From: Planktothrix rubescens CCAP 1459/22
Lineage (GTDB): Bacteria; Cyanobacteriota; Cyanobacteriia; Cyanobacteriales; Microcoleaceae
Assembly: GCA_904830895.1 (NCBI GenBank)
Contig: LR882958.1
Coordinates: 1,296,001 to 1,360,000 of the forward strand
DNA length: 64,000 nt
Direction: 5' to 3'
Both the position numbers and the translations under genes were made by a program. Below the pieces are notes generated by a model that did not search any database, was not told the origin of the DNA, and saw only the letters and a program-made list of their open reading frames with translations. This document shows positions 1-64,000 of this stretch, piece after piece (within the stretch, counting starts at the first letter, position 1; every line of letters begins with the position of its first letter).

Positions 1-1438
1 GTGCGCCTTTGACATTATTCATAATTGCACTTTCTTTAATTTCTAATTTTAAACAATTATAATTGAGATGGGTTTGCTCTACAATTTCATCCAATTGAGC
101 AATTAAATTATTTTGAGTAAATTGTCGAGGGGTAAGATTAATACTAATAGTTAAGGGAATTTCCGAAAATTGTTGTTGCCAACAATAGATTTGTTCTCCC
201 GCTTGTCGCAAAACCAAATTGCCGATTTCTGTAATTAAACCCGTTTCTTCGGCTACAGGAATAAACTCATTAGGAGAGATTAAACCTCGTTGGGGATGTT
301 CCCAACAAACTAAGGCTTCAAATCCCACAATTTTTCCGGTTTTTAATGCAACAATAGGCTGATAATTCACTCCGAGTTGTTTTTCTTTAATTGCCGTGCG
401 TAAATCCACATCAAGCTGTAAAAAAGATAGGGCATTTTTATACATACTGGAATCAAAAACTTGATAATAGGAAATGCCTCGGGATTTTGCCCGATACATC
501 GCCGTATCCACATCGCGTAAAATTTGTTCCGGTTGGGTATAGTCCGGTTGACTATAAGCAACTCCAATACTGGCATTAATATAAATGGGATAGGAGAGAA
601 TAGAAAACGGTTCAGCCAAAACTTCAATAATTTTCTCGGCCGTTTGAATCGCAATTTCCGGTTCAGTTAAATCCCTTAATAAAATCGCAAATTCATCTCC
701 CCCAAATCGAGATAAAATATCAATATTAGATACGATAGATTGTAACCGTTGGGCAATAGCAACTAATAATTGATCCCCAACGGAATGTCCTAAAGAATCA
801 TTAATCACTTTAAACCGATCGCAATCCAAAAACAACACCGCAAAGAGATAATTGGGACAATCTTGTAATTGTTTAATAGTCAATTCTAAATGTCGAATAA
901 ATAAGACTCGATTGGGAAGGGCAGTCAACTCATCATAAAGGGCTTTTTTCAGTAATTGAGCATGAACATCTTCCAGTTCTTGGGTACGTTCTTTAACTCG
1001 TTGTTCCAATTCCATATTCAATTTTACAATTTTTTGTCGAGCAAATTGTAACGACAATTGATTTTGAACCCGGACTAAAACTTCATCAAATTGAAACGGT
1101 TTAGTAATATAATCAGCCCCCCCAGATGCAAAGCCTTTAATTTTATTCTGAACTTCGTCTAAAGCACTTAAAAAAATCACTGGAATATCGGCGGTTTCAG
1201 GATTATTTTTAATCTGTTTACATACCTCATAGCCATCTATCTGAGGCATCATAATATCCAATAAAACGATATCGGGTCGTTGAATTTCAATTGCTCTCAA
1301 GGCAATCATTCCATTCAACGCTTGACGCACTTCATAGCCTCGGCGGATCAACATTATAGATAGTAGACGCAAATTTTCAGGATTATCGTCGATAATCAAA
1401 ATATTGCCTTTAGAAATCTCGGATTGGTTTTCAATCAT
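1..1438 (-). CDS. Response regulator with GGDEF and EAL domains (3' end outside window)
   Basis: Cyclic-di-GMP signalling protein. The reading frame is open from the ATG at 1438 to the window edge, so the C-terminus is missing. Reading the minus strand: an N-terminal receiver (IIDDNPEN acid pocket, phospho-acceptor in LLDIMMP), a short coiled linker, a GGDEF domain with intact SRFGGDEF, then an EAL domain beginning GFEALVCWEHP and continuing through the LEIKESAIM segment. Both enzyme signatures look intact, so it could make and/or break c-di-GMP. The usual inhibitory RxxD motif just before GGDEF reads SNID, so product inhibition may be absent (inference). The start codon overlaps the stop of the upstream gene as ATGA, suggesting translational coupling to the large sensor at 1435-5994. 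Confidence 0.9.
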   Translation of the reverse strand, partial: MIENQSEISKGNILIIDDNPENLRLLSIMLIRRGYEVRQALNGMIALRAIEIQRPDIVLLDIMMPQIDGYEVCKQIKNNPETADIPVIFLSALDEVQNKIKGFASGGADYITKPFQFDEVLVRVQNQLSLQFARQKIVKLNMELEQRVKERTQELEDVHAQLLKKALYDELTALPNRVLFIRHLELTIKQLQDCPNYLFAVLFLDCDRFKVINDSLGHSVGDQLLVAIAQRLQSIVSNIDILSRFGGDEFAILLRDLTEPEIAIQTAEKIIEVLAEPFSILSYPIYINASIGVAYSQPDYTQPEQILRDVDTAMYRAKSRGISYYQVFDSSMYKNALSFLQLDVDLRTAIKEKQLGVNYQPIVALKTGKIVGFEALVCWEHPQRGLISPNEFIPVAEETGLITEIGNLVLRQAGEQIYCWQQQFSEIPLTISINLTPRQFTQNNLIAQLDEIVEQTHLNYNCLKLEIKESAIMNNVKGA

Positions 1439-4400
1439 TGTATGTTTTTCCCAGAATCTTCAGGTTGTTTCGCCCATTCCATTACTTGATCAAAGTGGAA
1501 ATTATCCACTAAATGGTTTAAATATTGAGCCGTTGCTTCATATTCAGAAGGAATTTGATTAATCAACTGGAGTAATAAGTGATCGCTGCACTGGGCCGCT
1601 GCGTGATAGAGTTGTTCCACCCATTCGGGTGGCATCACCAAGGCTGTAGCAGTAACCAGAGGTTGAGCCATAGTATTAGTATCAGACTGGGTAAGGAATC
1701 CCGATGATTGAGATAAAAATGGGGGCGCATATTGATACTGCACCTTTAAATATTCACCTATTTTACTCAAAAGTTTATCCTCTGGAAAAGGGGTATCCAA
1801 AAAGTCATCACAACCCACCGATAAAGCCAAAAGTCTATCCGTCTCTGACCCCGATGGAATCATTGCTAGAATAATTGTTTGATGAGGGCTGACACCCTCG
1901 AATTCGGCTTCAGAATTGATCAACCCCTGAACAGGATTTTCCATGGAAAATTCTTCCTGACGAATTTTTTGAATCGCCTCATAACCATTCAAAATCGGCA
2001 TCCACATTTTCATCAGAATTAAGTGAGGTTTCCAGGTTCGCCAAAGGATTACAGCCTGATCACCATTTTCTGCTTCTCTAATAGTAAACCCCATCTGTTC
2101 CAGAAATTCAGTTAGATAGGAATCTGTGGAAATTTGATCCTCAACCACCAACAGACGATAGTTGAGTTGATTCGGGGATAGACCTATAATTTTTCCCAAG
2201 GAAAATACCGAAGATTGCGGTGAAATTTCGGGGAGTTGGACAGGAATTACCAACTTTAATTTTATCCCCTGATTTGAGGAATGTTCCATCATAATTGTTC
2301 CTTCCATGAGGTGCAGAAATTGTTGACTAATGGGTAAACTTAAATGTTTAGTATTGTCCAAGGTGAGACTGCGTTGAATTGATGTAAAGGGCTTAAACAA
2401 ATCTTGAATTTCCAAGGATTGTCTATTTGATCCGGTGGTTTCAATTTCAAATTCCAGTTGAATATTTTGGGTAGAAAAATTAGACTCCAAACCCGAAGAT
2501 TCTAAAGGAGAAAATAAAGGTTTAACTCGAAATTTAAGCGTCCCCGATTCTGTCCAACTCATTAAATGTCCCAAACAATTTAGCAGAATTTGTCTGAGTT
2601 TATTTTCATCGGTAATAATCCATTGGGGCAGATTTTCAGCCAGTTCTAATTCAAATTCTAATCCCCTGATTTTAATTTTCGTTTTGAGTAAATCTCGAAT
2701 ATAATCTAAACCTTGAAATAAATCAAAGCGAGTCGGATTTAAGCTAATCCGGTCGGCTTCTAGCTTAGACATCTCCAGAATGTCATTAATTAAGGCTAAT
2801 AAATGTTTGCCACTCCGATGAATAATCCTAATCTGTTCTTGTTGTTCTGAACTTAGGCTAAAATCTTGATTCATCAATTGTGTAAAGCCCAAAATTGCAT
2901 TCAGAGGAGTGCGTAATTCATGACTCATATTCGCTAAAAATTCACTTTTAGCCCGGTTCGCAGCATCGGCAGTTTCCTTAGCTTGAGAAAGTTCTTCCGA
3001 TTGTTGTTGAGTATGGGTTAATAACGCCACTTGTTGCAATGCTACTCCTAATTGGGCGCCAATTTGTACCACTAAATTAATTTCTGATTCTTCCCAATGA
3101 CGGGGACTTGAATGTTGATAGACCACCAACAATCCCCATAATTTTAACTTAGCTGGAACTGAGATAGAACTTTCGAGTGTAACGTCCACCGTAGGTGACA
3201 CTATTTGACAAAAAATCGGCACAATTAAATAGGCTTTAACCTGCATCCGTTTTAATAACTGTAAATAACAATCGGGAAATCCAGCTTGGTAAATATCAGA
3301 AATACACAAATAACTTAAACCATCTCGATGTACTCCTTCCTGAATATCTCGGAGATAGGTGTCTTGAATTTCATCTTCCTGATTTAAACTCGATAAAACA
3401 CAATTTTCTGGTTCAAAACTGCTCGGATCAAAGTGTAAGTCTTGAATTGATTGATAGATTAAGGGTTCACAACCCGATACCAAAGATTCCGCCACAAATT
3501 GACCTTGACCATCGGAATTAAACTGATAAATTCCTACCCGATCACTATTTAATTCAGAACGCAATTCTTGAGTCGCCGTGGAAAAAATCGTCTCCGCATC
3601 CAGGGTTTGACGCATTCGACCAATAATTCGCGCTTGGGTTTGTTGACGCCGGGCTGTTTCGCGTAATAGGGTTTCTGCCTGTTTAGTTTGGGTAATATCA
3701 ATAATTAAACCATCCCATAAAATGCTTCTATCTGGTTGAGATTCAGGACGGGCATTTCCTTGCAACCATTTAATTTGACCTTCGTTATTAATAATGCGCC
3801 AGGTATGACTCCAAGGCATTAAACTTTCAGCCGAATTAGAGATAGAATTGAGCACTCCTTGAAAATCTTCAGGACAGACTTTTTCAAATAATTGATGCAC
3901 ATTGATCATCGCCTGGGCGGGAGATAAACCATATAAATCCCAACAGCCTGAACTGGCATAGGGTAAACTCATAGAACCGTCAGGATGTAAGACAAATTGA
4001 TAAATCATCCCAGGTATATTATCGGCTAAATTTTGATAGCGGGTTTTACTCTGTTCTAAAGCCTGTTGAATTTCTTCCGTGGTTTGACGAATGGCAATTA
4101 ATTCGCCCACCAGTTTCAGCCAACTCTGGATTTCTAATGTCCATTCAGTACACCGATGTAAGTTCATAATCCCCATAAATCCCTTAGCTTTTCCGCCTTT
4201 AATTAAAGGAATAAAAATCAGAGATTGACAATTGAGACGCCGTAGGGTTCTGCGATCCTGGGGGAGTAAATCGGGAAACCGATCTGGATCGGAAATTGCT
4301 AGAATTTCAGTTTTTTTCAGTTGTAATTTTTGATGAATAGATGGGATAGTTTGATTTGATAAAATTGGACAATAATTCTGTTCGATTTGTTGTTCCGTTT

Positions 4401-5994
4401 GCCACCATTGATCCGTAATTTTCCAAGATATAAGTTTAGAATTACAGTTAAAAATAAATGCCCAATCACAATCAAGGAAATGACAGACTTCTTGCAGAGT
4501 ATAACGAATAGCATTTTCTATAGTATCATTAATAAATAGCCGAGAAATATGGGTCAGCAGGTTATCCATCTGGGATCGATATTGTAGCAATTCCTCGGCT
4601 AATTGCCTCTCTAGTTCCGCACCTGCTCGATTGGCAAAGATTTTTAAAATAGATTCTTGACTCAGATTCAGTTGTTTATCTTCAGTATCTATTATTACTA
4701 ATATCCCAATCACGTCTCGATTAGAATCAAATAAAGGGATTCCCCAATAACTTTGAGCTTGCAATTCAGCTAACTCTGGAGCATTCGGAAATAAAATCTG
4801 TACATTTTCACTAAAATGACAGGGTTGAGCCATTTTAATCACCTGATCACAAGGGGTTCCCAATAATTCATAAACCCCAGGATCTTGCCAGTTTTTTCCA
4901 TCCCAAAACGCTAACGTAGTTAATTTGGACGAGGGAAATTTTAAAAGTTTAAAAATCCCAGCATAACGCACTTGCAAGACTTCAGTTAAATAGTAAACAC
5001 AGGAACAAAAAAAATCTTGACCTGTTTTTGCAGCCGTTCCTTCTACAATTAGTTGTAAAGCTAGTTCCGTTGTTTTGTATTCCGTAATATCGGATGCTGT
5101 TAAATGGGTAATGGGTAATGAACTGTTCCCTATTTCCTCCCCCCCGTTCCCTGTTCCCCGTTCCCTTTTTTTCTTGTCTTTTTGCGATATTTTCTTTTCG
5201 TTGATATCATTAAAAATTGATAAAATATAAGTTTTTTTTTCTAAAAAAATTACTTCTTCTGACAATAATAATTGTTTAATTTCTCCGGTTTTGGTTCGAT
5301 ACCCGACTACCTGATTATGAATGGTTGTTCCCGGTTTATTTTTTTGGATTAACTCCTGTTCATCTTGAGGATTAACCCACAAATTTAAGTCTATCGCTCG
5401 TTTACCAATCACTTCAGATTCTTGATAGCCAAATGTCTTGAGAAAACTAGGGTTAACATCTACAAAATATCCCTCTTTCTCTGTTCTCAAGGTAATTGGA
5501 TTCGGACTATTTAAAAAAACTTTAGAAAATTTTTCTGACCGTTGTTGACGGGTTTCTATTTCAGCTTCCAGTTGAAGATTTTTAATTTTGAATTGATAAT
5601 GTAAACCTTGAATCGTCAGTTGATGGTGAATTCGAGCTAGAACTTCATCTTTTTGTAATGGTTTGGTTATATAGTCCGCCGCCCCCCGTTGAAACGCTTT
5701 TACTTTTTCCGATACTTCTTCAATTACACTCACAAAAATAATGGGAATATGCTGAGTTGTAATATCCGCTTTCAACCGTTGACAGACCTCATACCCATCC
5801 ATAACTGGCATCATAATATCTAATATGATCAAATTGGGCAAAGTCTCTAAAGCCATCTTTAAGCCCAATTCCCCAGAATTCGCCAATTGAACTTGATATC
5901 CCTGCAATGTGAGAAGTTTCCCCAAATATTTAAGGTTAATTGGGGAATCGTCAACAATTAAGATATTCAGCGCTTGATATTCAGTAGCATCCAT
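1435..5994 (-). CDS. Giant REC-PAS-GAF-GAF-PAS-GAF sensor with degenerate histidine kinase and second receiver
   Basis: A 1519-residue multi-domain sensor. In order: receiver with intact acceptor (LDIMMP, about residue 56); PAS (about 155-265); two GAF domains (about 310-660); PAS (about 670-800); phytochrome-type GAF (about 810-985); a HisKA dimerisation helix with an intact H-box (MSHELRTPLNAILGF, His near 1024); an ATPase-like region; a second receiver (about 1285-1410); a tail. The ATPase looks dead: the N-box reads LGHLMSWT where active kinases have LGNAIKFT, and no DxGxG or GLGL glycine box is visible. In the second receiver the acceptor Asp is replaced by Lys (LILMKMWMP). It probably works as a scaffold or a pseudokinase. 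It is coupled by ATGA overlap to the GGDEF-EAL regulator downstream, so it may relay input to c-di-GMP output. Confidence 0.88.
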   Translation of the reverse strand: MDATEYQALNILIVDDSPINLKYLGKLLTLQGYQVQLANSGELGLKMALETLPNLIILDIMMPVMDGYEVCQRLKADITTQHIPIIFVSVIEEVSEKVKAFQRGAADYITKPLQKDEVLARIHHQLTIQGLHYQFKIKNLQLEAEIETRQQRSEKFSKVFLNSPNPITLRTEKEGYFVDVNPSFLKTFGYQESEVIGKRAIDLNLWVNPQDEQELIQKNKPGTTIHNQVVGYRTKTGEIKQLLLSEEVIFLEKKTYILSIFNDINEKKISQKDKKKRERGTGNGGEEIGNSSLPITHLTASDITEYKTTELALQLIVEGTAAKTGQDFFCSCVYYLTEVLQVRYAGIFKLLKFPSSKLTTLAFWDGKNWQDPGVYELLGTPCDQVIKMAQPCHFSENVQILFPNAPELAELQAQSYWGIPLFDSNRDVIGILVIIDTEDKQLNLSQESILKIFANRAGAELERQLAEELLQYRSQMDNLLTHISRLFINDTIENAIRYTLQEVCHFLDCDWAFIFNCNSKLISWKITDQWWQTEQQIEQNYCPILSNQTIPSIHQKLQLKKTEILAISDPDRFPDLLPQDRRTLRRLNCQSLIFIPLIKGGKAKGFMGIMNLHRCTEWTLEIQSWLKLVGELIAIRQTTEEIQQALEQSKTRYQNLADNIPGMIYQFVLHPDGSMSLPYASSGCWDLYGLSPAQAMINVHQLFEKVCPEDFQGVLNSISNSAESLMPWSHTWRIINNEGQIKWLQGNARPESQPDRSILWDGLIIDITQTKQAETLLRETARRQQTQARIIGRMRQTLDAETIFSTATQELRSELNSDRVGIYQFNSDGQGQFVAESLVSGCEPLIYQSIQDLHFDPSSFEPENCVLSSLNQEDEIQDTYLRDIQEGVHRDGLSYLCISDIYQAGFPDCYLQLLKRMQVKAYLIVPIFCQIVSPTVDVTLESSISVPAKLKLWGLLVVYQHSSPRHWEESEINLVVQIGAQLGVALQQVALLTHTQQQSEELSQAKETADAANRAKSEFLANMSHELRTPLNAILGFTQLMNQDFSLSSEQQEQIRIIHRSGKHLLALINDILEMSKLEADRISLNPTRFDLFQGLDYIRDLLKTKIKIRGLEFELELAENLPQWIITDENKLRQILLNCLGHLMSWTESGTLKFRVKPLFSPLESSGLESNFSTQNIQLEFEIETTGSNRQSLEIQDLFKPFTSIQRSLTLDNTKHLSLPISQQFLHLMEGTIMMEHSSNQGIKLKLVIPVQLPEISPQSSVFSLGKIIGLSPNQLNYRLLVVEDQISTDSYLTEFLEQMGFTIREAENGDQAVILWRTWKPHLILMKMWMPILNGYEAIQKIRQEEFSMENPVQGLINSEAEFEGVSPHQTIILAMIPSGSETDRLLALSVGCDDFLDTPFPEDKLLSKIGEYLKVQYQYAPPFLSQSSGFLTQSDTNTMAQPLVTATALVMPPEWVEQLYHAAAQCSDHLLLQLINQIPSEYEATAQYLNHLVDNFHFDQVMEWAKQPEDSGKNIQ
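5098..5170. repeat. Heptamer-type repeat block inside a coding sequence
   Basis: A run of GGGAACA/GGTAATG-like heptamers of the kind found between genes elsewhere in this window, but here inside the large sensor gene. It is in frame and encodes a low-complexity linker (about residues 276-297) between the first PAS and the first GAF domain. Confidence 0.75.
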
Positions 5995-5997
5995 AAT

Positions 5998-6232
5998 CAG
6001 TGATCAGTCATCAGTTATCAGTCATCAGTTGTTAGTCAACAGTCATCAGTTGTAGGGGCGGTGATTAGCAAATATATAAAAGAACCCGCCTGTACCAGTT
6101 AACTGTGTTTAGCCCATAAATATTAACAATGAACTCTTTACTGTCAACTAATGACTGATACCTCTTACACTGTCAACTAATGACTGATAACTCTTACACT
6201 GTTAACTGATAACTGATAACTGATAACTGATT
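5998..6232. repeat. Short tandem repeat (STRR-like) intergenic region
   Basis: Two clusters of heptamer-like repeats flank a short unique segment. The left one is made of AGTCATC/AGTTATC units (5998-6055) and the right one of TGATAAC units (about 6185-6230). No open frame here looks coding. This is typical of cyanobacterial short tandemly repeated sequences. The middle (6053-6100) carries a degraded GGGGCGG...CCCGCC inverted repeat. Confidence 0.8.
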
Positions 6233-6664
6233 CTAGGCTTTTTTTAAGAGTTCTGTCCGAATTGATCCGCCTTTCCATGACCAGTTCTCCCGTTCTTCGG
6301 TGGGGACAAAACAGGCCCACAGACTGCCCGGAGATACTTCGTAGAAATTTTGAATTTCTGCGATCGCCACATCTCCCCAGGGCGCTCTCACCTCAATTAG
6401 ATCCCCCAAATGAAACACTTCACCCCCTTGATTTTGGGCTTCTTCGAGTTCAATCCAAGGTTTAGGCGGGGTCACATCGGGGCGACGGGGTTTACTAAAC
6501 GAAGGTTTATCCCGATCAAACGAAGATTTATCCCGATCAAACGAAGATTTATCCCGATCAGATGGCGAATCGGTGGGACGGACTGACTTTTCGCTTCCAG
6601 CAGGTGTGAGTCGAATCTCCAGCGCTGGTTTCGGTCTAATAATTGCTGGGGTTTTCTCATCCAT
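6233..6664 (-). CDS. Hypothetical protein with 7-residue tandem repeat
   Basis: 143 residues. The first 70 are charged and low in complexity. They contain three in-frame copies of a 7-residue unit (SSFDRDK-like) from a 21-bp tandem repeat. The C-terminal half (from about KPWIELEEAQ) looks like a compact folded domain of about 65 residues with alternating hydrophobics (GDLIEVRAPWGDVAIAEI) and Trp-rich ends. No signal peptide or membrane segment is seen. I do not recognise the family; it resembles small conserved cyanobacterial hypotheticals. The ATG at 6664 is preceded by GGAG. It faces away from the gene at 7004. Confidence 0.7.
   Translation of the reverse strand: MDEKTPAIIRPKPALEIRLTPAGSEKSVRPTDSPSDRDKSSFDRDKSSFDRDKPSFSKPRRPDVTPPKPWIELEEAQNQGGEVFHLGDLIEVRAPWGDVAIAEIQNFYEVSPGSLWACFVPTEERENWSWKGGSIRTELLKKA
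6497..6559. repeat. 21-bp tandem repeat, three copies, in frame
   Basis: Units at 6497-6517, 6518-6538 and 6539-6559 differ by one base at most. Because 21 is a multiple of three, copy-number change would lengthen or shorten the encoded linker without breaking the frame. Confidence 0.9.
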
Positions 6665-7003
6665 GAATAAACGGCTCCATCAAAATTGAATATCACAAAT
6701 CCAGGTTCAGGTTCAGATTAATATTCTAATCCAACACACGGAATGAAAAAGCCCAATTGTTAAGAAATCGAGGATTTTTCCCTCCACCGATGCCCCCCAA
6801 TTGTATATCAGGTCTATTTGAATCGACACCAAAACAAATTTGCCCTGATAAACGTGCTAGGTTAGTTTTAGGCAATAAGCTTGTTTATACCTTTTTTCCT
6901 CGCCTTGCTGTTCCCCGACCGTTCTATCTTTCGGAATCTGAGTTAATCGGGTTGTTTTTTGTAGCAAGCAGCAAAGATTCACCGTTTCAGGAGTCACCCC
7001 GTC
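6665..7003. other. Divergent intergenic region, no gene recognised
   Basis: About 340 bases between two divergently oriented small genes. Short open frames exist on both strands but have cyanobacteria-atypical composition and no recognisable family, so I treat it as promoter and spacer DNA. No convincing hairpin or repeat was seen apart from a short CAGGTT duplication near 6703-6715. Confidence 0.5.
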
Positions 7004-7270
7004 ATGAATCAAAAACCCCAGGATCTTCGTCGTAGTGCCGCCGAAAAATTTATTGAGTCTTTTGATCAAGAATTATTGCGTGCATTTCAAGAGTCGGAGG
7101 CAGTGACTCCTAACCCTCGGCCCGCACCGCCAGAACAAACTGTCTCTGTTCCCTCTCCCCCCAAAGTCCGCGAAGCCATTAGCCTATCGGATTTGGAGGC
7201 TGCGATCTCTGATATTGAACAATATCTACACGATCAAAACATTTCAACTTCAGACAACCCCCAAGAATAA
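7004..7270 (+). CDS. Small conserved cyanobacterial hypothetical protein
   Basis: 88 residues: a basic helical N-terminus (LRRSAAEKFIESFDQELLRA), a Pro-rich linker, and a C-terminal amphipathic helix (SLSDLEAAISDIEQYLHDQ). No membrane segment or catalytic motif is visible. AGGAG lies about 11 bases before the ATG at 7004. Function unknown. It converges with the methyltransferase at 7277, leaving only 6 bases between the two stops. Confidence 0.6.
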   Translation: MNQKPQDLRRSAAEKFIESFDQELLRAFQESEAVTPNPRPAPPEQTVSVPSPPKVREAISLSDLEAAISDIEQYLHDQNISTSDNPQE

Positions 7271-7276
7271 CTTTCC

Positions 7277-8056
7277 CTAAATAGCTTGGCGTTGGCGTTG
7301 GGCTTCATAGAGCATAAGGGCGACGGAAATCCCCACATTCAGAGATTCTACCCCTCGCTGTAATGGAATTTGAACCTGATGGTCTGCTAGGGCTTGAATA
7401 TCGGGAGAAAGTCCAACCCCTTCATTCCCAAATACCAGCAGGGTCGGCCGGGTCAAATCCAATTGCCAATAGGACATCGAAGCCTGGGGGACTGTCGCTA
7501 CAATTTGTAATCCCTGTTGCTGACAATGGCTGATATCCCTGGCTAAGTTAGGGCTAACGGTTTTATTTAAACCAAACCAAGCCCCCGCAGAAGCCCTTAA
7601 TACTTTCGGGTGGTCTAAATCTACACTATCGGCACTCAACCATAACCCCTCTACCCCCGTGGCTGCTGCTGTCCGAATAATAGTTCCTAAGTTACCCGGG
7701 TCTTGCAGGGTTTCTAAAGCAATCCCTAAACCCTCAAGGGTCTGGGGTTTAGAAGGAATTCGAGGTGCGAGGGCGATCACGCCATCGGGATGAACAGTTG
7801 TGGCCATCGCCTCCAATACTTCTGGACTCACCCATTCACATCGGGGGGTATCTTGGCTTAAACGTTCAAGGAGCGGTTGATGACGCCCTTGCCAGAAGGA
7901 GGTATAACACACCGTGGTGAGGGGATAGCCTACCTCACAGGCGGCTTCTACTAAGTGGGTTCCTTCGAGTAAAAATAACTGGTGTTCTTTGCGTCCCTTG
8001 GCTTGATGCAGCTTGCGAATTTGCTTCACCAATGGATTTTGCAGACTCGTTAACAT
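7277..8056 (-). CDS. TrmH/SpoU-family RNA 2'-O-methyltransferase
   Basis: 259 residues, the usual length. An N-terminal substrate-binding part (SLQNPLVKQIRKLHQAKGR, then LLEGTHLVEAA) is followed by the SPOUT knot domain. The three SpoU motifs are visible: LQDPGNLGTIIRTAAATG with the catalytic Arg, LLVFGNEGVGLS, and VESLNVGISVALMLYE at the C-terminus. It would transfer methyl from SAM to a ribose 2'-OH of rRNA or tRNA. The exact target (23S rRNA as in RlmB, or a tRNA) cannot be told from the sequence. Confidence 0.9.
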   Translation of the reverse strand: MLTSLQNPLVKQIRKLHQAKGRKEHQLFLLEGTHLVEAACEVGYPLTTVCYTSFWQGRHQPLLERLSQDTPRCEWVSPEVLEAMATTVHPDGVIALAPRIPSKPQTLEGLGIALETLQDPGNLGTIIRTAAATGVEGLWLSADSVDLDHPKVLRASAGAWFGLNKTVSPNLARDISHCQQQGLQIVATVPQASMSYWQLDLTRPTLLVFGNEGVGLSPDIQALADHQVQIPLQRGVESLNVGISVALMLYEAQRQRQAI

Positions 8057-8113
8057 AAGACCTGATGGCTAAACAACAACAGGGGCGCGAAAATCACACC
8101 CCTAACCGTTCAA

Positions 8114-8197
8114 TGCGGAACCCGGGACTTGAACCCGGAAGTCTTTGCAAACACTAGAACCTGAATCTAGCGCGTCTACCAATTCCGCCAGTTCCGC
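8114..8197 (-). tRNA. tRNA-Leu (anticodon CAG)
   Basis: An 84-base class II tRNA on the minus strand. The acceptor stem GCGGAAC pairs with GTTCCGC, with discriminator A. The anticodon arm is CTAGA-TTCAGGT-TCTAG, giving anticodon CAG (reads CUG). There is a long variable arm, and the T arm is CCGGG-TTCAAGT-CCCGG. The CCA end is not encoded. It lies between the methyltransferase and lepB. Confidence 0.95.
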
Positions 8198-8307
8198 TTT
8201 TTTATTTAATTGCACAGTTATTAATCCTGTCATAGTTTTTGAAATTTGTCAATCCCCCAGAATCGACAAATTTCAGGCAACACTGGGGAAAAAGCCAAAA
8301 ATTGTGC

Positions 8308-8910
8308 CTATTGCCGTTCATTTAGGGGATAATCAGGATCACCGAGTCCACCCACCCGGTCAGGGGGCCAAAACCGCACCGTTGCCCGACCAATAATATT
8401 TTCCCGGGGGACAAAACCCCAATAGTGGCTATCGTAACTATTATTGCGGTTATCTCCCAAAACTAAATACTGTCCTTCGGGAACAGTCCCCGGCCCCCAG
8501 TTATATTCGGGTCGTTCGGCAATATACTTTTCTGGGAGAGGTTGACCATTAATAAATACAGAGCCGTTTTTTACCTCCACCGTTTCACCAGGTAAACCAA
8601 TAATTCGTTTGATGAAGGCGTCCTTATATTGTTTTTTTAGTTCATCTGTGGGGTTAAAGACCACGACATCACCCCGATGGGGGTTAACCAACTTATAGCC
8701 GACCTTATCAATAATTAATCGATCATTAATTTCTAAAGTCGGTAACATTGAACCAGAGGGAATATAACGAGCTTCTGCAACGAATGTCCGAATCCCTAGG
8801 GCTAAAAAGATACTCAAACTAACGGTCTTCAGGATTTCTACCCAGGGGTTTTCTTCCGGTTGAGGGGAAGATTTAACGGGATCTGGTTCTTGATTGGGTA
8901 GGCTACTCAT
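8308..8910 (-). CDS. lepB: Signal peptidase I
   Basis: Cleaves signal peptides from exported proteins at the plasma or thylakoid membrane. 200 residues. A Pro-rich cytoplasmic tail is followed by one membrane helix (about 26-44), then the catalytic domain. The catalytic dyad is visible: Ser54 in PSGSMLPTL and Lys101 in [11 protein letters not shown]. Later family boxes are also present, including [18 protein letters not shown] and GRATVRFWP. It is divergent from pyrC, with about 130 bases between them holding both promoters. Confidence 0.97.
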
Positions 8911-9038
8911 AAGCGGTGGTCACAGGACAAAAAACTATATTTATTATATCAAATTTGTCTACAATTGGGCGGTGATAGTTGCCTCCGGCGACAAATTCGT
9001 GGTTAAATAGTTTTATAGCAGATTAGATCAAGGTAATT

Positions 9039-10373
9039 ATGTCTGACTTTTATAGTGTATTGATTAATCAAGCTCGGATTTTGTTGCCAAATGGTGATTT
9101 TTTACTCGGAGATGTTGCTATTGTTGATGGGAAAATCCTTGAGATAGCTCCAGAAATTGATCATCATATACTAGGGGAAGATGATTGGGAAATTATTGAT
9201 GCAGAAGGGTTGACTTTATTGCCCGGTGTGATTGATCCCCAGGTACATTTTAGAGAACCGGGTTTAGAATATAAAGAAGATTTATATACGGCCAGTTGTG
9301 CCTGTGCCAAAGGGGGAGTGACTTCGTTTTTAGAAATGCCCAATACTCGCCCCTTAACTACAACTCAAGCCCTCTTAGATGATAAATTAAGACGGGCTGC
9401 GGAAAAATGTATTGTTAATTATGGTTTTTTTATTGGGGCGACGGCGGAGAATTTACCAGATTTATTAGAAGCTAATCCCACCCCTGGAATTAAGATATTT
9501 ATGGGGTCGATGCACGGAGATTTATTAATTGATCAAGAAGAAATATTAGAGAGTATTTTTGCAAAAGGCGATCGCTTAATTGCAGTTCACGCGGAAAACC
9601 AAGCTCGAATTAATCAACGCCGTCAGGAATTTGCTGGAATCACAGATCCGGCAATTCATTCTACAATTCAAGATAATCAAGCGGCATTAGAAGCCACTCA
9701 ACTCGCCTTAAAACTTGCTAAAAAATATCAACGACGGTTACATATTCTGCATCTATCAACGGGGGAAGAAGCGGAATTATTACGTCAGGAAAAACCAGAA
9801 TGGGTAACAGCAGAAGTCACGCCTCAGCATTTGTTATTAAATATAACAGATTATGCTAAAATTGGCACATTAGCCCAGATGAATCCCCCCTTGCGATCGC
9901 CCCAAGATAATCAAATATTATGGCAAGCGTTATTAGATGGAGTGATTGATTTTATTGCTACCGATCACGCCCCCCATACCTTAGAAGAAAAGGCAAAAGG
10001 CTATCCAAATACGCCATCGGGAATGCCCGGAGTTGAGACTTCTTTACCCGTAATGTTAACACAAGCGATCGCAGGAAAATGCACTGTTCAACAGGTATCA
10101 AATTGGATGTCTACCGCCGTGGCAAAAGCCTATAAAATCCCCAATAAAGGGAAAATAGAAGTGGGTTATGATGCGGATTTAGTGTTAGTAGATTTAGAGA
10201 ATTATTATCCAGTTTTGCGGGAAGAAGTGTTAAGTAAATGTGGTTGGAGTCCCTTTGAAGGTTGGGAGTTAACCGGATGGCCAGAATATACGATTGTTGG
10301 CGGAAAAGTCGTTTATGGAAATGGAAAAGTTAATCCAGAAGTTCGAGGTCAGGCGTTAAGGTTTGATGGGTAA
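9039..10373 (+). CDS. pyrC: Dihydroorotase (amidohydrolase family)
   Basis: Third step of pyrimidine synthesis: interconversion of carbamoyl-aspartate and dihydroorotate. 444 residues, the class I length. Visible features: the metal-site region GVIDPQVHFREPG, the carboxylated-Lys region GIKIFMGSMHG, metal His in IAVHAENQ and LHILHLST, and the catalytic Asp in FIATDHAPH. The first His of the usual HxH pair is Gln (DPQVHF). From memory, a Gln at this position also occurs in other bacterial dihydroorotase-like sequences, so I keep the call but note possible altered metal use. AAGG lies before the ATG. Confidence 0.88.
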   Translation: MSDFYSVLINQARILLPNGDFLLGDVAIVDGKILEIAPEIDHHILGEDDWEIIDAEGLTLLPGVIDPQVHFREPGLEYKEDLYTASCACAKGGVTSFLEMPNTRPLTTTQALLDDKLRRAAEKCIVNYGFFIGATAENLPDLLEANPTPGIKIFMGSMHGDLLIDQEEILESIFAKGDRLIAVHAENQARINQRRQEFAGITDPAIHSTIQDNQAALEATQLALKLAKKYQRRLHILHLSTGEEAELLRQEKPEWVTAEVTPQHLLLNITDYAKIGTLAQMNPPLRSPQDNQILWQALLDGVIDFIATDHAPHTLEEKAKGYPNTPSGMPGVETSLPVMLTQAIAGKCTVQQVSNWMSTAVAKAYKIPNKGKIEVGYDADLVLVDLENYYPVLREEVLSKCGWSPFEGWELTGWPEYTIVGGKVVYGNGKVNPEVRGQALRFDG

Positions 10374-10502
10374 CTTGGGGAATATAAGAAATTCTAATCT
10401 GAATAGCTTAATCCCCCTTTTATTTAGGGAATTTGAGGGAAGTGACAGCCTGGCAACCGATAAATCAAGGTTGTCCCTTCCCGCTAGAAAAAAGGGTAAA
10501 TA

Positions 10503-10844
10503 TTAATATCTGGGCAAAGTAAACCCTTCCGCCGCCGCCCGATATTCCTCAACATCCTCATTAAAATCAATCGGTAAAACAGCAACAACATTTTCATGGG
10601 GACGGGGAATAATCACCCAAGTTTCTAATGCCGCACCATAGGCTTTATCAACGGCTGCAATTCCGGCATCCATCGCGGTTTTAACTTCGGAAACATCCCC
10701 TCGAATCATAATCGTAAACCGTGCACTTCCTGCCCGAATATAGCCCACCAAAGTCACCCGACCCGCTTTAACCATTGCATCGGCGGCGGCTAAAACCCCC
10801 GGAAATCCCTTCGTTTCTAAAGCTCCAACTGCTTGTTCTGCCAT
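10503..10844 (-). CDS. ccmK4: Carboxysome shell hexamer protein CcmK4
   Basis: BMC-domain shell protein of the beta-carboxysome, 113 residues. It has the family fold signatures ETKGFPGVLAAADAMVKAG and IRGDVSEVKTAMDAG. The pore-region and C-terminal segments VIIPRPHENVVAVLPIDF and EEYRAAAEG match CcmK4 as I know it from other cyanobacteria. SD-like GGGAGA lies just before the ATG. It follows ccmK3 in the same direction with a 71-base gap, as at the usual satellite ccmK3-ccmK4 locus away from ccmKLMNO. CcmK3 and CcmK4 are known to form mixed hexamers that tune shell permeability. Confidence 0.93.
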   Translation of the reverse strand: MAEQAVGALETKGFPGVLAAADAMVKAGRVTLVGYIRAGSARFTIMIRGDVSEVKTAMDAGIAAVDKAYGAALETWVIIPRPHENVVAVLPIDFNEDVEEYRAAAEGFTLPRY

Positions 10845-10915
10845 TAAATTTCTCCCAAATTAACTAGACTTTAAAAGTGTTGCAATTGAATATTTTTCGC
10901 AAAATAGAAATTATA

Positions 10916-11224
10916 TTAAGTGCGAAAACGTTCACTCAATTCTGTGTAACCAATAGACATAACATCTACAATGTTCTCAGGGGGGTTGGGAACAACATAG
11001 TAAGTAATTAGTGAACAGCCAAACGTCTTTTCGGCTGCTTCAACACCAGCTTTTACAGCAGGAACCACCTCCGATGTTGGGCCACGAACTGCCACTATAA
11101 ATTCACCCCGTTCTGCTAAATCATAGTAAACAAGGGTAACTCGCGCAGCTTTGACCATCGCATCTGCTGCGGCTAAAACCCCTGGAAAACCCAGGACTTG
11201 TATGACACCCACTGCCTCTGGCAT
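10916..11224 (-). CDS. ccmK3: Carboxysome shell protein CcmK3
   Basis: BMC-domain protein of 102 residues. It begins MPEAVGVIQVLGFPGVL and carries VYYDLAERGEF, VRGPTSEVVPAVKAG and VVPNPPENIVDVM. These differ from CcmK4 in the pore loop and match the CcmK3 type. CcmK3 is thought not to form hexamers alone but to mix with CcmK4. AGGAGA is 5 bases before the ATG, and a TACAAT element about 45 bases upstream could be a -10 box. It heads the ccmK3-ccmK4 pair. Confidence 0.92.
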   Translation of the reverse strand: MPEAVGVIQVLGFPGVLAAADAMVKAARVTLVYYDLAERGEFIVAVRGPTSEVVPAVKAGVEAAEKTFGCSLITYYVVPNPPENIVDVMSIGYTELSERFRT

Positions 11225-11423
11225 TGAAGTCTCCTAGTAAAAACGGAACCGATCAATATCATTGTACGACTCAATGACACTTTCAAGACCCTCTGACTGT
11301 TTTATTTCCTAGAAGATCCTGCTAAATGGGAGATTGCGTAAGTCCTGATAAAGAAAGATTAATTGAAACTTTGAAAGTTCTCAAAAACTGAAATAATATT
11401 CCTGTTGTCTATTGTCTGCATTG

Positions 11424-12899
11424 CTATTCCTGAACCCAAATCGAAACCGAACCCGCAATACAAGAAAATTCACCCCAACCCTGATCATTGGTTTCAATGG
11501 GTTCTTGTATATTCCCCGTGAGATCATAGAATTTAGTATTAGGTTTCCCGACTTCCATCGGTTTAATTCCTTCTGGGCCATCACTTAAAATTACCGCCAT
11601 GGCTTTCGGATGTTCTTCGTCTCCTAGACAAGTCCAACCAATAATATCCGGGTGATCAAAATAGTCATATTGGGGGCCGTAAGCGAAATTTTTACGCGCA
11701 TAAAGACACTGATCAATAAACTGTTTACAGGAAGGTAAAACAACTTTATGTGTATTCCCATCCCGTCCTTTATCTTCATATTCTGCCCCGTAATAATCGC
11801 CATGAAAAATACAAGGATAACCCTGTTGACGTAATAATATTATAGCATAAGCTATGGGTTTAAACCAAGGTTCTACCACGGATTCTAAGGCTTGTAACGG
11901 TTGAGAATCGTGATTTTCCACAAAAGTAACGGCATTCATGGCCCGGTCTTTGACTAATGTTCCATCCAGAATCGTCCGCATATCATGATATCCCCCGGCT
12001 TTACTGGCATAGTGAAAATTATAATGTAAGCTAACATCAAATACCGACATTCTGTCACCTACAGTGTCTAAATACCAATTCAAAACGCTACTATCAGGCG
12101 ACCAATATTCCCCGACTGTAAAAAATTGCCGACCTGTATGTTTTTCTATTTCATCTAACCACTCAGGAAAAAACCAAGCCGAAATATGTTTAATCGCATC
12201 TAAGCGAAATCCATCCACACCCGTAGTATCAAGATACCATTTTGTCCAGTTGCTAATTTCCTTTCTGACTTCTTCGTTTTGGAAGTCTAAATCTGCTCCC
12301 ATTAAATAGGCAAAATTGCCATTTTCTAGGGCGACATAATCATCAAAGGTTTTACCTTCAAATAAATAAACCGTTCCCGATTCTTTGCTAAATTCATCAT
12401 AATCAACGGCATCAAAATGCCACCAATGCCACTCAAATGTAGAATATTTTCCTTTCCGACCCGGAAAGTTAAATAGAGTGTAAGCCTTAATATCTCGTAA
12501 ATCTCCTTTAGGATTTTTTCGATTATTATTAGGGAAGGGCGTTGCTTTAGCAATTTCGCTTCCATCCGCCCCGATTTTATGATTTAATACCGTATCTGCA
12601 TAGACTTCAATTTCTGATTTATGCAGGCTATTAATGGCATCTAAATATTGTTGACGAGTGCCATATTTAGTTCTAATTGATCCTTTTTGATTAAATTCTC
12701 CCAAGTCATAAATATCATAAACCCCATATCCCACATCCATCCCGCCCCCGGTTCCTTTATAAGCCGGAGGCAACCATAAGGCCGTAATTCCCGCATCTGC
12801 TAACTCCTGGGCGTTGTTTTTGAGTTGATTCCACAGACTTCCATCAGCAGGAAGATACCAGTGGAAATATTGCATCATCACACCATTGATTTTAACCAT
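11424..12899 (-). CDS. Cytoplasmic alpha-amylase (GH13)
   Basis: Hydrolyses alpha-1,4-glucans such as glycogen. 491 residues, no signal peptide. The start is typical of the liquefying/cytoplasmic GH13 group (NGVMMQYFHWYLPADG). The conserved regions are present: DTVLNHKIGADG, the nucleophile Asp in GVDGFRLDAIKH (about 235), the acid-base Glu in FFTVGEYW (about 264) and the transition-state Asp in FVENHDSQP (about 330). It would act on internal glycogen stores. It lies upstream of ccmK3 on the same strand but about 200 bases away, so probably a separate unit. Confidence 0.93.
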   Translation of the reverse strand: MVKINGVMMQYFHWYLPADGSLWNQLKNNAQELADAGITALWLPPAYKGTGGGMDVGYGVYDIYDLGEFNQKGSIRTKYGTRQQYLDAINSLHKSEIEVYADTVLNHKIGADGSEIAKATPFPNNNRKNPKGDLRDIKAYTLFNFPGRKGKYSTFEWHWWHFDAVDYDEFSKESGTVYLFEGKTFDDYVALENGNFAYLMGADLDFQNEEVRKEISNWTKWYLDTTGVDGFRLDAIKHISAWFFPEWLDEIEKHTGRQFFTVGEYWSPDSSVLNWYLDTVGDRMSVFDVSLHYNFHYASKAGGYHDMRTILDGTLVKDRAMNAVTFVENHDSQPLQALESVVEPWFKPIAYAIILLRQQGYPCIFHGDYYGAEYEDKGRDGNTHKVVLPSCKQFIDQCLYARKNFAYGPQYDYFDHPDIIGWTCLGDEEHPKAMAVILSDGPEGIKPMEVGKPNTKFYDLTGNIQEPIETNDQGWGEFSCIAGSVSIWVQE

Positions 12900-13001
12900 G
12901 TTCCCTGATTGATATAAAATAGTGAATATGGATTGAGTCTATCTTTGATACAATCTAATGTAAATGGGATAAAAGGGTATGATCGCACCTTTATTGAAAA
13001 C

Positions 13002-16000
13002 ATGAACATAGAAGACATCCAAGACAGCGTTCGGATTGGTATTGAAGTTACCGTCATCCTTAGAACAGGACATCAATTTTCTGGTGTTCTTACTGAGATA
13101 AGGGAGACAAGCATTATTTTACGTCAAGCCTCTGGGACAAAAATGCCTTTGTCTGCTGAAGCGATTGACTGTATTTTCCCAATACAGAGTACGGATTTAT
13201 CTATTGAGATAACACCAATCTTACAAAGTGCGGGGACTACCGCTTCATTACCTACTCGTCTATCCACTTCTTCTAATTTACAAAACAATCTTGAGCAAAA
13301 AAACTCCTTACTACCTTTAAAAACAAATGAATCTCAGTTAGAAAGTCCCACAAACAATAACATTCCTAGATATGCCATTGAAGTTATTACTAAAATAGTA
13401 GAAATAGAGACTCGTTTTAGTACGGCAATTGCTCAAGTCAAACTGGAGCCTTTACCACCTGATTTTAGTACACCTATTGAAATTATTTCTTCACCATCTT
13501 TAGGAGAAAAGAACAGTATGCTCGCTGTATGGAATAAGGTAAAAGAGCAATATGATAATGCTATTAAGAATAAAGATTCTCAACTACTTAATCGACCAAT
13601 TGAAAGTTGTGAACAACTCATCAAAAAGTATCCAAAATTAGGTTGTTCTCGATTCAATTTAGGTTGTATTTACTACCAACAGGGACAGAATCATAAAGCT
13701 GTTGAAGTATTTGAATTAGCCGCTTCTAAATCAAAAGACCCGCGTGTATTTTATAATTTAGCAATCATAGTTCTAAAATCTGAACCAGCTAAATCCTGTT
13801 ATGCTTTACATGAATATTTTAAGATTTCTTCTCCATCAGAAAATATCGTAGCTTGGTATAAGTTTATTGATTTATCACTTAATTCGGGTGTAATTAATCA
13901 ACTCACCAATCTTTTTGAACAAGCTATTGAAAATAATAGAGAAAATGACGGTCGTTTAATAATTGAGAGTGCTGTATTTGCACTGAAAAAGCATAATCAA
14001 AATAAAGAAGCAGAAGAATTGACGGCTTCTCTCATACAACACGATTCGGAACTTGCAATACTGTCACAAATGTTAAAGTCAATGCTGTCCAATCTTGGGC
14101 TAGAAGCAACAGAAGCATATCTTAAACAAGAACAAGAATTAAAACAAGCTCAAGAAAAAGCAAAACGTCAGGACAATCAAATTAAACAACAAAAAGAAGT
14201 TGATAATCTAATTGATTACGCTAAAAGTTTGGCAAAGCGACAACTATATAATCAAGCTATTGCTGAACTTCGTAAAGTTATTGAAAAATCTCCAGAAAAT
14301 CAGATAGCCCAAAACCTTTTAACAGAATATCGTGAAGCAGACAAAGAACGGGGGCTACCCACAGGTTCCGGGGCTTATCCTCAAGCTAAACGTGCCGAGA
14401 TTATAGATAAAGACTTAAAAAAAGCAGAAAAACTATATCGTCAAGCTATTAATGAGAATGACAATGCTGAAAATGCTGTTAAAGATTTAGCTGCACTTCT
14501 TACAAGACAAAATCGAGATCAAGAAGCAATAAAAATTCTTAAAGAATATCTTAATAAAGTTAGTAATAAGCAATCAATTTTAAATATGCTGGCTAATGTC
14601 TATCAACGAGCAGGTAAATACGAAGATGAAATAGATATTTTAAAACAAGTTTTAACTTTTACTAGCTATGATAAACGTTCTACAGTTCTCAAGCGAATTG
14701 CATCGTCTCAGTTTAGATTAGGTGAATATCAAAAAGCAAAAGAAACATTAGAGCAAGCTGTAAAACAAAATCCCAGAGACGAGACTGTACTTAATCTACT
14801 CGAAGCATTGCGTGAGGGAGAGAAAACAGGCGTTTATACAAAATTAGATGCTTTATTCTTAACACAAGAAGGCATGGGTGATATTCAAACTACTTTAAGT
14901 AGTTTTCTAGCATTTCATGTTCACCAATGTGATTATTCAGGAATAGAAGCTTCAAAAATAACATCTAAACAATTCAATGAAAAAGATGTAGAGAAACTAC
15001 AACAAAGAGCAGGTGAAATGCTTGGTACACAACGCCCCAGAGAACGAGCCAGTTATTACCTCTCAGCAGCTAAAATTTTAATAGACTTGGGTTCTAAAGC
15101 AGAAGAATTACTCCCCAGAAAATACCTGAGAAATTTTTGTGCCGCAATGGGTGATGCCTGTATAACAGAGCAAAAACATAGAGACGTAGCACGGAGCTAC
15201 TATGCGGAAGCTTTTTTGATTGCACCTGATTGGGTAAAACAGTTGGACATTAAGCTATCACAATACATTATGCTTTACTATTCTCAAACCGAAGAATTAC
15301 TTAAAACAGAAATTCCATCTGTAGAATCTTGCTTAGAACAAGCTTTAAAAATTACAAACAAAGACTTAGGAACTTCTGTTATTGAAGGATTACTTTATCT
15401 TTCCTGGCTTAATCGTGAAGTGGGTCGTGTCCTTATTAATAAAATCAATCCCAATAAACGGTTACGGGAATTAGTACAAAATTTATGTTATCAGACTTGT
15501 GGTGAAAAAGGTGAACCAACAGGTGATGATTCTGTTTTCTTAGAACTATGGGAGCGAGGACGTGAACTTATTCGCCGTCGTAATCAAGAGGTTTTGGATG
15601 AGTTTGCATTCCTAAACTCAATAGTAATTAGTTTAGATTCTGTAAGAGAACAAATTGAGAAGGTTCAATTATTGGGACAAAAAGTACGAGGGACATTAGA
15701 CAAACAACGTCTCAATATAATCCAAGAAATATTAAATTCTATGTATGATTATAGTCAGCAGCAATCCTATATGGAGCGTGAATATTTTAAAGCAATAATA
15801 CAAAATCGAGTTTCAGAAGTTCTTGAAGATATAGAAAAAAATCCTACTAAATATTCATGGGAGTTATTTCGTCCTTATCTGTTAGATTTGTCTAGCACAA
15901 TTAAAAATCATTTTGATGGAATTCAAAAAGTATCTGAACCCGAGCAATTAATCACTGAACTTTCAATTGATTCTTATACGCCTGATGAGAATTCAAATAT

Positions 16001-17471
16001 CGAGTGTCAAATTACGATTACCAATGAAAATGGAAAGAGTCCAGCAAGTTCTATAAAAATTTGTGTGCAGCCATCCCCAAATAATGAATATATTGTTCAA
16101 GTCAAACATATTGATGTTAGTGAAGCATTATATGGAGGTAAATCTGTAACTTGTCTAATTCCCGTAACTGTTACTGAAATAGCGAAAGAATCACAGGTAT
16201 TTACATTGTACTATGGGCTATCCTTTATCACTCGTAGAGATGAAAAGAAAACAAGCGAAGATACCCAGTCTATTAAGCTTTATTCAAACACAGAATTTAA
16301 AGAAATAAAAAATCCTTATGCTACTTATGCACAAGGTAGTACAGTAGAAAATAAAAATATGTTTTATGGACGCGATCAGTTAATTAATGTTTTACTATCA
16401 TCTATTCGTAATGCTTCTTCTGCAAAAAGTTTGGTAATATACGGACAAAAACGAGCGGGTAAATCATCTGTACTTTACCATTTGAAACAACAACTAGAAT
16501 TACCTATTATTCCTGTTTCTTTTAGCATAGGCGATATTATAGATGATTTTTCGGTAGGAACTTTTTTATATCGAATTATTCAATGTATTGAAGATACTTT
16601 TGAAGACTTAAATGACGAAGGCTATCCAGCTATTGAAGTTAAACGCCCTACATTAGAAGAACTTCAACAAAATTCTCAACTTCAATTTCAGGATTACATG
16701 ACTAACCTATGCCGAAGTTTAAAGAAAGTAGAGGAATATAAAGAAGCTACAATTATGCTTTTAATTGATGAATTTTCCTATATTTATGGTGAAATTATGC
16801 GAGGCCGTATTCGAGATACATTTATGAAATCTTGGAAAGCTTTACTAGAAAAACGCCACTTTGGGGCAGTTTTAGTAGGGCAAGATACAATGCCTCAGTT
16901 TATTGCTCATTTCCCTAATGAGTTTCAAGTAGCAGAAAGTCAGCGTATTTCCTATTTAGCAGATGATGATGCTCGTTGTTTAATTATTAATCCTATTCTA
17001 ATTCCTGATACGAAAGAAAGTCGCTATAAAGGAGATGCTGTTAATTTATTGCTCAGATTAACAGCAGGAAGCCCTTATTACATTCAGATATTTTGCAACC
17101 GATTAGTTGAATATATGAATCGGAAAAAGGCTATTTATGTAACTGATGCAGATATTGAAACCATAAAAGAAGATTTAATTAGTGGACATAATTCTCTTGA
17201 TGATTCTGTTTTTGATAATTTAATTAGTGCAGGTGATAGTAGTATTGATGATATAGGCAAAGAAGATGCGTTAGCTGTTTTACGAGATATTGCGAATGGG
17301 GCGCGAATTCAGTCCCACTGCGATCGCTCTGCTATTAATTGCCATACTTCACAACCTATAGATAAAATTTTAGATAATTTTGTTGGAAGAGAAGTTATAG
17401 AAAAACAAGGGACGTCTCTCTATCGAATAAAAGTTGGTTTGTTCAAAGAATGGTTACTAGCACATCAATAA
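13002..17471 (+). CDS. Sm-like / TPR / beta-domain / P-loop ATPase (conflict-system-like sensor)
   Basis: About 1489 residues from the ATG at 13002; the frame is open back to a TTG at 12933. Domains, in order: an Sm/LSm-like strand-rich N-terminus (GIEVTVILRTGHQFSGVL, about 10-55); TPR-like helical repeats and a Lys/Glu coiled coil (about 190-600); a long helical region; a beta-sandwich-like domain (about 1005-1110) just before the ATPase. The entry motif NPYATYAQG...MFYGRD precedes Walker A (GQKRAGKS, Lys1154). Walker B is MLLIDEF (Asp1256-Glu1257). A winged-helix-like C-terminus follows. No membrane segment. It is followed 18 bases later by a second ATPase with an HEPN tail. Sensor-type STAND-like role inferred; function not known. 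Confidence 0.85.
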   Translation: MNIEDIQDSVRIGIEVTVILRTGHQFSGVLTEIRETSIILRQASGTKMPLSAEAIDCIFPIQSTDLSIEITPILQSAGTTASLPTRLSTSSNLQNNLEQKNSLLPLKTNESQLESPTNNNIPRYAIEVITKIVEIETRFSTAIAQVKLEPLPPDFSTPIEIISSPSLGEKNSMLAVWNKVKEQYDNAIKNKDSQLLNRPIESCEQLIKKYPKLGCSRFNLGCIYYQQGQNHKAVEVFELAASKSKDPRVFYNLAIIVLKSEPAKSCYALHEYFKISSPSENIVAWYKFIDLSLNSGVINQLTNLFEQAIENNRENDGRLIIESAVFALKKHNQNKEAEELTASLIQHDSELAILSQMLKSMLSNLGLEATEAYLKQEQELKQAQEKAKRQDNQIKQQKEVDNLIDYAKSLAKRQLYNQAIAELRKVIEKSPENQIAQNLLTEYREADKERGLPTGSGAYPQAKRAEIIDKDLKKAEKLYRQAINENDNAENAVKDLAALLTRQNRDQEAIKILKEYLNKVSNKQSILNMLANVYQRAGKYEDEIDILKQVLTFTSYDKRSTVLKRIASSQFRLGEYQKAKETLEQAVKQNPRDETVLNLLEALREGEKTGVYTKLDALFLTQEGMGDIQTTLSSFLAFHVHQCDYSGIEASKITSKQFNEKDVEKLQQRAGEMLGTQRPRERASYYLSAAKILIDLGSKAEELLPRKYLRNFCAAMGDACITEQKHRDVARSYYAEAFLIAPDWVKQLDIKLSQYIMLYYSQTEELLKTEIPSVESCLEQALKITNKDLGTSVIEGLLYLSWLNREVGRVLINKINPNKRLRELVQNLCYQTCGEKGEPTGDDSVFLELWERGRELIRRRNQEVLDEFAFLNSIVISLDSVREQIEKVQLLGQKVRGTLDKQRLNIIQEILNSMYDYSQQQSYMEREYFKAIIQNRVSEVLEDIEKNPTKYSWELFRPYLLDLSSTIKNHFDGIQKVSEPEQLITELSIDSYTPDENSNIECQITITNENGKSPASSIKICVQPSPNNEYIVQVKHIDVSEALYGGKSVTCLIPVTVTEIAKESQVFTLYYGLSFITRRDEKKTSEDTQSIKLYSNTEFKEIKNPYATYAQGSTVENKNMFYGRDQLINVLLSSIRNASSAKSLVIYGQKRAGKSSVLYHLKQQLELPIIPVSFSIGDIIDDFSVGTFLYRIIQCIEDTFEDLNDEGYPAIEVKRPTLEELQQNSQLQFQDYMTNLCRSLKKVEEYKEATIMLLIDEFSYIYGEIMRGRIRDTFMKSWKALLEKRHFGAVLVGQDTMPQFIAHFPNEFQVAESQRISYLADDDARCLIINPILIPDTKESRYKGDAVNLLLRLTAGSPYYIQIFCNRLVEYMNRKKAIYVTDADIETIKEDLISGHNSLDDSVFDNLISAGDSSIDDIGKEDALAVLRDIANGARIQSHCDRSAINCHTSQPIDKILDNFVGREVIEKQGTSLYRIKVGLFKEWLLAHQ

Positions 17472-17473
17472 AT

Positions 17474-17479
17474 AAGGAG
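17474..17479 (+). promoter_or_regulatory. Ribosome binding site of the ATPase-HEPN gene
   Basis: AAGGAG lies in the 18-base gap between the two ATPase genes, about 10 bases before the ATG at 17490. It supports co-transcription and independent initiation of the second gene. Confidence 0.7.
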
Positions 17480-17489
17480 ATTAAAGACA

Positions 17490-18998
17490 ATGCAAGATAA
17501 TTTTTGTAATCCCTTTGCCAATAACGGTAATATTGTTTATGGGGATGATTTTATAGGTCGTCAAGATCAAATAAGAACTATTCAACAACGAGTTATTAAT
17601 TCCTCACAAGCAGGTTGTTTAGCTATTGTCGGTGCGCCTAGAATTGGTAAATCAAGTCTAGCTTATCATGCTTTAATTTATCCTCAGAAAAAATTGAATG
17701 AACAAAGAATATTAAGTTTTAGAATTAACCTTCCAGATGTTAAAAACCATCAAGAGTTATTCCGAGAATTGGTAAAACAAACATTAGAAACTTTAGATGA
17801 TGCTGATTCTGAAGATGAATCTCTCTTTATTAAAGGAAAATCATTACTTGAGAAAAATCTTCAGTGGCTAGACCTTCAATTTGAAGTGCGTCGTTTTTTT
17901 AAAACGGTTAAACGTTCTAAATGGCGTGTCGTTGCGGTGATCGATGAATTTGATGAAGCACGCCATATTTTTAAGGATGGTGTGGGATTTCAAGCATTAA
18001 GAGAATTAGCCTATCAACCTGAGTGGAGTATCTGTTTAGTTACAGTTTCAAGACGTTCTTTATCTGAAATTGCTAACCAAGCTGATTCTGATATCTCTAA
18101 TCTTCCTGGTATTTTTAAAGATGAAACTCTCCGATGTTTTAATCAAGAAGAACTCCGAGACTTATTGAATAAATTGCAAAAAATCGGTTTTGATGTTACT
18201 GATGAGTCTTTTAAATTTATCTGGGATAATACAGGAGGGCATCCACACTTGGCTTCAGCTTTAGCATTTGAATTAGCTAACTCATGGTTAAATAGTCACC
18301 AGTATAATTTAGAGCAAACTCTGCAAGAATCTACATCTGAATTTTTAAAATATTATGATAATTTAATAGATATTCTTAAAGAAGATGGTTCTCTTGATAA
18401 ATTGCTTCAAATTTTGTTTGGCCCTTTAATTACAGTTACTAAATTTGATGTAGAAAAATTTATGAGGTATGGATTGATAGAACCTAATAGTGATGGATAT
18501 TACAAAGTTTTTTCCTCTCATTTTGAGGATTATCTACGATTAGTAGGACGTTCAATAGATTTATGGCCACTTTGGCGAGATACAGAAAAAAAATTGCGAT
18601 TACTAATTACTCAAATTATGGAAAATCAGTATAGGGAAGATTGGGTTTCTCAATTGGAAAAGGATCACCCTAAATTAAAAAAGATGATTGATCAATGTCG
18701 ATTGGCTCAAGAAAAAGAAAAGAAATCATTTGGAGGACGAGCCTCAACTAACATACTAGACTTTACTTATCCAATGAATCTATATGATATTATCACGGCA
18801 AACTGGAATTTATTTGAACCAATTCTTAAACAAGATAAAAAGTATTGGTCGGATCGCTTTGGACTTCTTGCTAAACTTCGTAATCCGATGGCTCACATAC
18901 GAGATGAAGTCATACAAGAGCATGAACGGCAAATGGCTGAGGGATATTGTCAAGAAATACTTTATAATTTGGAAGCATATCAAAAAAGAGAAAGCTAG
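17490..18998 (+). CDS. P-loop ATPase with C-terminal HEPN ribonuclease-like domain
   Basis: 502 residues. The N-terminus repeats the layout of the partner gene: NPFANNGNI...FIGRQDQI, then Walker A GAPRIGKSS (Lys54) and Walker B VVAVIDEFDEA (Asp152-Glu153). An arginine-finger-like loop (VTVSRRSLSEI) and the sensor region NTGGHPHLASALA follow, then a winged-helix part around 290-350. The last 150 residues are helical and carry R464-NPMA-H469, the R-x4-H motif of HEPN RNases, in a Swt1-like HEPN context (DTEKKLRLLI at its start). Inferred role: nucleotide-controlled RNA cleavage triggered via the upstream sensor. Without homologue searches the target is unknown. Confidence 0.85.
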   Translation: MQDNFCNPFANNGNIVYGDDFIGRQDQIRTIQQRVINSSQAGCLAIVGAPRIGKSSLAYHALIYPQKKLNEQRILSFRINLPDVKNHQELFRELVKQTLETLDDADSEDESLFIKGKSLLEKNLQWLDLQFEVRRFFKTVKRSKWRVVAVIDEFDEARHIFKDGVGFQALRELAYQPEWSICLVTVSRRSLSEIANQADSDISNLPGIFKDETLRCFNQEELRDLLNKLQKIGFDVTDESFKFIWDNTGGHPHLASALAFELANSWLNSHQYNLEQTLQESTSEFLKYYDNLIDILKEDGSLDKLLQILFGPLITVTKFDVEKFMRYGLIEPNSDGYYKVFSSHFEDYLRLVGRSIDLWPLWRDTEKKLRLLITQIMENQYREDWVSQLEKDHPKLKKMIDQCRLAQEKEKKSFGGRASTNILDFTYPMNLYDIITANWNLFEPILKQDKKYWSDRFGLLAKLRNPMAHIRDEVIQEHERQMAEGYCQEILYNLEAYQKRES

Positions 18999-19040
18999 AT
19001 GATTAGAGGACTAGAACTTAGTTGAGACTTAAAACAATTG

Positions 19041-19304
19041 CTAGAGCGTCACTGATCTCTTGTATAATTTGATCGCTGCATAGTCCTGATACTTATAGAA
19101 ATCTTGATCGCCTGAATCAACAAACTGAGTCAAATCACTGCCTTCTACATAGTAAGAACGCATTATTTCAGCCGCATTAATTAAGCTGAGTTTTTCAGGT
19201 TTCTCCATTTCTTCACGCACTAACCGCAACGCAAATTCAATAATCTCTAGGCGTTCCCGATTCGGCATTTGCTTAATGGCTTCGAGGATTTGAGGCTTGA
19301 TCAT
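19041..19304 (-). CDS. Orphan antitoxin-like protein
   Basis: 87 residues. The N-terminal helix pair (EAIKQMPNRERLEIIEFALRLV) and the acidic tail ending DFYKYQDYA resemble cyanobacterial antitoxins that sit in front of a PemK/MazF-type toxin. After QDYA, where I expect such proteins to stop, this frame runs on for 11 residues (AIKLYKRSVTL) and no toxin follows. The gene converges on the HEPN gene 42 bases away. I infer that the toxin was lost by deletion and the antitoxin frame extended into foreign sequence. Alternatively it protects against a toxin encoded elsewhere. Confidence 0.6.
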   Translation of the reverse strand: MIKPQILEAIKQMPNRERLEIIEFALRLVREEMEKPEKLSLINAAEIMRSYYVEGSDLTQFVDSGDQDFYKYQDYAAIKLYKRSVTL

Positions 19305-19420
19305 AGTTTTTGATGTTGTTACTCCATTACAGCATTTACATTAATGGGGGAAGCGTTATAGGTTCAGAACTTACACACCCAACCCCCACAGTTTTTTCCA
19401 CAACTGAATATGGAATGGAT

Positions 19421-21211
19421 TTATTTTTCAGTTTTGGGTTTGTAAGTTGAAGTAACTTGGAGTTCCTTTAACTGTTTTTGATCAACACTTGAAGGGGCAT
19501 TAGTTAATAGACAGCCCGCTTGTTGGGTCTTAGGAAATGCAATCACATCTCGAATAGATTCCTCTCCAGATAATAACATAGCCAATCGATCTAAACCGTA
19601 GGCAATACCGCCATGGGGAGGGGTTCCATATTCAAAGGCTTCTAATAAAAAGCCGAATTTGCTGTAGGCTTCCTCCAGGGTTAATCCAATAGTTGAAAAT
19701 ACCTGTTCTTGAATTTCTCGTTTATAAATTCTTAGACTACCACCGCCTATTTCATAGCCATTTAAAACTATATCGTAGGCCTGCGCCCGGGCTTGGGATA
19801 AATCATTAATATCCTCTGGATAGGGAGCCGTAAAGGGGTGATGTAGGGCTTCTAAACGTTTTTCTTCGTCATTCCATTCAAACATGGGAAACTCAACAAT
19901 CCACAATAAATTAATTTTACTCGGATCAATTAGTTCTAATTCTTTCCCAATAAATAGACGTAAACGGTCTAAGGTTTTATTAACTGTGGCAATATCCCCC
20001 GCCCCAAATAATAGTAAATCTCCGGCTTTAGCATTGGTTCGGGTTAATATTTCCTGTTTTTGTTCGGCGGTTAGGTTATCTTTAATTGCGCCAATGGTAT
20101 CAATACCATCCTCCCGTACTCGAATAAATGCTAACCCTTTAGCCCCCGCTTCACAGGCTTCTTTAAACAGATCGCCACCGGGTTTAATTCGCACATTAGA
20201 AATCGCATCATTTCCCCCCGGAATCGGTAAAATTTTAACAATTCCTCCCGATGCTACCGACCCTGAAAATACCTTAAATCCACAGTTTTTAACAATATCA
20301 GAAACATCCACTAACTCTAAACCAAAGCGAGTATCGGGTTTATCGCTACCATAACGATCTAGGGCTTCTTTATAGGTTAAACGGGGGAAAGGAAGGGGAA
20401 TTTCTATACCTTTAACGGTTTTAAAAATATGAGCAACTAAGGCTTCATTTAACGCCAGAATTCCTTCCTGGGTCATAAAGCTCATTTCCATATCTAATTG
20501 GGTAAATTCCGGTTGGCGATCGGCGCGTAAATCCTCATCTCGGAAACATCTTGCTATTTGATAATATCGATCAAATCCTGATACCATTAATAATTGTTTG
20601 AACAGTTGGGGCGATTGGGGTAAAGCAAACCATTCCCCAGGATTAACTCGACTCGGAACTAAATAATCCCGCGCTCCTTCAGGAGTTGAACGGGTAAGAA
20701 TTGGGGTTTCAACTTCGATAAAATGCTCTTGATCTTCTAAAAACCGCCGCATGGCTTTGACCACTTGATGACGCAATTGTAAATTGCGAGTCATGCGTTC
20801 TCGACGTAAATCTAAATAGCGATATTTGAGGCGTAAATCTTCCCGAACTGTTTCGGTTTCTGAGGCGGAAATTTGAAAGGGTAATTGTTTTCCCAGTCCA
20901 TTCAGTAGTTCAATGTGATCGGCGTAAATTTCTATTTCTCCGGTGGCTAATTTGGGGTTGAGGGACTCGGGGGGACGTTGGGAGACTCGCCCGGTGATTT
21001 TAACTACATATTCATTTCGCAGACCTTCGGCGGCCTTGTAGGAGTCGGGGGTTCGTTCTGGGTCGCTGACAATTTGAACAATACCCGTGCGATCGCGTAA
21101 ATCTAAAAATATTACACCCCCATGATCGCGACGCCTATCAACCCATCCGCAGAGGGTGAGAGTTTCGCCAAGATGGGTGGATCGGAGATTGCCGCAGTAG
21201 TGGGTTCGCAT
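19421..21211 (-). CDS. aspS: Aspartyl-tRNA synthetase
   Basis: Charges tRNA-Asp (and perhaps tRNA-Asn, as cyanobacterial bacterial-type AspRS may be non-discriminating). 596 residues, the bacterial length. Visible: an N-terminal OB anticodon-binding domain ([19 protein letters not shown]), class II motif 2 ([20 protein letters not shown]), the GAD insertion domain in the middle, and motif 3 ([14 protein letters not shown]). No neighbouring pathway gene. Upstream lies a heptamer repeat tract. Confidence 0.98.
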
Positions 21212-21286
21212 GACTCTTAATGAAAGTTAAACTAAGGTTTAAATTAGGGCAACTTATCAGTATAAGTCAATGAGACATCACTCGTC

Positions 21287-21395
21287 AGGGAATAGGGAAC
21301 ACCGGAACAGGGAACACCGGATCAGGGAACACCGGATCAGGGAATAGGGAATAGGGAATAGGGAATAGGGAATAGGGAATAGGGAATAGGGAATC
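21287..21395. repeat. Heptamer tandem repeats (GGGAATA) and CACCGGA repeat block
   Basis: About eight consecutive GGGAATA heptamers (21341-21395), preceded by several GGGAACACCGGATCA-like 14/15-mers (21297-21340). They fill the gap between aspS and the kinase gene. This is a classic cyanobacterial STRR. No gene inside. Confidence 0.9.
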
Positions 21396-21416
21396 AGTTT
21401 GGTGTAAGTTAAAATA

Positions 21417-22568
21417 TCAACTGCCGAATTTGGGGTTGATGGGTAAACAAATTCTAAATAGACTTCCCTGACCGATTTGGGATTCCATTTGAATCATGCC
21501 TTTGTGGGCTTCTACAATTAGTGAAATTAGGTGTAATCCTAACCCACTACCGGAACGTTTATTATTGCCTTGACGGAATCGTTCAAAGATGAGAACTTGA
21601 TCTTCGGGAGCTATACCAATTCCGCTATCTTCAACTTCCAAAACCATGACTTTTTGAGGTTGATTGCTAATATTAAGTTGCATTTCTGTTAGATACAGAC
21701 GAATTTTGACACTCCCCCGATCGGTAAATTTAATCGCATTTCCGACTAAATTAGTGACAACCCGCCGAATTTCTAAGGGGTCGCCAATAATAACTGAAGT
21801 CTGGGTTAGACAATCCTGGGAAGGGGTAAATTCTAGGGATAATTCTTTATTTTGAATCAGGGGGCTGAGTTCTGCAATTACTTCTTGGACTAATTGACCT
21901 ATATCAAAATAGGAGAAGGTTAAGGTTTTTCGACCCGCTTCATACCGATAAACCTCCAGTAAGGTATTAACCATTTGCAGAAGGTTTTGGTTACTTTTAA
22001 TCATGGATGCGATCGCTTCTCCCATCGTAGAAGAAATTTCCCCTAGGGCACCTTGTTGGAATAAATGTAACATTCGATCGGCTGCTACCAAAGGCGTCCG
22101 CAGATCATGGGTCAGGCGGGAAACGAAGTCTTCCCGTTGTCGAGACATCGCTTTCTGTTGATCAATGCTATGTTTAAGTCTCAGGAGCGAGCGTACCCGG
22201 GCGAGTAATTCATCAACCTCAACGGGTTTGCGAATGAAGTCATCCGCCCCGGCATCTAATCCCTCAACCACACTAGAATGATCATGGGCAGTAATTAATA
22301 AAATGGGGATAAAGGGAAGATCGAGATTTTTGCGAATCCGTCGAGTGACTTCATAGCCATCAATTCCCGGCATCATTACATCTAATAATATTAAATCAGG
22401 AGGCTCGGTTTTAATCAAAGCTAAGGCAGAAATGCCATCGGGTTTACAGATAACTTCGTATCCTTCTTCGGCTAAAATAGCTTCCACTAAAAATAGGTTA
22501 TCGGGGGAATCATCAACGGCTAAAATTCGATCAATGGATTTTGCAGGGGGGGTAATAGAACGGGGCAT
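21417..22568 (-). CDS. Receiver-histidine kinase
   Basis: 383 residues from the ATG at 22568 (MPRSITPPAKS). An N-terminal receiver has its acceptor at Asp63 (LLDVMMPG). A HisKA domain carries His154 in RLTHDLRTPLVAADRML. A complete ATPase domain shows VTNLVGNAIKFT, EVEDSGIGIAPED and SGSGLGLHLI. No membrane segment: a soluble kinase. The frame stays open to 22754, but those extra residues come from the adjacent mobile-element end, so I reject that start. It is divergent from a NarL-type regulator, now separated from it by a TnpB fragment. An HPt gene lies 1.9 kb away. These three probably formed a phosphorelay. Confidence 0.88.
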   Translation of the reverse strand: MPRSITPPAKSIDRILAVDDSPDNLFLVEAILAEEGYEVICKPDGISALALIKTEPPDLILLDVMMPGIDGYEVTRRIRKNLDLPFIPILLITAHDHSSVVEGLDAGADDFIRKPVEVDELLARVRSLLRLKHSIDQQKAMSRQREDFVSRLTHDLRTPLVAADRMLHLFQQGALGEISSTMGEAIASMIKSNQNLLQMVNTLLEVYRYEAGRKTLTFSYFDIGQLVQEVIAELSPLIQNKELSLEFTPSQDCLTQTSVIIGDPLEIRRVVTNLVGNAIKFTDRGSVKIRLYLTEMQLNISNQPQKVMVLEVEDSGIGIAPEDQVLIFERFRQGNNKRSGSGLGLHLISLIVEAHKGMIQMESQIGQGSLFRICLPINPKFGS

Positions 22569-22677
22569 AATTTTGAAAATTTTTTCTGAAATAAACATGG
22601 TGATGAGGTTAATATCAGCCTTGAATTTGGGATTAATTTTAACAACAAATTGGCGAATAATAAAGAACTTTACAAAG

Positions 22678-22806
22678 CCAGGGTGGGAGCGTGAAAGCCC
22701 ACTGGCTTCAGCCGTGGGATGAAACGCGACGCAGGCACTTTTAAGTGCCGTCATCTACCAATTAATTTGTACCCAGTTATTAGATATTTATGTTATCATA
22801 TTTTCC
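22678..22806. mobile_element. Left end of an IS200/IS605-type element
   Basis: Two hairpins precede the TnpB frame: CCCAC/GTGGG with a short loop near 22699-22718, and GCACTT-TT-AAGTGC near 22735-22748. Such imperfect palindromes are the ends recognised in single-strand transposition. The segment sits between the true 5' end of the kinase gene and the TnpB start at 22807. Confidence 0.6.
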
Positions 22807-23622
22807 ATGATCAAAGTAACTCGGACGATTAAATTAAAATTCGCAAAACTCAACCGTTGTCAAGCTCAAATGTTTGAGCAAATGACGGAAGAAAACACGC
22901 AGATTGCTAATAAGCTGTTGTCATTGCCAATTAAAGAACGGCGAAAAATGACAACAGCTAAAATCATGTCCGAGTTAAAATCTGCTCTGGTCAATCAAGT
23001 TATTCGACATACCACATCCCCAACGGGTCGTAAAACCAAGCAATATAAAGTTCTTCCTGTAGAAGTTAACAATCAAAATTGGAAATTAACTCAAAAAGGG
23101 AGTACCTATTCAATTAGCTTCCCGACCCTCAAAGGTGAAAAAAGAATCCCCATTGAAGTAGCATCTCCTCATTGGCAACCCGTTTTAGATGGATTGTTAG
23201 AGGAAACAATTCAAGGGGGTTCTTTTAAATTGATTAAACATCGAAATAAGTGGTATGCCTATCTGTCAATTACAGAGGATGTTCCAGAAGTTGAGACAGA
23301 GAAAAGATTGGGATGTGACCGAGGGCAGAATAATTTAGCGGTAGTTGCACCAAAAGAAGGTTTCGGCAAGTTCTTTAATGGTCAAAGTGTTAAGCATCGA
23401 AGACGTTATTTTCAACAACGTAGAAAACAACTTCAAGAAGCTAAAAAGTTTCGAGCTTTAAAGAAATGGAACAAAAAAGAGCAACGATGGATGGAAGCTA
23501 TTAACCATACAGTCAGTCGCCGAATTGTTCGTTTTGCCCAATACCATAACGCCGATATTGTTATAGAGGATTTGGAAGGATGTCGTAAAACCATGAAACA
23601 GAGCCAGAAATCTCGTTATGTC
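22807..23622 (+). pseudogene. Truncated TnpB (IS605 OrfB) fused in frame to a response regulator
   Basis: The N-terminal 272 residues of a TnpB RNA-guided nuclease. The basic N-terminal part and the first two RuvC motifs are present: Asp171 in GCDRGQNNLAVV and Glu254 in DIVIEDLEG. The sequence stops at KTMKQSQKSRYV, losing the zinc-finger cysteines and the third RuvC acidic residue, so nuclease activity is not expected. No stop codon follows: the frame continues without a break into the regulator at 23623, giving a 511-codon chimera. The right end of the element and any guide-RNA region are gone. No tnpA is present. Confidence 0.88.
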
Positions 23623-24342
23623 ATGACTAAAATCAATATTGTTCTGGTAGAGGATCATGATTTAACCCGGGTGGGGTTGAGAACGGCGTTACAACAGGAC
23701 AGTAATATCAAGATTGTTGGGGAGGCGGCTAATGGGAAAAAGGGTTTGGAAATTCTCAAACAAACCCAGCCCGATATTGCGATTATTGATATTGGTTTAC
23801 CTGATATGGATGGTATTGAATTAACCCAAAAATTTAAGCAACATATTGCCAGCAGTGGGGCGCGGGAAACTAAAGTTCTGATCCTGACTATGCACGATAA
23901 TGAGGATGCGGTTATGGGAGCTTTTGCGGCGGGTGCAGATTCCTATAGTGTTAAGGATGTGAGTCTTGATAAACTCAAGGATGCGATTCATACTACCTAT
24001 GAAGGAAATGCTTGGATTGATCCTGTAATTGCTCGTACAGTTCTCAAACAAGTGAAGAATAAACAACCGGATATTACGACTCCGGGTGATCAGAAAACCG
24101 TGATGATTAATGCGGTAGAACCTGAGTATCAAGAATTTTTAAAATCTTGCCCTTTAACAGAAAGGGAATTAGAGGTTTTAGAATTAATTGTGGCTGGACG
24201 GAGTAATGCTGAAATTGCCGAAAAACTTTATATTACGGTAGGAACGGTTAAGACCCATGTTCGCAGTATTCTGAATAAGCTCTGTGCTGATGATCGTACT
24301 CAGGCTGCGGTTCGGGCTTTGCGTTCCGGTTGGATTGATTAG
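23623..24342 (+). CDS. NarL/FixJ-type response regulator (in frame with upstream TnpB fragment)
   Basis: 239 residues from the ATG at 23623. The receiver (ILVEDHDLTRVGLR-like start, acceptor Asp56 in AIIDIGLPDMDG) is followed by a LuxR-type helix-turn-helix (LTERELEVLELIVAGRSNAEIAEKLYITVGTVKTHV region, about 175-225). It is a DNA-binding transcription factor, probably the partner of the divergent receiver-kinase. The deletion that removed the TnpB 3' half also brought the regulator directly behind it, so its own promoter and leader are missing or lie inside the TnpB fragment. It can be made either from its own ATG or as a 511-residue fusion from 22807. Confidence 0.9.
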   Translation: MTKINIVLVEDHDLTRVGLRTALQQDSNIKIVGEAANGKKGLEILKQTQPDIAIIDIGLPDMDGIELTQKFKQHIASSGARETKVLILTMHDNEDAVMGAFAAGADSYSVKDVSLDKLKDAIHTTYEGNAWIDPVIARTVLKQVKNKQPDITTPGDQKTVMINAVEPEYQEFLKSCPLTERELEVLELIVAGRSNAEIAEKLYITVGTVKTHVRSILNKLCADDRTQAAVRALRSGWID

Positions 24343-24391
24343 GGTTTTTTGGGGTTAATTTGACAGGACTTACGCATCACCGCTATCAATA

Positions 24392-24419
24392 GTAGGGGTA
24401 ATTCATGAATTACCCCTAC
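24392..24419. terminator. 28-bp perfect palindrome between convergent genes
   Basis: GTAGGGGTAATTC and its complement around the central ATGAAT form a perfect palindrome, 50 bases after the regulator stop and 13 bases from the HPt stop. It probably acts as a bidirectional terminator, and it belongs to a dispersed TAGGGG repeat class seen elsewhere in the window. Confidence 0.6.
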
Positions 24420-24431
24420 ATCTAGTTTTGA

Positions 24432-24803
24432 TTAAATAGTTGATTCAGATAAAATTTCTTCTTGTACAAAAAGCCGAACTCGAATTAAGCACTGTTCTAG
24501 TTTTTCGACTAACTCCATTGCTCCTTCTAAATTTTCTGCTTCGGCGAGATCTTCAAGTTCTTCAGCAATTTCTGGGATCATTAATATTGCTGCGGTTGCA
24601 CTTGATCCTCTTAAAGCATGAGCTTGTTGTTTAATACTGATGAAATCCCGATTGATAATCCCTTGGCGCAAGCTCTGAACTCGGATTTCGGCTTGTTTGA
24701 GGAACAGGTACAGCAATTTTTGTTGAAGTGGGAAGTTTCCTTTGAGTAAACGATTTAGACGTTCTAAATTCACTGGAAGAACTGGAATGGTTAAGATATT
24801 CAT
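24432..24803 (-). CDS. HPt phosphotransfer protein
   Basis: 123 residues, a single Hpt helical bundle. The phosphorylatable His62 lies in KQQAHALRGSSATAAI, the standard HPt signature, followed by helices rich in Glu/Leu. A stand-alone HPt next to a receiver-kinase and a NarL regulator suggests a kinase-HPt-regulator relay (inference from neighbourhood). It converges with the regulator gene. Confidence 0.88.
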   Translation of the reverse strand: MNILTIPVLPVNLERLNRLLKGNFPLQQKLLYLFLKQAEIRVQSLRQGIINRDFISIKQQAHALRGSSATAAILMIPEIAEELEDLAEAENLEGAMELVEKLEQCLIRVRLFVQEEILSESTI

Positions 24804-24935
24804 AATTTATCTTTTAAACCCTGTAAAAATGATATTTTATTGCTTATAGGTTAACCGTCATAGGATATTTTGTCTATTATGTAGCAATTCCTGAATATAT
24901 TTTAATATTTTATCAATAAAATGGGTTTACAACCC

Positions 24936-25139
24936 CTAAGTTCTACTTAGGCTTTATATTATGTCAGTTGAAAAAGGAATTCGCAGCAATTCGACAGGCT
25001 CACTGCGAATCAGGTAGGGCATACCCAAACTTACGCAAGGGCGTAAATCCCACCTCTGATTAAAGCACCCAAAGGTACTTTGATTAAGTGGTTTCGTTGC
25101 ACCAAGAATTTCCACACCTTTAGGCACAGGGAGGGTCAA
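24936..25139 (-). mobile_element. Probable transposon-tail remnant
   Basis: A stem-loop CCTAAG/CTTAGG at 24938-24955 and a 61-codon minus-strand frame (VEILGATKPLNQSTFGC and following) resemble the non-conserved tails that follow TnpB-type genes in cyanobacteria. No catalytic residue is present. The frame runs back to back with the TMEM14 gene. Called from resemblance only, so confidence is low. Confidence 0.3.
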
Positions 25140-25459
25140 AAAACCATTTGTAGTTGATACCCCATCATCGTAACAGCTACAAATCCGGCAATAATCATTA
25201 ATCCAGATGGCATAAATTTACGGGTTTTGAGTAAACGAGAAATAAAAGTAATTATCAGAAAAACCGATAGCACAATGGAAAATATTAATCCCCAGCTTAC
25301 GCCTTGGATTTGGATAATACCACCCAAAATTAGCAAAATTCCAGTGGAACAACCCGCAAATAGAGATATTTTACTTTTGGCTTTAGTATAACCCACAATA
25401 CCACCGATAAAAGCCAATAAACCGTAGGCGATCGCCGCAATTACTCCAAAATCCATCAT
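25136..25459 (-). CDS. TMEM14-family small membrane protein
   Basis: 107 residues with four hydrophobic helices. The family marks are present: AYGLLAFIGGIVGYTKAKS near the N-terminus, SLFAGCSTGILL in helix 2, and RLLKTRKFMPSGLM before the last helix. TMEM14 proteins include plastid FAX fatty-acid exporters; a lipid or porphyrin transport role in the membrane is possible but not shown here. Upstream (25460-25650) is AT-rich spacer with no feature seen. Confidence 0.85.
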   Translation of the reverse strand: MMDFGVIAAIAYGLLAFIGGIVGYTKAKSKISLFAGCSTGILLILGGIIQIQGVSWGLIFSIVLSVFLIITFISRLLKTRKFMPSGLMIIAGFVAVTMMGYQLQMVF

Positions 25460-25650
25460 AACCCATGCCCAAAAAACAATTACAAAGTTTGTTTATACAA
25501 CTTCTAGGAATCTATTGATTAACAATTCTTCTAAATTGTATCAAAAATTAAAATTTGACGTTATAAAAGTTTATAGTATTATTGACTCAATCTTTGCTAT
25601 GATGCAAAGTTAATCATTAATTACTATGTGTTACTTTTTAATCATATTTT

Positions 25651-26970
25651 ATGTCTTCTCTGAATAGCCCTATTATTTCACAGGTTAGGTTTCTACAGCG
25701 TCAGGTTGCCACTTTACTACTATATCAAGATATTTTTGATCATGAAATTGGCCAAGCATTTCTATATCTTTTAGAAATATTTCATCATAGTGAATCGAGT
25801 ATTTTAAATTATTTAAAAGCCTATGGAACTTGGTTTCAAGTCCAAGCCAAATATCAACAAAATTGGCAAGAACATCTAATCACTCAAATTTTAAGGGCGG
25901 ATAATCCCTTTACCCAACAGGCCCAACAAACCACTTTTGATCAATTACCTCCGGTATTAATTGAAGCGGCAAAACAAGATTTAAAAATCCTCCAAAGTCT
26001 CTATCAATATAATGGGGGAAAAATCAGCCATTGGTTAAGAACCGTCGCCCAGTTATCGGAAAACCCGATAATTTGGCAGTCGCAACCGCAACCGTTAGAA
26101 AAAATCCAAGAATCACCCTTACGCAATCAATTAAAAACCCTGGAAAATTGGTCGGAAGCAGTAGAAAATTTAGCGAATCATTATCATCAATTTGGAACGG
26201 GTTTATTTGCCCAAGCCTATGCTTTTCGTTGGCAAAATGGCAAGTTACTGACTATTAATCACCCAGATCCGGTGCATTTGAGCCAGTTAATTGGATATGA
26301 AAATCAACGGGATCTTTTATTGAAAAATACAGAAATATTATTAGCAGGATATCCGGCTTTAAATGTTCTATTATATGGCAGTCGGGGGTCGGGTAAATCC
26401 TCCTTAATTAAATCGTTATTACATGAATATAGCGATCGCGGTTTACGTTTAATTGAAGTGGCAAAATCCGATTTAAAAGACTTACCGTTAGTGGTGGAAC
26501 AATTACGAGGGGGGCCGCAGAAATTTATTATTTTTGTCGATGATTTATCCTTTGAAGAAGATGACGATGCTTTTAAATCTTTGAAAGTCGTATTAGAAGG
26601 AAATTTAACCGCCCGTCCACAAAATGTAATTGTTTATGCTACTTCTAACCGTCGTCATTTAATTCGAGAATATTTTGAAGATCGACCTTCCCCGAAAGAT
26701 CAAGATGAGGTTCATGTTTGGGATACGGTACAGGAAAAATTATCCTTTAGCGATCGCTTTGGTTTAACCTTAACCTTTCCACCTGCTGACCAGAATACCT
26801 ATTTGAATATGGTACGACATTTAGCCAGTCAAGGGGGAATTAAAATCAGTCCCGAAGATTTGCAGTTTCGCGCCTTACAATGGGCGACTCGTCATAATGG
26901 ACGTTCGGGACGAACTGCGCGGCAATTTGTTGACTTTTTGACGGCGGAATTGGCGGTTTTTGGAAAATAA
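25651..26970 (+). CDS. DUF815-family AAA ATPase
   Basis: 439 residues. The N-terminal 190 residues are helical and specific to this family. The C-terminal ATPase has Walker A LLYGSRGSGKSSL (about 246-256), Walker B FIIFVDDLSFEEDD, a sensor-1 region IVYATSNRRHLIREYF and a C-terminal lid with GRSGRTARQF. DUF815 proteins are close to AAA+ loaders; the cellular role is poorly known. Followed by the TerB-like gene in the same direction, 83 bases on. Confidence 0.9.
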   Translation: MSSLNSPIISQVRFLQRQVATLLLYQDIFDHEIGQAFLYLLEIFHHSESSILNYLKAYGTWFQVQAKYQQNWQEHLITQILRADNPFTQQAQQTTFDQLPPVLIEAAKQDLKILQSLYQYNGGKISHWLRTVAQLSENPIIWQSQPQPLEKIQESPLRNQLKTLENWSEAVENLANHYHQFGTGLFAQAYAFRWQNGKLLTINHPDPVHLSQLIGYENQRDLLLKNTEILLAGYPALNVLLYGSRGSGKSSLIKSLLHEYSDRGLRLIEVAKSDLKDLPLVVEQLRGGPQKFIIFVDDLSFEEDDDAFKSLKVVLEGNLTARPQNVIVYATSNRRHLIREYFEDRPSPKDQDEVHVWDTVQEKLSFSDRFGLTLTFPPADQNTYLNMVRHLASQGGIKISPEDLQFRALQWATRHNGRSGRTARQFVDFLTAELAVFGK

Positions 26971-27053
26971 ATTGGAAAAAAACCGCAGATAGTGTAATCA
27001 TAAACGTGGGAAAAATCTACGATAACGCGAAATCACCTCAGGAGGTTTTCACA

Positions 27054-27467
27054 ATGTCAAGCGCGATTCAATTCAACTCTGCGGAAGCGTTTGCAGCGAT
27101 CGCATTAATTGCGGTAGCTGCTGATGGTTATATTACTGGAAGTGAATCCCAAGCTATTACCACAACCTTCTCTCGAATGCAGCTTTTTAGTGATTATTCC
27201 GGGGAAAAAATGCGAGGAATGATTGATCAACTCCTAAATCAATTACAAGCACAAGGAGCGGATATATTATTAAAAGAGGCGGTGAAAAAATTGCCCCATG
27301 AACTCAGAGAAACTGCCTTTGCTGTGGTTACTGATATTACTTTAGCCGATGGAGTTATTACCGAAGAAGAAGAAGCCTTATTAGATAAGCTGTTTAATGT
27401 TTTAGAGATTTCTGAACCGATGGCTAATAACATTATTGATGTGATGTTAATCAAAAATAAAGGATAA
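27054..27467 (+). CDS. TerB-like tellurite-resistance-family protein
   Basis: 137 residues from the ATG at 27054, chosen because AGGAGGT lies 8 bases upstream; the frame is open 16 codons further. All-helical, with two acidic metal-type loops typical of TerB-like folds: AVAADGYITGSESQA and DITLADGVITEEEEALL. The role is unclear in cyanobacteria; linked in other bacteria to membrane-associated stress complexes. Probably co-transcribed with the DUF815 ATPase. Confidence 0.8.
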   Translation: MSSAIQFNSAEAFAAIALIAVAADGYITGSESQAITTTFSRMQLFSDYSGEKMRGMIDQLLNQLQAQGADILLKEAVKKLPHELRETAFAVVTDITLADGVITEEEEALLDKLFNVLEISEPMANNIIDVMLIKNKG

Positions 27468-27475
27468 TAGAAGCT

Positions 27476-27565
27476 GATCACGGATTTAAGAGGATTTCAC
27501 GGATTTCACGGATTTAATCTGTGTTAATCTGTGTTAATCTGCGTAATCCTTTTAAATCCGTGATC
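27476..27565. repeat. MITE-like inverted repeat with internal tandem repeats
   Basis: Outer arms of 21 bases starting GATCACGGATTTAA are inverted with one mismatch (27476-27496 and 27545-27565). Between them lie tandem CACGGATTT and TTAATCTGTG units. The whole can fold into one long hairpin just after the TerB-like gene. It may terminate transcription or be a small non-autonomous element. Confidence 0.7.
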
Positions 27566-27624
27566 GGTAATAGACTAATAAGTACCTAAACAAAATTAAT
27601 TACACATCCTCCACCCTGTTCCCT

Positions 27625-27662
27625 CCCCCCCTAGCCCCCCGTGCACGGGGGGTTTGGGGGGG
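27625..27662. repeat. Palindrome around GTGCAC with poly-C/poly-G arms
   Basis: CCCCCC-GTGCAC-GGGGGG is a perfect palindrome (27635-27652), extended by outer C7 and G7 runs. It is the same C/G-rich element type that appears inside the GT-C gene at 45240-45316. Confidence 0.7.
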
Positions 27663-27726
27663 CTGTTCCGATGTTCCCTCTCTCAACTAGGTAATTTATT
27701 TTGTGTAACTACTTAACTAATAACTG

Positions 27727-28158
27727 ATGACTGATTTGGGATACATTTATAAGCGAATTATTCGTTTTCAAGATACGGATGCTGCGGGGGTGGTTTATTT
27801 TGCTAATATTTTAGCAATGGGTCATGAAGCCTATGAAGCATCTCTAAATCAGGTAGAAATTAACCTTAAAAGTTTTTTTGTTAATCCTGATTTTGCGATT
27901 CCAATTGTTCATGCGAGTGTTGATTTTCGGTTTCCCTTATTCTGTGGAGATCAAATTTTAATTGAATTAAATCCTGAAATAATTAATGAAAATTCTTTCA
28001 AAATTCAATATAAAATTAGATTAGATAACTCTGATCAATTAATTGCTGAAGCGATAACAAAACATATTTGTATTAATCCTAAAACTCGTCAACGCCAACC
28101 TTTACCTCACGCAATTATTCACTGGTTAGAAAAATACAAAGAGGGTTGGGTCTCTTAA
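27727..28158 (+). CDS. Hotdog thioesterase (probable DHNA-CoA hydrolase)
   Basis: 143 residues. The 4-hydroxybenzoyl-CoA thioesterase-type hotdog start is RFQDTDAAGVVYFANIL, with the catalytic Asp in DTDAAG and family-typical length. In cyanobacteria this type hydrolyses 1,4-dihydroxy-2-naphthoyl-CoA in phylloquinone (vitamin K1) synthesis, so that role is inferred from family knowledge. The start codon lies within an AACTGATGACTGAT heptamer-like repeat and lacks a good ribosome site, so the leader is repeat-derived. Confidence 0.8.
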   Translation: MTDLGYIYKRIIRFQDTDAAGVVYFANILAMGHEAYEASLNQVEINLKSFFVNPDFAIPIVHASVDFRFPLFCGDQILIELNPEIINENSFKIQYKIRLDNSDQLIAEAITKHICINPKTRQRQPLPHAIIHWLEKYKEGWVS

Positions 28159-28164
28159 CCCCTA

Positions 28165-28196
28165 CAGTAGAGACGTTGCAGGCAACGTCTCTACTG
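28165..28196. terminator. Inverted repeat between convergent genes
   Basis: CAGTAGAGACGTTGC (28165-28179) and its exact complement (28182-28196) form a strong hairpin 7 bases after the thioesterase stop and 17 bases before the convergent stop at 28213. Probably a bidirectional terminator; the GTAGAGACG arm recurs inside the kinase gene at 29969-30038. Confidence 0.65.
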
Positions 28197-28212
28197 ATTA
28201 ATCAGTAATCTT

Positions 28213-28596
28213 TTATGGGTTTAAAGACTTCTGAGAATTAAAGAATTGGGGATATTTTTCTACAAAATAGCCATTGAGAAAAGCATTCACGGCGGATAAA
28301 ATTACAGGGCCTAAAATAAAAGCTAATAAACCCTGTACTTGAAATCCAGGAATAAAAACCGAAGCTAACCAGAAACAAAAACCATTCACAATGAATGAAA
28401 AACCACCTAAACTTAAAATATTTAGGGGAATGGATAAGGTTGATAAAATCGGTTTAATAAAAGCATTGACTCCACCAATAGCCGCCGCCGCAATTAAAGC
28501 TGCTAAAAAGGTAGATAAATTTACCCCAGGTACAACTAAATCAACCACTAATAAACTTAGGGCTGTTGCTACCAACGTTAATAATGATGCGATCAT
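28213..28596 (-). CDS. Phage-holin-superfamily IV type 4-TM membrane protein
   Basis: 127 residues with four hydrophobic segments, a conserved Asn/Pro pattern (GGVNAFIKPILSTLSIPLNIL; FIVNGFCFWLAS; LSAVNAFLNGYF) and a short polar tail. This is the bacterial 4-TM family often labelled mycobacterial phage holin IV. It is widespread in chromosomes and there is no phage gene nearby, so lysis is unlikely. It follows the coiled-coil protein on the same strand 20 bases away; the two may act together at the membrane (inference). Confidence 0.82.
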   Translation of the reverse strand: MIASLLTLVATALSLLVVDLVVPGVNLSTFLAALIAAAAIGGVNAFIKPILSTLSIPLNILSLGGFSFIVNGFCFWLASVFIPGFQVQGLLAFILGPVILSAVNAFLNGYFVEKYPQFFNSQKSLNP

Positions 28597-28616
28597 AAAT
28601 TTTGCCTCAGATTGTT

Positions 28617-29438
28617 TTAAAGGGTATCTTTGTTGATATCAGATGAATCCTCTTTTTTTTCATCAGGTTGGGACTGATTATTAGTAAAGGTTTCAGAAAT
28701 TGACTTCCACAGATCGTTTAAACGCTGTTTAATTTCTTTTTCTTTTTGAGCGATCGCCGTTCCCGCTTCTCCTAATTTAGTTTCAAAATCTTTGCGTTTA
28801 TGATCAATTTTTTCGGTATGAATTTCGGGTTCATCTTTGGCTTTTTCATACCAAGATTGTGCTTCTTCTAAATAATCTTTAACCTCCTCATAACGTTGTC
28901 CATAGCGTCCAACTAAGTTAGCATTCACGATCGCCAATTGAGCTTTAAGTTGGGCGTAACGTTTCTGCATTAAGGTAGATTCTTCGCTATTTTTAATGGT
29001 TGTAATCGCGGATTCAATCGCCGTTTTAACCTGATCTGATTTATTAGTTCCAACTTCTTGAATATCGCTTAAAGCCAAATTAATATTATTTTGTAACTCC
29101 TGTTCGTGTTGATCAATTCGAGCTTGAAGTTGTTTCACTTCCGCTTGAGTTTTAGCAATTGACTCCTGTTTTGCTTGACTAATACCATCAATTACTCCTT
29201 CAATAGAAGCAGTCACATTTTCTTGAACTTCCTCACCTTTTCCTTTGACGGTTTCTAAAACGGTTCCTACAACCTGTTTAACTAAATCTCGAATTTCTTG
29301 AGAACCTCCTTTAAATTCTGAACCAACTTCTGAGATGGAAGATTTAACAATTTCCCGAATTCGTTCAGCGCGTAATTTACCTTCAGATTGGGCTTTTTCT
29401 AAATCCGAGGCGAGTTTATTTTGAGTGGGTTCTGACAT
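28617..29438 (-). CDS. Long coiled-coil protein of unknown function
   Basis: 273 residues from the ATG at 29438 (MSEPTQNKL), preferred because GAGG lies 8 bases upstream; the frame extends 9 codons further. Almost entirely helical, with heptads and charged repeats (QAEVKQLQARIDQHEQEL; YEEVKDYLEEAQSWYEKAK). No signal peptide, membrane segment or catalytic motif. It resembles cyanobacterial apolipoprotein-like or histone-like coiled-coil hypotheticals. Probably co-transcribed with the downstream 4-TM protein. Confidence 0.75.
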   Translation of the reverse strand: MSEPTQNKLASDLEKAQSEGKLRAERIREIVKSSISEVGSEFKGGSQEIRDLVKQVVGTVLETVKGKGEEVQENVTASIEGVIDGISQAKQESIAKTQAEVKQLQARIDQHEQELQNNINLALSDIQEVGTNKSDQVKTAIESAITTIKNSEESTLMQKRYAQLKAQLAIVNANLVGRYGQRYEEVKDYLEEAQSWYEKAKDEPEIHTEKIDHKRKDFETKLGEAGTAIAQKEKEIKQRLNDLWKSISETFTNNQSQPDEKKEDSSDINKDTL

Positions 29439-29555
29439 GGCTATATCCTCAATAATAGGCTCCATTTCCCCTCTATGATAAACAAATTTTTACGATTGTG
29501 TAAGTAAAGTTTTCTACACTCTGGATAATAGTCATTTGATGCTAACAGATCTTGA

Positions 29556-32500
29556 TCAAATCACGGAGTTGCGAAGGCGATGGGTTAAAGTGGCAACACA
29601 AGCGACTAATTCATCAGCCACAATGGGTTTAGCTAAGTGGATTTGAAATCTGGTGTCCCTAGTGAGAGAGGCGTTGGTTTCTTCTGGATTTGTGGTTAAT
29701 CCGATCACGGGAATTGATGATGTGTTTCTGACCTCATCTCTAAATATATAGGCCTCCATGTCCGGCATCGCTATATCTGAGACTAAGACATCGGGGGAAA
29801 ACTCTTGAATCATCAAGAGTGCTTCCTGAGCGGAGCTTGCCATTTTTACTTGGGCTCCGGCCTGGGTTAAGATCGATCCAATTAGAGTCCGAGTCTCGGC
29901 TTGATCATCAATGGCTAAAACTCGCAAGCCAGTTAAATTAATGGAGTTGATCTCTGGATTTTGAGGTTGTAGAGAAGTGCCATGGCACGTCTCTACTGGA
30001 TTTTGAGGTTGTAGAGGTGTACCATGGCACGTCTCTACAGATTTCATTAAGGGTAACTGCACCGAAAACGCAGCCCCTAAATTTTCGCCTAAACTGTTGG
30101 CGCTGACTGTTCCTCCATGTAATTCCGTTAGGTGTCGGACAATGGCGAGTCCCAGTCCCAAACCCCCAAATTTGCGGGTATTTGTGCCATCCTGTTGACG
30201 AAAATAGTCAAAGACATAGGGTAAAAACTGAGGATTAATACCAATTCCGGTGTCTTTGACCTGAATTTGGACGTGATCTTCCCCAGATTTTAAATAAATC
30301 TCGACAATGCCTCCGGGGGGAGTAAATTTAATTCCATTAGATAATAGATTCCAGATAATCTGTTGCAGTCGGGTTTCATCCCCCAAAACATAGATTAAAA
30401 GGGAGGAGAAACCAGAATTTTGAGCGATTTCAAATCTGACTTGAATGCCTTTGGCTTCAGCAGCTAATTTAAAAGTTTCTATTACCGAGGTGATGATTGT
30501 AATTAAATTGACGGGTTGTTTATGTAAGACCATGTTTCCTCGCAACATTCGAGAAATATCTAATAAATCCTCAATCAGTTGGGTTTGGAGTTTAGCATTC
30601 CGTTCGATGGTTTCTAAGGCTTGGGCTGTGCCTTGGGAATCGAATTTACGAGTTTGTAGGAGTTTTGTCCAACCCAAAATCGGATTCAAGGGCGATCGCA
30701 ATTCATGGGATAAAACCGTGAGAAACTCATCCTTAATCCGGTTGGTCATTTCGGCTTGCTCCCGGGCGGCCTGTTCCCTGATTAAGAGTTGTTCTCGTTC
30801 CTGTTCGACTCGTTTGCGATCGCTGACATCCAAAAACGCCCCAATTACCCCCCGAATCTCCCCTGCTTCATCTCGCAACGGTACGGCCCGACCATAAATA
30901 GAACGAACTTCCCCATTTTCAAAAACAAACTCAAATTCCGATTCAATATTTTCTCCCGTCCGTCCCGCTTGCTGCATGGGCAAATCTTCTGGAGGAATAT
31001 CTTGGCCCTGGCGTTGAATCTTGAACTCAAAGGGATAGGAGCCATCCTCGGGGGTCGCCGTCACCAACGATCCCGAGGCTAACTGCACCAATTCATGGGC
31101 TGCCCAGTTCGCCGTCATCTGGTGGCATTGGGGGTCATGGGCAATCCAGACCGCGGCTGGAACGGTTTCCATAAAAGTTTTCAACTCCTCAGTCCTTGCC
31201 CTTGCCTGGGCTTCACTTTGGCGCAGGGCTAACTCTATGCGTTTGTAGTCGGAAATATCAACAGCCGCACAAGTAATCCCGATAATTTCATGGTTAGGAT
31301 TGTGTAGGGGTTCAATGGTTAAATCAAAACAGTATTGCTGTCCGTCGGCGAAAATAGGAACTTCCTCCCGCGTCCCGATCCCGGTTTCCAGCACCCGGCG
31401 TTTGAGTTGAGTCAGTCGAGCGACTCCCGCCTCGGGGAACAACTCAAAATCCGTGTTATCGATAATCTCCTGATCGGATTGGTTGAGGGTGGGATTATGA
31501 ACCCAGGTGTAGCGGAGGGTTTGATCCTGATTAAATAAGGTAATTGGCGCACTTTTCAGGGCAACCCGTAATCGTTCTTCGCTTTTGAGTAAAGTTATTT
31601 CTGCCTGTTTGCGTTTGGTAATATCTCGCCAATAAATGGCTAAACCCTTTTCATAGGGGTAGACATGAACTTCATACCAGAGGTTGTCTTGAGCCAAACA
31701 GGTTTCAAAATTATCAGCCACCTGAGTTTGGATTACCTGACGCAGTTTCTCCTCACCTTCAAAGCCCATTAAATGAGAATAAATATCCCAAAAATTACCC
31801 CCTAACAATTCCTCTCGGGTTTTACCAGAGAGCCGTTCCGATGCTCCATTCACATAAGTTAATCGCCACTGATGGTCTAAGGACAAAAAGCCATCGGTAA
31901 TGCTTTCGAGAATATCAGTCACCCGGGCTTTGGTGTTGATTAATTCCTGTTCTCGAATTGTGGCTTCTTGGCGGAGTTGGGTCATTTCCAAAATCGACTG
32001 GACACGAGCCAGGAGTTCCCGGGCAGAAAAGGGTTTAATCAGATAGTCATCGGCTTTCGCTTCTAGGCCTTCAATCCTGGCATTTTCCTCCGCCCGGGCT
32101 GAGAGCAGAATAATTGGAATCCTTTGGGTGTCAGGATCGTGGCGCAGAATTTGTAGCAGTTCCAAGCCGTTCAATTCCGGCATAATCACATCGGTAATCA
32201 CTAAATCGGGTTTTTGTTCCCGAATGCTCTCTAATGCGGCTAACCCACTATTCACCGATTTTATCTGATATTTTTGACTCAGTAAACGCTGAATATAATT
32301 GCACAGATCCGGATTATCATCCACTAACAATATCTGGGGAAGGGGTAATTGGGGGGGGGGCATCTGCTGAACCTGAACCACAACATTGGTTTCCGCAGAC
32401 CAACTCTTGACTTCATCTAAATAGGTTGCCGTGGTGATTCCGGTATCCTGTACTTCTAATTCAATACCATTTGTGACCCAGCGCAGAGAAAGTATGATTT

Positions 32501-32831
32501 CACCTTTAAATGTAAATTTAAGAGCATTAGAAAAAAGATTCATTACTATTTTTTCCCACACTTCTCGATCTATATAAATAGGTTCGGGTAGGGGCGGACA
32601 GTCTATAATCAACTGTATTCCCGCCCGTTCGATGCTCGAACGAAACATACTGGCCAGTTCAATTGTTAAAGTGGCTAAATCCGTAGGTTCATAGACCGCT
32701 TGAATTCGTTCGGCTTCAATACTGGAAAAATCAACGAGGGTATTAACCAATTTGAGTAATCGTAAACTATACTGCTTGTTGATCTTTAACATTGATAAAA
32801 TAATGTAAAAATCATGAATCATTAGATGCAA
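29556..32831 (-). CDS. Hybrid sensor kinase with broken first kinase module (HATPase fragment-REC-PAS x3-HisKA-HATPase-REC)
   Basis: 1091 residues. It opens in the middle of a HisKA helix (SLRLLKLVNTLVDFSSIEAERIQ) and an ATPase with an N-box (MNLFSNALKFT) that jumps from LEVQDTGI to TTATYLDEVKSW. The ATP-lid and GLGL boxes are missing, so module one is inactive. Then: receiver (ITDVIMPELNG), three PAS domains, and a complete second kinase (LSHELRSPLNPILGW, WNLLSNGIKFT, DTGIGI, GGLGLGLAI). A C-terminal receiver carries VSDIAMPDM. The linker before the last receiver holds a 14-residue tandem duplication. The second module should be active. The N-terminus looks truncated compared with relatives that carry sensors and a full HisKA. 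Confidence 0.88.
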   Translation of the reverse strand: MHLMIHDFYIILSMLKINKQYSLRLLKLVNTLVDFSSIEAERIQAVYEPTDLATLTIELASMFRSSIERAGIQLIIDCPPLPEPIYIDREVWEKIVMNLFSNALKFTFKGEIILSLRWVTNGIELEVQDTGITTATYLDEVKSWSAETNVVVQVQQMPPPQLPLPQILLVDDNPDLCNYIQRLLSQKYQIKSVNSGLAALESIREQKPDLVITDVIMPELNGLELLQILRHDPDTQRIPIILLSARAEENARIEGLEAKADDYLIKPFSARELLARVQSILEMTQLRQEATIREQELINTKARVTDILESITDGFLSLDHQWRLTYVNGASERLSGKTREELLGGNFWDIYSHLMGFEGEEKLRQVIQTQVADNFETCLAQDNLWYEVHVYPYEKGLAIYWRDITKRKQAEITLLKSEERLRVALKSAPITLFNQDQTLRYTWVHNPTLNQSDQEIIDNTDFELFPEAGVARLTQLKRRVLETGIGTREEVPIFADGQQYCFDLTIEPLHNPNHEIIGITCAAVDISDYKRIELALRQSEAQARARTEELKTFMETVPAAVWIAHDPQCHQMTANWAAHELVQLASGSLVTATPEDGSYPFEFKIQRQGQDIPPEDLPMQQAGRTGENIESEFEFVFENGEVRSIYGRAVPLRDEAGEIRGVIGAFLDVSDRKRVEQEREQLLIREQAAREQAEMTNRIKDEFLTVLSHELRSPLNPILGWTKLLQTRKFDSQGTAQALETIERNAKLQTQLIEDLLDISRMLRGNMVLHKQPVNLITIITSVIETFKLAAEAKGIQVRFEIAQNSGFSSLLIYVLGDETRLQQIIWNLLSNGIKFTPPGGIVEIYLKSGEDHVQIQVKDTGIGINPQFLPYVFDYFRQQDGTNTRKFGGLGLGLAIVRHLTELHGGTVSANSLGENLGAAFSVQLPLMKSVETCHGTPLQPQNPVETCHGTSLQPQNPEINSINLTGLRVLAIDDQAETRTLIGSILTQAGAQVKMASSAQEALLMIQEFSPDVLVSDIAMPDMEAYIFRDEVRNTSSIPVIGLTTNPEETNASLTRDTRFQIHLAKPIVADELVACVATLTHRLRNSVI
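29955..30038. repeat. 42-bp tandem repeat with palindrome, inside kinase gene
   Basis: Two 42-bp units (29955-29996, 29997-30038), each containing a GTAGAG...CCATGG...CTCTAC palindrome. They encode two copies of a 14-residue unit (VETCHGT, then PLQPQNP in one copy and SLQPQNP in the other). The palindrome is the dispersed type also seen at 28165-28196. Confidence 0.85.
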
Positions 32832-32918
32832 TTTACCAGATATTGTGTTAACCTTAGCATCTACCTAAAGATAGACTTATTTTTTTTATCTAAAATTTAT
32901 AAAGATCAAAAACTGATA

Positions 32919-32964
32919 AAAAATGCAGTAGAGATCATCAATTATCTATCTCTACTGCATTTTT
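32919..32964 (-). terminator. Strong inverted-repeat terminator after the DUF1232 gene
   Basis: 17-base arms at 32919-32935 and 32948-32964, exactly complementary (core ATGCAGTAGAGAT), with a 12-base loop and terminal A/T runs on both sides. It lies 48 bases past the DUF1232 stop on the minus strand and upstream of the hybrid kinase, so it likely separates the two units and can work in both directions. Confidence 0.8.
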
Positions 32965-33011
32965 AGATTTATATTATAATCAGGAAATCCGATCAGTGAT
33001 TGCAACCCTAT

Positions 33012-33317
33012 TTAGCTAACGGAAACATCCACAACGGTTTGATTATGACCCATTGCATCAACTGGATTCACCTCGGTCGCCTTCTGGGTTTGTTTGCGAC
33101 GGTTTAACCCTTCAACCAGTAATTGAGATACTTCGGTAACTAAAATTGTAGCAATAATCCCATCATCTAACCATCCGACAATCGGTAGAAAGTCAGGAGA
33201 AATATCCAGGGGACTCACCAAGTAAATTAAACTTCCTAAAATTACAACCCAACGATATTTTGTATTCCGTAGCGTCACACGATACCAATTATAAAAAGAT
33301 TGAATCAGATTTTTCAT
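33012..33317 (-). CDS. DUF1232 (YkvA-like) small membrane protein
   Basis: 101 residues. The DUF1232 core is visible: RVTLRNTKYRWVVILGSLIYLVSPLD then DFLPIVGWLDDG, with one or two membrane-embedded helices and the conserved SPxDxxPD-like block. A polar tail follows. Function unknown in any organism. AGGA lies 7 bases before the ATG. Confidence 0.85.
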   Translation of the reverse strand: MKNLIQSFYNWYRVTLRNTKYRWVVILGSLIYLVSPLDISPDFLPIVGWLDDGIIATILVTEVSQLLVEGLNRRKQTQKATEVNPVDAMGHNQTVVDVSVS

Positions 33318-33456
33318 TTTACAGTCCTAATATTGCCTACCTGTATCTAAGATGACAAATTCTATGGGGATTGAGAAGTGTAGAAAACCCTGTATGGTTG
33401 TAGGGATGTTCCACCCCTGCTGTTTCCGTAATCCTTGGACGTTCAACTGTTCTATC

Positions 33457-34485
33457 CTAGGTAAACAGGGTTTGTACCCTTGTGCCCCAATCAACCTTTA
33501 ATTTTTGTTGAGCATTTCCCCCATTCAATGCGATTTCTACCCAACCATGGGAACCCACTAAGGCGACAAAGTGACCCAAGGGAACATCGCCGTAGGTTTG
33601 ACCCGCACCAATCAGGTAGGATGAACCGGAAAGAATTTGCTGTTGGGAATTGAGGTTTTTTTTAGATTTCTTGTGTTTATTTTTCCGCGATTTTTTACGT
33701 TTATTATTTTTTTCTTTACTAATCGCCACATACCAATATTTATTAGCTACTATTTCCCCCGGAATATTGGTGACTAAATTTCCAAATCCATCAATATATT
33801 GAATACATCCCTGTATTTTTAAATCATGGACTTGACAAGGCGGTAAAGATAACCTAACTAAAGTTTTATGATCAATTATAGTTCCCAGTTTTTCTAGGGG
33901 AACACCAGAAGCTAAATGCGCCCCAACCGAAGCAAAAATATCTCGACCATGAAAGGTTGTACTAGGTTTAGCAGTACGCCAATATTCAGGATAATTTAAT
34001 TCAACTGCAATCACGTTGTTGCGATTTATCGCCTCCATATTGTTGTTGCGATTTATCGCCTCCATATTGTTGTTGCGATTTATCGCCTCCATATTGTTAT
34101 TGAGATTTATCTCCTCCATATTGTTATTGAGATTTATCGCCTCCATTTCACAAGTTAAAAAAGGTTCTAATATTCCCGTCAATAATCCATTATCTGGCCC
34201 CACCAAATAATTGTTATTAAATTGAATTGCGATCGCCCTTCTTTTGGTTCCTACTTCTGGATCAACCACCGCAATATGAACGGTTTTTTCAGGAAAATAG
34301 GGATAGGCATTCAGTAAATTAAATCGCCCCGCAGCAATATTTTGAGGCGGGATATCATGGGTTAAATCAATAATATTAATTTTAGGATTAATTTGATAAA
34401 TCACCCCTTTCATGACTGCTACATAAATATCTTTTAACCCAAAATCCGTTAACAGTGTGATAATTTTATGATCTTGTTTCATCAT
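33457..34485 (-). CDS. SAM hydroxide adenosyltransferase (DUF62/SAM hydrolase family)
   Basis: 342 residues. Family boxes: ITLLTDFGLKDIYVAVMKGV (Asp that binds the ribose), DLTHDIPPQ, HIAVVDPEVG, LVGPDNGLL, FHGRDIFA and YIDGFGNLVTNI. It belongs to the chlorinase/fluorinase fold but probably uses hydroxide or water to split SAM to adenosine and methionine. Two insertions: a five-copy 9-residue repeat (MEAINRNNN type, near residues 113-157) and a Lys/Arg-rich stretch (near 255-277). Both lie between core strands, probably in surface loops. Confidence 0.88.
   Translation of the reverse strand: MMKQDHKIITLLTDFGLKDIYVAVMKGVIYQINPKINIIDLTHDIPPQNIAAGRFNLLNAYPYFPEKTVHIAVVDPEVGTKRRAIAIQFNNNYLVGPDNGLLTGILEPFLTCEMEAINLNNNMEEINLNNNMEAINRNNNMEAINRNNNMEAINRNNVIAVELNYPEYWRTAKPSTTFHGRDIFASVGAHLASGVPLEKLGTIIDHKTLVRLSLPPCQVHDLKIQGCIQYIDGFGNLVTNIPGEIVANKYWYVAISKEKNNKRKKSRKNKHKKSKKNLNSQQQILSGSSYLIGAGQTYGDVPLGHFVALVGSHGWVEIALNGGNAQQKLKVDWGTRVQTLFT
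34015..34147. repeat. 27-bp tandem repeat (minisatellite), about five copies, in frame
   Basis: Units of TTGTTGCGATTTATCGCCTC plus ATA and similar, period 27. The left three are nearly identical and the right two carry TTATTGAGATTTAT variants. 27 is divisible by three, so the copy number could vary without a frameshift in the SAM hydrolase gene. Confidence 0.92.
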
Positions 34486-34524
34486 CAGTATTATTAATTA
34501 ATAAAAATCAAAAATTATATTAGA

Positions 34525-34543
34525 GGGCGAGAAGACCTCGCCC
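34525..34543. repeat. GGGCGAG/CTCGCCC hairpin after rtcB
   Basis: A 7-base stem with a 5-base loop, followed by CCTACGAGG, in the 90-base gap between rtcB and the SAM hydrolase gene. It could be the rtcB terminator; it is of the same REP type as other TAGGGGCG repeats in this window. Confidence 0.45.
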
Positions 34544-34575
34544 CTACGAGGATTAAGTTATTATCCATTCCATTG

Positions 34576-35757
34576 TTACCCTTTGACACAGAGAATTTGT
34601 TTCAAAGTAGCCACAACTTCAACTAAATCTGATTGTTGTTTCATAACTTCATCAATGGATTTATAAGCCCCCGGAATTTCATCAATAATTCCTGTATCTT
34701 TGCGACATTCAACTCCTTCAGTTTGTTGAATTAAATCATCCAAAGTAAAGGTTTTTTTAGCTTTACTTCGAGACATTAAGCGCCCCGAGCCATGCGAACA
34801 GCTACAGTAACTATCATGATTTCCCTTCCCTTTCACAATAAAAGATTTCGCCCCCATGGAACCAGGAATAATCCCATAATCCTGTTCTGCCGCGCGGACA
34901 GCACCTTTACGAGTCACATAAACTTCCTCGCCAAAATGTACTTCTTTTTCAGAATAATTATGATGACAATTAACCTCTAATAAGGCTTTAGTTGGTTTCC
35001 CTCCCGCCACGGCTGTTTCTACAATTCGTTTAAACCGTGCCATCATAATATCTCGGTTGAATTTGGCGTAATGTTGCGCCCATTGTAAATCATTCCAATA
35101 GGCTACAAATTCGGGAGTTCCTGATACAAAATAAGCTAAATCAGGATCAGGAAGTTTGAGTTCTGCTAATTTTGCCAGGTTTTTTGCTGTGTCAATATGG
35201 TTCTGGGCTAACATATTTCCAATATGTCGAGAACCGGAATGCAACATTAACCAAACGTTGTTTTCTTCATCTAAACACAGTTCAATAAAATGATTTCCTC
35301 CCCCTAAAGAACCCATTTGTTTAATCGCTTTTGATTCTAAGTTTTGAACCTTGGAATGCAGGTCTTTAAATTCTCGCCATCCTTGCCAATTAGTGACGGC
35401 TTTTTCAATATGTTTATTTTGATCAAAACCCACCGGAATTGCGGCTTCAATTTCCTGGCGAATTTTCTTTAGTTTTCCCTCCATTTGTTCAGCAATAAAC
35501 GGTAATTTGATCGCACACATTCCGCAACCAATATCAACCCCCACAGCCGCCGGAATAATGGCTTCTTTTGTCGCAATTACAGAACCTACTAATGCCCCTT
35601 TTCCTAAGTGAACATCGGGCATTAAAGCAACGTGCTTGAATACAAAGGGCAAAGAAGCGACGTTTTTCGCCATTTTGGTTTCTGCTGAACCTAAATCGTG
35701 ATTCGCCCAAGATAGGACGGGTTTAGGGCTAGAAAGATTTAACGTTTCGTAAGGCAT
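34576..35757 (-). CDS. rtcB: RtcB-type RNA ligase
   Basis: 393 residues. RtcB joins RNA 2',3'-cyclic phosphate to 5'-OH ends using GTP and Mn2+. Visible: metal-site motifs MPDVHLGKGALVGSV and VGVDIGCGMCAI, SLGGGNHFIEL, LHSGSRHIGN, NCHHNYSEKE, and the GMP-accepting His in SCSHGSGRLMSR. No archease or rtcA is nearby. It could repair cleaved RNA; note that the window also encodes an HEPN-type RNase candidate and several RNase-type toxins, though not adjacent. Confidence 0.95.
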   Translation of the reverse strand: MPYETLNLSSPKPVLSWANHDLGSAETKMAKNVASLPFVFKHVALMPDVHLGKGALVGSVIATKEAIIPAAVGVDIGCGMCAIKLPFIAEQMEGKLKKIRQEIEAAIPVGFDQNKHIEKAVTNWQGWREFKDLHSKVQNLESKAIKQMGSLGGGNHFIELCLDEENNVWLMLHSGSRHIGNMLAQNHIDTAKNLAKLAELKLPDPDLAYFVSGTPEFVAYWNDLQWAQHYAKFNRDIMMARFKRIVETAVAGGKPTKALLEVNCHHNYSEKEVHFGEEVYVTRKGAVRAAEQDYGIIPGSMGAKSFIVKGKGNHDSYCSCSHGSGRLMSRSKAKKTFTLDDLIQQTEGVECRKDTGIIDEIPGAYKSIDEVMKQQSDLVEVVATLKQILCVKG

Positions 35758-35880
35758 AAGGATTTTATGGGCTATCTAAATATCAATTTATATCAATCAT
35801 ATTACATCTGTAGTATATTGTCAAGAGGTGTGCGGATTTATGGTAGGGTTCAGTTAAGTAAACTAGAAACCGGGTTTCTG

Positions 35881-35942
35881 TAGGGGCGGGTTCTGTAATA
35901 ATTTTCGTTTCCCACCAATAACTTTTATAAACCCGCCCCCTA
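35881..35942. repeat. TAGGGGCGGGTT inverted repeat element
   Basis: Arms TAGGGGCGGGTT and AACCCGCCCCCTA, about 36 bases apart, in the promoter gap between divergent rtcB and the acetyltransferase. A degraded relative is at 6053-6100. Looks like a small MITE-like dispersed repeat. Confidence 0.6.
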
Positions 35943-35991
35943 GTAGTCATAATATATTCAATCCTAGAATTAAGTTAAACCTAAATATCCT

Positions 35992-36636
35992 ATGTACCCA
36001 ACTAATTCTCAAATTGAATTTAAGCAAATTCAGCATCTTGATCACCCTGATTTTGAAAGCGCGATCGCACTTTATGAACAAACATTCCCATCTCCAGGAC
36101 AAATTCCGATACCTTGGATACGGGAAGGAGTTTTAACTCAAAAAACTCAACTCTGGTTGGGTTATTTTCAACAAGAATTAGCTTTAATATCAATTTTATA
36201 TCCCCTTCCTGATTCCAATTTTATCTTATTAGCTTATTTAGCAACAGTCCCCCATTTGAGAAATATTAAAATCGGTTCTCAATTTTTAAATTATCTGATA
36301 GATTTAGTTAAAAAAGAGTCAAAAACCTTAGTCTTAGAAGTTGAACATCCTGATTTTGGAGATAATAGAGAATTAAAGCAGCGTAGAATTGCTTTTTATA
36401 AACGGTTGGGTGCAAAAGAATTACAAGATATTATTTATATTTTTCCTGCTTTAGATGGAACTAAAACTACAGAAATGCTCTTGATGATTATTGATGATAA
36501 TAATTCAGAAAATATCCAAAAAAAGGTTATTCAAAAGTTAGTTAGAGAGTTATATATAGAAGTTTATCATCTGCATCCCGATCAACCTATTTTTAATTGG
36601 ATTGAGGATATTCAGGATAATATTGCTTTGATTTGA
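35992..36636 (+). CDS. GNAT-family N-acetyltransferase
   Basis: 214 residues. The acetyl-CoA-binding segment is LLAYLATVPHLRNIKIGSQFL (the V-P-x-x-R-x-x-x-I-G-S form of the Q/RxxGxG/A motif) followed by the C-terminal GNAT strand pattern RIAFYKRLGAKEL. An N-terminal alpha-beta part (ALYEQTFPSPGQIP) is typical of GNAT proteins with unknown acceptors. The last 40 residues are extra helix. The substrate cannot be told. Confidence 0.82.
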   Translation: MYPTNSQIEFKQIQHLDHPDFESAIALYEQTFPSPGQIPIPWIREGVLTQKTQLWLGYFQQELALISILYPLPDSNFILLAYLATVPHLRNIKIGSQFLNYLIDLVKKESKTLVLEVEHPDFGDNRELKQRRIAFYKRLGAKELQDIIYIFPALDGTKTTEMLLMIIDDNNSENIQKKVIQKLVRELYIEVYHLHPDQPIFNWIEDIQDNIALI

Positions 36637-36689
36637 CACTCGACAGAGAGAATCCATACTGTGCAGGAATCCGAGGAGTTTTAAATTAA

Positions 36690-36763
36690 TGGACACAAGT
36701 GGACTCGAACCACCGACCCCCACGATGTCAACGTGGTGCTCTAACCAACTGAGCTATGCGTCC
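36690..36763 (-). tRNA. tRNA-Val (anticodon GAC)
   Basis: 74 bases on the minus strand: acceptor GGACGCA paired with TGTGTCC, D arm AGCTCAGTTGGTTAGAGC, anticodon arm CCACG-TTGACAT-CGTGG (GAC, reads GUC), T arm with GGTTCGAGTCC, discriminator A. CCA is not encoded. Confidence 0.95.
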
Positions 36764-37025
36764 GACAATTTATTAATGTAGCACAACCACCCAGATCATG
36801 CAAGCTTTTTCCAGATCTTTTTTTCTGCGTGGGTAATCACAAGAGCAGATGGGTTTTAGCTGGTCGTTTATTTGAAAACGGTCTAAAGCCATCTAACCCA
36901 GTTTTTAGTTTGTCTATTTGCTCTAATTTAAGTGGATAATTAATCGTTAAATAGCGATTGATTAAAGGGGTTGATGAAAATTTTTGAAGAAAGAAAACTC
37001 CACCCCCCCCCATCTATTTCAACGA
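36764..37025. other. Spacer between tRNA-Val and CRISPR-like array
   Basis: No gene, cas fragment or clear leader seen. AT-rich with an 8-C run just before the first repeat. In the inferred array orientation (minus strand) this would be the trailer side. Confidence 0.4.
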
Positions 37026-37212
37026 GTTTCCAATCAATTAATTTCCCTAACGAGTAGGGAGTTGCTGTAGGGCCGTGGGCTGGCAAAACTGCTATGGCGT
37101 TTCCAATCAATTAATTTCCCTAACGAGTAGGGAGTGGAAGTTACGGTGATCCTTGCAGTAACGCGGAGGCTATGGCGTTTCCAATCAATTAATTTCCCTA
37201 ACGAGTAGGGAG
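37026..37212 (-). CRISPR. Three-repeat CRISPR-like array, orphan
   Basis: Three identical 36-base repeats (37026-37061, 37099-37134, 37177-37212) separated by spacers of 37 and 42 bases. On the plus strand the repeat starts GTTTCCAATC and ends AGTAGGGAG. Read on the minus strand it ends TTGGAAAC, the usual end of cyanobacterial type I/III repeats, and contains a TCCCT/AGGGA stem. Both spacers share the same 8 bases (GCCATAGC on the minus strand) directly after the repeat, which is odd. No cas genes are in the window. The leader side (right) abuts an IS remnant. Confidence 0.8.
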
Positions 37213-37700
37213 TCCTCCCATTTTAAACCCATACTTGATACTCCCCACGTCTGAAGCCGGGGGATTCTTGAAGATCTGTGAACCGTTTCAATGGTGCTAT
37301 CAAGACACCCTACACGCTCAAAACAACTACCAGTACGACAGGTATTGCAATTGCGCTTACTTTGATTTTTTTCGCTTTCCGAGTCCATCACAACGCCAGT
37401 TAGGTACGCTCAACATCCTGCCATTATTTGCCCTTTAACTATTCCGAATCGAGTCGGATATGTCCGTTGCCGGGATTACTCCGCACTAGGATGGTTCAAC
37501 ACGCAGATGGTTATTCTTACTTGCTTTGTTTTGATTATATCACTATGGCTAAAGCCACGCAATCGTTTCACGGGATTTAAAAATCCCTACCGATTAATCA
37601 AAACCCTAGAACCCATACCCAGAGGGATAGCGAGGCTACCAACAACAGAATCAGCATTACAGCGATTTTACCTGAGCCTCGCAGAAAAGATCAATTGACA
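37213..37700. mobile_element. Decayed insertion-sequence remnant beside the CRISPR-like array
   Basis: About 490 bases with no intact gene. The stem CCCC/GGGG around GTCTGAAG near 37237-37256 and a minus-strand fragment reading SSRIPRLQTWGVSSM look like the tail end of a TnpB-type element. A GGATTTAAAAATCC palindrome is at 37574-37587. The short frames on both strands have no recognisable domain. It could have replaced the CRISPR leader. Confidence 0.4.
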
Positions 37701-38873
37701 TCAGCGATCAAGTAATTGTTGATAAAAAATTAACAATTCTTGAGCGAGTGCCCTATTGGTGTATTGGGTCATGGCTCTTTGATAACCTTTTTCTCCTAAC
37801 TGTTTTGCTAATTCTGGATTTGTCATTAACTGTTTTAAACTGTTTTGTAAGGCTTGATCATTTCCTTCTGGAAATATTAATCCAGTATCAGCAATAACGT
37901 GGGGAATTTCACCGGAGTCGGAGCCAATTACGGGAACTTGACAGGCCATAGCTTCGATTAAAACATGACCAAATTGTTCTTTCCATCCGGCGGCGGTTAA
38001 GGTTTTAAATTTGTAGGTGGTTTCGGATGGTAAAACTAGGGTATTCATCAGGTTAATATAGCGTTGTACTTGATCATGGGGAACACTTTCGATTAATATT
38101 AATCTATCTTTAAATTCAAATTTTTCGGCTATTTCTAGGAGTTGCGATCGCAATTCTCCTCGACCTAATAATACCCATTTCCAAGGATATTCTTTTAATC
38201 CTGCTAAGGCTTTGGCTAAAGTTATTAACCCTTTTTCCTCAACAAAACGCCCCACAAATCCAACGACAAATTCATCGGGTTTAATCCCTAATTCGGCTTT
38301 TAGTTCCGGTTGAGGTTCGGGTTTAAATAATTGTTCATCAATGCCTAATTGGGGCATAACTTCAATCGGTTTATTATATCCTTTTTGGCGTAAAATATCT
38401 TTGCCATCTTGATTTCCCACTACAATTCCATCGGTATATTTCAGGTTATATCCTTCTAGGAGAGAAACGGGAAATTTTAAATCATAAGGTAAATTCCACC
38501 AAGTAAAAAAGATGTTTTTTGCTTTTAAACCTAAAAGATTATTTAAGGTGATAAATTGACTATAGGTTAGGGCTTTAGAACCCTGTTCCACTTGAATTAT
38601 ATCAGGTTTAAAGGTTTTTAGCAGAGAAACTAAATCCCAACCAAAGGTAAGTAAACCTTGATTATTTTGACTAAAATTATAAATAGGAACTACTTTAAAG
38701 TTACCTTCATCTAAATATTGGGATTCAATAATTTTATTCTGAACTCCTCCGGGTCGCCAACGTTTAGGAACAACTATTGTTACTTCTATATTGGGTTGTA
38801 AACGGGCTAAAGCTCTAAATTTTTCTCGGTTTAAGTCAACAATATAGGTGTGGCTGGCTACTATAATTTTCAT
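37701..38873 (-). CDS. hpsO: GT4 glycosyltransferase, HpsO-like
   Basis: 390 residues. GT-B fold: an N-terminal acceptor domain (MKIIVASHTYIVDLNREKF) and a C-terminal donor domain with GFVGRFVEEKGLITLAKAL and the EX7E-type region (EQFGHVLIEAMACQVPVIGSDSGEIP). Retaining sugar transfer to an exopolysaccharide precursor on the cytoplasmic face is inferred. It is the last gene of a minus-strand set whose types and order (polymerase-like, acyltransferase, GT2, GT4) match hpsL-M-N-O, the hormogonium polysaccharide genes of filamentous cyanobacteria. The symbol rests on that synteny and is provisional. Confidence 0.78.
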   Translation of the reverse strand: MKIIVASHTYIVDLNREKFRALARLQPNIEVTIVVPKRWRPGGVQNKIIESQYLDEGNFKVVPIYNFSQNNQGLLTFGWDLVSLLKTFKPDIIQVEQGSKALTYSQFITLNNLLGLKAKNIFFTWWNLPYDLKFPVSLLEGYNLKYTDGIVVGNQDGKDILRQKGYNKPIEVMPQLGIDEQLFKPEPQPELKAELGIKPDEFVVGFVGRFVEEKGLITLAKALAGLKEYPWKWVLLGRGELRSQLLEIAEKFEFKDRLILIESVPHDQVQRYINLMNTLVLPSETTYKFKTLTAAGWKEQFGHVLIEAMACQVPVIGSDSGEIPHVIADTGLIFPEGNDQALQNSLKQLMTNPELAKQLGEKGYQRAMTQYTNRALAQELLIFYQQLLDR

Positions 38874-38901
38874 AGGTTTTTTGCATTTTTAATGTTTTTA
38901 C

Positions 38902-39058
38902 TGTTGTTGGGCTTGTTGTTGGGCTTGTTGTTGGGCTTGTTGTTGGGCTTGTTGTTGGGCTTTAGCCCCTCTTATAAGATTTGCGCTTAAGCAGACAAAC
39001 TATTAAACATTTTACTGTTGTTGGGCTTTAGCCCCTCTTATAAGATTTGCGCTTAAGC
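38902..39058. repeat. 12-bp tandem repeats and 42-bp direct repeat
   Basis: About five TTGTTGGGCTTG units (38902-38961) run into a 42-bp module (38951-38992) that is repeated exactly at 39017-39058; it ends GCGCTTAAGC. It fills the gap between hpsO and hpsN. A related GTTGTTGCGCTT element occurs at 50775-50905. Confidence 0.88.
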
Positions 39059-39069
39059 GCAACAACGGG

Positions 39070-40056
39070 TTAAGGGTCTTGTTGGGTGTAGATTTGTCCT
39101 TGATCCCAAAGGGAGGTGATCCAGGTTCCTAGGGCTTTAATTAAGCCTAATTTATAGAAGAATAAACGACTAATAATTTTGAGGGGAGAACCACTTTTAT
39201 TGCAGGGAGGATGTCCTAAAACGTGACAATCAAATAGTTTAGCAAAAAAGCGAAAACATTGACCTGGAGTTAGGTTTTTTAACCCCATAAAGAAGTGATT
39301 ATGGTAGAAGGTAATCTGATATTGTACAGAACGGGTACTCATATCATGACAGCCTCCGGCTTCTTCTCCTAGATGAATTAAATGGGCTTCTGGATCATAC
39401 CAAATAATATAACCTGTTTGTCTTATTCTTAAACAAAAATCCGATTCTTCTCGAACTGCACTACCTTTAAATCGTTCATCAAAGGTTAAACCAAATTGTT
39501 CAAAAATTTCTCGCCGGAAGGACATATTACATCCTCTGGCGGAAATAACTTGTTGGGGTTTAATCGTATGAACTAAATCAAGATGATACCAAGCAATACC
39601 AGGATCTTGAGCTTCGGGAGGTAAGTTTTCAATGGTTAATCCTCCGCCAGAATCGCTTAATTTCATCCGATCAAAAACTCGTCCCGCAACGGCTCCAATT
39701 TTCTCTGGTGCGGCGGTTTCTCCTGGGATATAATTACGAGCATGGGCCATTAAAAATCCTTCGGGAAGTTGCACATCATCATCAATAAATAATAGAATAT
39801 CTCCTTGAGAACGTCGAACAGCATAATTTCTGGCACCTGGTAAACTTGCCCATTCTAAACGATACCATTTAATTTTTCCAGCTTGGGTTAACTGTTCTAA
39901 ATAGGTTTGGGTTTCGGGTTCATGGGTTGGGGTTTGATCGACTACTAAAACTTCAAAATTGGGATAGGTTTGTTGTAATACTTCTGCTAAGGTTTCCCGT
40001 AATACTTGTTCACGGTTATAGGTGGGAATGATTACAGAAATTAGCGGTAAATTCAT
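39070..40056 (-). CDS. hpsN: GT2 glycosyltransferase, HpsN-like
   Basis: 328 residues from the ATG at 40056 (MNLPLISVIIPTYNREQVL); a TTG 13 codons upstream overlaps the previous stop and is less likely. GT-A fold: SVIIPTYNR start, the metal-binding DDD in LLFIDDDVQLPEG, ARGCNMSFRREIFEQFG and the acceptor-site VREESDFCLRIRQ. It would add sugar to a growing polysaccharide at the membrane. The third gene of the hpsL-M-N-O-like set. Confidence 0.78.
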   Translation of the reverse strand: MNLPLISVIIPTYNREQVLRETLAEVLQQTYPNFEVLVVDQTPTHEPETQTYLEQLTQAGKIKWYRLEWASLPGARNYAVRRSQGDILLFIDDDVQLPEGFLMAHARNYIPGETAAPEKIGAVAGRVFDRMKLSDSGGGLTIENLPPEAQDPGIAWYHLDLVHTIKPQQVISARGCNMSFRREIFEQFGLTFDERFKGSAVREESDFCLRIRQTGYIIWYDPEAHLIHLGEEAGGCHDMSTRSVQYQITFYHNHFFMGLKNLTPGQCFRFFAKLFDCHVLGHPPCNKSGSPLKIISRLFFYKLGLIKALGTWITSLWDQGQIYTQQDP

Positions 40057-40091
40057 AAGTTTTTTTTCTAAAATGAAGGTTTTAATCTCTT

Positions 40092-41201
40092 TCAAATTGT
40101 TTTTCTGATCAATTTTTCTAAATGAATAAATCCTATTAAATAGATACTGAGTAAGATGCTAATTCCGATGATGGAAATTATAATTTTTAGATAGGGATTT
40201 ATGCTTAGAGAATGATTGAAAACAGGAAGAATAACAAAGAAAAGTGGCTGATGAATCAGATAAATCTGATAAGAATAAATTCCCATTAATGATAACAGGG
40301 TTAATCCATAGAATAAATATCCTTTGTATTGTTTTAACCATTCAAACAACCTGTAACATCCTAAAAACATTAGGGGAGTAAAGAGGATATCAAATCCTAG
40401 CATATAAACAATATCAACTTTCGTCAAGGCTAGATAAATATATAAAATTAATCCTAGGCCAAAGGCGAGGGCTGAATAGGTGAAATCATGAGTTCTAAAG
40501 CGATTTTGATTTCGATAGTAAATAATTCCCCAATATAGTCCTATGCTATATTGAAAAAAGTAACTTAGAAATATATTATTTCCCAAGAAAAAGCCAAACC
40601 ATTTAGATTGAGCTTCTAACAAATAAAAACCAAAAATTTTGGTAATAATTCCAATAATAATTCCTAGAATTAAAATTAATTTTGGTCTACTTTTACAACT
40701 TAAAAAAATTAAAGGTGTGAGCAGATACAATTGTAAAATAACAGTAAAAAACCAAAATCCCGGGTTGATTGATTGCCATTGATAACCTGCTAACCCGAGG
40801 AAACTGAGAATAAATTCAAGAGAAGATTTAATCCTGTATTGATATCCGAAAATAAAATATAGCAATAAACTACAAACGACAGCTAAAAAGTAAGTGGGAT
40901 AAATTCTATCTAATCGTTTCAGGAGCCAAGATTTCCAGTTTGTGGTAATTTCCGGTAAATTATACTTTTGAGCCGCAGCAGCGAGAATATAGCTGGTGTT
41001 AAATCCTGCCATTATAAAAAAGATATCAACGGCTGCATAACCAATTTTTGCGCCATTTCGACCTAAGATAGAAACCAAAGGAAGTTTGTCGGGATAATTC
41101 TGAAAAAAGTGAAAGAAAATAATTCCTAGAATCGCTAAACCTTTAGTTTGATCAATCCAATCTAAACGCTGTTTTTGAGATGGATTTACTGTACTAGACA
41201 T
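40092..41201 (-). CDS. hpsM: Acyltransferase 3 family membrane protein, HpsM-like
   Basis: 369 residues with about ten membrane helices. Family start: RLDWIDQTKGLAILGIIFFHFFQN with the catalytic-site His, and the second block GYAAVDIFFIMAGFNTSYIL. A cytoplasmic loop has WLLKRLDRIYPTYFLAV. It would O-acylate polysaccharide. The start follows the upstream stop by 16 bases with GAGG ahead of it, so it is co-transcribed. Confidence 0.8.
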   Translation of the reverse strand: MSSTVNPSQKQRLDWIDQTKGLAILGIIFFHFFQNYPDKLPLVSILGRNGAKIGYAAVDIFFIMAGFNTSYILAAAAQKYNLPEITTNWKSWLLKRLDRIYPTYFLAVVCSLLLYFIFGYQYRIKSSLEFILSFLGLAGYQWQSINPGFWFFTVILQLYLLTPLIFLSCKSRPKLILILGIIIGIITKIFGFYLLEAQSKWFGFFLGNNIFLSYFFQYSIGLYWGIIYYRNQNRFRTHDFTYSALAFGLGLILYIYLALTKVDIVYMLGFDILFTPLMFLGCYRLFEWLKQYKGYLFYGLTLLSLMGIYSYQIYLIHQPLFFVILPVFNHSLSINPYLKIIISIIGISILLSIYLIGFIHLEKLIRKTI

Positions 41202-41217
41202 GAAAAGATATCCTCAT

Positions 41218-42831
41218 TTATATTTCTGGATCTAGTTCACCTGCTTCGATCAATTTTTTGCGTTCTTCCCGATCAATTTCGGGTAGTTTAAACAGTACCC
41301 CGGCAAAATACCAATAATAAACCGTAACCGGATCAACATCTAGGGGGTAATAATAGGTATTGTAGCTAATGATTAACACAAAAACCCAAAAAGATGCCCC
41401 AAAACTGCGTAAATTTTTATCTTTAACGGAACGATAGGATTTAAACCCAATCACGACCATGGTAGTAACTAAATAGAGAAAACCTCCGACTCCAATTGGC
41501 CCAATTTCAAAAATTAGTTTGGGATAGTAGGTTTCAATTAAAGCGGTTTTCCCAAAAATCCGAGCGGCATTTGTGGCTCGTCCCACTCCTTTTCCTAAAA
41601 TCCCTTTTTGCCCTCCGCTACTTTGTCCAAACTGTTCTGAGATGAAATCGCTGGGGGGGGAAGCATTCCAACGACCGACAAAGCTATCGACTCGTTCTTG
41701 TAAAAATGCCGGGCTGGCTGCCATTGCAATTCCTAATATTAAACCAAGTCCGGCGAGGATGGGAAGAAATCGTTTTAAGTTGGCAACTTGTCCGGTTAAT
41801 ATTAATAGAATAATCGTCACAACGGGAACTAATGCTAAGGCAATTCGTTGACCGGAAATTACAGCATTTACAAATACCAGTGCCATTCCGACTAAACCTG
41901 TCATTCGCCAGAGGGGAGAAGGGTCACTAAAAGCACTCGCAAAGGTAAAAAAGGCATTAGCAATTAAAAACCAAGCCCATTGCCAAGGTGCGACAAAGGT
42001 TCCGGGTAAACGAATCATATTTTGAGAGGGACTAAAAACTAAAGACCCGCCCACTAAACATTTAGCATCCAGAGTGGCTTTGAATAAATCATCTCCGACT
42101 AAATGATCGGTTCCTTTGCAACGGCCACTGGCCAGCATTTGATATTGAATGACTCCTAAAACACAACAAATTATGGCTAAAACCAGGGTTAAACGAGTTA
42201 AAAATAATAGTTCTTTTTTGCCTTTAATTTGATAGTAGGCACAGGTAATTAAGGGCAGGTATCCAATGAAAGATTTTAACCCCATTAGTCCAAGTAAAAT
42301 CGGTTTGTCTCCTGCGGGTTTGAGTTGTTGCAATCCATTTACTAACAATAAAGTTAACCCACAAATGGCGAGAAGTACCATCAAAGGTTGCTTTAATCCT
42401 TTGGGAACAATCATCGGCATTCGCTTGCTTTTCCATTCCTTATATTTGGCAAATAAGGCGGGAAAATAAAAGCCATCTTTAGCTAGTTGAAAAATCGGGC
42501 TGCCGCCACCAATCCAGTAGGTGACTGTGCCACTAAATGGTAAATAAATTAAAAATCCCCATAATGCCATGTCAGGGTAAAGATAGGATAGGCCTACAAT
42601 TAAAATTCCTCCTCCCCCGGCGATCGCTAATTTCGGGCCAGCAACAACAAATAAAATCGCGCCAATAACGGCAGCAGCAGCAATAATTCCTGACGATGAA
42701 GATATAACTTTCTTAATCGCTTTTGACCGTTGCTTTTGGCGAAGTTTTATTTCTGTTTTACTTAAAGTTGGTTTCTTAGATTTCGACTTTTTTTTAGTGG
42801 TTTTTCGCTTTTTTTTAGCTTTTGTAACCAT
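41218..42831 (-). CDS. hpsL: O-antigen polymerase/ligase-like membrane protein, HpsL-like
   Basis: 537 residues from the ATG at 42831 (MVTKAKKKRK). A highly basic N-terminal tail (Lys/Ser-rich, about 50 residues) is followed by about twelve membrane helices and a large outer loop rich in Gly (PPSDFISEQFGQSSGGQ region), as in Wzy/WaaL-type proteins. It probably polymerises or ligates the surface polysaccharide made by the downstream glycosyltransferases. A further in-frame ATG at 42858 exists. First gene of the operon. Confidence 0.78.
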   Translation of the reverse strand: MVTKAKKKRKTTKKKSKSKKPTLSKTEIKLRQKQRSKAIKKVISSSSGIIAAAAVIGAILFVVAGPKLAIAGGGGILIVGLSYLYPDMALWGFLIYLPFSGTVTYWIGGGSPIFQLAKDGFYFPALFAKYKEWKSKRMPMIVPKGLKQPLMVLLAICGLTLLLVNGLQQLKPAGDKPILLGLMGLKSFIGYLPLITCAYYQIKGKKELLFLTRLTLVLAIICCVLGVIQYQMLASGRCKGTDHLVGDDLFKATLDAKCLVGGSLVFSPSQNMIRLPGTFVAPWQWAWFLIANAFFTFASAFSDPSPLWRMTGLVGMALVFVNAVISGQRIALALVPVVTIILLILTGQVANLKRFLPILAGLGLILGIAMAASPAFLQERVDSFVGRWNASPPSDFISEQFGQSSGGQKGILGKGVGRATNAARIFGKTALIETYYPKLIFEIGPIGVGGFLYLVTTMVVIGFKSYRSVKDKNLRSFGASFWVFVLIISYNTYYYPLDVDPVTVYYWYFAGVLFKLPEIDREERKKLIEAGELDPEI

Positions 42832-42976
42832 GGGAACAGGGCGTGAATTTAGCCCCATTATAGATCAAGTTTTAAGGGGCTGTTAAAAAAAAGATAAATA
42901 AATCGCTGGGAGATAGGGATTCAATTGAACCTTTTCTCGCCAGCGATAAATCATTTATTTAAAATAATATCAACTG

Positions 42977-44452
42977 TTAAACGGCTAAATATTGCTGAAC
43001 TACTGATACTAACTGTTCTGCCCAATAGTCAGCTAAATCAGCACCTTCAGCTTCTACCATTACCCGAATTAAAGGTTCTGTTCCCGACGCCCTAACTAAA
43101 ATTCGACCCCGATCTCCCATGGCTTTTTCTGCGGTTTCAATAGCTTTAACAATAGGTTCACAGTGTTTCCAATTGCGCCGTTTATGAACGTCCTCAACCC
43201 GGATATTTTTTAACAGTTGGGGATAGGTTTGAAAACTATTATTAACTAATTCCGCTAGAGACTGACCGGAACTTTTAACTAATGTGGCCAAATGTAATGC
43301 CGTCATTAACCCATCCCCACTAATTCCATAATGGTGACAGAGAATATGTCCCGACTGTTCACCCCCTAACATCGCCCCCGTCCGTTTCATTTCCGCGTGA
43401 ACGTGCTGGTCGCCTACGGGAGTCCGAATCATTTTACCCCCGAACTGTTTCCAAGCCCGTTCAAAACCCAGATTGGCCATTACCGTTGAAATAATTAAAT
43501 TTTCCGGTAATTGTCCCGCTTTGCTGAGGGTTTGGCCCCAAAAATATAGAATATAATCTCCGTCTACCGTCCGACCTTGGCCATCGACGGCTAAAACCCG
43601 ATCTGCATCCCCATCAAAGGCAAATCCGAGATCGGCATTGTGTTCCAAAACCGTCTGTTGTAGGGCTTGTAGATGGGTAGAACCACAATTTACATTGATT
43701 TGATGGCCATTGGGTTGATCATGGAGACAAATCACCTCCGCCCCCATTTCTGTAAAGACTTGGGCCGCCAAGGGAACTGCCGCCCCCCATGCCAAATCTA
43801 AAACCACCCGCATCCCTTGTAAATTCGTGACTGGGAGTAATGGCCTATGTAGAGATTGGGCATAATTTCTAATCAGTTCTGGCCGATAATAGTGTTGGCC
43901 ACACTCGCTATAAATAATCGGAAAATCGGAATTTCCTCTAATTCCCGCCTCTATTTGCCCTTGTAAGGCGGTGGATAATTTTGTACCATCTTTTCCAAAA
44001 AACTTGATTCCGTTGTCTTCCGGGGGGTTATGGCTGGCGGAAATCATCACTCCACCAATAGCCTCGGAGGTTAGGGTTAAATAGGAAACTCCAGGGGTGG
44101 GACAGACCCCAATATGCCAAACTTCCAACCCCGCAGCAATTAATCCGGCGGAGAGGGCCATGGCTAACATATTGCCGGAGGTACGGGTATCTTGGCCTAA
44201 TATGACTGGGCCAGGATGGTGGGCTTGCTGTCGGAGAACTTGGCCCGCCCAGAACCCCACTTGTAAAGCCAGAGGCGCATTCAGGAGTCCGCCCACCCGT
44301 CCCCGGATACCATCGGTTCCAAATAGGGGGGTAGTGGGGAGTTCCCCAACTTGATCAATAAAGCCGAAATGGGATATGGTTCGAGGTTGGGCGGTGTTAG
44401 CTTCTTTTTGCGGGGAACTAAAGTTCTGAGTCCGAGCGGGTGTTGCGACCAT
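42977..44452 (-). CDS. glmM: Phosphoglucosamine mutase
   Basis: Makes glucosamine-1-phosphate from glucosamine-6-phosphate for UDP-GlcNAc (peptidoglycan, polysaccharide). 491 residues from the ATG at 44452 (MVATPARTQ), preceded by AGAGGAG 8 bases away; the frame opens 11 codons earlier. Active Ser140 in [16 protein letters not shown], Mg2+ loop [14 protein letters not shown], sugar loop GGEQSGHIL and phosphate loop [12 protein letters not shown] are all present. It sits next to the polysaccharide operon, 118 bases away on the same strand. Confidence 0.96.
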
Positions 44453-44706
44453 AAAATTCACTCCTCTTAATATATATTCACACACTCAATGTGGAGCATA
44501 GCACGTCAGGAACATAGGTCAAATATCTTAACCAAGGTGATGTAAATTACGAGGGTGAAAATTGACTGATTTTATATTATCCGTTCTCGGTCTATTTTTT
44601 TAAGTTTAAATCAATTATGGAAAATCAATCCCTTGACAGGATGGCCCCAAAACAAGATACTTAAAAAACTTACTTTGCATCGGGTTATCTAAATTTTAAC
44701 ACGGTA

Positions 44707-46461
44707 ATGAAAATAAAATCTTTTCCAAAAATATCTTTTTATTCAATTATTTTAATCGTAATTATTGCCCTAACTGGATTTATTGCTTATTCTAATATCC
44801 TGAATAGTTTTTTTCTCTCGGATGATTTTGTTTTAATTGCGCTATTGTCAAAATTAGGGCCTTTTGGGTTATGGTTTAATCAACAACATGGTCAATCGTT
44901 ATTTTTTCGGCCTCTATTGGGATTAATTAGTTTTTTAGACTATAAAATCTGGGGTTTGAATCATTTTGGCTATCATTTGACAAATTTTGGCTTTCATTTA
45001 GCTAATTCTTTTTTAGTGGGAAGTATAGCATTTTTATTCAGTTTAAATTTAAGATTAGATTTAAAATTAAAACGGTTTATTCCCTATTTTGCTGGATTTA
45101 TTTTTCTATTATTACCTTCCCATTCCGAAGCCGTTTCTTGGATTTCCGCCCGAACAGACGTTATCGCCACTTTTTTCGCCTTACTATCCTTTTCCATCTA
45201 TTTAATACCAATTAATTATCCTAACCTGACTCCTTCCAGTTCCCCCCCTTACCAACCAGGAACTAAAACTCCTTCCAATTCCCCCCATTACCAAGGGGGG
45301 GTTAGGGGGGGTAAAACCCTTATCTCCTTAACTGCTTTTTTAGCCGCCTTATTATGTAAAGAATCTATTGTTAGTTTTCCAGGTTTAATTATAGCCTATG
45401 AACTCTATCAATATTCGCAAGCAAAGCCCAAAACCATCAAAAAACCTTTAATTAATTGTTTACTATATATAGCAGTTTTGGGATTTTATTTTGTTTGGCG
45501 ATATCTAAAATTAGGAACCTTAGTTGGAGGTTATGGAGAAGGCATTCATCTTAAATTTAATCCTATACAAATTTTATATAACTTAATTATTTATCCAACA
45601 CGAAGCGTTTTAACTGGACAATTCAACTCTAGTTTAACCTTCTGGATTTTAACTTTTATAGGTTTAGTTTTAATATCCATATTTGCTCTAATTTTAGGTT
45701 ACTATAAACATCAACTAAAATCTCAAATTCCTCAAACCTTACTTTTAATTATTGTAGGATTTTGGATTTGTGTGTTACCCGCGATTAATGTTTCCGTCTC
45801 TCCCTTTGATAGTCAAGGAGAACGTTATTTATATTGGGCTTCAAGTTTTATGTCTATTTATATAGCATTAATTATCACAATTTTGGTCAGTAATTTTCAA
45901 CTCTGTTTAATCCTATCCTCAATTATATTAGTTAGTTTAGGATTATCCCTGCATTCAGTTAACCAAAACTGGAAATTCGCTGGAGAACTCTCCCAAAGTT
46001 TATTAACCAGTATGCAAAAAACACCCATAGAATCCCCGATTATTACCAGTGTTCCTGATAACTTTAGAGGAGCTTATCTATACAGAACCGGATTAATTCA
46101 AGGACTCCATCTTTTTGACCTTGATAATCGTTTTAACGTTCAATTTGAGCAGAAATCAACGGATAAACCCTTTGAAACCGTGAGATTTTATACCAACAAT
46201 ATTTTATTGGTAATAATGAATACCCTACGAGAACCCACCGATAAAATTACTATTAATACCCTAAAACCGAATCAATATCAATTTCAATTATCCAATCCCC
46301 AAACCCTATTTTTTCCCACCCCCAAAAATACATTAGTCACTAAAGACTATCAAGTTAGTGATGTACAACCCCAAAGCTACACCCTAACCCTCAACAATCC
46401 TAACCGTTTTCAGGATTTATTATTGTATTCGTCGGGGGAGTTTGTTAAATTATCCGATTAA
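44707..46461 (+). CDS. GT-C-like multi-pass membrane glycosyltransferase
   Basis: 584 residues, about ten to twelve membrane helices. The first outer loop holds an acidic motif (FFLSDDFVLIALL) as in GT-C enzymes of the dolichol- or undecaprenyl-phosphate sugar type, and the second has SHSEAVSWISARTDVIATFFAL. A C-terminal soluble domain of about 150 residues follows. Residues 176-204 are a Pro/Ser/Gly-rich insert derived from repeat DNA. Donor and acceptor are unknown. It heads a plus-strand group with the FAD-GtrA fusion 42 bases on. Confidence 0.78.
   Translation: MKIKSFPKISFYSIILIVIIALTGFIAYSNILNSFFLSDDFVLIALLSKLGPFGLWFNQQHGQSLFFRPLLGLISFLDYKIWGLNHFGYHLTNFGFHLANSFLVGSIAFLFSLNLRLDLKLKRFIPYFAGFIFLLLPSHSEAVSWISARTDVIATFFALLSFSIYLIPINYPNLTPSSSPPYQPGTKTPSNSPHYQGGVRGGKTLISLTAFLAALLCKESIVSFPGLIIAYELYQYSQAKPKTIKKPLINCLLYIAVLGFYFVWRYLKLGTLVGGYGEGIHLKFNPIQILYNLIIYPTRSVLTGQFNSSLTFWILTFIGLVLISIFALILGYYKHQLKSQIPQTLLLIIVGFWICVLPAINVSVSPFDSQGERYLYWASSFMSIYIALIITILVSNFQLCLILSSIILVSLGLSLHSVNQNWKFAGELSQSLLTSMQKTPIESPIITSVPDNFRGAYLYRTGLIQGLHLFDLDNRFNVQFEQKSTDKPFETVRFYTNNILLVIMNTLREPTDKITINTLKPNQYQFQLSNPQTLFFPTPKNTLVTKDYQVSDVQPQSYTLTLNNPNRFQDLLLYSSGEFVKLSD
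45232..45318. repeat. C/G-rich repeat inserted in the GT-C gene
   Basis: Two TCCTTCCARTTCCCCCC-like units, then a CCCCCC...GGGGGG hairpin (45282-45316). Same type as the intergenic element at 27625-27662. In frame, lying between predicted membrane helices. Confidence 0.8.
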
Positions 46462-46506
46462 TCTTGTATTATAGAAACAATTTATCAAACGATAATATTA
46501 GGTGTG

Positions 46507-48384
46507 ATGGAACCAATTTATATTTTAGGTGCTGGCCCAGCCGGACTCGCGGCGGCTTATACTTTAACCAAGCAAGGTCAGTCCGTGGTTGTGGTTGAGC
46601 GGGATGGTCAGGTCGGAGGATTAGCCAAAAGTATAGAATATCAAGGCTTTATCTTAGATTATGGCCCCCATAGATTTTATACAAAAATTGCTCCAGTTTT
46701 GCAACTTTGGGATGAAGTTTTAGGGGATGAACAAGTTACAGTTAATCGTTTAACTCGGATTTATTATGGGGGAAAATATTTTAGTTATCCCTTAAAAGCC
46801 AAACAAGTTTTATCCGCATTAGGATTAATTGAAAGTTTAAGAATTGTGCTATCCTATTTAGCTGTTAGATTATTTCCTAAACCCCAAACTAATAATTTTG
46901 CTGAATGGGTAGAAAATAAATTTGGCAAACGACTATCAGAAATATTTTTTGAAGGTTACACCGAGAAATTATGGGGTATTCCTTGTACAGAAATTAGTCC
47001 TGACTGGGCCGCCCAACGCATTAAAGGATTATCGTTATCAAAAGCCATTAAAAATGCTATTTTAGGCAATGATGGGAAAGTTAAAAACCTCATAGACCAG
47101 TTTCAATTTCCCCGTTTGGGTTCGGGTCAACTCTATGAAAAAATCGCCGACTATTTACAACAACATCAACAACCGATTTTATTAAATACGGAAGTTATTC
47201 AAGTTCATCATCACAATTCTCAAGTTTCCCATATCACCCTGAGAAACCGCATTACAAAAGCGGAAAATACCGTGGCTTGTGGGGGATTAATTTCTTCTAT
47301 TCCTTTGACCCATTTTGTTCAACAATTGCAATCTTCTCCCCCTGAAAAAGTTATAGATGCTGCTAAGTCTCTGAAATTTAGAAATACAATTTTAGTCTAT
47401 TTAATTGTAGAAGGTGGCAATCTTTTTCCCGATAATTGGTTATATATTAATGACCCCAGAGTTGAAGTTGGACGGGTGACAAATTTCGCCAACTGGTCGC
47501 CAGAAATGTTAGCTAATACTGAACAAACTCCCCTTTGTTGTGAATATTGGTGCAATTTTGGCGATGATTTATGGCAATGTCCAGAAGATGAATTGAGAAT
47601 ATTAGCTGAAAAAGACCTACGCAAAATTGGGTTATTAAAAAATCAAGCGGTTTCCGATGGATTTATTGTTCGTTTACCCCGAACTTATCCTATCTATGCA
47701 GGAAATTATCAAGCTGCTTTATCGGAAATTCAAGGCTATTTACAAACCTTCCAAAACTTGCAATTAGTCGGACGTTATGGTGCATTTAAGTATAATAATC
47801 AAGACCATAGTTTATTAATGGGAATTTTTGCGGCGGAGAACGTTCTAACTCCTGGGAAACATAACCTCTGGAATGTTAATAGTGATAGCGAATATGTGGA
47901 AGAAGCTCACGCAGAAGCCGCCACAACCGCAGCCACAAATACTCGTCTATCCCGACGTCGCCAAACCTTAAAAACCTTACGAGAATTTGGCGGTTATTTA
48001 TTCACGGGTGGCGCGGCTACTATTGTCGATGTTCTGATTTTTTCTATTCTCATTCATTCAGGATTATGGTATGTTTTTGCATTAGGAATTAGTTATTTTA
48101 TCGGATTAAGTACCAACTTTTGGCTCAGTCGTCGCTTTGTATTTGGAATTTATTGGAAAAACTGGTTTGTTCAATATGGCGTGTTTGCGACGGTTGCTTT
48201 AAACAGTTTGTTAGCCAATTTAGGGTTATTACAACTGTTAATTAATGAATTGGGATGGCATCCAACTATATCTCGTTTAGCCAGTGCTGCTTGTGTCGCC
48301 ACGATTAGTTTTACCGGACATAAGTTGTATTCCTTCTCATCCTCAAATCAATCAAATAATCAAGTTTCTGAACTGCAATCTTAA
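46507..48384 (+). CDS. FAD-dependent oxidoreductase fused to a GtrA-like membrane domain
   Basis: 625 residues from the ATG at 46507. N-terminal Rossmann FAD site ILGAGPAGLAAAYTL, then the amine-oxidase/PPOX/UDP-galactopyranose-mutase-like fold (VERDGQVGGLAKSI, DYGPHRFYT, YTEKLWGIPCTEI) up to about 455. After a linker, a GtrA domain (about 495-618) with four membrane helices (EFGGYLFTGGAATIVDVLIF). GtrA proteins are thought to flip lipid-linked sugars, so the fusion may modify a lipid-linked sugar and flip it (inference). It is in the plus-strand group with two big membrane proteins. Confidence 0.86.
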   Translation: MEPIYILGAGPAGLAAAYTLTKQGQSVVVVERDGQVGGLAKSIEYQGFILDYGPHRFYTKIAPVLQLWDEVLGDEQVTVNRLTRIYYGGKYFSYPLKAKQVLSALGLIESLRIVLSYLAVRLFPKPQTNNFAEWVENKFGKRLSEIFFEGYTEKLWGIPCTEISPDWAAQRIKGLSLSKAIKNAILGNDGKVKNLIDQFQFPRLGSGQLYEKIADYLQQHQQPILLNTEVIQVHHHNSQVSHITLRNRITKAENTVACGGLISSIPLTHFVQQLQSSPPEKVIDAAKSLKFRNTILVYLIVEGGNLFPDNWLYINDPRVEVGRVTNFANWSPEMLANTEQTPLCCEYWCNFGDDLWQCPEDELRILAEKDLRKIGLLKNQAVSDGFIVRLPRTYPIYAGNYQAALSEIQGYLQTFQNLQLVGRYGAFKYNNQDHSLLMGIFAAENVLTPGKHNLWNVNSDSEYVEEAHAEAATTAATNTRLSRRRQTLKTLREFGGYLFTGGAATIVDVLIFSILIHSGLWYVFALGISYFIGLSTNFWLSRRFVFGIYWKNWFVQYGVFATVALNSLLANLGLLQLLINELGWHPTISRLASAACVATISFTGHKLYSFSSSNQSNNQVSELQS

Positions 48385-48407
48385 CTATAGCAATCCGTGT
48401 AGGATTT

Positions 48408-48538
48408 GTGATAAAAACCTGTAGGGGTTTGGTTTCCAAACCCAGGCGCAAAGAGGGTTGGGAGACCCAACCCCTACGATAAAATATTCAACTTTTCCTA
48501 CCTGTTCCCTGTTCTCTGTTCCCTGTTCCCTTCTTAAA
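48408..48538. repeat. Hairpin and GTTCCCT heptamer repeats
   Basis: A TAGGGGTTTGG...ACCCAACCCCTA inverted repeat (48421-48478) is followed by CTGTTCCCTGTTCTC heptamers (48502-48533) that end 6 bases before the next start codon. That gene therefore has a repeat-derived leader. Confidence 0.75.
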
Positions 48539-48539
48539 A

Positions 48540-50771
48540 ATGTCTGAACAAAAACAACAGGCTAAAGTGAATTTAACCACTATTTTTGTGATAACTTTAG
48601 CCACTTGGTTGATTCTGATTCCTTTCGTTAATTCGATTAAAATTCCCTTTGGAAATAATCAAACTGGGGTAATTTCTTTAGCCAGTATTAATAATATTAG
48701 TCCCTATACAGACTATCTCAAATATATTATTTTACTCCTAACTCCCCCGTTAATTGCGACTCTGGTTTTAAACCTAAATCAAAAACCCCTGAGAATAATT
48801 TTAAGGGTTATTAACCATCGTTATACTTGGATAGTAATTAGTTCTATTCTATTACTAACTTGGTTAATTAATACTCCCTTTAACCAATTTAGAATTAATT
48901 CAACCTTAATTGATTCTTTCCATGAAGGGGAATTTTTAGGATTTTTACCTAACTTTATACAACTCAAACAACCCTTTATTGATACCATTTTAATTCATGG
49001 ATATGGCGTAGATGTTCTTCCCAGTTGGTTAGCCAAAAATCTCGCTACTCAAAATAATGGCATCGCCTTAACTCGGTTATTCGTAAACCTAGAAAATGTA
49101 ATTACCTGTTTAGGCTATTTTTGGATATTGTGGGAATTAATTAATCTGGCAGAAATCAATAAAAATAGATTAAAAATATTCTTAATTTCTTGTATTATTT
49201 TTTGTGTTTTTGATGGAATTTTCTATAAATTCGATGGCCGCCGGGGAACCAGTTTCATTATTCAATTAGCTTTAACCTTACGATTTTTTAGAATAGCGGA
49301 AAGTCAACCCAAGCAAGCCCAATGGTTATCGGTGTTAATTGGAGCTTCAATTCCCAGTAGTTTTTTCTATATCTATGACCGAGCTATTTATTTTATTGCC
49401 GTTTATCTTTGTGCTTCTATTCTATCATTATTTCTTGATAAAAAAACCACAATTATTTGGCTTAGAGGAACGTTAATTGGTATTATTTCTGTTACTATTA
49501 TTAGTATAATATTCCTGGGTTTTGAACAAATTAATGCCATTATCTCTCAAGTTCTATATTGGGGAAAATATGGACGCTATATTTCTTTTATTCCCCTTCC
49601 CCCCTTAGAATTAAGCTGGACTTCCCAAACCTTTTGGTTATCAATGTTTTTTCAAAGTGCGGTTTTAGTTTATCTAATTTTAGACTTTAAAAATCAAGAA
49701 TTAAAACTCCGTCCCTTTGTTCAAAAAAATACTCTAATTATTCTACTCTTAACTCCTGCATCCGTTTACATGAGAATTACCCTTGATAGAAGTGACATCG
49801 GACACGCCTATCATGGCGCATTAATTACCACATTTTTAGTTATTTACCTAATTTATCTGGGATATAAACATCAAATAGAGCCGCAATTATCCCAACTTAA
49901 TATAAATCCAATTCAACAAAGTTTAACCGTTCTTCTCTTGATTGTAATTATTTTATCAGAACCCGGTTTTAATCTGGTGAAAGGGATGGAAAAAATAACT
50001 CAACTCCCTACATTTTTATCCACTCCCGACTCCAAACTTTTAAAACCAGATTATTTAGAAGCATGGAACACTCTTAAACCCGAAATCGAGCAACAATCTT
50101 GCTTTTTCACCTTAACCTCCGAAGGATTATGGTATTATTTATTTGATAAACCATCCTGTTCCAAATATGGTTATGTTCTCTATGCTAAACCTACGGTTGC
50201 TCAACAGCAAGTAATTCAACAACTGAATGAAACCAAACCCAATATTTTATTATTAACCAATGAAATCTGGTATCAAAATCCTTGGGATGAGATTTTAAAA
50301 TCCGAATCTGCGTCTTTAATTTATCAGAATGTTTTAACCACCTATCGACCCTATAAAACCGTTGAATCCCATTGGTTTTGGAAACGTAATAATCAACCAT
50401 TAAAATTAACTCAAACTCAATCTTTAAATGGTAATATAGAATCCCTTCCTACCCAACCTATTCATCAAAGTGATAATTTATCCATTGGTGGTTGGTCAAT
50501 TCTTCCTGAATCTTCCCAACCTGCGGATGCAGTTTATTTAAGTTTAGGGAAAAAAAATCAACTGATTGCTGTTGGTCAAGTTAATATTCCTAGACCCGAT
50601 GTAGTCCAAGTTTTATCTAATCCTAAATATGAAAAATCCGGCTGGATAATTCGAGTTCCAACAGCAATTTTACCCCCAGGAAATAATCAAATGAAAGTCT
50701 GGAGTTATGACTCTAAAAAAAATCAACTTACTCAAATTGGAAAAGGTTTCAATTTAGAAATTCTCTCCTAA
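48540..50771 (+). CDS. Large multi-pass membrane protein, possible GT-C type
   Basis: 743 residues, about twelve membrane helices in the first 480 residues and a soluble C-terminal part of about 260. The first long outer loop has an acidic stretch (LIDSFHEGEFLGFLP), and a later loop has RITLDRSDIGHAYHG, a pattern seen in GT-C-like proteins. I do not recognise the exact family. It is in line with the GT-C and FAD-GtrA genes, so it probably belongs to surface glycan synthesis. Confidence 0.7.
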   Translation: MSEQKQQAKVNLTTIFVITLATWLILIPFVNSIKIPFGNNQTGVISLASINNISPYTDYLKYIILLLTPPLIATLVLNLNQKPLRIILRVINHRYTWIVISSILLLTWLINTPFNQFRINSTLIDSFHEGEFLGFLPNFIQLKQPFIDTILIHGYGVDVLPSWLAKNLATQNNGIALTRLFVNLENVITCLGYFWILWELINLAEINKNRLKIFLISCIIFCVFDGIFYKFDGRRGTSFIIQLALTLRFFRIAESQPKQAQWLSVLIGASIPSSFFYIYDRAIYFIAVYLCASILSLFLDKKTTIIWLRGTLIGIISVTIISIIFLGFEQINAIISQVLYWGKYGRYISFIPLPPLELSWTSQTFWLSMFFQSAVLVYLILDFKNQELKLRPFVQKNTLIILLLTPASVYMRITLDRSDIGHAYHGALITTFLVIYLIYLGYKHQIEPQLSQLNINPIQQSLTVLLLIVIILSEPGFNLVKGMEKITQLPTFLSTPDSKLLKPDYLEAWNTLKPEIEQQSCFFTLTSEGLWYYLFDKPSCSKYGYVLYAKPTVAQQQVIQQLNETKPNILLLTNEIWYQNPWDEILKSESASLIYQNVLTTYRPYKTVESHWFWKRNNQPLKLTQTQSLNGNIESLPTQPIHQSDNLSIGGWSILPESSQPADAVYLSLGKKNQLIAVGQVNIPRPDVVQVLSNPKYEKSGWIIRVPTAILPPGNNQMKVWSYDSKKNQLTQIGKGFNLEILS

Positions 50772-50997
50772 CCCCCGTTGTTGCGCTTGAGCGCACTCTT
50801 TCAAATAATTTTTATTAATTTGGGATTACCTTAATGGAGAAAGCCATGAAGAGCTTACTACGGCAATTTTACCCCCAGGAAATAAGTTGTTGCGCTTCAG
50901 CGCACTCTTACTCAATAAAATAATTTTTATTAAATTAAACATTTTATTGAGTTTAATATGACATAATTAACAGAGAAAATCTGAAAGATTGTTTCCT
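50772..50997. repeat. Repeat-rich gap with copy of the upstream gene end
   Basis: Two GTTGTTGCGCTT-AGCGCACTC elements (50779-50799 and 50887-50909). A TGGAGAAAGCC-GCTTACTAC unit (50833-50860) recurs at 54090-54112. A 23-base copy of the coding end of the preceding gene (GCAATTTTACCCCC onward, original near 50663) is at 50863-50886. No gene. Confidence 0.8.
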
Positions 50998-53900
50998 ATG
51001 GCGACCCTAAACCTGAAACCCACCCATAAACCCATTAGAGCTTATTATGACGCTTTACAACAGTTTGCAAAATTGGGAGTTTCCCACGAATTAGCGGTTA
51101 AAGACGCCTTTGCAGACCTGTTAAAAGCCTGTTGTCCGCAATTTGAGTTAACCTTGATTCCTGAAAAACAAATTAAATTACCCAACGGTAAAAGTATTCG
51201 GGTTGATGGTGCTTTAGTTCGGGATGGAAGTATTAGATATGGCGTTTGGGAAGCGAAAGATAGTCAAGACAAATTAGAGCGAGAAGTTAAACAAAAGTTT
51301 GCGTTAGGTTATCCTAAAGAAAATATTATTTTTCAATCTCCTGAACGAGTAATTTTATGGCAAGGGGGAAAACAAATCTGTGATCAAGATATCACAAAAC
51401 CGCAGATTTTAGTAGATACTTTAAAGTTATTTTTTGAATATCGCACCCCGGAAATTGCCCAATGGGAAATAGCGGCGGCAGAATTTGGCGGACGGGTTAA
51501 AGATTTATCGGGTAAACTGATTGATTTAATTGAAACCCAACGCAAAATTAACCCGAAATTCATTCAATCTTTTAGTGAATTTACGGAAATTTGCCGTCAA
51601 GCAATTAACCCGAATCTTTCTGAAGCTGCGGTGGAAGAAATGTTAATTCAACATTTGCTAACAGAACGAATTTTTAGACAAATTTTTAATAATCCCGATT
51701 TCACCCGTCGTAATATTATTGCGGTAGAAATTGAAAAGGTAATTCAAGCGTTAACGTCTAAATCTTTTAGTCGAGATCATTTTTTAGGGGAAGTTGATTA
51801 TTTTTATCGCGCTTTGGAAGATGCGGCTCAAACCATTGATGAGTTTAGCGATAAACAGCATTTTCTGAATACGGTTTATGAGAAATTCTTTCAAGGGTTT
51901 GCGGTTAAAGTTGCGGATACTCACGGAATTGTTTACACACCGCAACCCATTGTTAATTTTATGGTGAAAAGTGTTGAGGATATTTTACAAAAAGAGTTTG
52001 GCAAGTCGTTAAATGATAAGGGAGTGCATATTCTTGATCCCTTTGTGGGGACGGGTAATTTTATTTTACGGGTGATGCAGGAAATTAAAAAAACTGCCCT
52101 TCCCTATAAATATGAACAGGAATTACACTGCAATGAGGTGATGTTATTACCTTATTATATTGCTTCAATGAATATTGAACACCAATATTTTGAAGCAACG
52201 GGAGGTTATAAAGCTTTTGAAGGTATTTGTTTAGTTGATACTTTTTCTGACCAACAGGTGCAACAGTTATCTTTATTTACGCCTGAAAATACCGCCAGAG
52301 TTCACCGTCAAAGAAGTTCACCGATTTTTGTGATTATTGGAAATCCGCCTTATAATGCTTGGCAGGTTAATGAAAATGATAATAATAAAAATCTAAAATA
52401 TACGAATAAAGATAAAACCGGAATTGATGATCGGGTTGCTGCAACTTATTCTAAAGATTCAAAAGCAACGAATAAAAATTCCCTTTCTGATCCTTATGTT
52501 AAAGCAATTCGCTGGGCATCAGATAGAATAGGAGATGAAGGAATAGTTTCTTTTGTAACTAATAATAGTTTTATTAATGCTCTTGCTTTTGATGGTATGA
52601 GACAACATTTAGAGAAAGATTTTGATTTAATTTATCTTATTGATTTAGGTGGTAATATCAGAACAAATACAGATCCTTCAAAAAGTATTCATAATGTTTT
52701 TGATATTAAAGTCGGAGTCAGTATTAACATTTTTATTAGAACAAATAGATTTAATGAATCTAAGGCTACTAAAATTTATTATGCTAGTGTTGGTGAATTT
52801 TTGAGAAAGGAAGAAAAGTTTAATTATTTAAACCAACACCAGCAATGGGATACTATTAACTGGCAATTAATAGACCCTGATAAAAAGAACAATTGGTTAA
52901 CTGAAGGATTAGAAAATGATTTTGATATATTTATTACTTTAGGAAATAAAGAAGCTAAACTTTCTAAAAATAATGATGATGGAATAATTTTTAAGATATT
53001 TAGTTTAGGAGTTAGTACAAATCGAGATACTTGGGCATATAATTTTAATTCTGATGAATTGGTAAGCAATATTCAACGCATGATTTCCACTTATAACGAA
53101 CAGGTTAGGAAATGGCAAGATCGCAGCGATAAATCAGTTGACGTAGATAATTTTGTAATTTGTGATGATCATAAAATTAGCTGGAGCAGAGATTTAAAAA
53201 AAGATTTAAAAACAGGGAAGTACCTAGAATTTTCTCAAACTAGAACAAGGCGATCACTTTATCGTCCATTCGTAAATTCTCATCTTTATTTTGCGGATGG
53301 TTTAAATGACAGCCCAGGTAAATTTCCTTTAATATTCCCTACACCTGAAACTGAAAAAGAAAATTTTATTATTTCTATTGCTGGCGTTGGTGATAGAAAA
53401 GGATTTGGTTGTTTTATCAGTAAATTTATTATTGCTTTAGACTTTGCTTTTGAAAAAGCTCAATGTTTCCCCTTCTACACCTACGACAAAGACGGAACAA
53501 ACCGAAAAGAAAATATTACCGACTGGTCACTCGAACAATTCCGAAACTATTACCAAGATCCGACTATTACAAAATGGGATATCTTCTATTATACCTATAG
53601 CCTTTTGCATCATCCCACCTATCGAGAACGCTACGCCGCCAACCTCAAACGGGAACTTCCTCGCATTCCCTACGCGCCAGATTTTCGCGGTTTTGCTGAT
53701 GCGGGAAAACAATTAGCAGACCTGCATCTTAACTATGAACAACAACCCGAATATAGCCTTAAATTCATTGAAAATGATGAAGTTCCCTTAGATTGGCGAG
53801 TGGAAAAAATGAAACTCAATAAAGATAAAACCCAAATAATTTATAATGAATTTCTCACCTTAAGCGGTATTCCTCCCGAAGTTTTTCAATATCGTTTAGG

Positions 53901-54090
53901 AAATCGTTCTGGGTTAGATTGGATAATTGATCAATATCAAGTTAAAATTGATAAACGTAGTGGAATTGTTAATGATCCTAACCGTTTAGATGATGAACAA
54001 TATATTGTTCGGTTAATTGGTCAAGTGATCACTGTTAGTTTAGAAACCGTTAAAATTGTTGATAGTTTGCCCGATTTGGGATTAGTTTGA
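50998..54090 (+). CDS. Single-chain restriction-modification enzyme (nuclease + N6-adenine methyltransferase)
   Basis: 1030 residues from the ATG at 50998. The N-terminal PD-(D/E)xK nuclease-like domain has Asp70 and Glu85-x-Lys87 (VDGALV...GVWEAKD). A helical connector follows. The N6-adenine methyltransferase has motif I DPFVGTGNFI (Asp347) and catalytic NPPY (449-452, IIGNPPYNAW). A long C-terminal part (about 600-1030) is probably the DNA-recognition domain. It has no helicase, unlike Type ISP enzymes, so it looks like a Type IIG/ISP-related one-gene system that cuts and methylates. No separate specificity subunit nearby. It begins the accessory region. Confidence 0.88.
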   Translation: MATLNLKPTHKPIRAYYDALQQFAKLGVSHELAVKDAFADLLKACCPQFELTLIPEKQIKLPNGKSIRVDGALVRDGSIRYGVWEAKDSQDKLEREVKQKFALGYPKENIIFQSPERVILWQGGKQICDQDITKPQILVDTLKLFFEYRTPEIAQWEIAAAEFGGRVKDLSGKLIDLIETQRKINPKFIQSFSEFTEICRQAINPNLSEAAVEEMLIQHLLTERIFRQIFNNPDFTRRNIIAVEIEKVIQALTSKSFSRDHFLGEVDYFYRALEDAAQTIDEFSDKQHFLNTVYEKFFQGFAVKVADTHGIVYTPQPIVNFMVKSVEDILQKEFGKSLNDKGVHILDPFVGTGNFILRVMQEIKKTALPYKYEQELHCNEVMLLPYYIASMNIEHQYFEATGGYKAFEGICLVDTFSDQQVQQLSLFTPENTARVHRQRSSPIFVIIGNPPYNAWQVNENDNNKNLKYTNKDKTGIDDRVAATYSKDSKATNKNSLSDPYVKAIRWASDRIGDEGIVSFVTNNSFINALAFDGMRQHLEKDFDLIYLIDLGGNIRTNTDPSKSIHNVFDIKVGVSINIFIRTNRFNESKATKIYYASVGEFLRKEEKFNYLNQHQQWDTINWQLIDPDKKNNWLTEGLENDFDIFITLGNKEAKLSKNNDDGIIFKIFSLGVSTNRDTWAYNFNSDELVSNIQRMISTYNEQVRKWQDRSDKSVDVDNFVICDDHKISWSRDLKKDLKTGKYLEFSQTRTRRSLYRPFVNSHLYFADGLNDSPGKFPLIFPTPETEKENFIISIAGVGDRKGFGCFISKFIIALDFAFEKAQCFPFYTYDKDGTNRKENITDWSLEQFRNYYQDPTITKWDIFYYTYSLLHHPTYRERYAANLKRELPRIPYAPDFRGFADAGKQLADLHLNYEQQPEYSLKFIENDEVPLDWRVEKMKLNKDKTQIIYNEFLTLSGIPPEVFQYRLGNRSGLDWIIDQYQVKIDKRSGIVNDPNRLDDEQYIVRLIGQVITVSLETVKIVDSLPDLGLV

Positions 54091-54128
54091 TGGAGAAAGC
54101 CCTAAAGGGCTTACTACTTTTATTATTT

Positions 54129-54380
54129 TTAATTGATTCCACCGCTTATTACGAGGAACAAAAACCTGGGCTTGGGTAGAGTTTTTAGGAGAAGTCAAAG
54201 AGACAGTAAACTTCCTCATGCTATATCCTGAAGCTGGTTCAAACGTTAGAAGTTTTGTTCGTCGGGTGATTTTGCCCAAGTTTTCTTACTCTCTATTTTA
54301 TCGTATCCTAGAAGAAAATCAGATAGAAAGGAGGAGTAATCACTCTTTAATTACCAATAGATATAGAGCGCGAATTCTTA
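54129..54380 (+). pseudogene. RelE/ParE-type toxin remnant, frameshifted and chimeric
   Basis: Reads LIDSTAYYEEQKPGLG, loses one base near 54173-54177, then continues in the next frame VEFLGEVKETVNFLMLYPEAG and FVRRVILPKFSYSLFYRI. The order and motifs match ParE-like toxins (YYEEQ, GLGVEFL, YPE, KRFPY-like). The 5' end is replaced by repeat DNA and the 3' end by a HicA fragment. No antitoxin precedes it. Not expected to be functional. Confidence 0.8.
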
Positions 54381-54460
54381 GTCATATATCACCTAGATTG
54401 CTTCGGCAGATTGCAATTGATATTGGCTTGACAGTTGAGGAAATGTTGGAGTCGCGGTGA
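54381..54460 (+). pseudogene. HicA C-terminal fragment fused to ParE remnant
   Basis: Encodes ISPRLLRQIAIDIGLTVEEM plus LESR, the usual C-terminal helix of HicA toxins, in frame with the end of the ParE remnant. The same 85-base segment is repeated with few changes at 59383-59468. Confidence 0.8.
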
Positions 54461-54472
54461 GTTAAAATAGAG

Positions 54473-54507
54473 AGCGATCGCTTCTTTTATATTAATAAAA
54501 GCGATTT
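54473..54507. repeat. HIP1 palindromic repeat, copy A (partial)
   Basis: AGCGATCGCTTCTTTTAT arm and a partly decayed right arm. One of six copies in this region, joined here to the 3' ends of two other TA-region genes (54511-54577 like 59092-59159; 54580-54613 like 60717-60751). Confidence 0.85.
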
Positions 54508-54675
54508 GCTAATTTGGGGGAAACGGATTGGTTTTGATGCGGTTTATGCCGTTGGTGGTACATTGGTTAGGACGGCTAACGGTTCTTGTGGATGATATTT
54601 TGTGATCGTGAGTGGTGAATCTGCCCAAATTGCTCTATACTAGAACAAGAACCCAAAAATCTTAACAGAGAGTCT

Positions 54676-54921
54676 ATGCCTACTTATAACGAGGTAATGA
54701 ATCAAGTTCAAACTTTGACTATCACTGAGCAACTCCGATTATTAGGAGACTTGAAAAATATCGTCGAGCAAGGAATAGAAGTGGAAGGAGATGATGAGGT
54801 AATTTCAGCGGCAGAAATAGTCGCAAGTGAAAATGCTTTGCAGGATTATTTGGCGGGACGCGATCGTGGAATATCTTCAAAAGAACTGAAATTGAAACTA
54901 TTTGGAGAAAAAATTGACTGA
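54676..54921 (+). CDS. Antitoxin of a RelE-type toxin-antitoxin pair
   Basis: 81 residues. Helical N-terminus (NQVQTLTITEQLRLLGDLKNIVEQ) typical of cyanobacterial antitoxins with short Leu-rich dimerisation helices, and an acidic, flexible C-terminal part (AAEIVASENALQDYLAGRD) that probably wraps the toxin. Overlaps the toxin frame by 20 bases, as expected for coupled pairs. It would bind and neutralise the toxin and likely repress its own promoter. Confidence 0.82.
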   Translation: MPTYNEVMNQVQTLTITEQLRLLGDLKNIVEQGIEVEGDDEVISAAEIVASENALQDYLAGRDRGISSKELKLKLFGEKID

Positions 54922-55165
54922 CTACATTCTGTTGAAAGCAGCCGAACGCTATTTAGAACGAATGCAACTGGACGATCAAGTGCGTATTGTTAAGGCTTTG
55001 GATGCGTTAGTTACAGATTCAACAGGACTTGATATTAAACCCCTGAAAGGTCGTCCTGAATTACGATTGCGAGTGGGTAAATATCGCGTAGTGTTTTTAG
55101 AAGACAGAGACAATCAAGTTTATGTTGTAACTCAGATTGGTTCTCGCGGAGATGTTTATAAATAG
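54902..55165 (+). CDS. RelE/ParE-family toxin
   Basis: 87 residues from TTG at 54902; a later TTG at 54914 is also possible. The RelE fold is recognisable: AAERYLERMQLDDQVRIVKALDAL helices, KPLKGRPELRLRVGKYRVVF strands and a C-terminal VTQIGSRGDVYK. Probably a ribosome-dependent mRNA interferase (family knowledge). The basic residues of the RLRVGKYRV core are present. Intact pair with the upstream antitoxin, in contrast to the decayed genes around it. Confidence 0.88.
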   Translation: MEKKLTDYILLKAAERYLERMQLDDQVRIVKALDALVTDSTGLDIKPLKGRPELRLRVGKYRVVFLEDRDNQVYVVTQIGSRGDVYK

Positions 55166-55258
55166 CCTTTTTGTTTGGGTAAGAGTATGAAATTAAAGTG
55201 CGATCGCACTTCTTCTGCTACTTATGAATTTTGAATTTAATTTCAATTAATCAATTCT

Positions 55259-55360
55259 AGTAAACTTGAATCACTCACCCCTGTAATTGATCAGCTAATT
55301 AACAAAGCTGGATTTCGGATTTCCCCTGAGTTGTTAACACAAATTCTTAATCAGTCATAA
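55259..55360 (+). pseudogene. DUF3368 (PIN-like) C-terminal fragment
   Basis: Encodes SKLESLTPVIDQLINKAGFR and ends ISPELLTQILNQS, the usual C-terminus of DUF3368 proteins. No N-terminal part, no start codon. A fragment left by deletion, followed at once by a HIP1 palindromic repeat. Confidence 0.65.
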
Positions 55361-55368
55361 TAATTTAG

Positions 55369-55431
55369 AGCGATCGCTTCTTTTATATCAATAAAACCGA
55401 TCGCTCTAGGATTAGTATTTCAAGGTAGAAT
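55369..55431. repeat. HIP1 palindromic repeat, copy B
   Basis: Hairpin AGCGATCGCTTCTTTTAT / ATAAAACCGATCGCT followed by the conserved tail CTAGGATTAGTATTT and GGTAGAA. One mismatch in the right arm. Confidence 0.9.
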
Positions 55432-55551
55432 CTTGATTATAGGATTTGAGATGGCAACGTTAAGATGATCAGTATAACGAGTTACTCGGTTTAGCAAGCG
55501 ATATGTAGTAAAATGTTATCTAACAATAGATAAAATAGTTATAAGCTAAAT

Positions 55552-55797
55552 ATGTTAACTCAATACATTCAGGCTGCGATGAAGCAAGCTCGGTATGAAA
55601 TTTTTCCTGATGACGGGACTTTCTACGGAGAAATTCCTATCTGTGAGGGAGTCTATGCAAATGCTGTAACTCTCGAAGCTTGTAGAGAAGAATTGCAAGA
55701 GGTATTGGAAGACTGGATTTTACTTGGTCTCACGCTGAATCTTCCTTTACCCGTCCTTGATAATATCGACCTTACAATTACTAAAGAAGTTGCCTGA
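55552..55797 (+). CDS. HicB-family antitoxin
   Basis: 81 residues with the HicB fold: YEIFPDDGTFYGEIPICEGV strands and EACREELQEVLEDWILLGL helix. The C-terminus (LPVLDNIDL) is the usual tail without a helix-turn-helix. It should bind HicA, but the following hicA is broken after eight codons, so this antitoxin is now orphaned. The stop overlaps the next start (TGATG). Confidence 0.85.
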   Translation: MLTQYIQAAMKQARYEIFPDDGTFYGEIPICEGVYANAVTLEACREELQEVLEDWILLGLTLNLPLPVLDNIDLTITKEVA

Positions 55798-55850
55798 TGC
55801 CTCCTTTAAAACCAATTAAAGGGAGTGGTGAGAGTGCGTCCATCCATTAA
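55796..55850 (+). pseudogene. HicA toxin, N-terminal stub
   Basis: The ATG overlaps the hicB stop and starts MPPLKPIK, as HicA toxins often do, then the sequence switches at about 55822 to an inverted piece of a DUF2442 gene. The catalytic His region is lost. Confidence 0.75.
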
Positions 55851-55925
55851 TTCCACACTAAAAGCATCTTCATGGATGAGTACATTTTTTACACGAATAT
55901 CAGTTTGAATTGCCAAAGTATTCAT
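55822..55925 (-). pseudogene. DUF2442 N-terminal fragment
   Basis: 104 bases nearly identical to 58170-58276 (start of the intact DUF2442 gene, MNTLAIQTDIRVKNVLIHED). It replaces the rest of hicA and runs to the start codon on the minus strand, where it would be read towards hicB. Confidence 0.9.
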
Positions 55926-55926
55926 A

Positions 55927-56433
55927 TTATTCTCCTATTAATGCCAGTGCTTGATTCATTACCCGGTCAGACAGATACATCCCTGATAAGCGTAATTTTT
56001 CTAAAATCGGGCGGGCGGTAGGAATGATACCTTGTTGTTTAGCATGGAGAACTAAACCTAGTGTTCCCCGAACCGGAATTCCCAATGCTGCTGCACAGCG
56101 GCGGGCTGCTAGATCATCGAGGATTACCTCTGTCCCAGGATGGACATAACCCCAAGTTAGTACGGCGGATTCACCTGCACCTAAATCCCAACTCTGAATC
56201 ACAGTTGGTACTGGCGGAGTTTCCACAACAACTAGCCAGTTTTTCTGAACAAGTGCTATGGCGGTTACATCCATTTCTCCATAGGCCTGAATCTCTGTTG
56301 CTACAGCGGCAGGTACGATAATTTCTTGACTGATGATCTGCAATAATTCCAAAACCCCACCCTTTGTTAAGAATATTAGAGGAGATGTATTGATGGCAGG
56401 GGGGATGACTTTCTTATCCAAAGAATCAGCCAC
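55927..56433 (-). CDS. DUF3368 PIN-like toxin
   Basis: 168 residues from GTG at 56433, which overlaps the antitoxin stop by 8 bases; the frame also extends to an earlier start at 56466. PIN-like features: PPAINTSPLIFLTKGGVLELL (first acidic/Asn site), the Glu in LGAGESAVLTWGY, the Asp pair in EVILDDLAARRCAAALGI, and the C-terminal SDRVMNQALAL. DUF3368 proteins pair with UPF0175 antitoxins; RNase activity is inferred. Intact operon with the next gene. Confidence 0.85.
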   Translation of the reverse strand: MADSLDKKVIPPAINTSPLIFLTKGGVLELLQIISQEIIVPAAVATEIQAYGEMDVTAIALVQKNWLVVVETPPVPTVIQSWDLGAGESAVLTWGYVHPGTEVILDDLAARRCAAALGIPVRGTLGLVLHAKQQGIIPTARPILEKLRLSGMYLSDRVMNQALALIGE

Positions 56434-56677
56434 GCTCAAGCTCCCGTTGTAGGTCATTAAAGTCAATTACAAACACATCAACTTGCTCACGCGCTAGAGC
56501 ATCCAAGAAGTCTCTGCGGTTTAAACCCGCAATTTGGGCGGCTTTTTCCTGAGAAATTTCAGCTTTTTGATACCAATAGATAGCAGCAGCTAGGCGCATA
56601 TCCTGAACAAAATCTTCTGGGGGAAGGCGACGGGCTGAAAAAATTTCTTCAGGTAACTCTAGTGTTACTGTGGTCAT
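56426..56677 (-). CDS. UPF0175-family antitoxin
   Basis: 83 residues. UPF0175 signature: LPEEIFSARRLPPEDFVQDMRLAAAIYWYQKAEIS then QEKAAQIAGLNRRDFLDALARE (helix-turn-helix). The final residues overlap the DUF3368 start. It likely autoregulates the pair and binds the toxin. Confidence 0.88.
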   Translation of the reverse strand: MTTVTLELPEEIFSARRLPPEDFVQDMRLAAAIYWYQKAEISQEKAAQIAGLNRRDFLDALAREQVDVFVIDFNDLQRELERG

Positions 56678-56747
56678 GTTTTTTGGGGAGGTTGACGTTT
56701 TTTATATGATCATAGCAGTTCCAACTAGAACCAGGAAACGATAGAAT

Positions 56748-56785
56748 ACAATTTCAACTCTTACCTTAAATTTATTGATAATAAA
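56748..56785 (+). pseudogene. Tiny PIN-gene 3' remnant upstream of the second UPF0175 gene
   Basis: ACAATTTCAACTCTTACC and following bases closely match the 3' end of the PIN remnant at 57875-57912. Only about 38 bases are left. Confidence 0.55.
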
Positions 56786-56790
56786 CGAAT

Positions 56791-57042
56791 ATGGGAATAC
56801 AAATTTCAATTTCTGATTCTGTTCTACAAGCAATTCGTTTACCCGAACAACGTATTGAACAGGAATTGCGACAAGAATTAGCGATCGCTCTCTATAGTCA
56901 GGATCTATTATCCTTTGGTAAAGCACGAGAACTGGCTGTTATGGATAAATATGAATTTGGACAACTATTGGGAGAGCGTGGAGTTTTACGACACTACACA
57001 CCAGAAGAATTAGATGATGATTTGACTTATGCTCGTAGTTAG
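56791..57042 (+). CDS. UPF0175-family antitoxin (second, orphan)
   Basis: 83 residues: SISDSVLQAIRLPEQRIEQELRQEL, then ALYSQDLLSFGKARELAVMDKYEFGQLLGERG, which is the UPF0175 helix-turn-helix. It diverges from the other UPF0175 gene 113 bases away. No DUF3368 toxin follows; the fragment at 55259-55360 could be what is left of one. It may cross-talk with the intact pair. Confidence 0.85.
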   Translation: MGIQISISDSVLQAIRLPEQRIEQELRQELAIALYSQDLLSFGKARELAVMDKYEFGQLLGERGVLRHYTPEELDDDLTYARS

Positions 57043-57076
57043 TGGTTATTGAAGCAAACTTTAGATCAAGGAGAAA

Positions 57077-57700
57077 ATGAATAAATTAGTTCAGCAAGTT
57101 ATGGAAGAATTGGAAAAACTTCCCGAAGACGAACAAAATGCGATCGCAACCCGTGTTTTAGCACAACTTCAGGTTGAAAATACTGAAAAAAACTCTCAAC
57201 TTGCTACCTTTAATCGGAATGATTTAGGATCAAAACCATCTGGACGTTCTCGTTGGGATATATCGGTTTATAATCGTGAAAACCAACTGATATTAATTGT
57301 TGAAGTGAAGCGACGCTCTAATCCTTCACTCCCTTGGGTGCTAGAATTAGGCTGGAAAATTTTTGAGAGTGAAAATTTTCCAAAAACCCCTTACATTATG
57401 TTAGTTTTTACTGATTCAATCTATTTATGGTCTAATCTGAATCATCAAAAACAGATCGCAGAACCTTCTTATATTATTGATGCAACTCCGATTTTTCAAC
57501 CTTACTTTGAACGGGCTGGAGTCACCGCAGATCAAATCAATCCCCAGAGTTTTGAAATGATTGTTACTTCTTGGTTAAGAGAAATAATTCATTCTCAAAC
57601 CTTTGGTAAAGAGGGTGATCAATCTCAACAATGGTTAGTTGAGTCAGGGCTAGGGACAGCTATAGCAGGTGGTTATTTTCAATATGAGGATATTGCGTGA
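57077..57700 (+). CDS. Antitoxin-like N-terminus fused to a PD-(D/E)xK-like domain
   Basis: 207 residues. The first 35 (VMEELEKLPEDEQNAIATRVLAQL) look like an antitoxin helix. The rest resembles a restriction-endonuclease-like fold: RWDISVYN...LILIVEVKRRS, with an Asp and a Glu-x-Lys, then a helical region. AAGGAG lies before the ATG. The stop overlaps the start of a PIN-type toxin frame (GTGA), which is itself deleted inside. A direct duplicate of the last 160 bases is at 60838-61006. Function unknown; regulatory partner of the PIN toxin is likely. Confidence 0.72.
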   Translation: MNKLVQQVMEELEKLPEDEQNAIATRVLAQLQVENTEKNSQLATFNRNDLGSKPSGRSRWDISVYNRENQLILIVEVKRRSNPSLPWVLELGWKIFESENFPKTPYIMLVFTDSIYLWSNLNHQKQIAEPSYIIDATPIFQPYFERAGVTADQINPQSFEMIVTSWLREIIHSQTFGKEGDQSQQWLVESGLGTAIAGGYFQYEDIA

Positions 57701-57898
57701 ATATTTACGTTGAGACTAATTTTATCCTATCTGTTTCATCTACAGCAGAATCAACCAACAATTGCTTGTTTTTTAAACCGTAATTCAAGAGATTTCGATA
57801 CACCAGAAATTAAAGCAGAATTGAATAGTTTTAATTGCAGAATGATATCACAATTTGATCAGGGATTAAGTTTTATACAATCTCAACTTTTACCTTAA
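57697..57898 (+). pseudogene. PIN-domain toxin with large internal deletion (copy 1)
   Basis: Starts GTG with the usual VNIYVETNFIL, then shifts frame and continues as the C-terminus of the same family (SYLFHLQQNQPTIACFLNRN, DFDTPEIKAELNSFNC, SQFDQGLSFI). About 100 middle residues with the catalytic acidic residues are missing. It was expected to pair with the preceding gene. Confidence 0.85.
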
Positions 57899-57914
57899 AT
57901 TTATTTATAATAAT

Positions 57915-57977
57915 AGCGATCGCCTCTTTTATATAAATAAAAGCGATCGCTCTAGGATTAATATTTTAAGGTAGAAT
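57915..57977. repeat. HIP1 palindromic repeat, copy C
   Basis: AGCGATCGCCTCTTTTAT / ATAAAAGCGATCGCT hairpin plus tail CTAGGATTAATATTTTAAGG. It sits right after the PIN remnant and is duplicated with it at 61221. Confidence 0.9.
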
Positions 57978-58000
57978 ATTGAAATGAGCAACAAGAGAAT

Positions 58001-58276
58001 TTATACTAGGGATTGCATTTGATTTTGAGGAGCCGCCGCACCGCGTAATAATCCTTCGGTACTAATATCTTCATCTATTTCTTCCCAATGAATCCCATAA
58101 CCCCCGCCACAAATTTCCCATTTTTGTAATTGTTCGGGATTAGCTTTTAATAGTCGAGGAAACCAAGCTAAGGGGGTGGTGAGAGTGCGTCCATCCATTA
58201 ATTCCACACTAAAAGCATCTTCATGGATGAGAACATTTTTTACACGAATATCAGTTTGAATTGCCAAAGTATTCAT
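58001..58276 (-). CDS. DUF2442-family protein
   Basis: 91 residues: VKNVLIHEDAFSVELMDGRTLTTPLAWFPRLLKA is the DUF2442 core, then GGGYGIHWEEIDEDISTEGLL. DUF2442 and DUF4160 genes commonly occur as neighbouring toxin-antitoxin-like pairs. It overlaps the upstream DUF4160 gene by 26 bases and is read in the same direction. Its N-terminal third is copied at 55822-55925. Confidence 0.88.
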   Translation of the reverse strand: MNTLAIQTDIRVKNVLIHEDAFSVELMDGRTLTTPLAWFPRLLKANPEQLQKWEICGGGYGIHWEEIDEDISTEGLLRGAAAPQNQMQSLV

Positions 58277-58493
58277 ACCATGCCTCTAAAAATTTTTGTT
58301 GATTGACTTCCACAAGGGATTGTATTTTTCTTAACTCTTTAGCATTAAATCCTATATTTTTGGCTAAAGATACGGTCGATAACCAGAATTTAGCTGAGAG
58401 ATTATCTCTATCAATGTGAATATGGGGAGGTTCGTTGGGTTCATGGCTGTAAAAATAAAAGCGATAGCTTTCAAATCTTAAAACTGTTAGCAT
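58251..58493 (-). CDS. DUF4160-family protein
   Basis: 80 residues: RFESYRFYFYSHEPNEPPHIHIDRDNLSAKFWLSTVSLAKN is the DUF4160 signature (two His near EPPHIHI). Probably the toxin-like partner of DUF2442, based on conserved neighbourhood; biochemical role unknown. Confidence 0.88.
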   Translation of the reverse strand: MLTVLRFESYRFYFYSHEPNEPPHIHIDRDNLSAKFWLSTVSLAKNIGFNAKELRKIQSLVEVNQQKFLEAWYEYFGNSN

Positions 58494-58533
58494 TTTTAAT
58501 AGATACTTTTACCCTAATATATTTAATCATATT

Positions 58534-58615
58534 GATTTGATTTTGTCAATTTCAGTTGAACAAACAGACATTAACCATCATACATTCCCAAGCATGAGCC
58601 TGGGAACGAGGAAAT
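58534..58615. repeat. Dispersed repeat with TTCCCAGGCT-type hairpin
   Basis: About 80 bases repeated at 60759-60839, ending with CCAAGCATGAGCCTGGGAAC and GAGG. A more perfect hairpin version (CCCAGGCT-CC-AGCCTGGG) is at 60421-60442. Confidence 0.8.
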
Positions 58616-58639
58616 TCTTAACCAGTCCTAATAATTTAG

Positions 58640-58696
58640 AGCGATCGCTTCTTTTCTATTACTAAAAGCGATCGCTCTAGGATTATGATAGAATTG
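58640..58696. repeat. HIP1 palindromic repeat, copy D
   Basis: AGCGATCGCTTCTTTTCTAT / AAAAGCGATCGCTCTAGG hairpin, ending 25 bases before the next start codon, so it lies in that gene's promoter region. Confidence 0.88.
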
Positions 58697-58721
58697 AGCT
58701 ATCATAAAATCCTTAAATACT

Positions 58722-59162
58722 ATGACTATTGAAAATCTGGAAGCTCAAGTTATGGCATTGCCAAGGGATTCTCAGGCAATATTGCTATCCCGACTCCTAA
58801 AACACTTGGGACAAAGTAGGGAAATTGATCCAGAAGTTACGGCTATCTGGAGTGAGGAAGCCCAAAGGCGCGATCGCGAAATGGATAGCGGCGAAGTTAT
58901 TGGCATTCCGGCTGAACAAGTGTTTGATCGACGGGGTAAAGAACTTTATGAAAATGTTATCCGCGCTCAAGTAGAGACACCGGAGAATATTGGCAAGATT
59001 ATTTCAATTAATGTGGAGACGGGTGAATATGAAATTGGTGAAGACTTGGTAGTAACAAGTGGCAAATTACAGGCTAAACAGGCTAATGCAATAATTTGGG
59101 CAGAACGGATTGGTTTTGATGCGGTTTATGCCGTTGGTGGTACATTGGTTAGGACGGCATAA
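58722..59162 (+). CDS. Fusion of two antitoxin-like domains
   Basis: 146 residues. Residues 1-65 match the addiction-module component type (EVTAIWSEEAQRRDREMDSG, then EVIGIPAEQVFDR). From about 70 (RGKELYENVIRAQVETPENIGK to the end) it looks like a different family, which in cyanobacteria is often next to an aspartic-protease-like gene; such a gene is at 60376. The join suggests a recombination fusion. Its last 65 bases are copied at 54511-54577. Role unknown. Confidence 0.72.
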   Translation: MTIENLEAQVMALPRDSQAILLSRLLKHLGQSREIDPEVTAIWSEEAQRRDREMDSGEVIGIPAEQVFDRRGKELYENVIRAQVETPENIGKIISINVETGEYEIGEDLVVTSGKLQAKQANAIIWAERIGFDAVYAVGGTLVRTA

Positions 59163-59207
59163 ATGATGCAAGAAAATGTAGTTGGGCGACAATCGAAAGC
59201 AAATCTT

Positions 59208-59375
59208 ATGAAAACATTTACTGCTATAATCGAAAAAGATTCTGATACCAATCTTTACGTTGGTTATATTCCTGGGTTTCCTGGCGCACATTCCCAGGGA
59301 GAAACATTGGATGAGTTACAGGAGAATCTGCGTGAGGTAATTGAGATGCTCCTCAACGACTGTTCCTTTTCATAA
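59208..59375 (+). pseudogene. HicB-type antitoxin, truncated
   Basis: From the ATG at 59208: MKTFTAIIEKDSDTNLYVGY, then IPGFPGAHSQGETLDELQEN and EVIEMLLND, the HicB start. It then breaks off, joined to the HicA C-terminus in another frame. About 15 HicB residues and 45 HicA residues are missing. An upstream in-frame ATG is at 59163. Confidence 0.82.
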
Positions 59376-59460
59376 AGGGCGTGATATATCACCTAGATTG
59401 CTTCGGCAGATTGCAATTGATATTGGTTTCACAGTTGAGGAAATGTTGGAGTCGCGGTGA
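59362..59460 (+). pseudogene. HicA C-terminal fragment (second copy)
   Basis: Encodes VPFHKGRDISPRLLRQIAID and the rest of a HicA C-terminus up to LESR, read in a different frame from the HicB piece in front of it. The His/Lys of HKGRDI belong to the HicA fold, but the N-terminal half is absent. Copied at 54381-54460. Confidence 0.85.
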
Positions 59461-59495
59461 TTTAAAATAAAAATAACTTCTAGGAGGCTATAGGT

Positions 59496-59870
59496 ATGAC
59501 AACCTTATCTAACGAACAAACAGCTATTATCCGTACAGAAAGAGGATTAACAATCGCAGGTACACGCATCACTATCTACGACATCATGGACTATGTGACG
59601 GCTCAATATCCACCTAAGTTTATTAGGGGATTATTTGATCTGACAGAAGCACAAATTAACGCGGCTTTAGCTTATATTGATGCCAATCGTGCTGACGTTG
59701 AAGTTGAGTATCAACAGGTGCTTAAGGAAGCTGAAGAACTGCGGCTGTATTATGAAGAAAAAAATCGCGATCTGATTGCTAGAATTGCCGCGCAACCTCC
59801 CCAACCAGGAACCGAAGCTGCATGGGAAAAACTACGAGCAGCTAAGGCAAAACGTGAGGCTAAAGCATGA
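59496..59870 (+). CDS. DUF433-family antitoxin
   Basis: 124 residues: TERGLTIAGTRITIYDIMDYVTAQYPPKFIRGLF and LTEAQINAALAYIDANRADVE form the DUF433 helix-turn-helix core. A charged coiled tail (EAEELRLYYEEKNRDLIARI) follows. AGGAGG lies 10 bases before the ATG. It overlaps the next gene as ATGA. Antitoxin of a DUF433/DUF5615-type pair. Confidence 0.87.
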   Translation: MTTLSNEQTAIIRTERGLTIAGTRITIYDIMDYVTAQYPPKFIRGLFDLTEAQINAALAYIDANRADVEVEYQQVLKEAEELRLYYEEKNRDLIARIAAQPPQPGTEAAWEKLRAAKAKREAKA

Positions 59871-60262
59871 TTTTTTTGATAGATCATAATCTCAACGGAC
59901 ACGCTATGATTTTCTTTGGTTCTATTGCTAATCAAGGTTGGCTTGATATCCTACCCATTCGCTTTATCACCTTTGATGAAATAGGCTTACCAATTAATAC
60001 TAATGATCGGGTTGTTTGGCGGCTTGCTCAAGAAAATCAGATGATTTTGCTCACAGCTAATCGCAGTATGAAAGGCAAGGATTCTTTAGAGCAAGTAATG
60101 CGTGAAGAAAATACTCCTAATTCATTACCTGTGATTACAGTTGGAAATGCCGATAGACTACTGAATGATTCGGAATATCGAGAACGTTGTGTTGAGCGTC
60201 TAATTGAAATTGTGATTGATATTAATACTTATATGGGTGTAAGTCGGCTTTTTATCCCATGA
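59867..60262 (+). CDS. DUF5615-like PIN-fold toxin partner of DUF433
   Basis: 131 residues: FLIDHNLNGHAMIFFGSIAN begins with the Asp-His-Asn-Leu pattern of this PIN-like family; TNDRVVWRLAQENQMILLTANRSMKGKDSLE holds further acidic and Asn sites. In databases this type is sometimes mislabelled as a malonyltransferase; I see no such active site. Translationally coupled to DUF433, an intact pair. Confidence 0.78.
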   Translation: MIFLIDHNLNGHAMIFFGSIANQGWLDILPIRFITFDEIGLPINTNDRVVWRLAQENQMILLTANRSMKGKDSLEQVMREENTPNSLPVITVGNADRLLNDSEYRERCVERLIEIVIDINTYMGVSRLFIP

Positions 60263-60288
60263 AGTAGGGTAGAGGTTGTTGAAGAAAT

Positions 60289-60341
60289 GCGATCGCTTCT
60301 TTTATATCAATAAAAGCGATCGCTCTAGGATTAGTATTTTC
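60289..60341. repeat. HIP1 palindromic repeat, copy E
   Basis: GCGATCGCTTCTTTTATATC / AATAAAAGCGATCGC hairpin, tail CTAGGATTAGTATTTT. Lies 26 bases after the toxin stop. Confidence 0.9.
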
Positions 60342-60364
60342 TCGTTTCTAGGTTCTACCTAGAA

Positions 60365-60450
60365 ATGATATTCGGGTGGCTCTGCCACCTAAAACCAGAG
60401 GCAGAGCCTCTGATCAGACATTCCCAGGCTCCAGCCTGGGAACGAGGGAA
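60365..60450. repeat. Double hairpin repeat at the 5' end of the protease-like gene
   Basis: GGTGGCTCTGCCACC (60375-60389, self-complementary), GAGGCTCTGCCTC-type arms, and CCCAGGCT/AGCCTGGG (60424-60441). This has overwritten the original start of the gene. Confidence 0.65.
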
Positions 60451-60747
60451 ATTGAGTGTGTTGTTGATACAGGTTTTGAAGGCTTCTTGACCTTGCCATC
60501 TTCTGCGATCGCCAAACTTGGGTTGCCTTACATTGGTGAAATTAATGCAAATTTAGCCGATAATTCTAATGTGGCAACTAACGTTTATTTGGCAACTATT
60601 TTGTGGGATGGTGTAGAAAAAGATGTTGCAGTGCTAGGAATGGGTCATCGTCCGCTCATCGGGACTGCACTACTTGAAAATTATCATCTCAGTATAGACT
60701 TCTGTGATGGTGGTACGGTTCTTGTGGATGATATTTTGCGATCGTGA
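60376..60747 (+). CDS. Clan AA (retropepsin-like) aspartic protease-like protein, N-terminus replaced by repeat
   Basis: 123 residues. The core has ECVVDTGFEGFLTLPSSAIA (Asp-Thr-Gly active site) and IGTALLENYHLSIDFCDGG, typical of small bacterial retropepsin-like proteins. The first 25 residues (MALPPKTRGRASDQTF then PGSSLG) are translated from repeat DNA (60376-60450). The normal N-terminal strand is gone, so activity is doubtful. Its partner domain may be the C-terminal half of the 58722 gene. Confidence 0.7.
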   Translation: MALPPKTRGRASDQTFPGSSLGTREIECVVDTGFEGFLTLPSSAIAKLGLPYIGEINANLADNSNVATNVYLATILWDGVEKDVAVLGMGHRPLIGTALLENYHLSIDFCDGGTVLVDDILRS

Positions 60748-60758
60748 GTGAGGAGGAA

Positions 60759-60839
60759 TTTGATTTTGTCAATTTTAGTTGGACAAACAGACATTAACCA
60801 TCATACATTTCCAAGCATAAGCCTGGGAACGAGGAAATC
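60759..60839. repeat. Second copy of the 80-base dispersed repeat
   Basis: Matches 58534-58615 with few changes and is joined at 60838 to the duplicated PIN segment. Confidence 0.85.
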
Positions 60840-61006
60840 AAATCAATCCCCAGAGTTTTGAAATGATTGTTACTTCTTGGTTAAGAGAAATAATTCATTC
60901 TCAAACCTTTGGTAAAGAGGGTGATCAATCTCAACAATGGTTAGTTGAGTCAGGGCTAGGGACAGCTATAGCAGGTGGTTATTTTCAATATGAGGATATT
61001 GCGTGA
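60838..61006 (+). pseudogene. Duplicated 3' end of the antitoxin/nuclease-like gene
   Basis: Copy of 57532-57700: INPQSFEMIVTSWLREIIHS and on to YFQYEDIA. No start. Part of a direct duplication of about 450 bases. Confidence 0.9.
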
Positions 61007-61204
61007 ATATTTACGTTGAGACTAATTTTGTCCTATCTGTTTCATCTACAGCAGAATCAACCAACAATTGCTTGTTTTTTAAACCGTAATTCAAGAGATT
61101 TCGATACACCAGAAATTAAAGCAGAATTGAATAGTTTTAATTGCAGAATGATATCACAATTTGATCAGGGATTAAGTTTTATACAATCTCAACTTTTACC
61201 TTAA
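61003..61204 (+). pseudogene. PIN-domain toxin with internal deletion (copy 2)
   Basis: Nearly identical to 57697-57898; one base differs in the ATTTTATCC/ATTTTGTCC site. It shares the same deletion and frameshift, so the duplication happened after the toxin was already broken. Confidence 0.9.
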
Positions 61205-61220
61205 ATTTATTTATAATAAT

Positions 61221-61284
61221 AGCGATCGCCTCTTTTCTATCAATAAAAGCGATCGCTCTAGGATTGGTATTTTAGGGTAGAACC
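61221..61284. repeat. HIP1 palindromic repeat, copy F
   Basis: AGCGATCGCCTCTTTTCTAT / AATAAAAGCGATCGC hairpin, tail CTAGGATTGGTATTTTAGGG. It closes the duplicated segment. Confidence 0.9.
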
Positions 61285-61453
61285 TTGAAACTAGCAAACC
61301 TTGAAACGAGAAAAATGTTGGAGATGGGGTGAGTTACCTTGAAAAGAGATAATTACAGTTTGACTATTTTTGTGATGGTATTTTATGATACAGTTTTTAT
61401 GCCTAGAAATAGTGTAATATTAGATATTTAAGTATAATACATTTAATAGGTTT

Positions 61454-62911
61454 ATGTCTCATAATTGGAATGTCATTCTTGTGAAAGTCCCTAGCGATAG
61501 TAAAATCTCTATCTTGAAGGCTGTTCGCGAGATAAGCGGTTTAGGATTGAAAGAAGCAAAAGATACCGTAGAATCTGCTCCTATATCTATAGTAAAAACT
61601 GCTACAGCAGAAGAAGCGGAGAAATTGGAATTGAAATTAAAAAATGCCGGAGCAATAGTGACTATAGAAGTTTATGAAGAAGAACACTCAGAAAAACTGT
61701 TGTTAGATAATTTGCTGGTCGGAGAAAATATAAGTTTTTTAGATGCTATGCAGCAAATTAAAGAGCAGATAGCTATGTTACGAACAAAAGAAATTAAAGC
61801 AGAGGAGGAGATATTAACGGCGAACAATACTTTAACCGAAGTCCAAGAGAAATTCAAAGGAATGGCATCAGAGTTAGAAAATTTCGGAAGAACCTCTTTT
61901 GGCGATTACGAGAGAGCATATTTAATATCATCCCATCCTGAAATTGTAATTACTGTAGAAGAAATATCTAAAACTAAAGCAAAATTAGCAGAGGCTGAAG
62001 ATGTGCGATTAAAACGTCAAGAGGTATCAAAGGAAGGGTTGTGGAGCCAAATAAAGAGCTCGGTAGGGAGCTTATTTGATATGGTAGACACTTATAAAAA
62101 AGAACTTGAGGAAAATTACATAAATTTAGCTAAGTTAATAATAGTTAATGACGAGCAAAGCGAAAATTTGAATCTAATCTATTTAAAAAATCTTATCAGC
62201 GAAGTAAGAAGGCTATATCAGTTGCAATGTTCGGCTGAAAGTGCCAAGAAAGATTTTTTGGCTATAAAAAATCAAGTCGCTTATGAAATAAAATCTTTGG
62301 AACGAATTGCTCAGCAAAATATCTCTTTGTGCAGTAACTTTAATGACTTCGAGATAAGCATGAATGGTTTCGATCCAGAACTTAGCAAAAATCTGCGAAA
62401 ATTAGCAGAAAAAGTTATACCCAAGAAAGAGCAAACAGCAGAAAAAGACTATCCGTATGCTAAAAATACCATTGGTGGAGAGGTCGCTTTAATTGATGAT
62501 TATGTAGTTATCAGTCAGGGTGCTATTGGCAAATTTTTTAACTTTTTTGACCAAGATGCTAACGTTGTAAAGATTCCAGTGGAAAATATAACAGTTATCA
62601 ACTTTAAAGCAAGTGGCATTCTTGATGGAACTATTGAATTTGTATATCCTGGATACTTTCCAAAGCCTAATGAGATGAAGCATCAACAAGAAAATGTAAT
62701 TACTTTTGGAGGAAAAGAGTGTAATGAAAACTTCAGAGCGTTTAAAGAGCTTGTAGAAAAACGAATGAGAGAAATAAAGCAACAACTAGCTAATACTTCA
62801 GGAAAACCCTCAGTAGCAGATGAACTAGCTAAGTTTGCAAAGTTACACAAGGAAGGAGTTCTTACTGATGAAGAATTTTCAGCTTTGAAAGCTAAATTAC
62901 TAGGGTTATAA
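61454..62911 (+). CDS. L7/L12-CTD-like / coiled-coil / PH-like / SHOCT protein
   Basis: 485 residues. Residues 5-72 resemble the ribosomal protein bL12 C-terminal domain (ISILKAVREISGLGLKEAKD, VESAP, EKLELKLKNAGAIVTIE). A coiled coil of about 220 residues follows. A PH-like domain (about 335-440: VALIDDYVVISQGAIGKFFN, ITVINFKASGILDGTIEFV) leads into a C-terminal SHOCT motif (SVADELAKFAKLHKEGVLTD then EEFSALKAKLLG). No membrane helix. PH-like plus SHOCT suggests oligomerisation or membrane stress; the bL12-like part could touch translation GTPases. Function unknown. Confidence 0.82.
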   Translation: MSHNWNVILVKVPSDSKISILKAVREISGLGLKEAKDTVESAPISIVKTATAEEAEKLELKLKNAGAIVTIEVYEEEHSEKLLLDNLLVGENISFLDAMQQIKEQIAMLRTKEIKAEEEILTANNTLTEVQEKFKGMASELENFGRTSFGDYERAYLISSHPEIVITVEEISKTKAKLAEAEDVRLKRQEVSKEGLWSQIKSSVGSLFDMVDTYKKELEENYINLAKLIIVNDEQSENLNLIYLKNLISEVRRLYQLQCSAESAKKDFLAIKNQVAYEIKSLERIAQQNISLCSNFNDFEISMNGFDPELSKNLRKLAEKVIPKKEQTAEKDYPYAKNTIGGEVALIDDYVVISQGAIGKFFNFFDQDANVVKIPVENITVINFKASGILDGTIEFVYPGYFPKPNEMKHQQENVITFGGKECNENFRAFKELVEKRMREIKQQLANTSGKPSVADELAKFAKLHKEGVLTDEEFSALKAKLLGL

Positions 62912-63208
62912 TTTTTAACCGATCAAAATGATATCTATTTGGGGGACTTAGAACCCAATTTAAAATCTTACTTAGAGCGTTTATCGGAATCAGAAAAACA
63001 AGTGATATATTGGTTAGCGAATCAAGATCAACCTGTGAATATTTCCCAAAAACCTGCTAATATTGAATTATCAAAACCTCAATTCTGGCAAGTGATACAA
63101 TCATTAATTCGACATAATTTAATTGAAAAAGTCGAAGCAGAAGGGCGATCGCTATTTCTATTAAATCCAATTTTTCAACACTATATTAAACAGAAGATTA
63201 AGGGTTAG
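62912..63208 (+). pseudogene. Winged-helix C-terminal fragment of a NB-ARC/STAND-type ATPase
   Basis: Reads TDQNDIYLGDLEPNLKSYLE, then SEKQVIYWLANQDQPVNISQ and PQFWQVIQSLIRHNLIEKVE. This looks like the winged-helix module that follows the ATPase in large cyanobacterial NB-ARC/WD40-type proteins. It has no start of its own (the frame opens just after the previous stop, with TTG at 62939) and no ATPase. It is either a remnant or an unusually small protein. Confidence 0.65.
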
Positions 63209-63243
63209 GATTGCTATAGTTCTTAATCTTCTCAGAATTAATC

Positions 63244-63280
63244 GCTATCATTCTCCGACAATCACTCAAAGAATGATAGC
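63244..63280. terminator. Inverted repeat between convergent ends
   Basis: GCTATCATTCT (63244-63254) and AGAATGATAGC (63270-63280) form an 11-base stem with a 15-base loop, in the 190-base gap before mtnA's stop. No T run directly follows, so termination is uncertain. Confidence 0.5.
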
Positions 63281-63397
63281 TGAAAATATCAATGATCTTT
63301 GTCTTTTTTGTACCTAATTTTTAGTGAATAAAACAGTCATGATGAGGGACTTTCAATCTGGGTTTCAGTCTTCATTTATTAGTGTCTTTGTGGTTTA

Positions 63398-64000
63398 TTA
63401 AATCACAGAAAATTGTTTTAATTCCCCAGGAATAACCGCCCCTTTTTCTGTTATAATAGCGGTAATTAATTCCGCCGGAGTCACATCAAAAGCCGGATTA
63501 AAAAATTCCACTCCTTCGGGACAAATTCGAGTAGTTCCCACCTGATAAAGTTCCGTAGGATCTCGTTCTTCAATCGGAATTTCATCCCCGGTTGCTAATT
63601 TAAAATCCACCGTTGATAAGGGTGCAGCCACGAAGAAAGGAACGTTGTGAGCTTTAGCCACAATTGCTAAACTATAGGTTCCAATTTTATTCGCCGCATC
63701 GCCATTAGCTGTAATTCGATCTGCTCCAACAATTACCGCATGAATTAACCCCTGTTTCATACAATGGGCTGCCATATTATCGGAAATTAATGTTACTGGA
63801 ATTTGATCTTGTACGCACTCCCAAGTGGTTAATTTAGCTCCTTGTAACCGGGGGCGAGTTTCGTCGGCATAAACTCGATTTAACCGTCCTGAATTCCAAG
63901 CGGAACGAATAACTCCCAAGGCGGTTCCATAACCTCCGGTTGCTAAGGAACCTGTGTTACAATGGGTGAGAATATTCAGTTTTTCGGGTATTTTAGGTAA
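63398..64000 (-). CDS. mtnA: S-methyl-5-thioribose-1-phosphate isomerase (5' end outside window)
   Basis: Methionine salvage: converts methylthioribose-1-phosphate to methylthioribulose-1-phosphate. The C-terminal 200 residues are present and the frame is open to the window edge. The catalytic Cys lies in [20 protein letters not shown] and the catalytic Asp in [31 protein letters not shown] and [17 protein letters not shown] are typical of the family. The ATG at 63919 is internal, not the start. Confidence 0.95.

Follow-up and report, generated by a model that had tools for sequence, protein, structure and literature searches.

We analysed a 64,000-nucleotide window of the Planktothrix rubescens CCAP 1459/22 genome that encodes a pair of adjacent ATPases. 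Judging by sequence comparison, the pair belongs to a wider class of paired but unequal cyanobacterial ATPases, in which it forms a rare branch armed with a HEPN domain, and it is this evolutionary placement of the two-ATPase layout within a wider class that appears to be new here. With moderate confidence, we interpret the pair as an ATP-dependent switch of two subunits whose output is RNA cleavage and which most likely acts in defence against phages or other invaders, via dormancy or abortive infection.

Architecture of the two-gene locus

The two genes lie on the forward strand with an 18-bp gap between them and encode proteins of 1489 aa (gene 1) and 502 aa (gene 2). The features of the locus, in window coordinates, are as follows:

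12956..12966, forward strand: left member of an inverted repeat of 11 nt at one edge of the pair, a possible end of a mobile unit (a lead only)
13002..17468, forward strand: gene 1, large subunit, predicted sensor or hub, with Sm/Hfq-like, TPR, middle, beta-rich and ATPase regions
13002..13214, forward strand: Sm/Hfq-like domain of gene 1, residues 1-71, a helix and five strands
13608..13775, forward strand: first TPR region, residues about 203-258 (Pfam)
14397..14810, forward strand: second TPR region, residues about 466-603 (Pfam)
14892..16271, forward strand: family-specific middle region of gene 1
15954..16310, forward strand: conserved beta-rich stretch, residues about 985-1103
16305..17123, forward strand: large-type STAND/ORC-like ATPase domain (K1154, D1256-E1257)
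17490..18995, forward strand: gene 2, small subunit, predicted effector, with ATPase and HEPN domains
17508..18344, forward strand: small-type STAND ATPase domain (nSTAND1, 31.4 bits, cut-off 27.1; K54, D152-E153)
18552..18980, forward strand: Swt1-like HEPN domain (R464-N-P-M-A-H469)
19333..19343, reverse strand: right copy of the inverted repeat at the other edge of the pair, likewise a possible mobile-unit end and a lead only

The first 71 residues of gene 1 comprise the N-terminal helix and five-strand barrel by which the Sm/Hfq fold is recognized, and its ATPase domain matches AAA_22 in Pfam (28.0 bits, cut-off 27.0). The beta-rich stretch had no match in the PDB up to an E value of 10. 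In the gene 1 homologue from G047, a genome of another genus, there is a cold-shock-like stretch that scores 20.3 bits with the Pfam CSD family, under the cut-off of 27. Walker A, Walker B and a GxP-type motif are all present in both proteins. The two-gene ATPase pair described in the initial annotation is real, as judged from the sequence and Pfam, and the Sm-like N-terminus, TPRs and beta-rich stretch that it assigned to gene 1 are borne out, the TPRs by Pfam and the Sm/Hfq-like part by its helix and five strands.

The same annotation placed a HEPN domain at the C-terminus of gene 2. The Pfam HEPN_Swt1 score straddles the cut-off of 27.5 (27.0 bits on the protein, 29.3 on the genome), and the G047 counterpart, at 23.5 bits, falls under it. 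However, comparison with two sets of HEPN_Swt1 matches using hhalign yields E values of 5.5e-9 (probability 96%) and 3.8e-5 (71%) and aligns the R-N/H-x-x-A-H motif; in gene 2, R464-N-P-M-A-H469 conforms to R-x4-6-H with a polar residue after the arginine. The PADLOC candidate-defence model PDC-M34B also matches this part (E 3.2e-11). The gene 2 C-terminus can therefore be assigned to the Swt1-like HEPN family, an assignment that is borderline by Pfam score alone, and the earlier proposal stands at this level. We do not read the assignment as proof of RNase activity, which is a predicted element of our model. A structural model built from the single sequence is all-helical but, with a pLDDT of 47, too poor to decide between folds, and was not used for searching. 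The PDB matches of two HEPN sequences, to three HDA1 chains (E 0.011-0.012, best single stretch E 3.4) and to RNase HII (E 0.35), were judged to be due to chance.

The class of paired small and large ATPases

In a tree of 53 ATPase domains, with a midpoint root and with the labels small and large assigned by ORF length and position, one branch separates the small members of adjacent pairs from the large ones. The 26 loci, 24 of which have both types, contribute 25 small and 25 large ATPases; for these, the split amounts to a single change, as it does in 98% of 200 bootstrap trees; the support of the branch itself, 94/97, is just below the strong-support mark of the tree tool. Gene 1 lies among the large ATPases and gene 2 among the small ones, and each has distinct motifs; it is these positions that place the window pair in the wider class as its HEPN-armed branch. 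The tree also agrees with the original suggestion that the two ATPases are paralogous. The Walker B glutamate is present in 25 of 25 large subunits and missing from 12 of the 25 small ones. One ATPase that was assigned to neither group, L057_3970, lies on the large side of the tree, although it has the I-G-K of the small type and no Walker B glutamate.

The search for the loci in the tree used gene 1 and gene 2 as queries and is thus biased towards near relatives. Four rows were dropped beforehand, namely, a DUF815 protein of the window (25651) and the fragments L096_9259, L105_6601 and L105_7036; the ORF of L109_7303 is truncated, so this row was assigned to the large group by hand. In the 20-locus set, 10 loci were chosen because both ATPase matches had already been seen and 10 by a gene-2-type match; 9 of the latter have a large-type neighbour (in one of these, from G095, it had been seen before the choice), and the locus from G090 does not.

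The ordinary paired operons, such as L059 8506-12179 in the same genome, L106 and L062, resemble the window pair in that a small-type and a large-type ATPase are adjacent, with the same motifs and the same split in the tree. They differ in gene order, with the small gene first in 22 of 22 ordinary pairs, whereas the window pair starts with the large gene 1. By eye, the large gene of ordinary pairs often begins with a hydrophobic region. In these pairs, the small gene has trypsin (L062), an N-terminal stretch without a name or no addition at all, but not HEPN; among four ordinary small subunits scanned with Pfam, one has trypsin and three have only the ATPase above the cut-offs.

Distribution, decay and possible alternative roles of the pair

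The only other intact orthologous pair that we found, with the genes side by side, is in G047; in G032, both genes are adjacent and both are broken. Conservation of the genes as neighbours had been named in advance as one of two points on which the system claim could fall, the other being the predicted fold of the C-terminus; given the adjacency in these two genomes, the claim withstood the first of them. Gene 1 has a match (at least 35% identity over at least 390 residues) in at least 4 of 148 genomes, its own included, with three candidates scored per genome. In a sample of 386 genomes of the phylum, the middle region of gene 1 matched only its own genome and, weakly, one other; it is also present in G020, G032 and G047. 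The phylum searches covered 291 or 386 genomes sampled from a larger group, with four first-look candidates scored in each, evidently without G020, G032 and G047, so that absence from these samples is not proof of absence. Gene 2 had no match in one genome of the same species or among plasmids, and alignments of both genes to viral contigs yielded no match; in genome contigs, patterns for relatives of the two genes matched but none of these was confirmed.

G020 has a homologue of gene 1 with 59% identity across 861 aa. Behind it, in the same orientation, come a gene for EAD1-trypsin, an ORF of 136 aa and a gene for EAD1-ATPase-trypsin, and there was no gene 2 match among the 10 of 21 candidates scored. 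The presence of EAD1-trypsin genes in the place of the HEPN gene looks like an effector swap, which fits the expectation for a hub with exchangeable effectors.

The locus bears signs of recent exchange and decay. At 33-35%, its GC content is below the 38-43% of the flanks, and its DNA matches that of G008 at 96-99% identity, compared to only 89.6% for the adjoining amylase-like gene. A genome of the same genus retains a remnant of the pair at the same site. The repeat at the edges is imperfect, with 75% complementarity over 24 nt and 11 nt matching exactly; it is a post hoc lead, tested only after it had been seen; no direct repeat pairing both edges was found. Promoter-like and terminator-like sites are not above chance (22 against 26.7 and 4 against 3.2 in shuffles, respectively). 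The flanking genes, named from their translations, encode an amylase-like protein and aspartyl-tRNA synthetase; the window neighbours resemble housekeeping genes, and we dropped the defence-island setting.

Two adjacent, patchy and probably mobile genes could also form a toxin-antitoxin-like or stress pair, in which gene 1 would silence an RNase toxin, gene 2, that fires under stress or upon loss of gene 1, with phages an incidental trigger. A decayed copy in one relative indeed keeps pieces of gene 2 and almost none of gene 1, the remnant in G008 lies next to a PemK/MazF-like gene, and HEPN/MNT toxin-antitoxin pairs (PMC7641770) are a known precedent. Nevertheless, we consider this unlikely, given the trypsin-bearing or ATPase-only small subunits of the four ordinary pairs scanned and the retention of gene 1 in G020, where none of the 10 candidates scored (of 21) matched gene 2. 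Moreover, a multidomain ATPase the size of gene 1 is, to our knowledge, much bigger than any antitoxin. Regulatory, non-suicidal RNA processing, whereby the Sm-like domain, the TPRs and, in relatives, the cold-shock-like stretch would bind RNA and HEPN would trim specific transcripts in normal physiology, accords with the Sm/Hfq-like fold and with the sub-threshold CSD match, but seems improbable for a pair with a rare, patchy gene 1, with a gene 2 that is missing a match in a genome of the same species, and with broken or remnant copies in G032, G008 and G013. That HEPN is a non-catalytic adaptor signalling via another partner, as the histidine-to-tyrosine change in G032 (RSPMAY) and the eukaryotic Swt1 HEPN domains given as inactive in PMC3710099 might suggest, is very improbable because neither the window pair nor its G047 counterpart (RNPLAH) has lost the arginine or the histidine, the G032 copy is broken anyway, and that paper gives the STAND-TPR-S1 fusions as mostly active.

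Proposed mechanism and known systems

The pair looks like a mobile, two-part alarm, probably anti-viral, that builds on an older paired-ATPase family. Its domain architecture has good support from the sequence; hetero-assembly, RNase activity, the trigger and the role in defence are inferred, as were ligand sensing by gene 1 and RNA cleavage by gene 2 in the initial annotation. In the proposed mechanism, the Sm/Hfq-like domain, TPRs and beta-rich stretch of gene 1 would receive the trigger, perhaps RNA, a possibility raised by the Hfq-like domain on the sensor; the gene 2 ATPase would pair with that of gene 1, and the HEPN domains would be kept apart until the trigger arrives. ATP-driven assembly would then allow them to form active dimers that cut RNA, and growth would stop, resulting in dormancy or abortive defence against phages or other invaders. 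More tentatively, Cyanobacteria may carry a hitherto unrecognized class of STAND switches made of two proteins. At its core would be an ancient, asymmetric pair of ATPases that functions as an obligate hetero-oligomer in the manner of ORC/Cdc6- or RFC-type machines, with the large subunit swapping sensors and the small one swapping effectors (a HEPN RNase, trypsin or nothing). Within this class, the window pair would be the RNase-armed, Sm/Hfq-sensing form; it might recognize foreign RNA and might be mobile as a unit with short inverted repeats at its ends.

STAND immune switches are usually described as single chains that combine a sensor, an ATPase and an effector; in AVAST (Avs) and other single-chain STAND sensors, the STAND ATPase, the repeat sensor and the effector are parts of one protein. 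The window pair shares this logic but divides it between two ATPase subunits, and no Avs model matches either protein at an E value of 1 or below. Two unequal ATPases travelling together would constitute a two-component design, in which sensors and effectors are exchanged on separate subunits.

EAD-linked NTP-dependent conflict systems (PMC7159879, PMC8195603) have NTPase cores with interchangeable effectors, and the G020 relative has EAD1-trypsin; we rejected membership of the window pair in the EAD-linked ternary systems, with no EAD, MoxR, vWA or VMAP match among the Pfam families listed for the two proteins (25 of 27 for gene 1). The DUF499-HEPN systems (Type-1 BR) likewise join HEPN_Swt1 to an ATPase but, as described in PMC12839542, include a methyltransferase and a helicase and have an N-terminal HEPN, in contrast to the C-terminal HEPN of the window pair; Type-1 BR/PDC-M34 membership was discarded, with no DUF499 match and with flanks that read as housekeeping genes. 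Neither do we assign the pair to the HEPN/MNT toxin-antitoxin systems, with no nucleotidyltransferase among the Pfam families listed for gene 1.

The initial annotation recognized no named system with this combination of domains, and this holds for the searches made, although a single-chain relative in kind is already tabulated. Table 1 of PMC3710099 lists Swt1-like HEPN fused to STAND-ATPase, TPR and S1 (Npun_F6454, MED222_16016 and Desac_1927); by the description in that table, these proteins share with the window pair the HEPN family, the STAND ATPase, the TPRs and an RNA-binding-type beta domain. They are single proteins, whereas the window encodes two proteins with two ATPase types and an additional Sm/Hfq-like domain. 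HEPN-STAND-TPR-S1 fusions are already in print; the split form with two ATPases is a new variant.

Gene pair and the predicted HEPN domain of gene 2

Gene 1 (1489 aa) and gene 2 (502 aa) were initially annotated as adjacent genes 18 bases apart, and both the adjacency and the 18-bp gap are confirmed; the two genes are on the same strand, with an AAGGAG box 5' of gene 2.

13002-17468, + strand: gene 1, TPRs and AAA_22 by Pfam
17490-18995, + strand: gene 2, nSTAND1 and HEPN_Swt1 by Pfam

The window belongs to a contig of 5.46 Mb in a genome of 5.7 Mb, and its genes, among them carboxysome-type shell genes named by reading translations, point to a cyanobacterium. In the Pfam search, gene 1 contains TPRs and an AAA_22 domain (28.0 bits; cut-off, 27.0), and gene 2 contains nSTAND1 (31.4 bits; cut-off, 27.1) as well as HEPN_Swt1, the latter with a score under the cut-off (27.0 vs 27.5 bits). 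The PADLOC candidate model PDC-M34B matches the HEPN part of gene 2 (E 3.2e-11); among the PADLOC models scanned, none matched gene 1.

Using hhalign, we compared the C-terminus of gene 2 with sequences matching HEPN_Swt1, taken from the window's own genome and from others, and obtained E 5.5e-9 (probability 96%) with 5 such sequences and E 3.8e-5 (probability 71%) with 11. R464-N-P-M-A-H469 was aligned on the R-N/H-x-x-A-H motif of these matches, in agreement with the R464-x4-H469 proposed earlier as HEPN-type, and RNPLAH is kept in the gene 2 relative from G047. The structure model of this domain was of too poor a quality to contribute. With a HEPN profile (A3) at E <=0.01, 4 of 291 genomes of the phylum were matched, namely, the genome of the window, a remnant in G008, G207, and one weak match. 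Separate HEPN_Swt1 proteins of ~400-440 aa with RHKVAH or RNKVAH are encoded at L149 7570-8775 (own genome), L154 6469-7755 and L155 7429-8751; at the first two loci, the ORF is located 3' of a gene of ~1530 aa whose translation reads as glutamate-synthase-like.

A class of paired small and large ATPases

The profile built from gene 2 and two relatives matched 42 of 386 genomes of the phylum, in many of which a small ORF is located beside a large one. We fetched 20 loci, ten of them selected because both ATPase matches had already been seen; a second ATPase adjoins in 19 of the 20, and in 9/10 of those that were not so preselected. The small gene comes first in all 22 ordinary pairs, that is, those in the fetched loci, one in the genome of the window and two more, and the order is reversed, with the large gene first, in the window and in G047. 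The ordinary pair of the same genome (L059 8506-12179) consists of overlapping genes, and its large protein begins with Ala/Val/Gly-rich repeats.

When 53 ATPase domains taken from 28 loci were placed in a maximum-likelihood tree (4 rows were removed beforehand), one branch separated 25 small from 25 large ATPases (support 94/97), with gene 2 on the small side and gene 1 on the large side. The small ORFs span 332-523 aa and the large ones 726-1676 aa, with one large ORF truncated at 395. The small/large label changes once in 98% of 200 bootstrap trees, and none of 500 shuffles was as low. Ordinary pairs form two main groups, whose loci are the same on both sides (11/11 and 9/9 of the loci with both rows). 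The two sides also differ in their motifs: I-G-K in the P-loop (24/25 small, 0/25 large), D-E in Walker B (all 25 large, 13 of the 25 small), and a late H-P in 22/25 small vs Q-P in 20/25 and S-P in 3/25 large. Fusions occur as well: the small ATPase of L062 (G101) carries trypsin, and a related ATPase at L063 6924-10157 is joined to a PRTase-CE conflict-effector domain (Pfam, 181 bits).

The G020 homologue of gene 1 is 1254 aa long and has the Sm-like start; 3' of it, on the same strand, are genes for EAD1-Trypsin_2 (347 aa), a 136-aa ORF, and EAD1-ATPase-Trypsin_2 (818 aa). No gene 2 match was found in G020 among the 10 of 21 candidates that were scored. In the tree, the ATPase of the 818-aa protein groups with the large ATPases, beside the gene 1 homologues. 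The apparent effector swap is thus a different arrangement around gene 1, not one in which a small-type ATPase has taken up another effector.

Relatives, probable exchange and decay of the locus

Among 148 genomes taken as relatives (own included), good matches to gene 2 were found in the window, G032 (52%), G047 (43%) and, as a piece containing stops, G008 (87% over residues 180-402). Gene 1 matches with at least 35% identity over at least 390 residues came from the window, G020, G032 and G047, a lower bound given that three candidates were scored per genome. The initial annotation made its case for a system depend on the two genes being neighbours elsewhere: the pair is intact in G047, with the order and strand of the window, and in G032 the genes adjoin but are convergent and broken, gene 2 by a stop, with the catalytic H replaced by Y, and gene 1 by an interruption. 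G013 encodes a fragment, with TPRs, of a protein like that of gene 1 (51% over 185 residues; ORF of 192 aa), and the middle region of gene 1 matched 2 of 386 genomes of the phylum (own and one weak match).

GC content is 33-35% over the pair vs 38-43% in the flanks. In the same-species genome G487, no gene 2 match was found, and the sequences similar to window 9001-11307 and 19420-22675 lie directly side by side at this site, so that both the pair and the amylase-like gene upstream of it are missing (11308-19419, ~8.1 kb). In G003, the amylase-like gene and aspS are neighbours; their matched stretches are 243 bp apart, and the pair is absent. In G008, the amylase-like gene is present together with the start of gene 1 and pieces of gene 2. 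Identity to the window jumps from 89.6% in the amylase-like gene to 98.7% in the region of the gene 1 start (155 bp) and 96.0% in the gene 2 piece (24/605 differ), with 97.2% in a downstream stretch (251 bp). This jump points to a recent exchange of the locus and its later decay in G008. In the gene 2 piece, the 24 changes are distributed 8, 4, 12 over codon positions, with 10 synonymous and 11 nonsynonymous codons, and we therefore do not claim selection on it. Window 18988-19328, which follows gene 2, aligns to two G008 pieces (L058 9062-9680) on either side of 278 bp that are absent from the window. These 278 bp comprise the greater part of a PemK/MazF-like toxin gene, whose ORF is open in G008 (Pfam, 88.7 bits).

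The 11-nt sequence TAATGTAAATG has only two copies in the 64-kb window, facing inward and flanking genes 1 and 2:

12956-12966, + strand: left copy, just outside the pair
19333-19343, - strand: right copy, just outside the pair

The expected number of matches is 0.09, and two were found in 1 of 100 shuffles; an inverted match of at least this length linking the locus edges appeared in 5 of 300. The right copy coincides with the start of G003 similarity (19341), and the left copy is away from any similarity break (12910 for G003; none there for G008). These copies could be the ends of a mobile unit, but because the repeat was seen after the fact and its left copy is off the break, we treat it only as a lead. 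Further downstream, a single ORF (22807-24342) combines an IS605 OrfB-like stretch with a response regulator containing a LuxR-type HTH; G487 and G003 have no match for ~22676-23615, pointing to a transposon remnant that became fused in front of the regulator.

Predicted mechanism and known systems

STAND ATPases usually undergo trigger-induced, nucleotide-dependent assembly, and HEPN RNases work as dimers. Combined with the deep pairing, this general behaviour leads us to propose a hetero-oligomer in which gene 1 would sense and gene 2 would cut RNA. In many pairs, the small subunit may bind without hydrolysis, given that 12 of the 25 lack the Walker-B glutamate; this residue is present in gene 2. 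A NERD-UvrD helicase gene is located downstream of the G047 pair (L056 4522-6405; PADLOC C3a187, E 2.6e-133), and a kinase gene matching PD-T4-6 models (PADLOC E 1.2e-134) is near the G032 pair. These neighbours lend mild support to a defence role, and only mild, because such helicases and kinases have other roles too.

In a literature search that covered few subscription papers, we found neither paired small/large ATPases nor an Sm-like STAND protein described in the accessible text. The accessible parts of PMC7159879 and PMC8195603 deal with EAD-linked conflict systems of multicellular bacteria, and that of PMC12839542 covers HEPN-DUF499. The closest parallels come from the accessible part of PMC3710099, which lists fusions of a Swt1-like HEPN with STAND-ATPase, TPR and S1 and also mentions HEPN-STAND proteins that have cold-shock-like domains.
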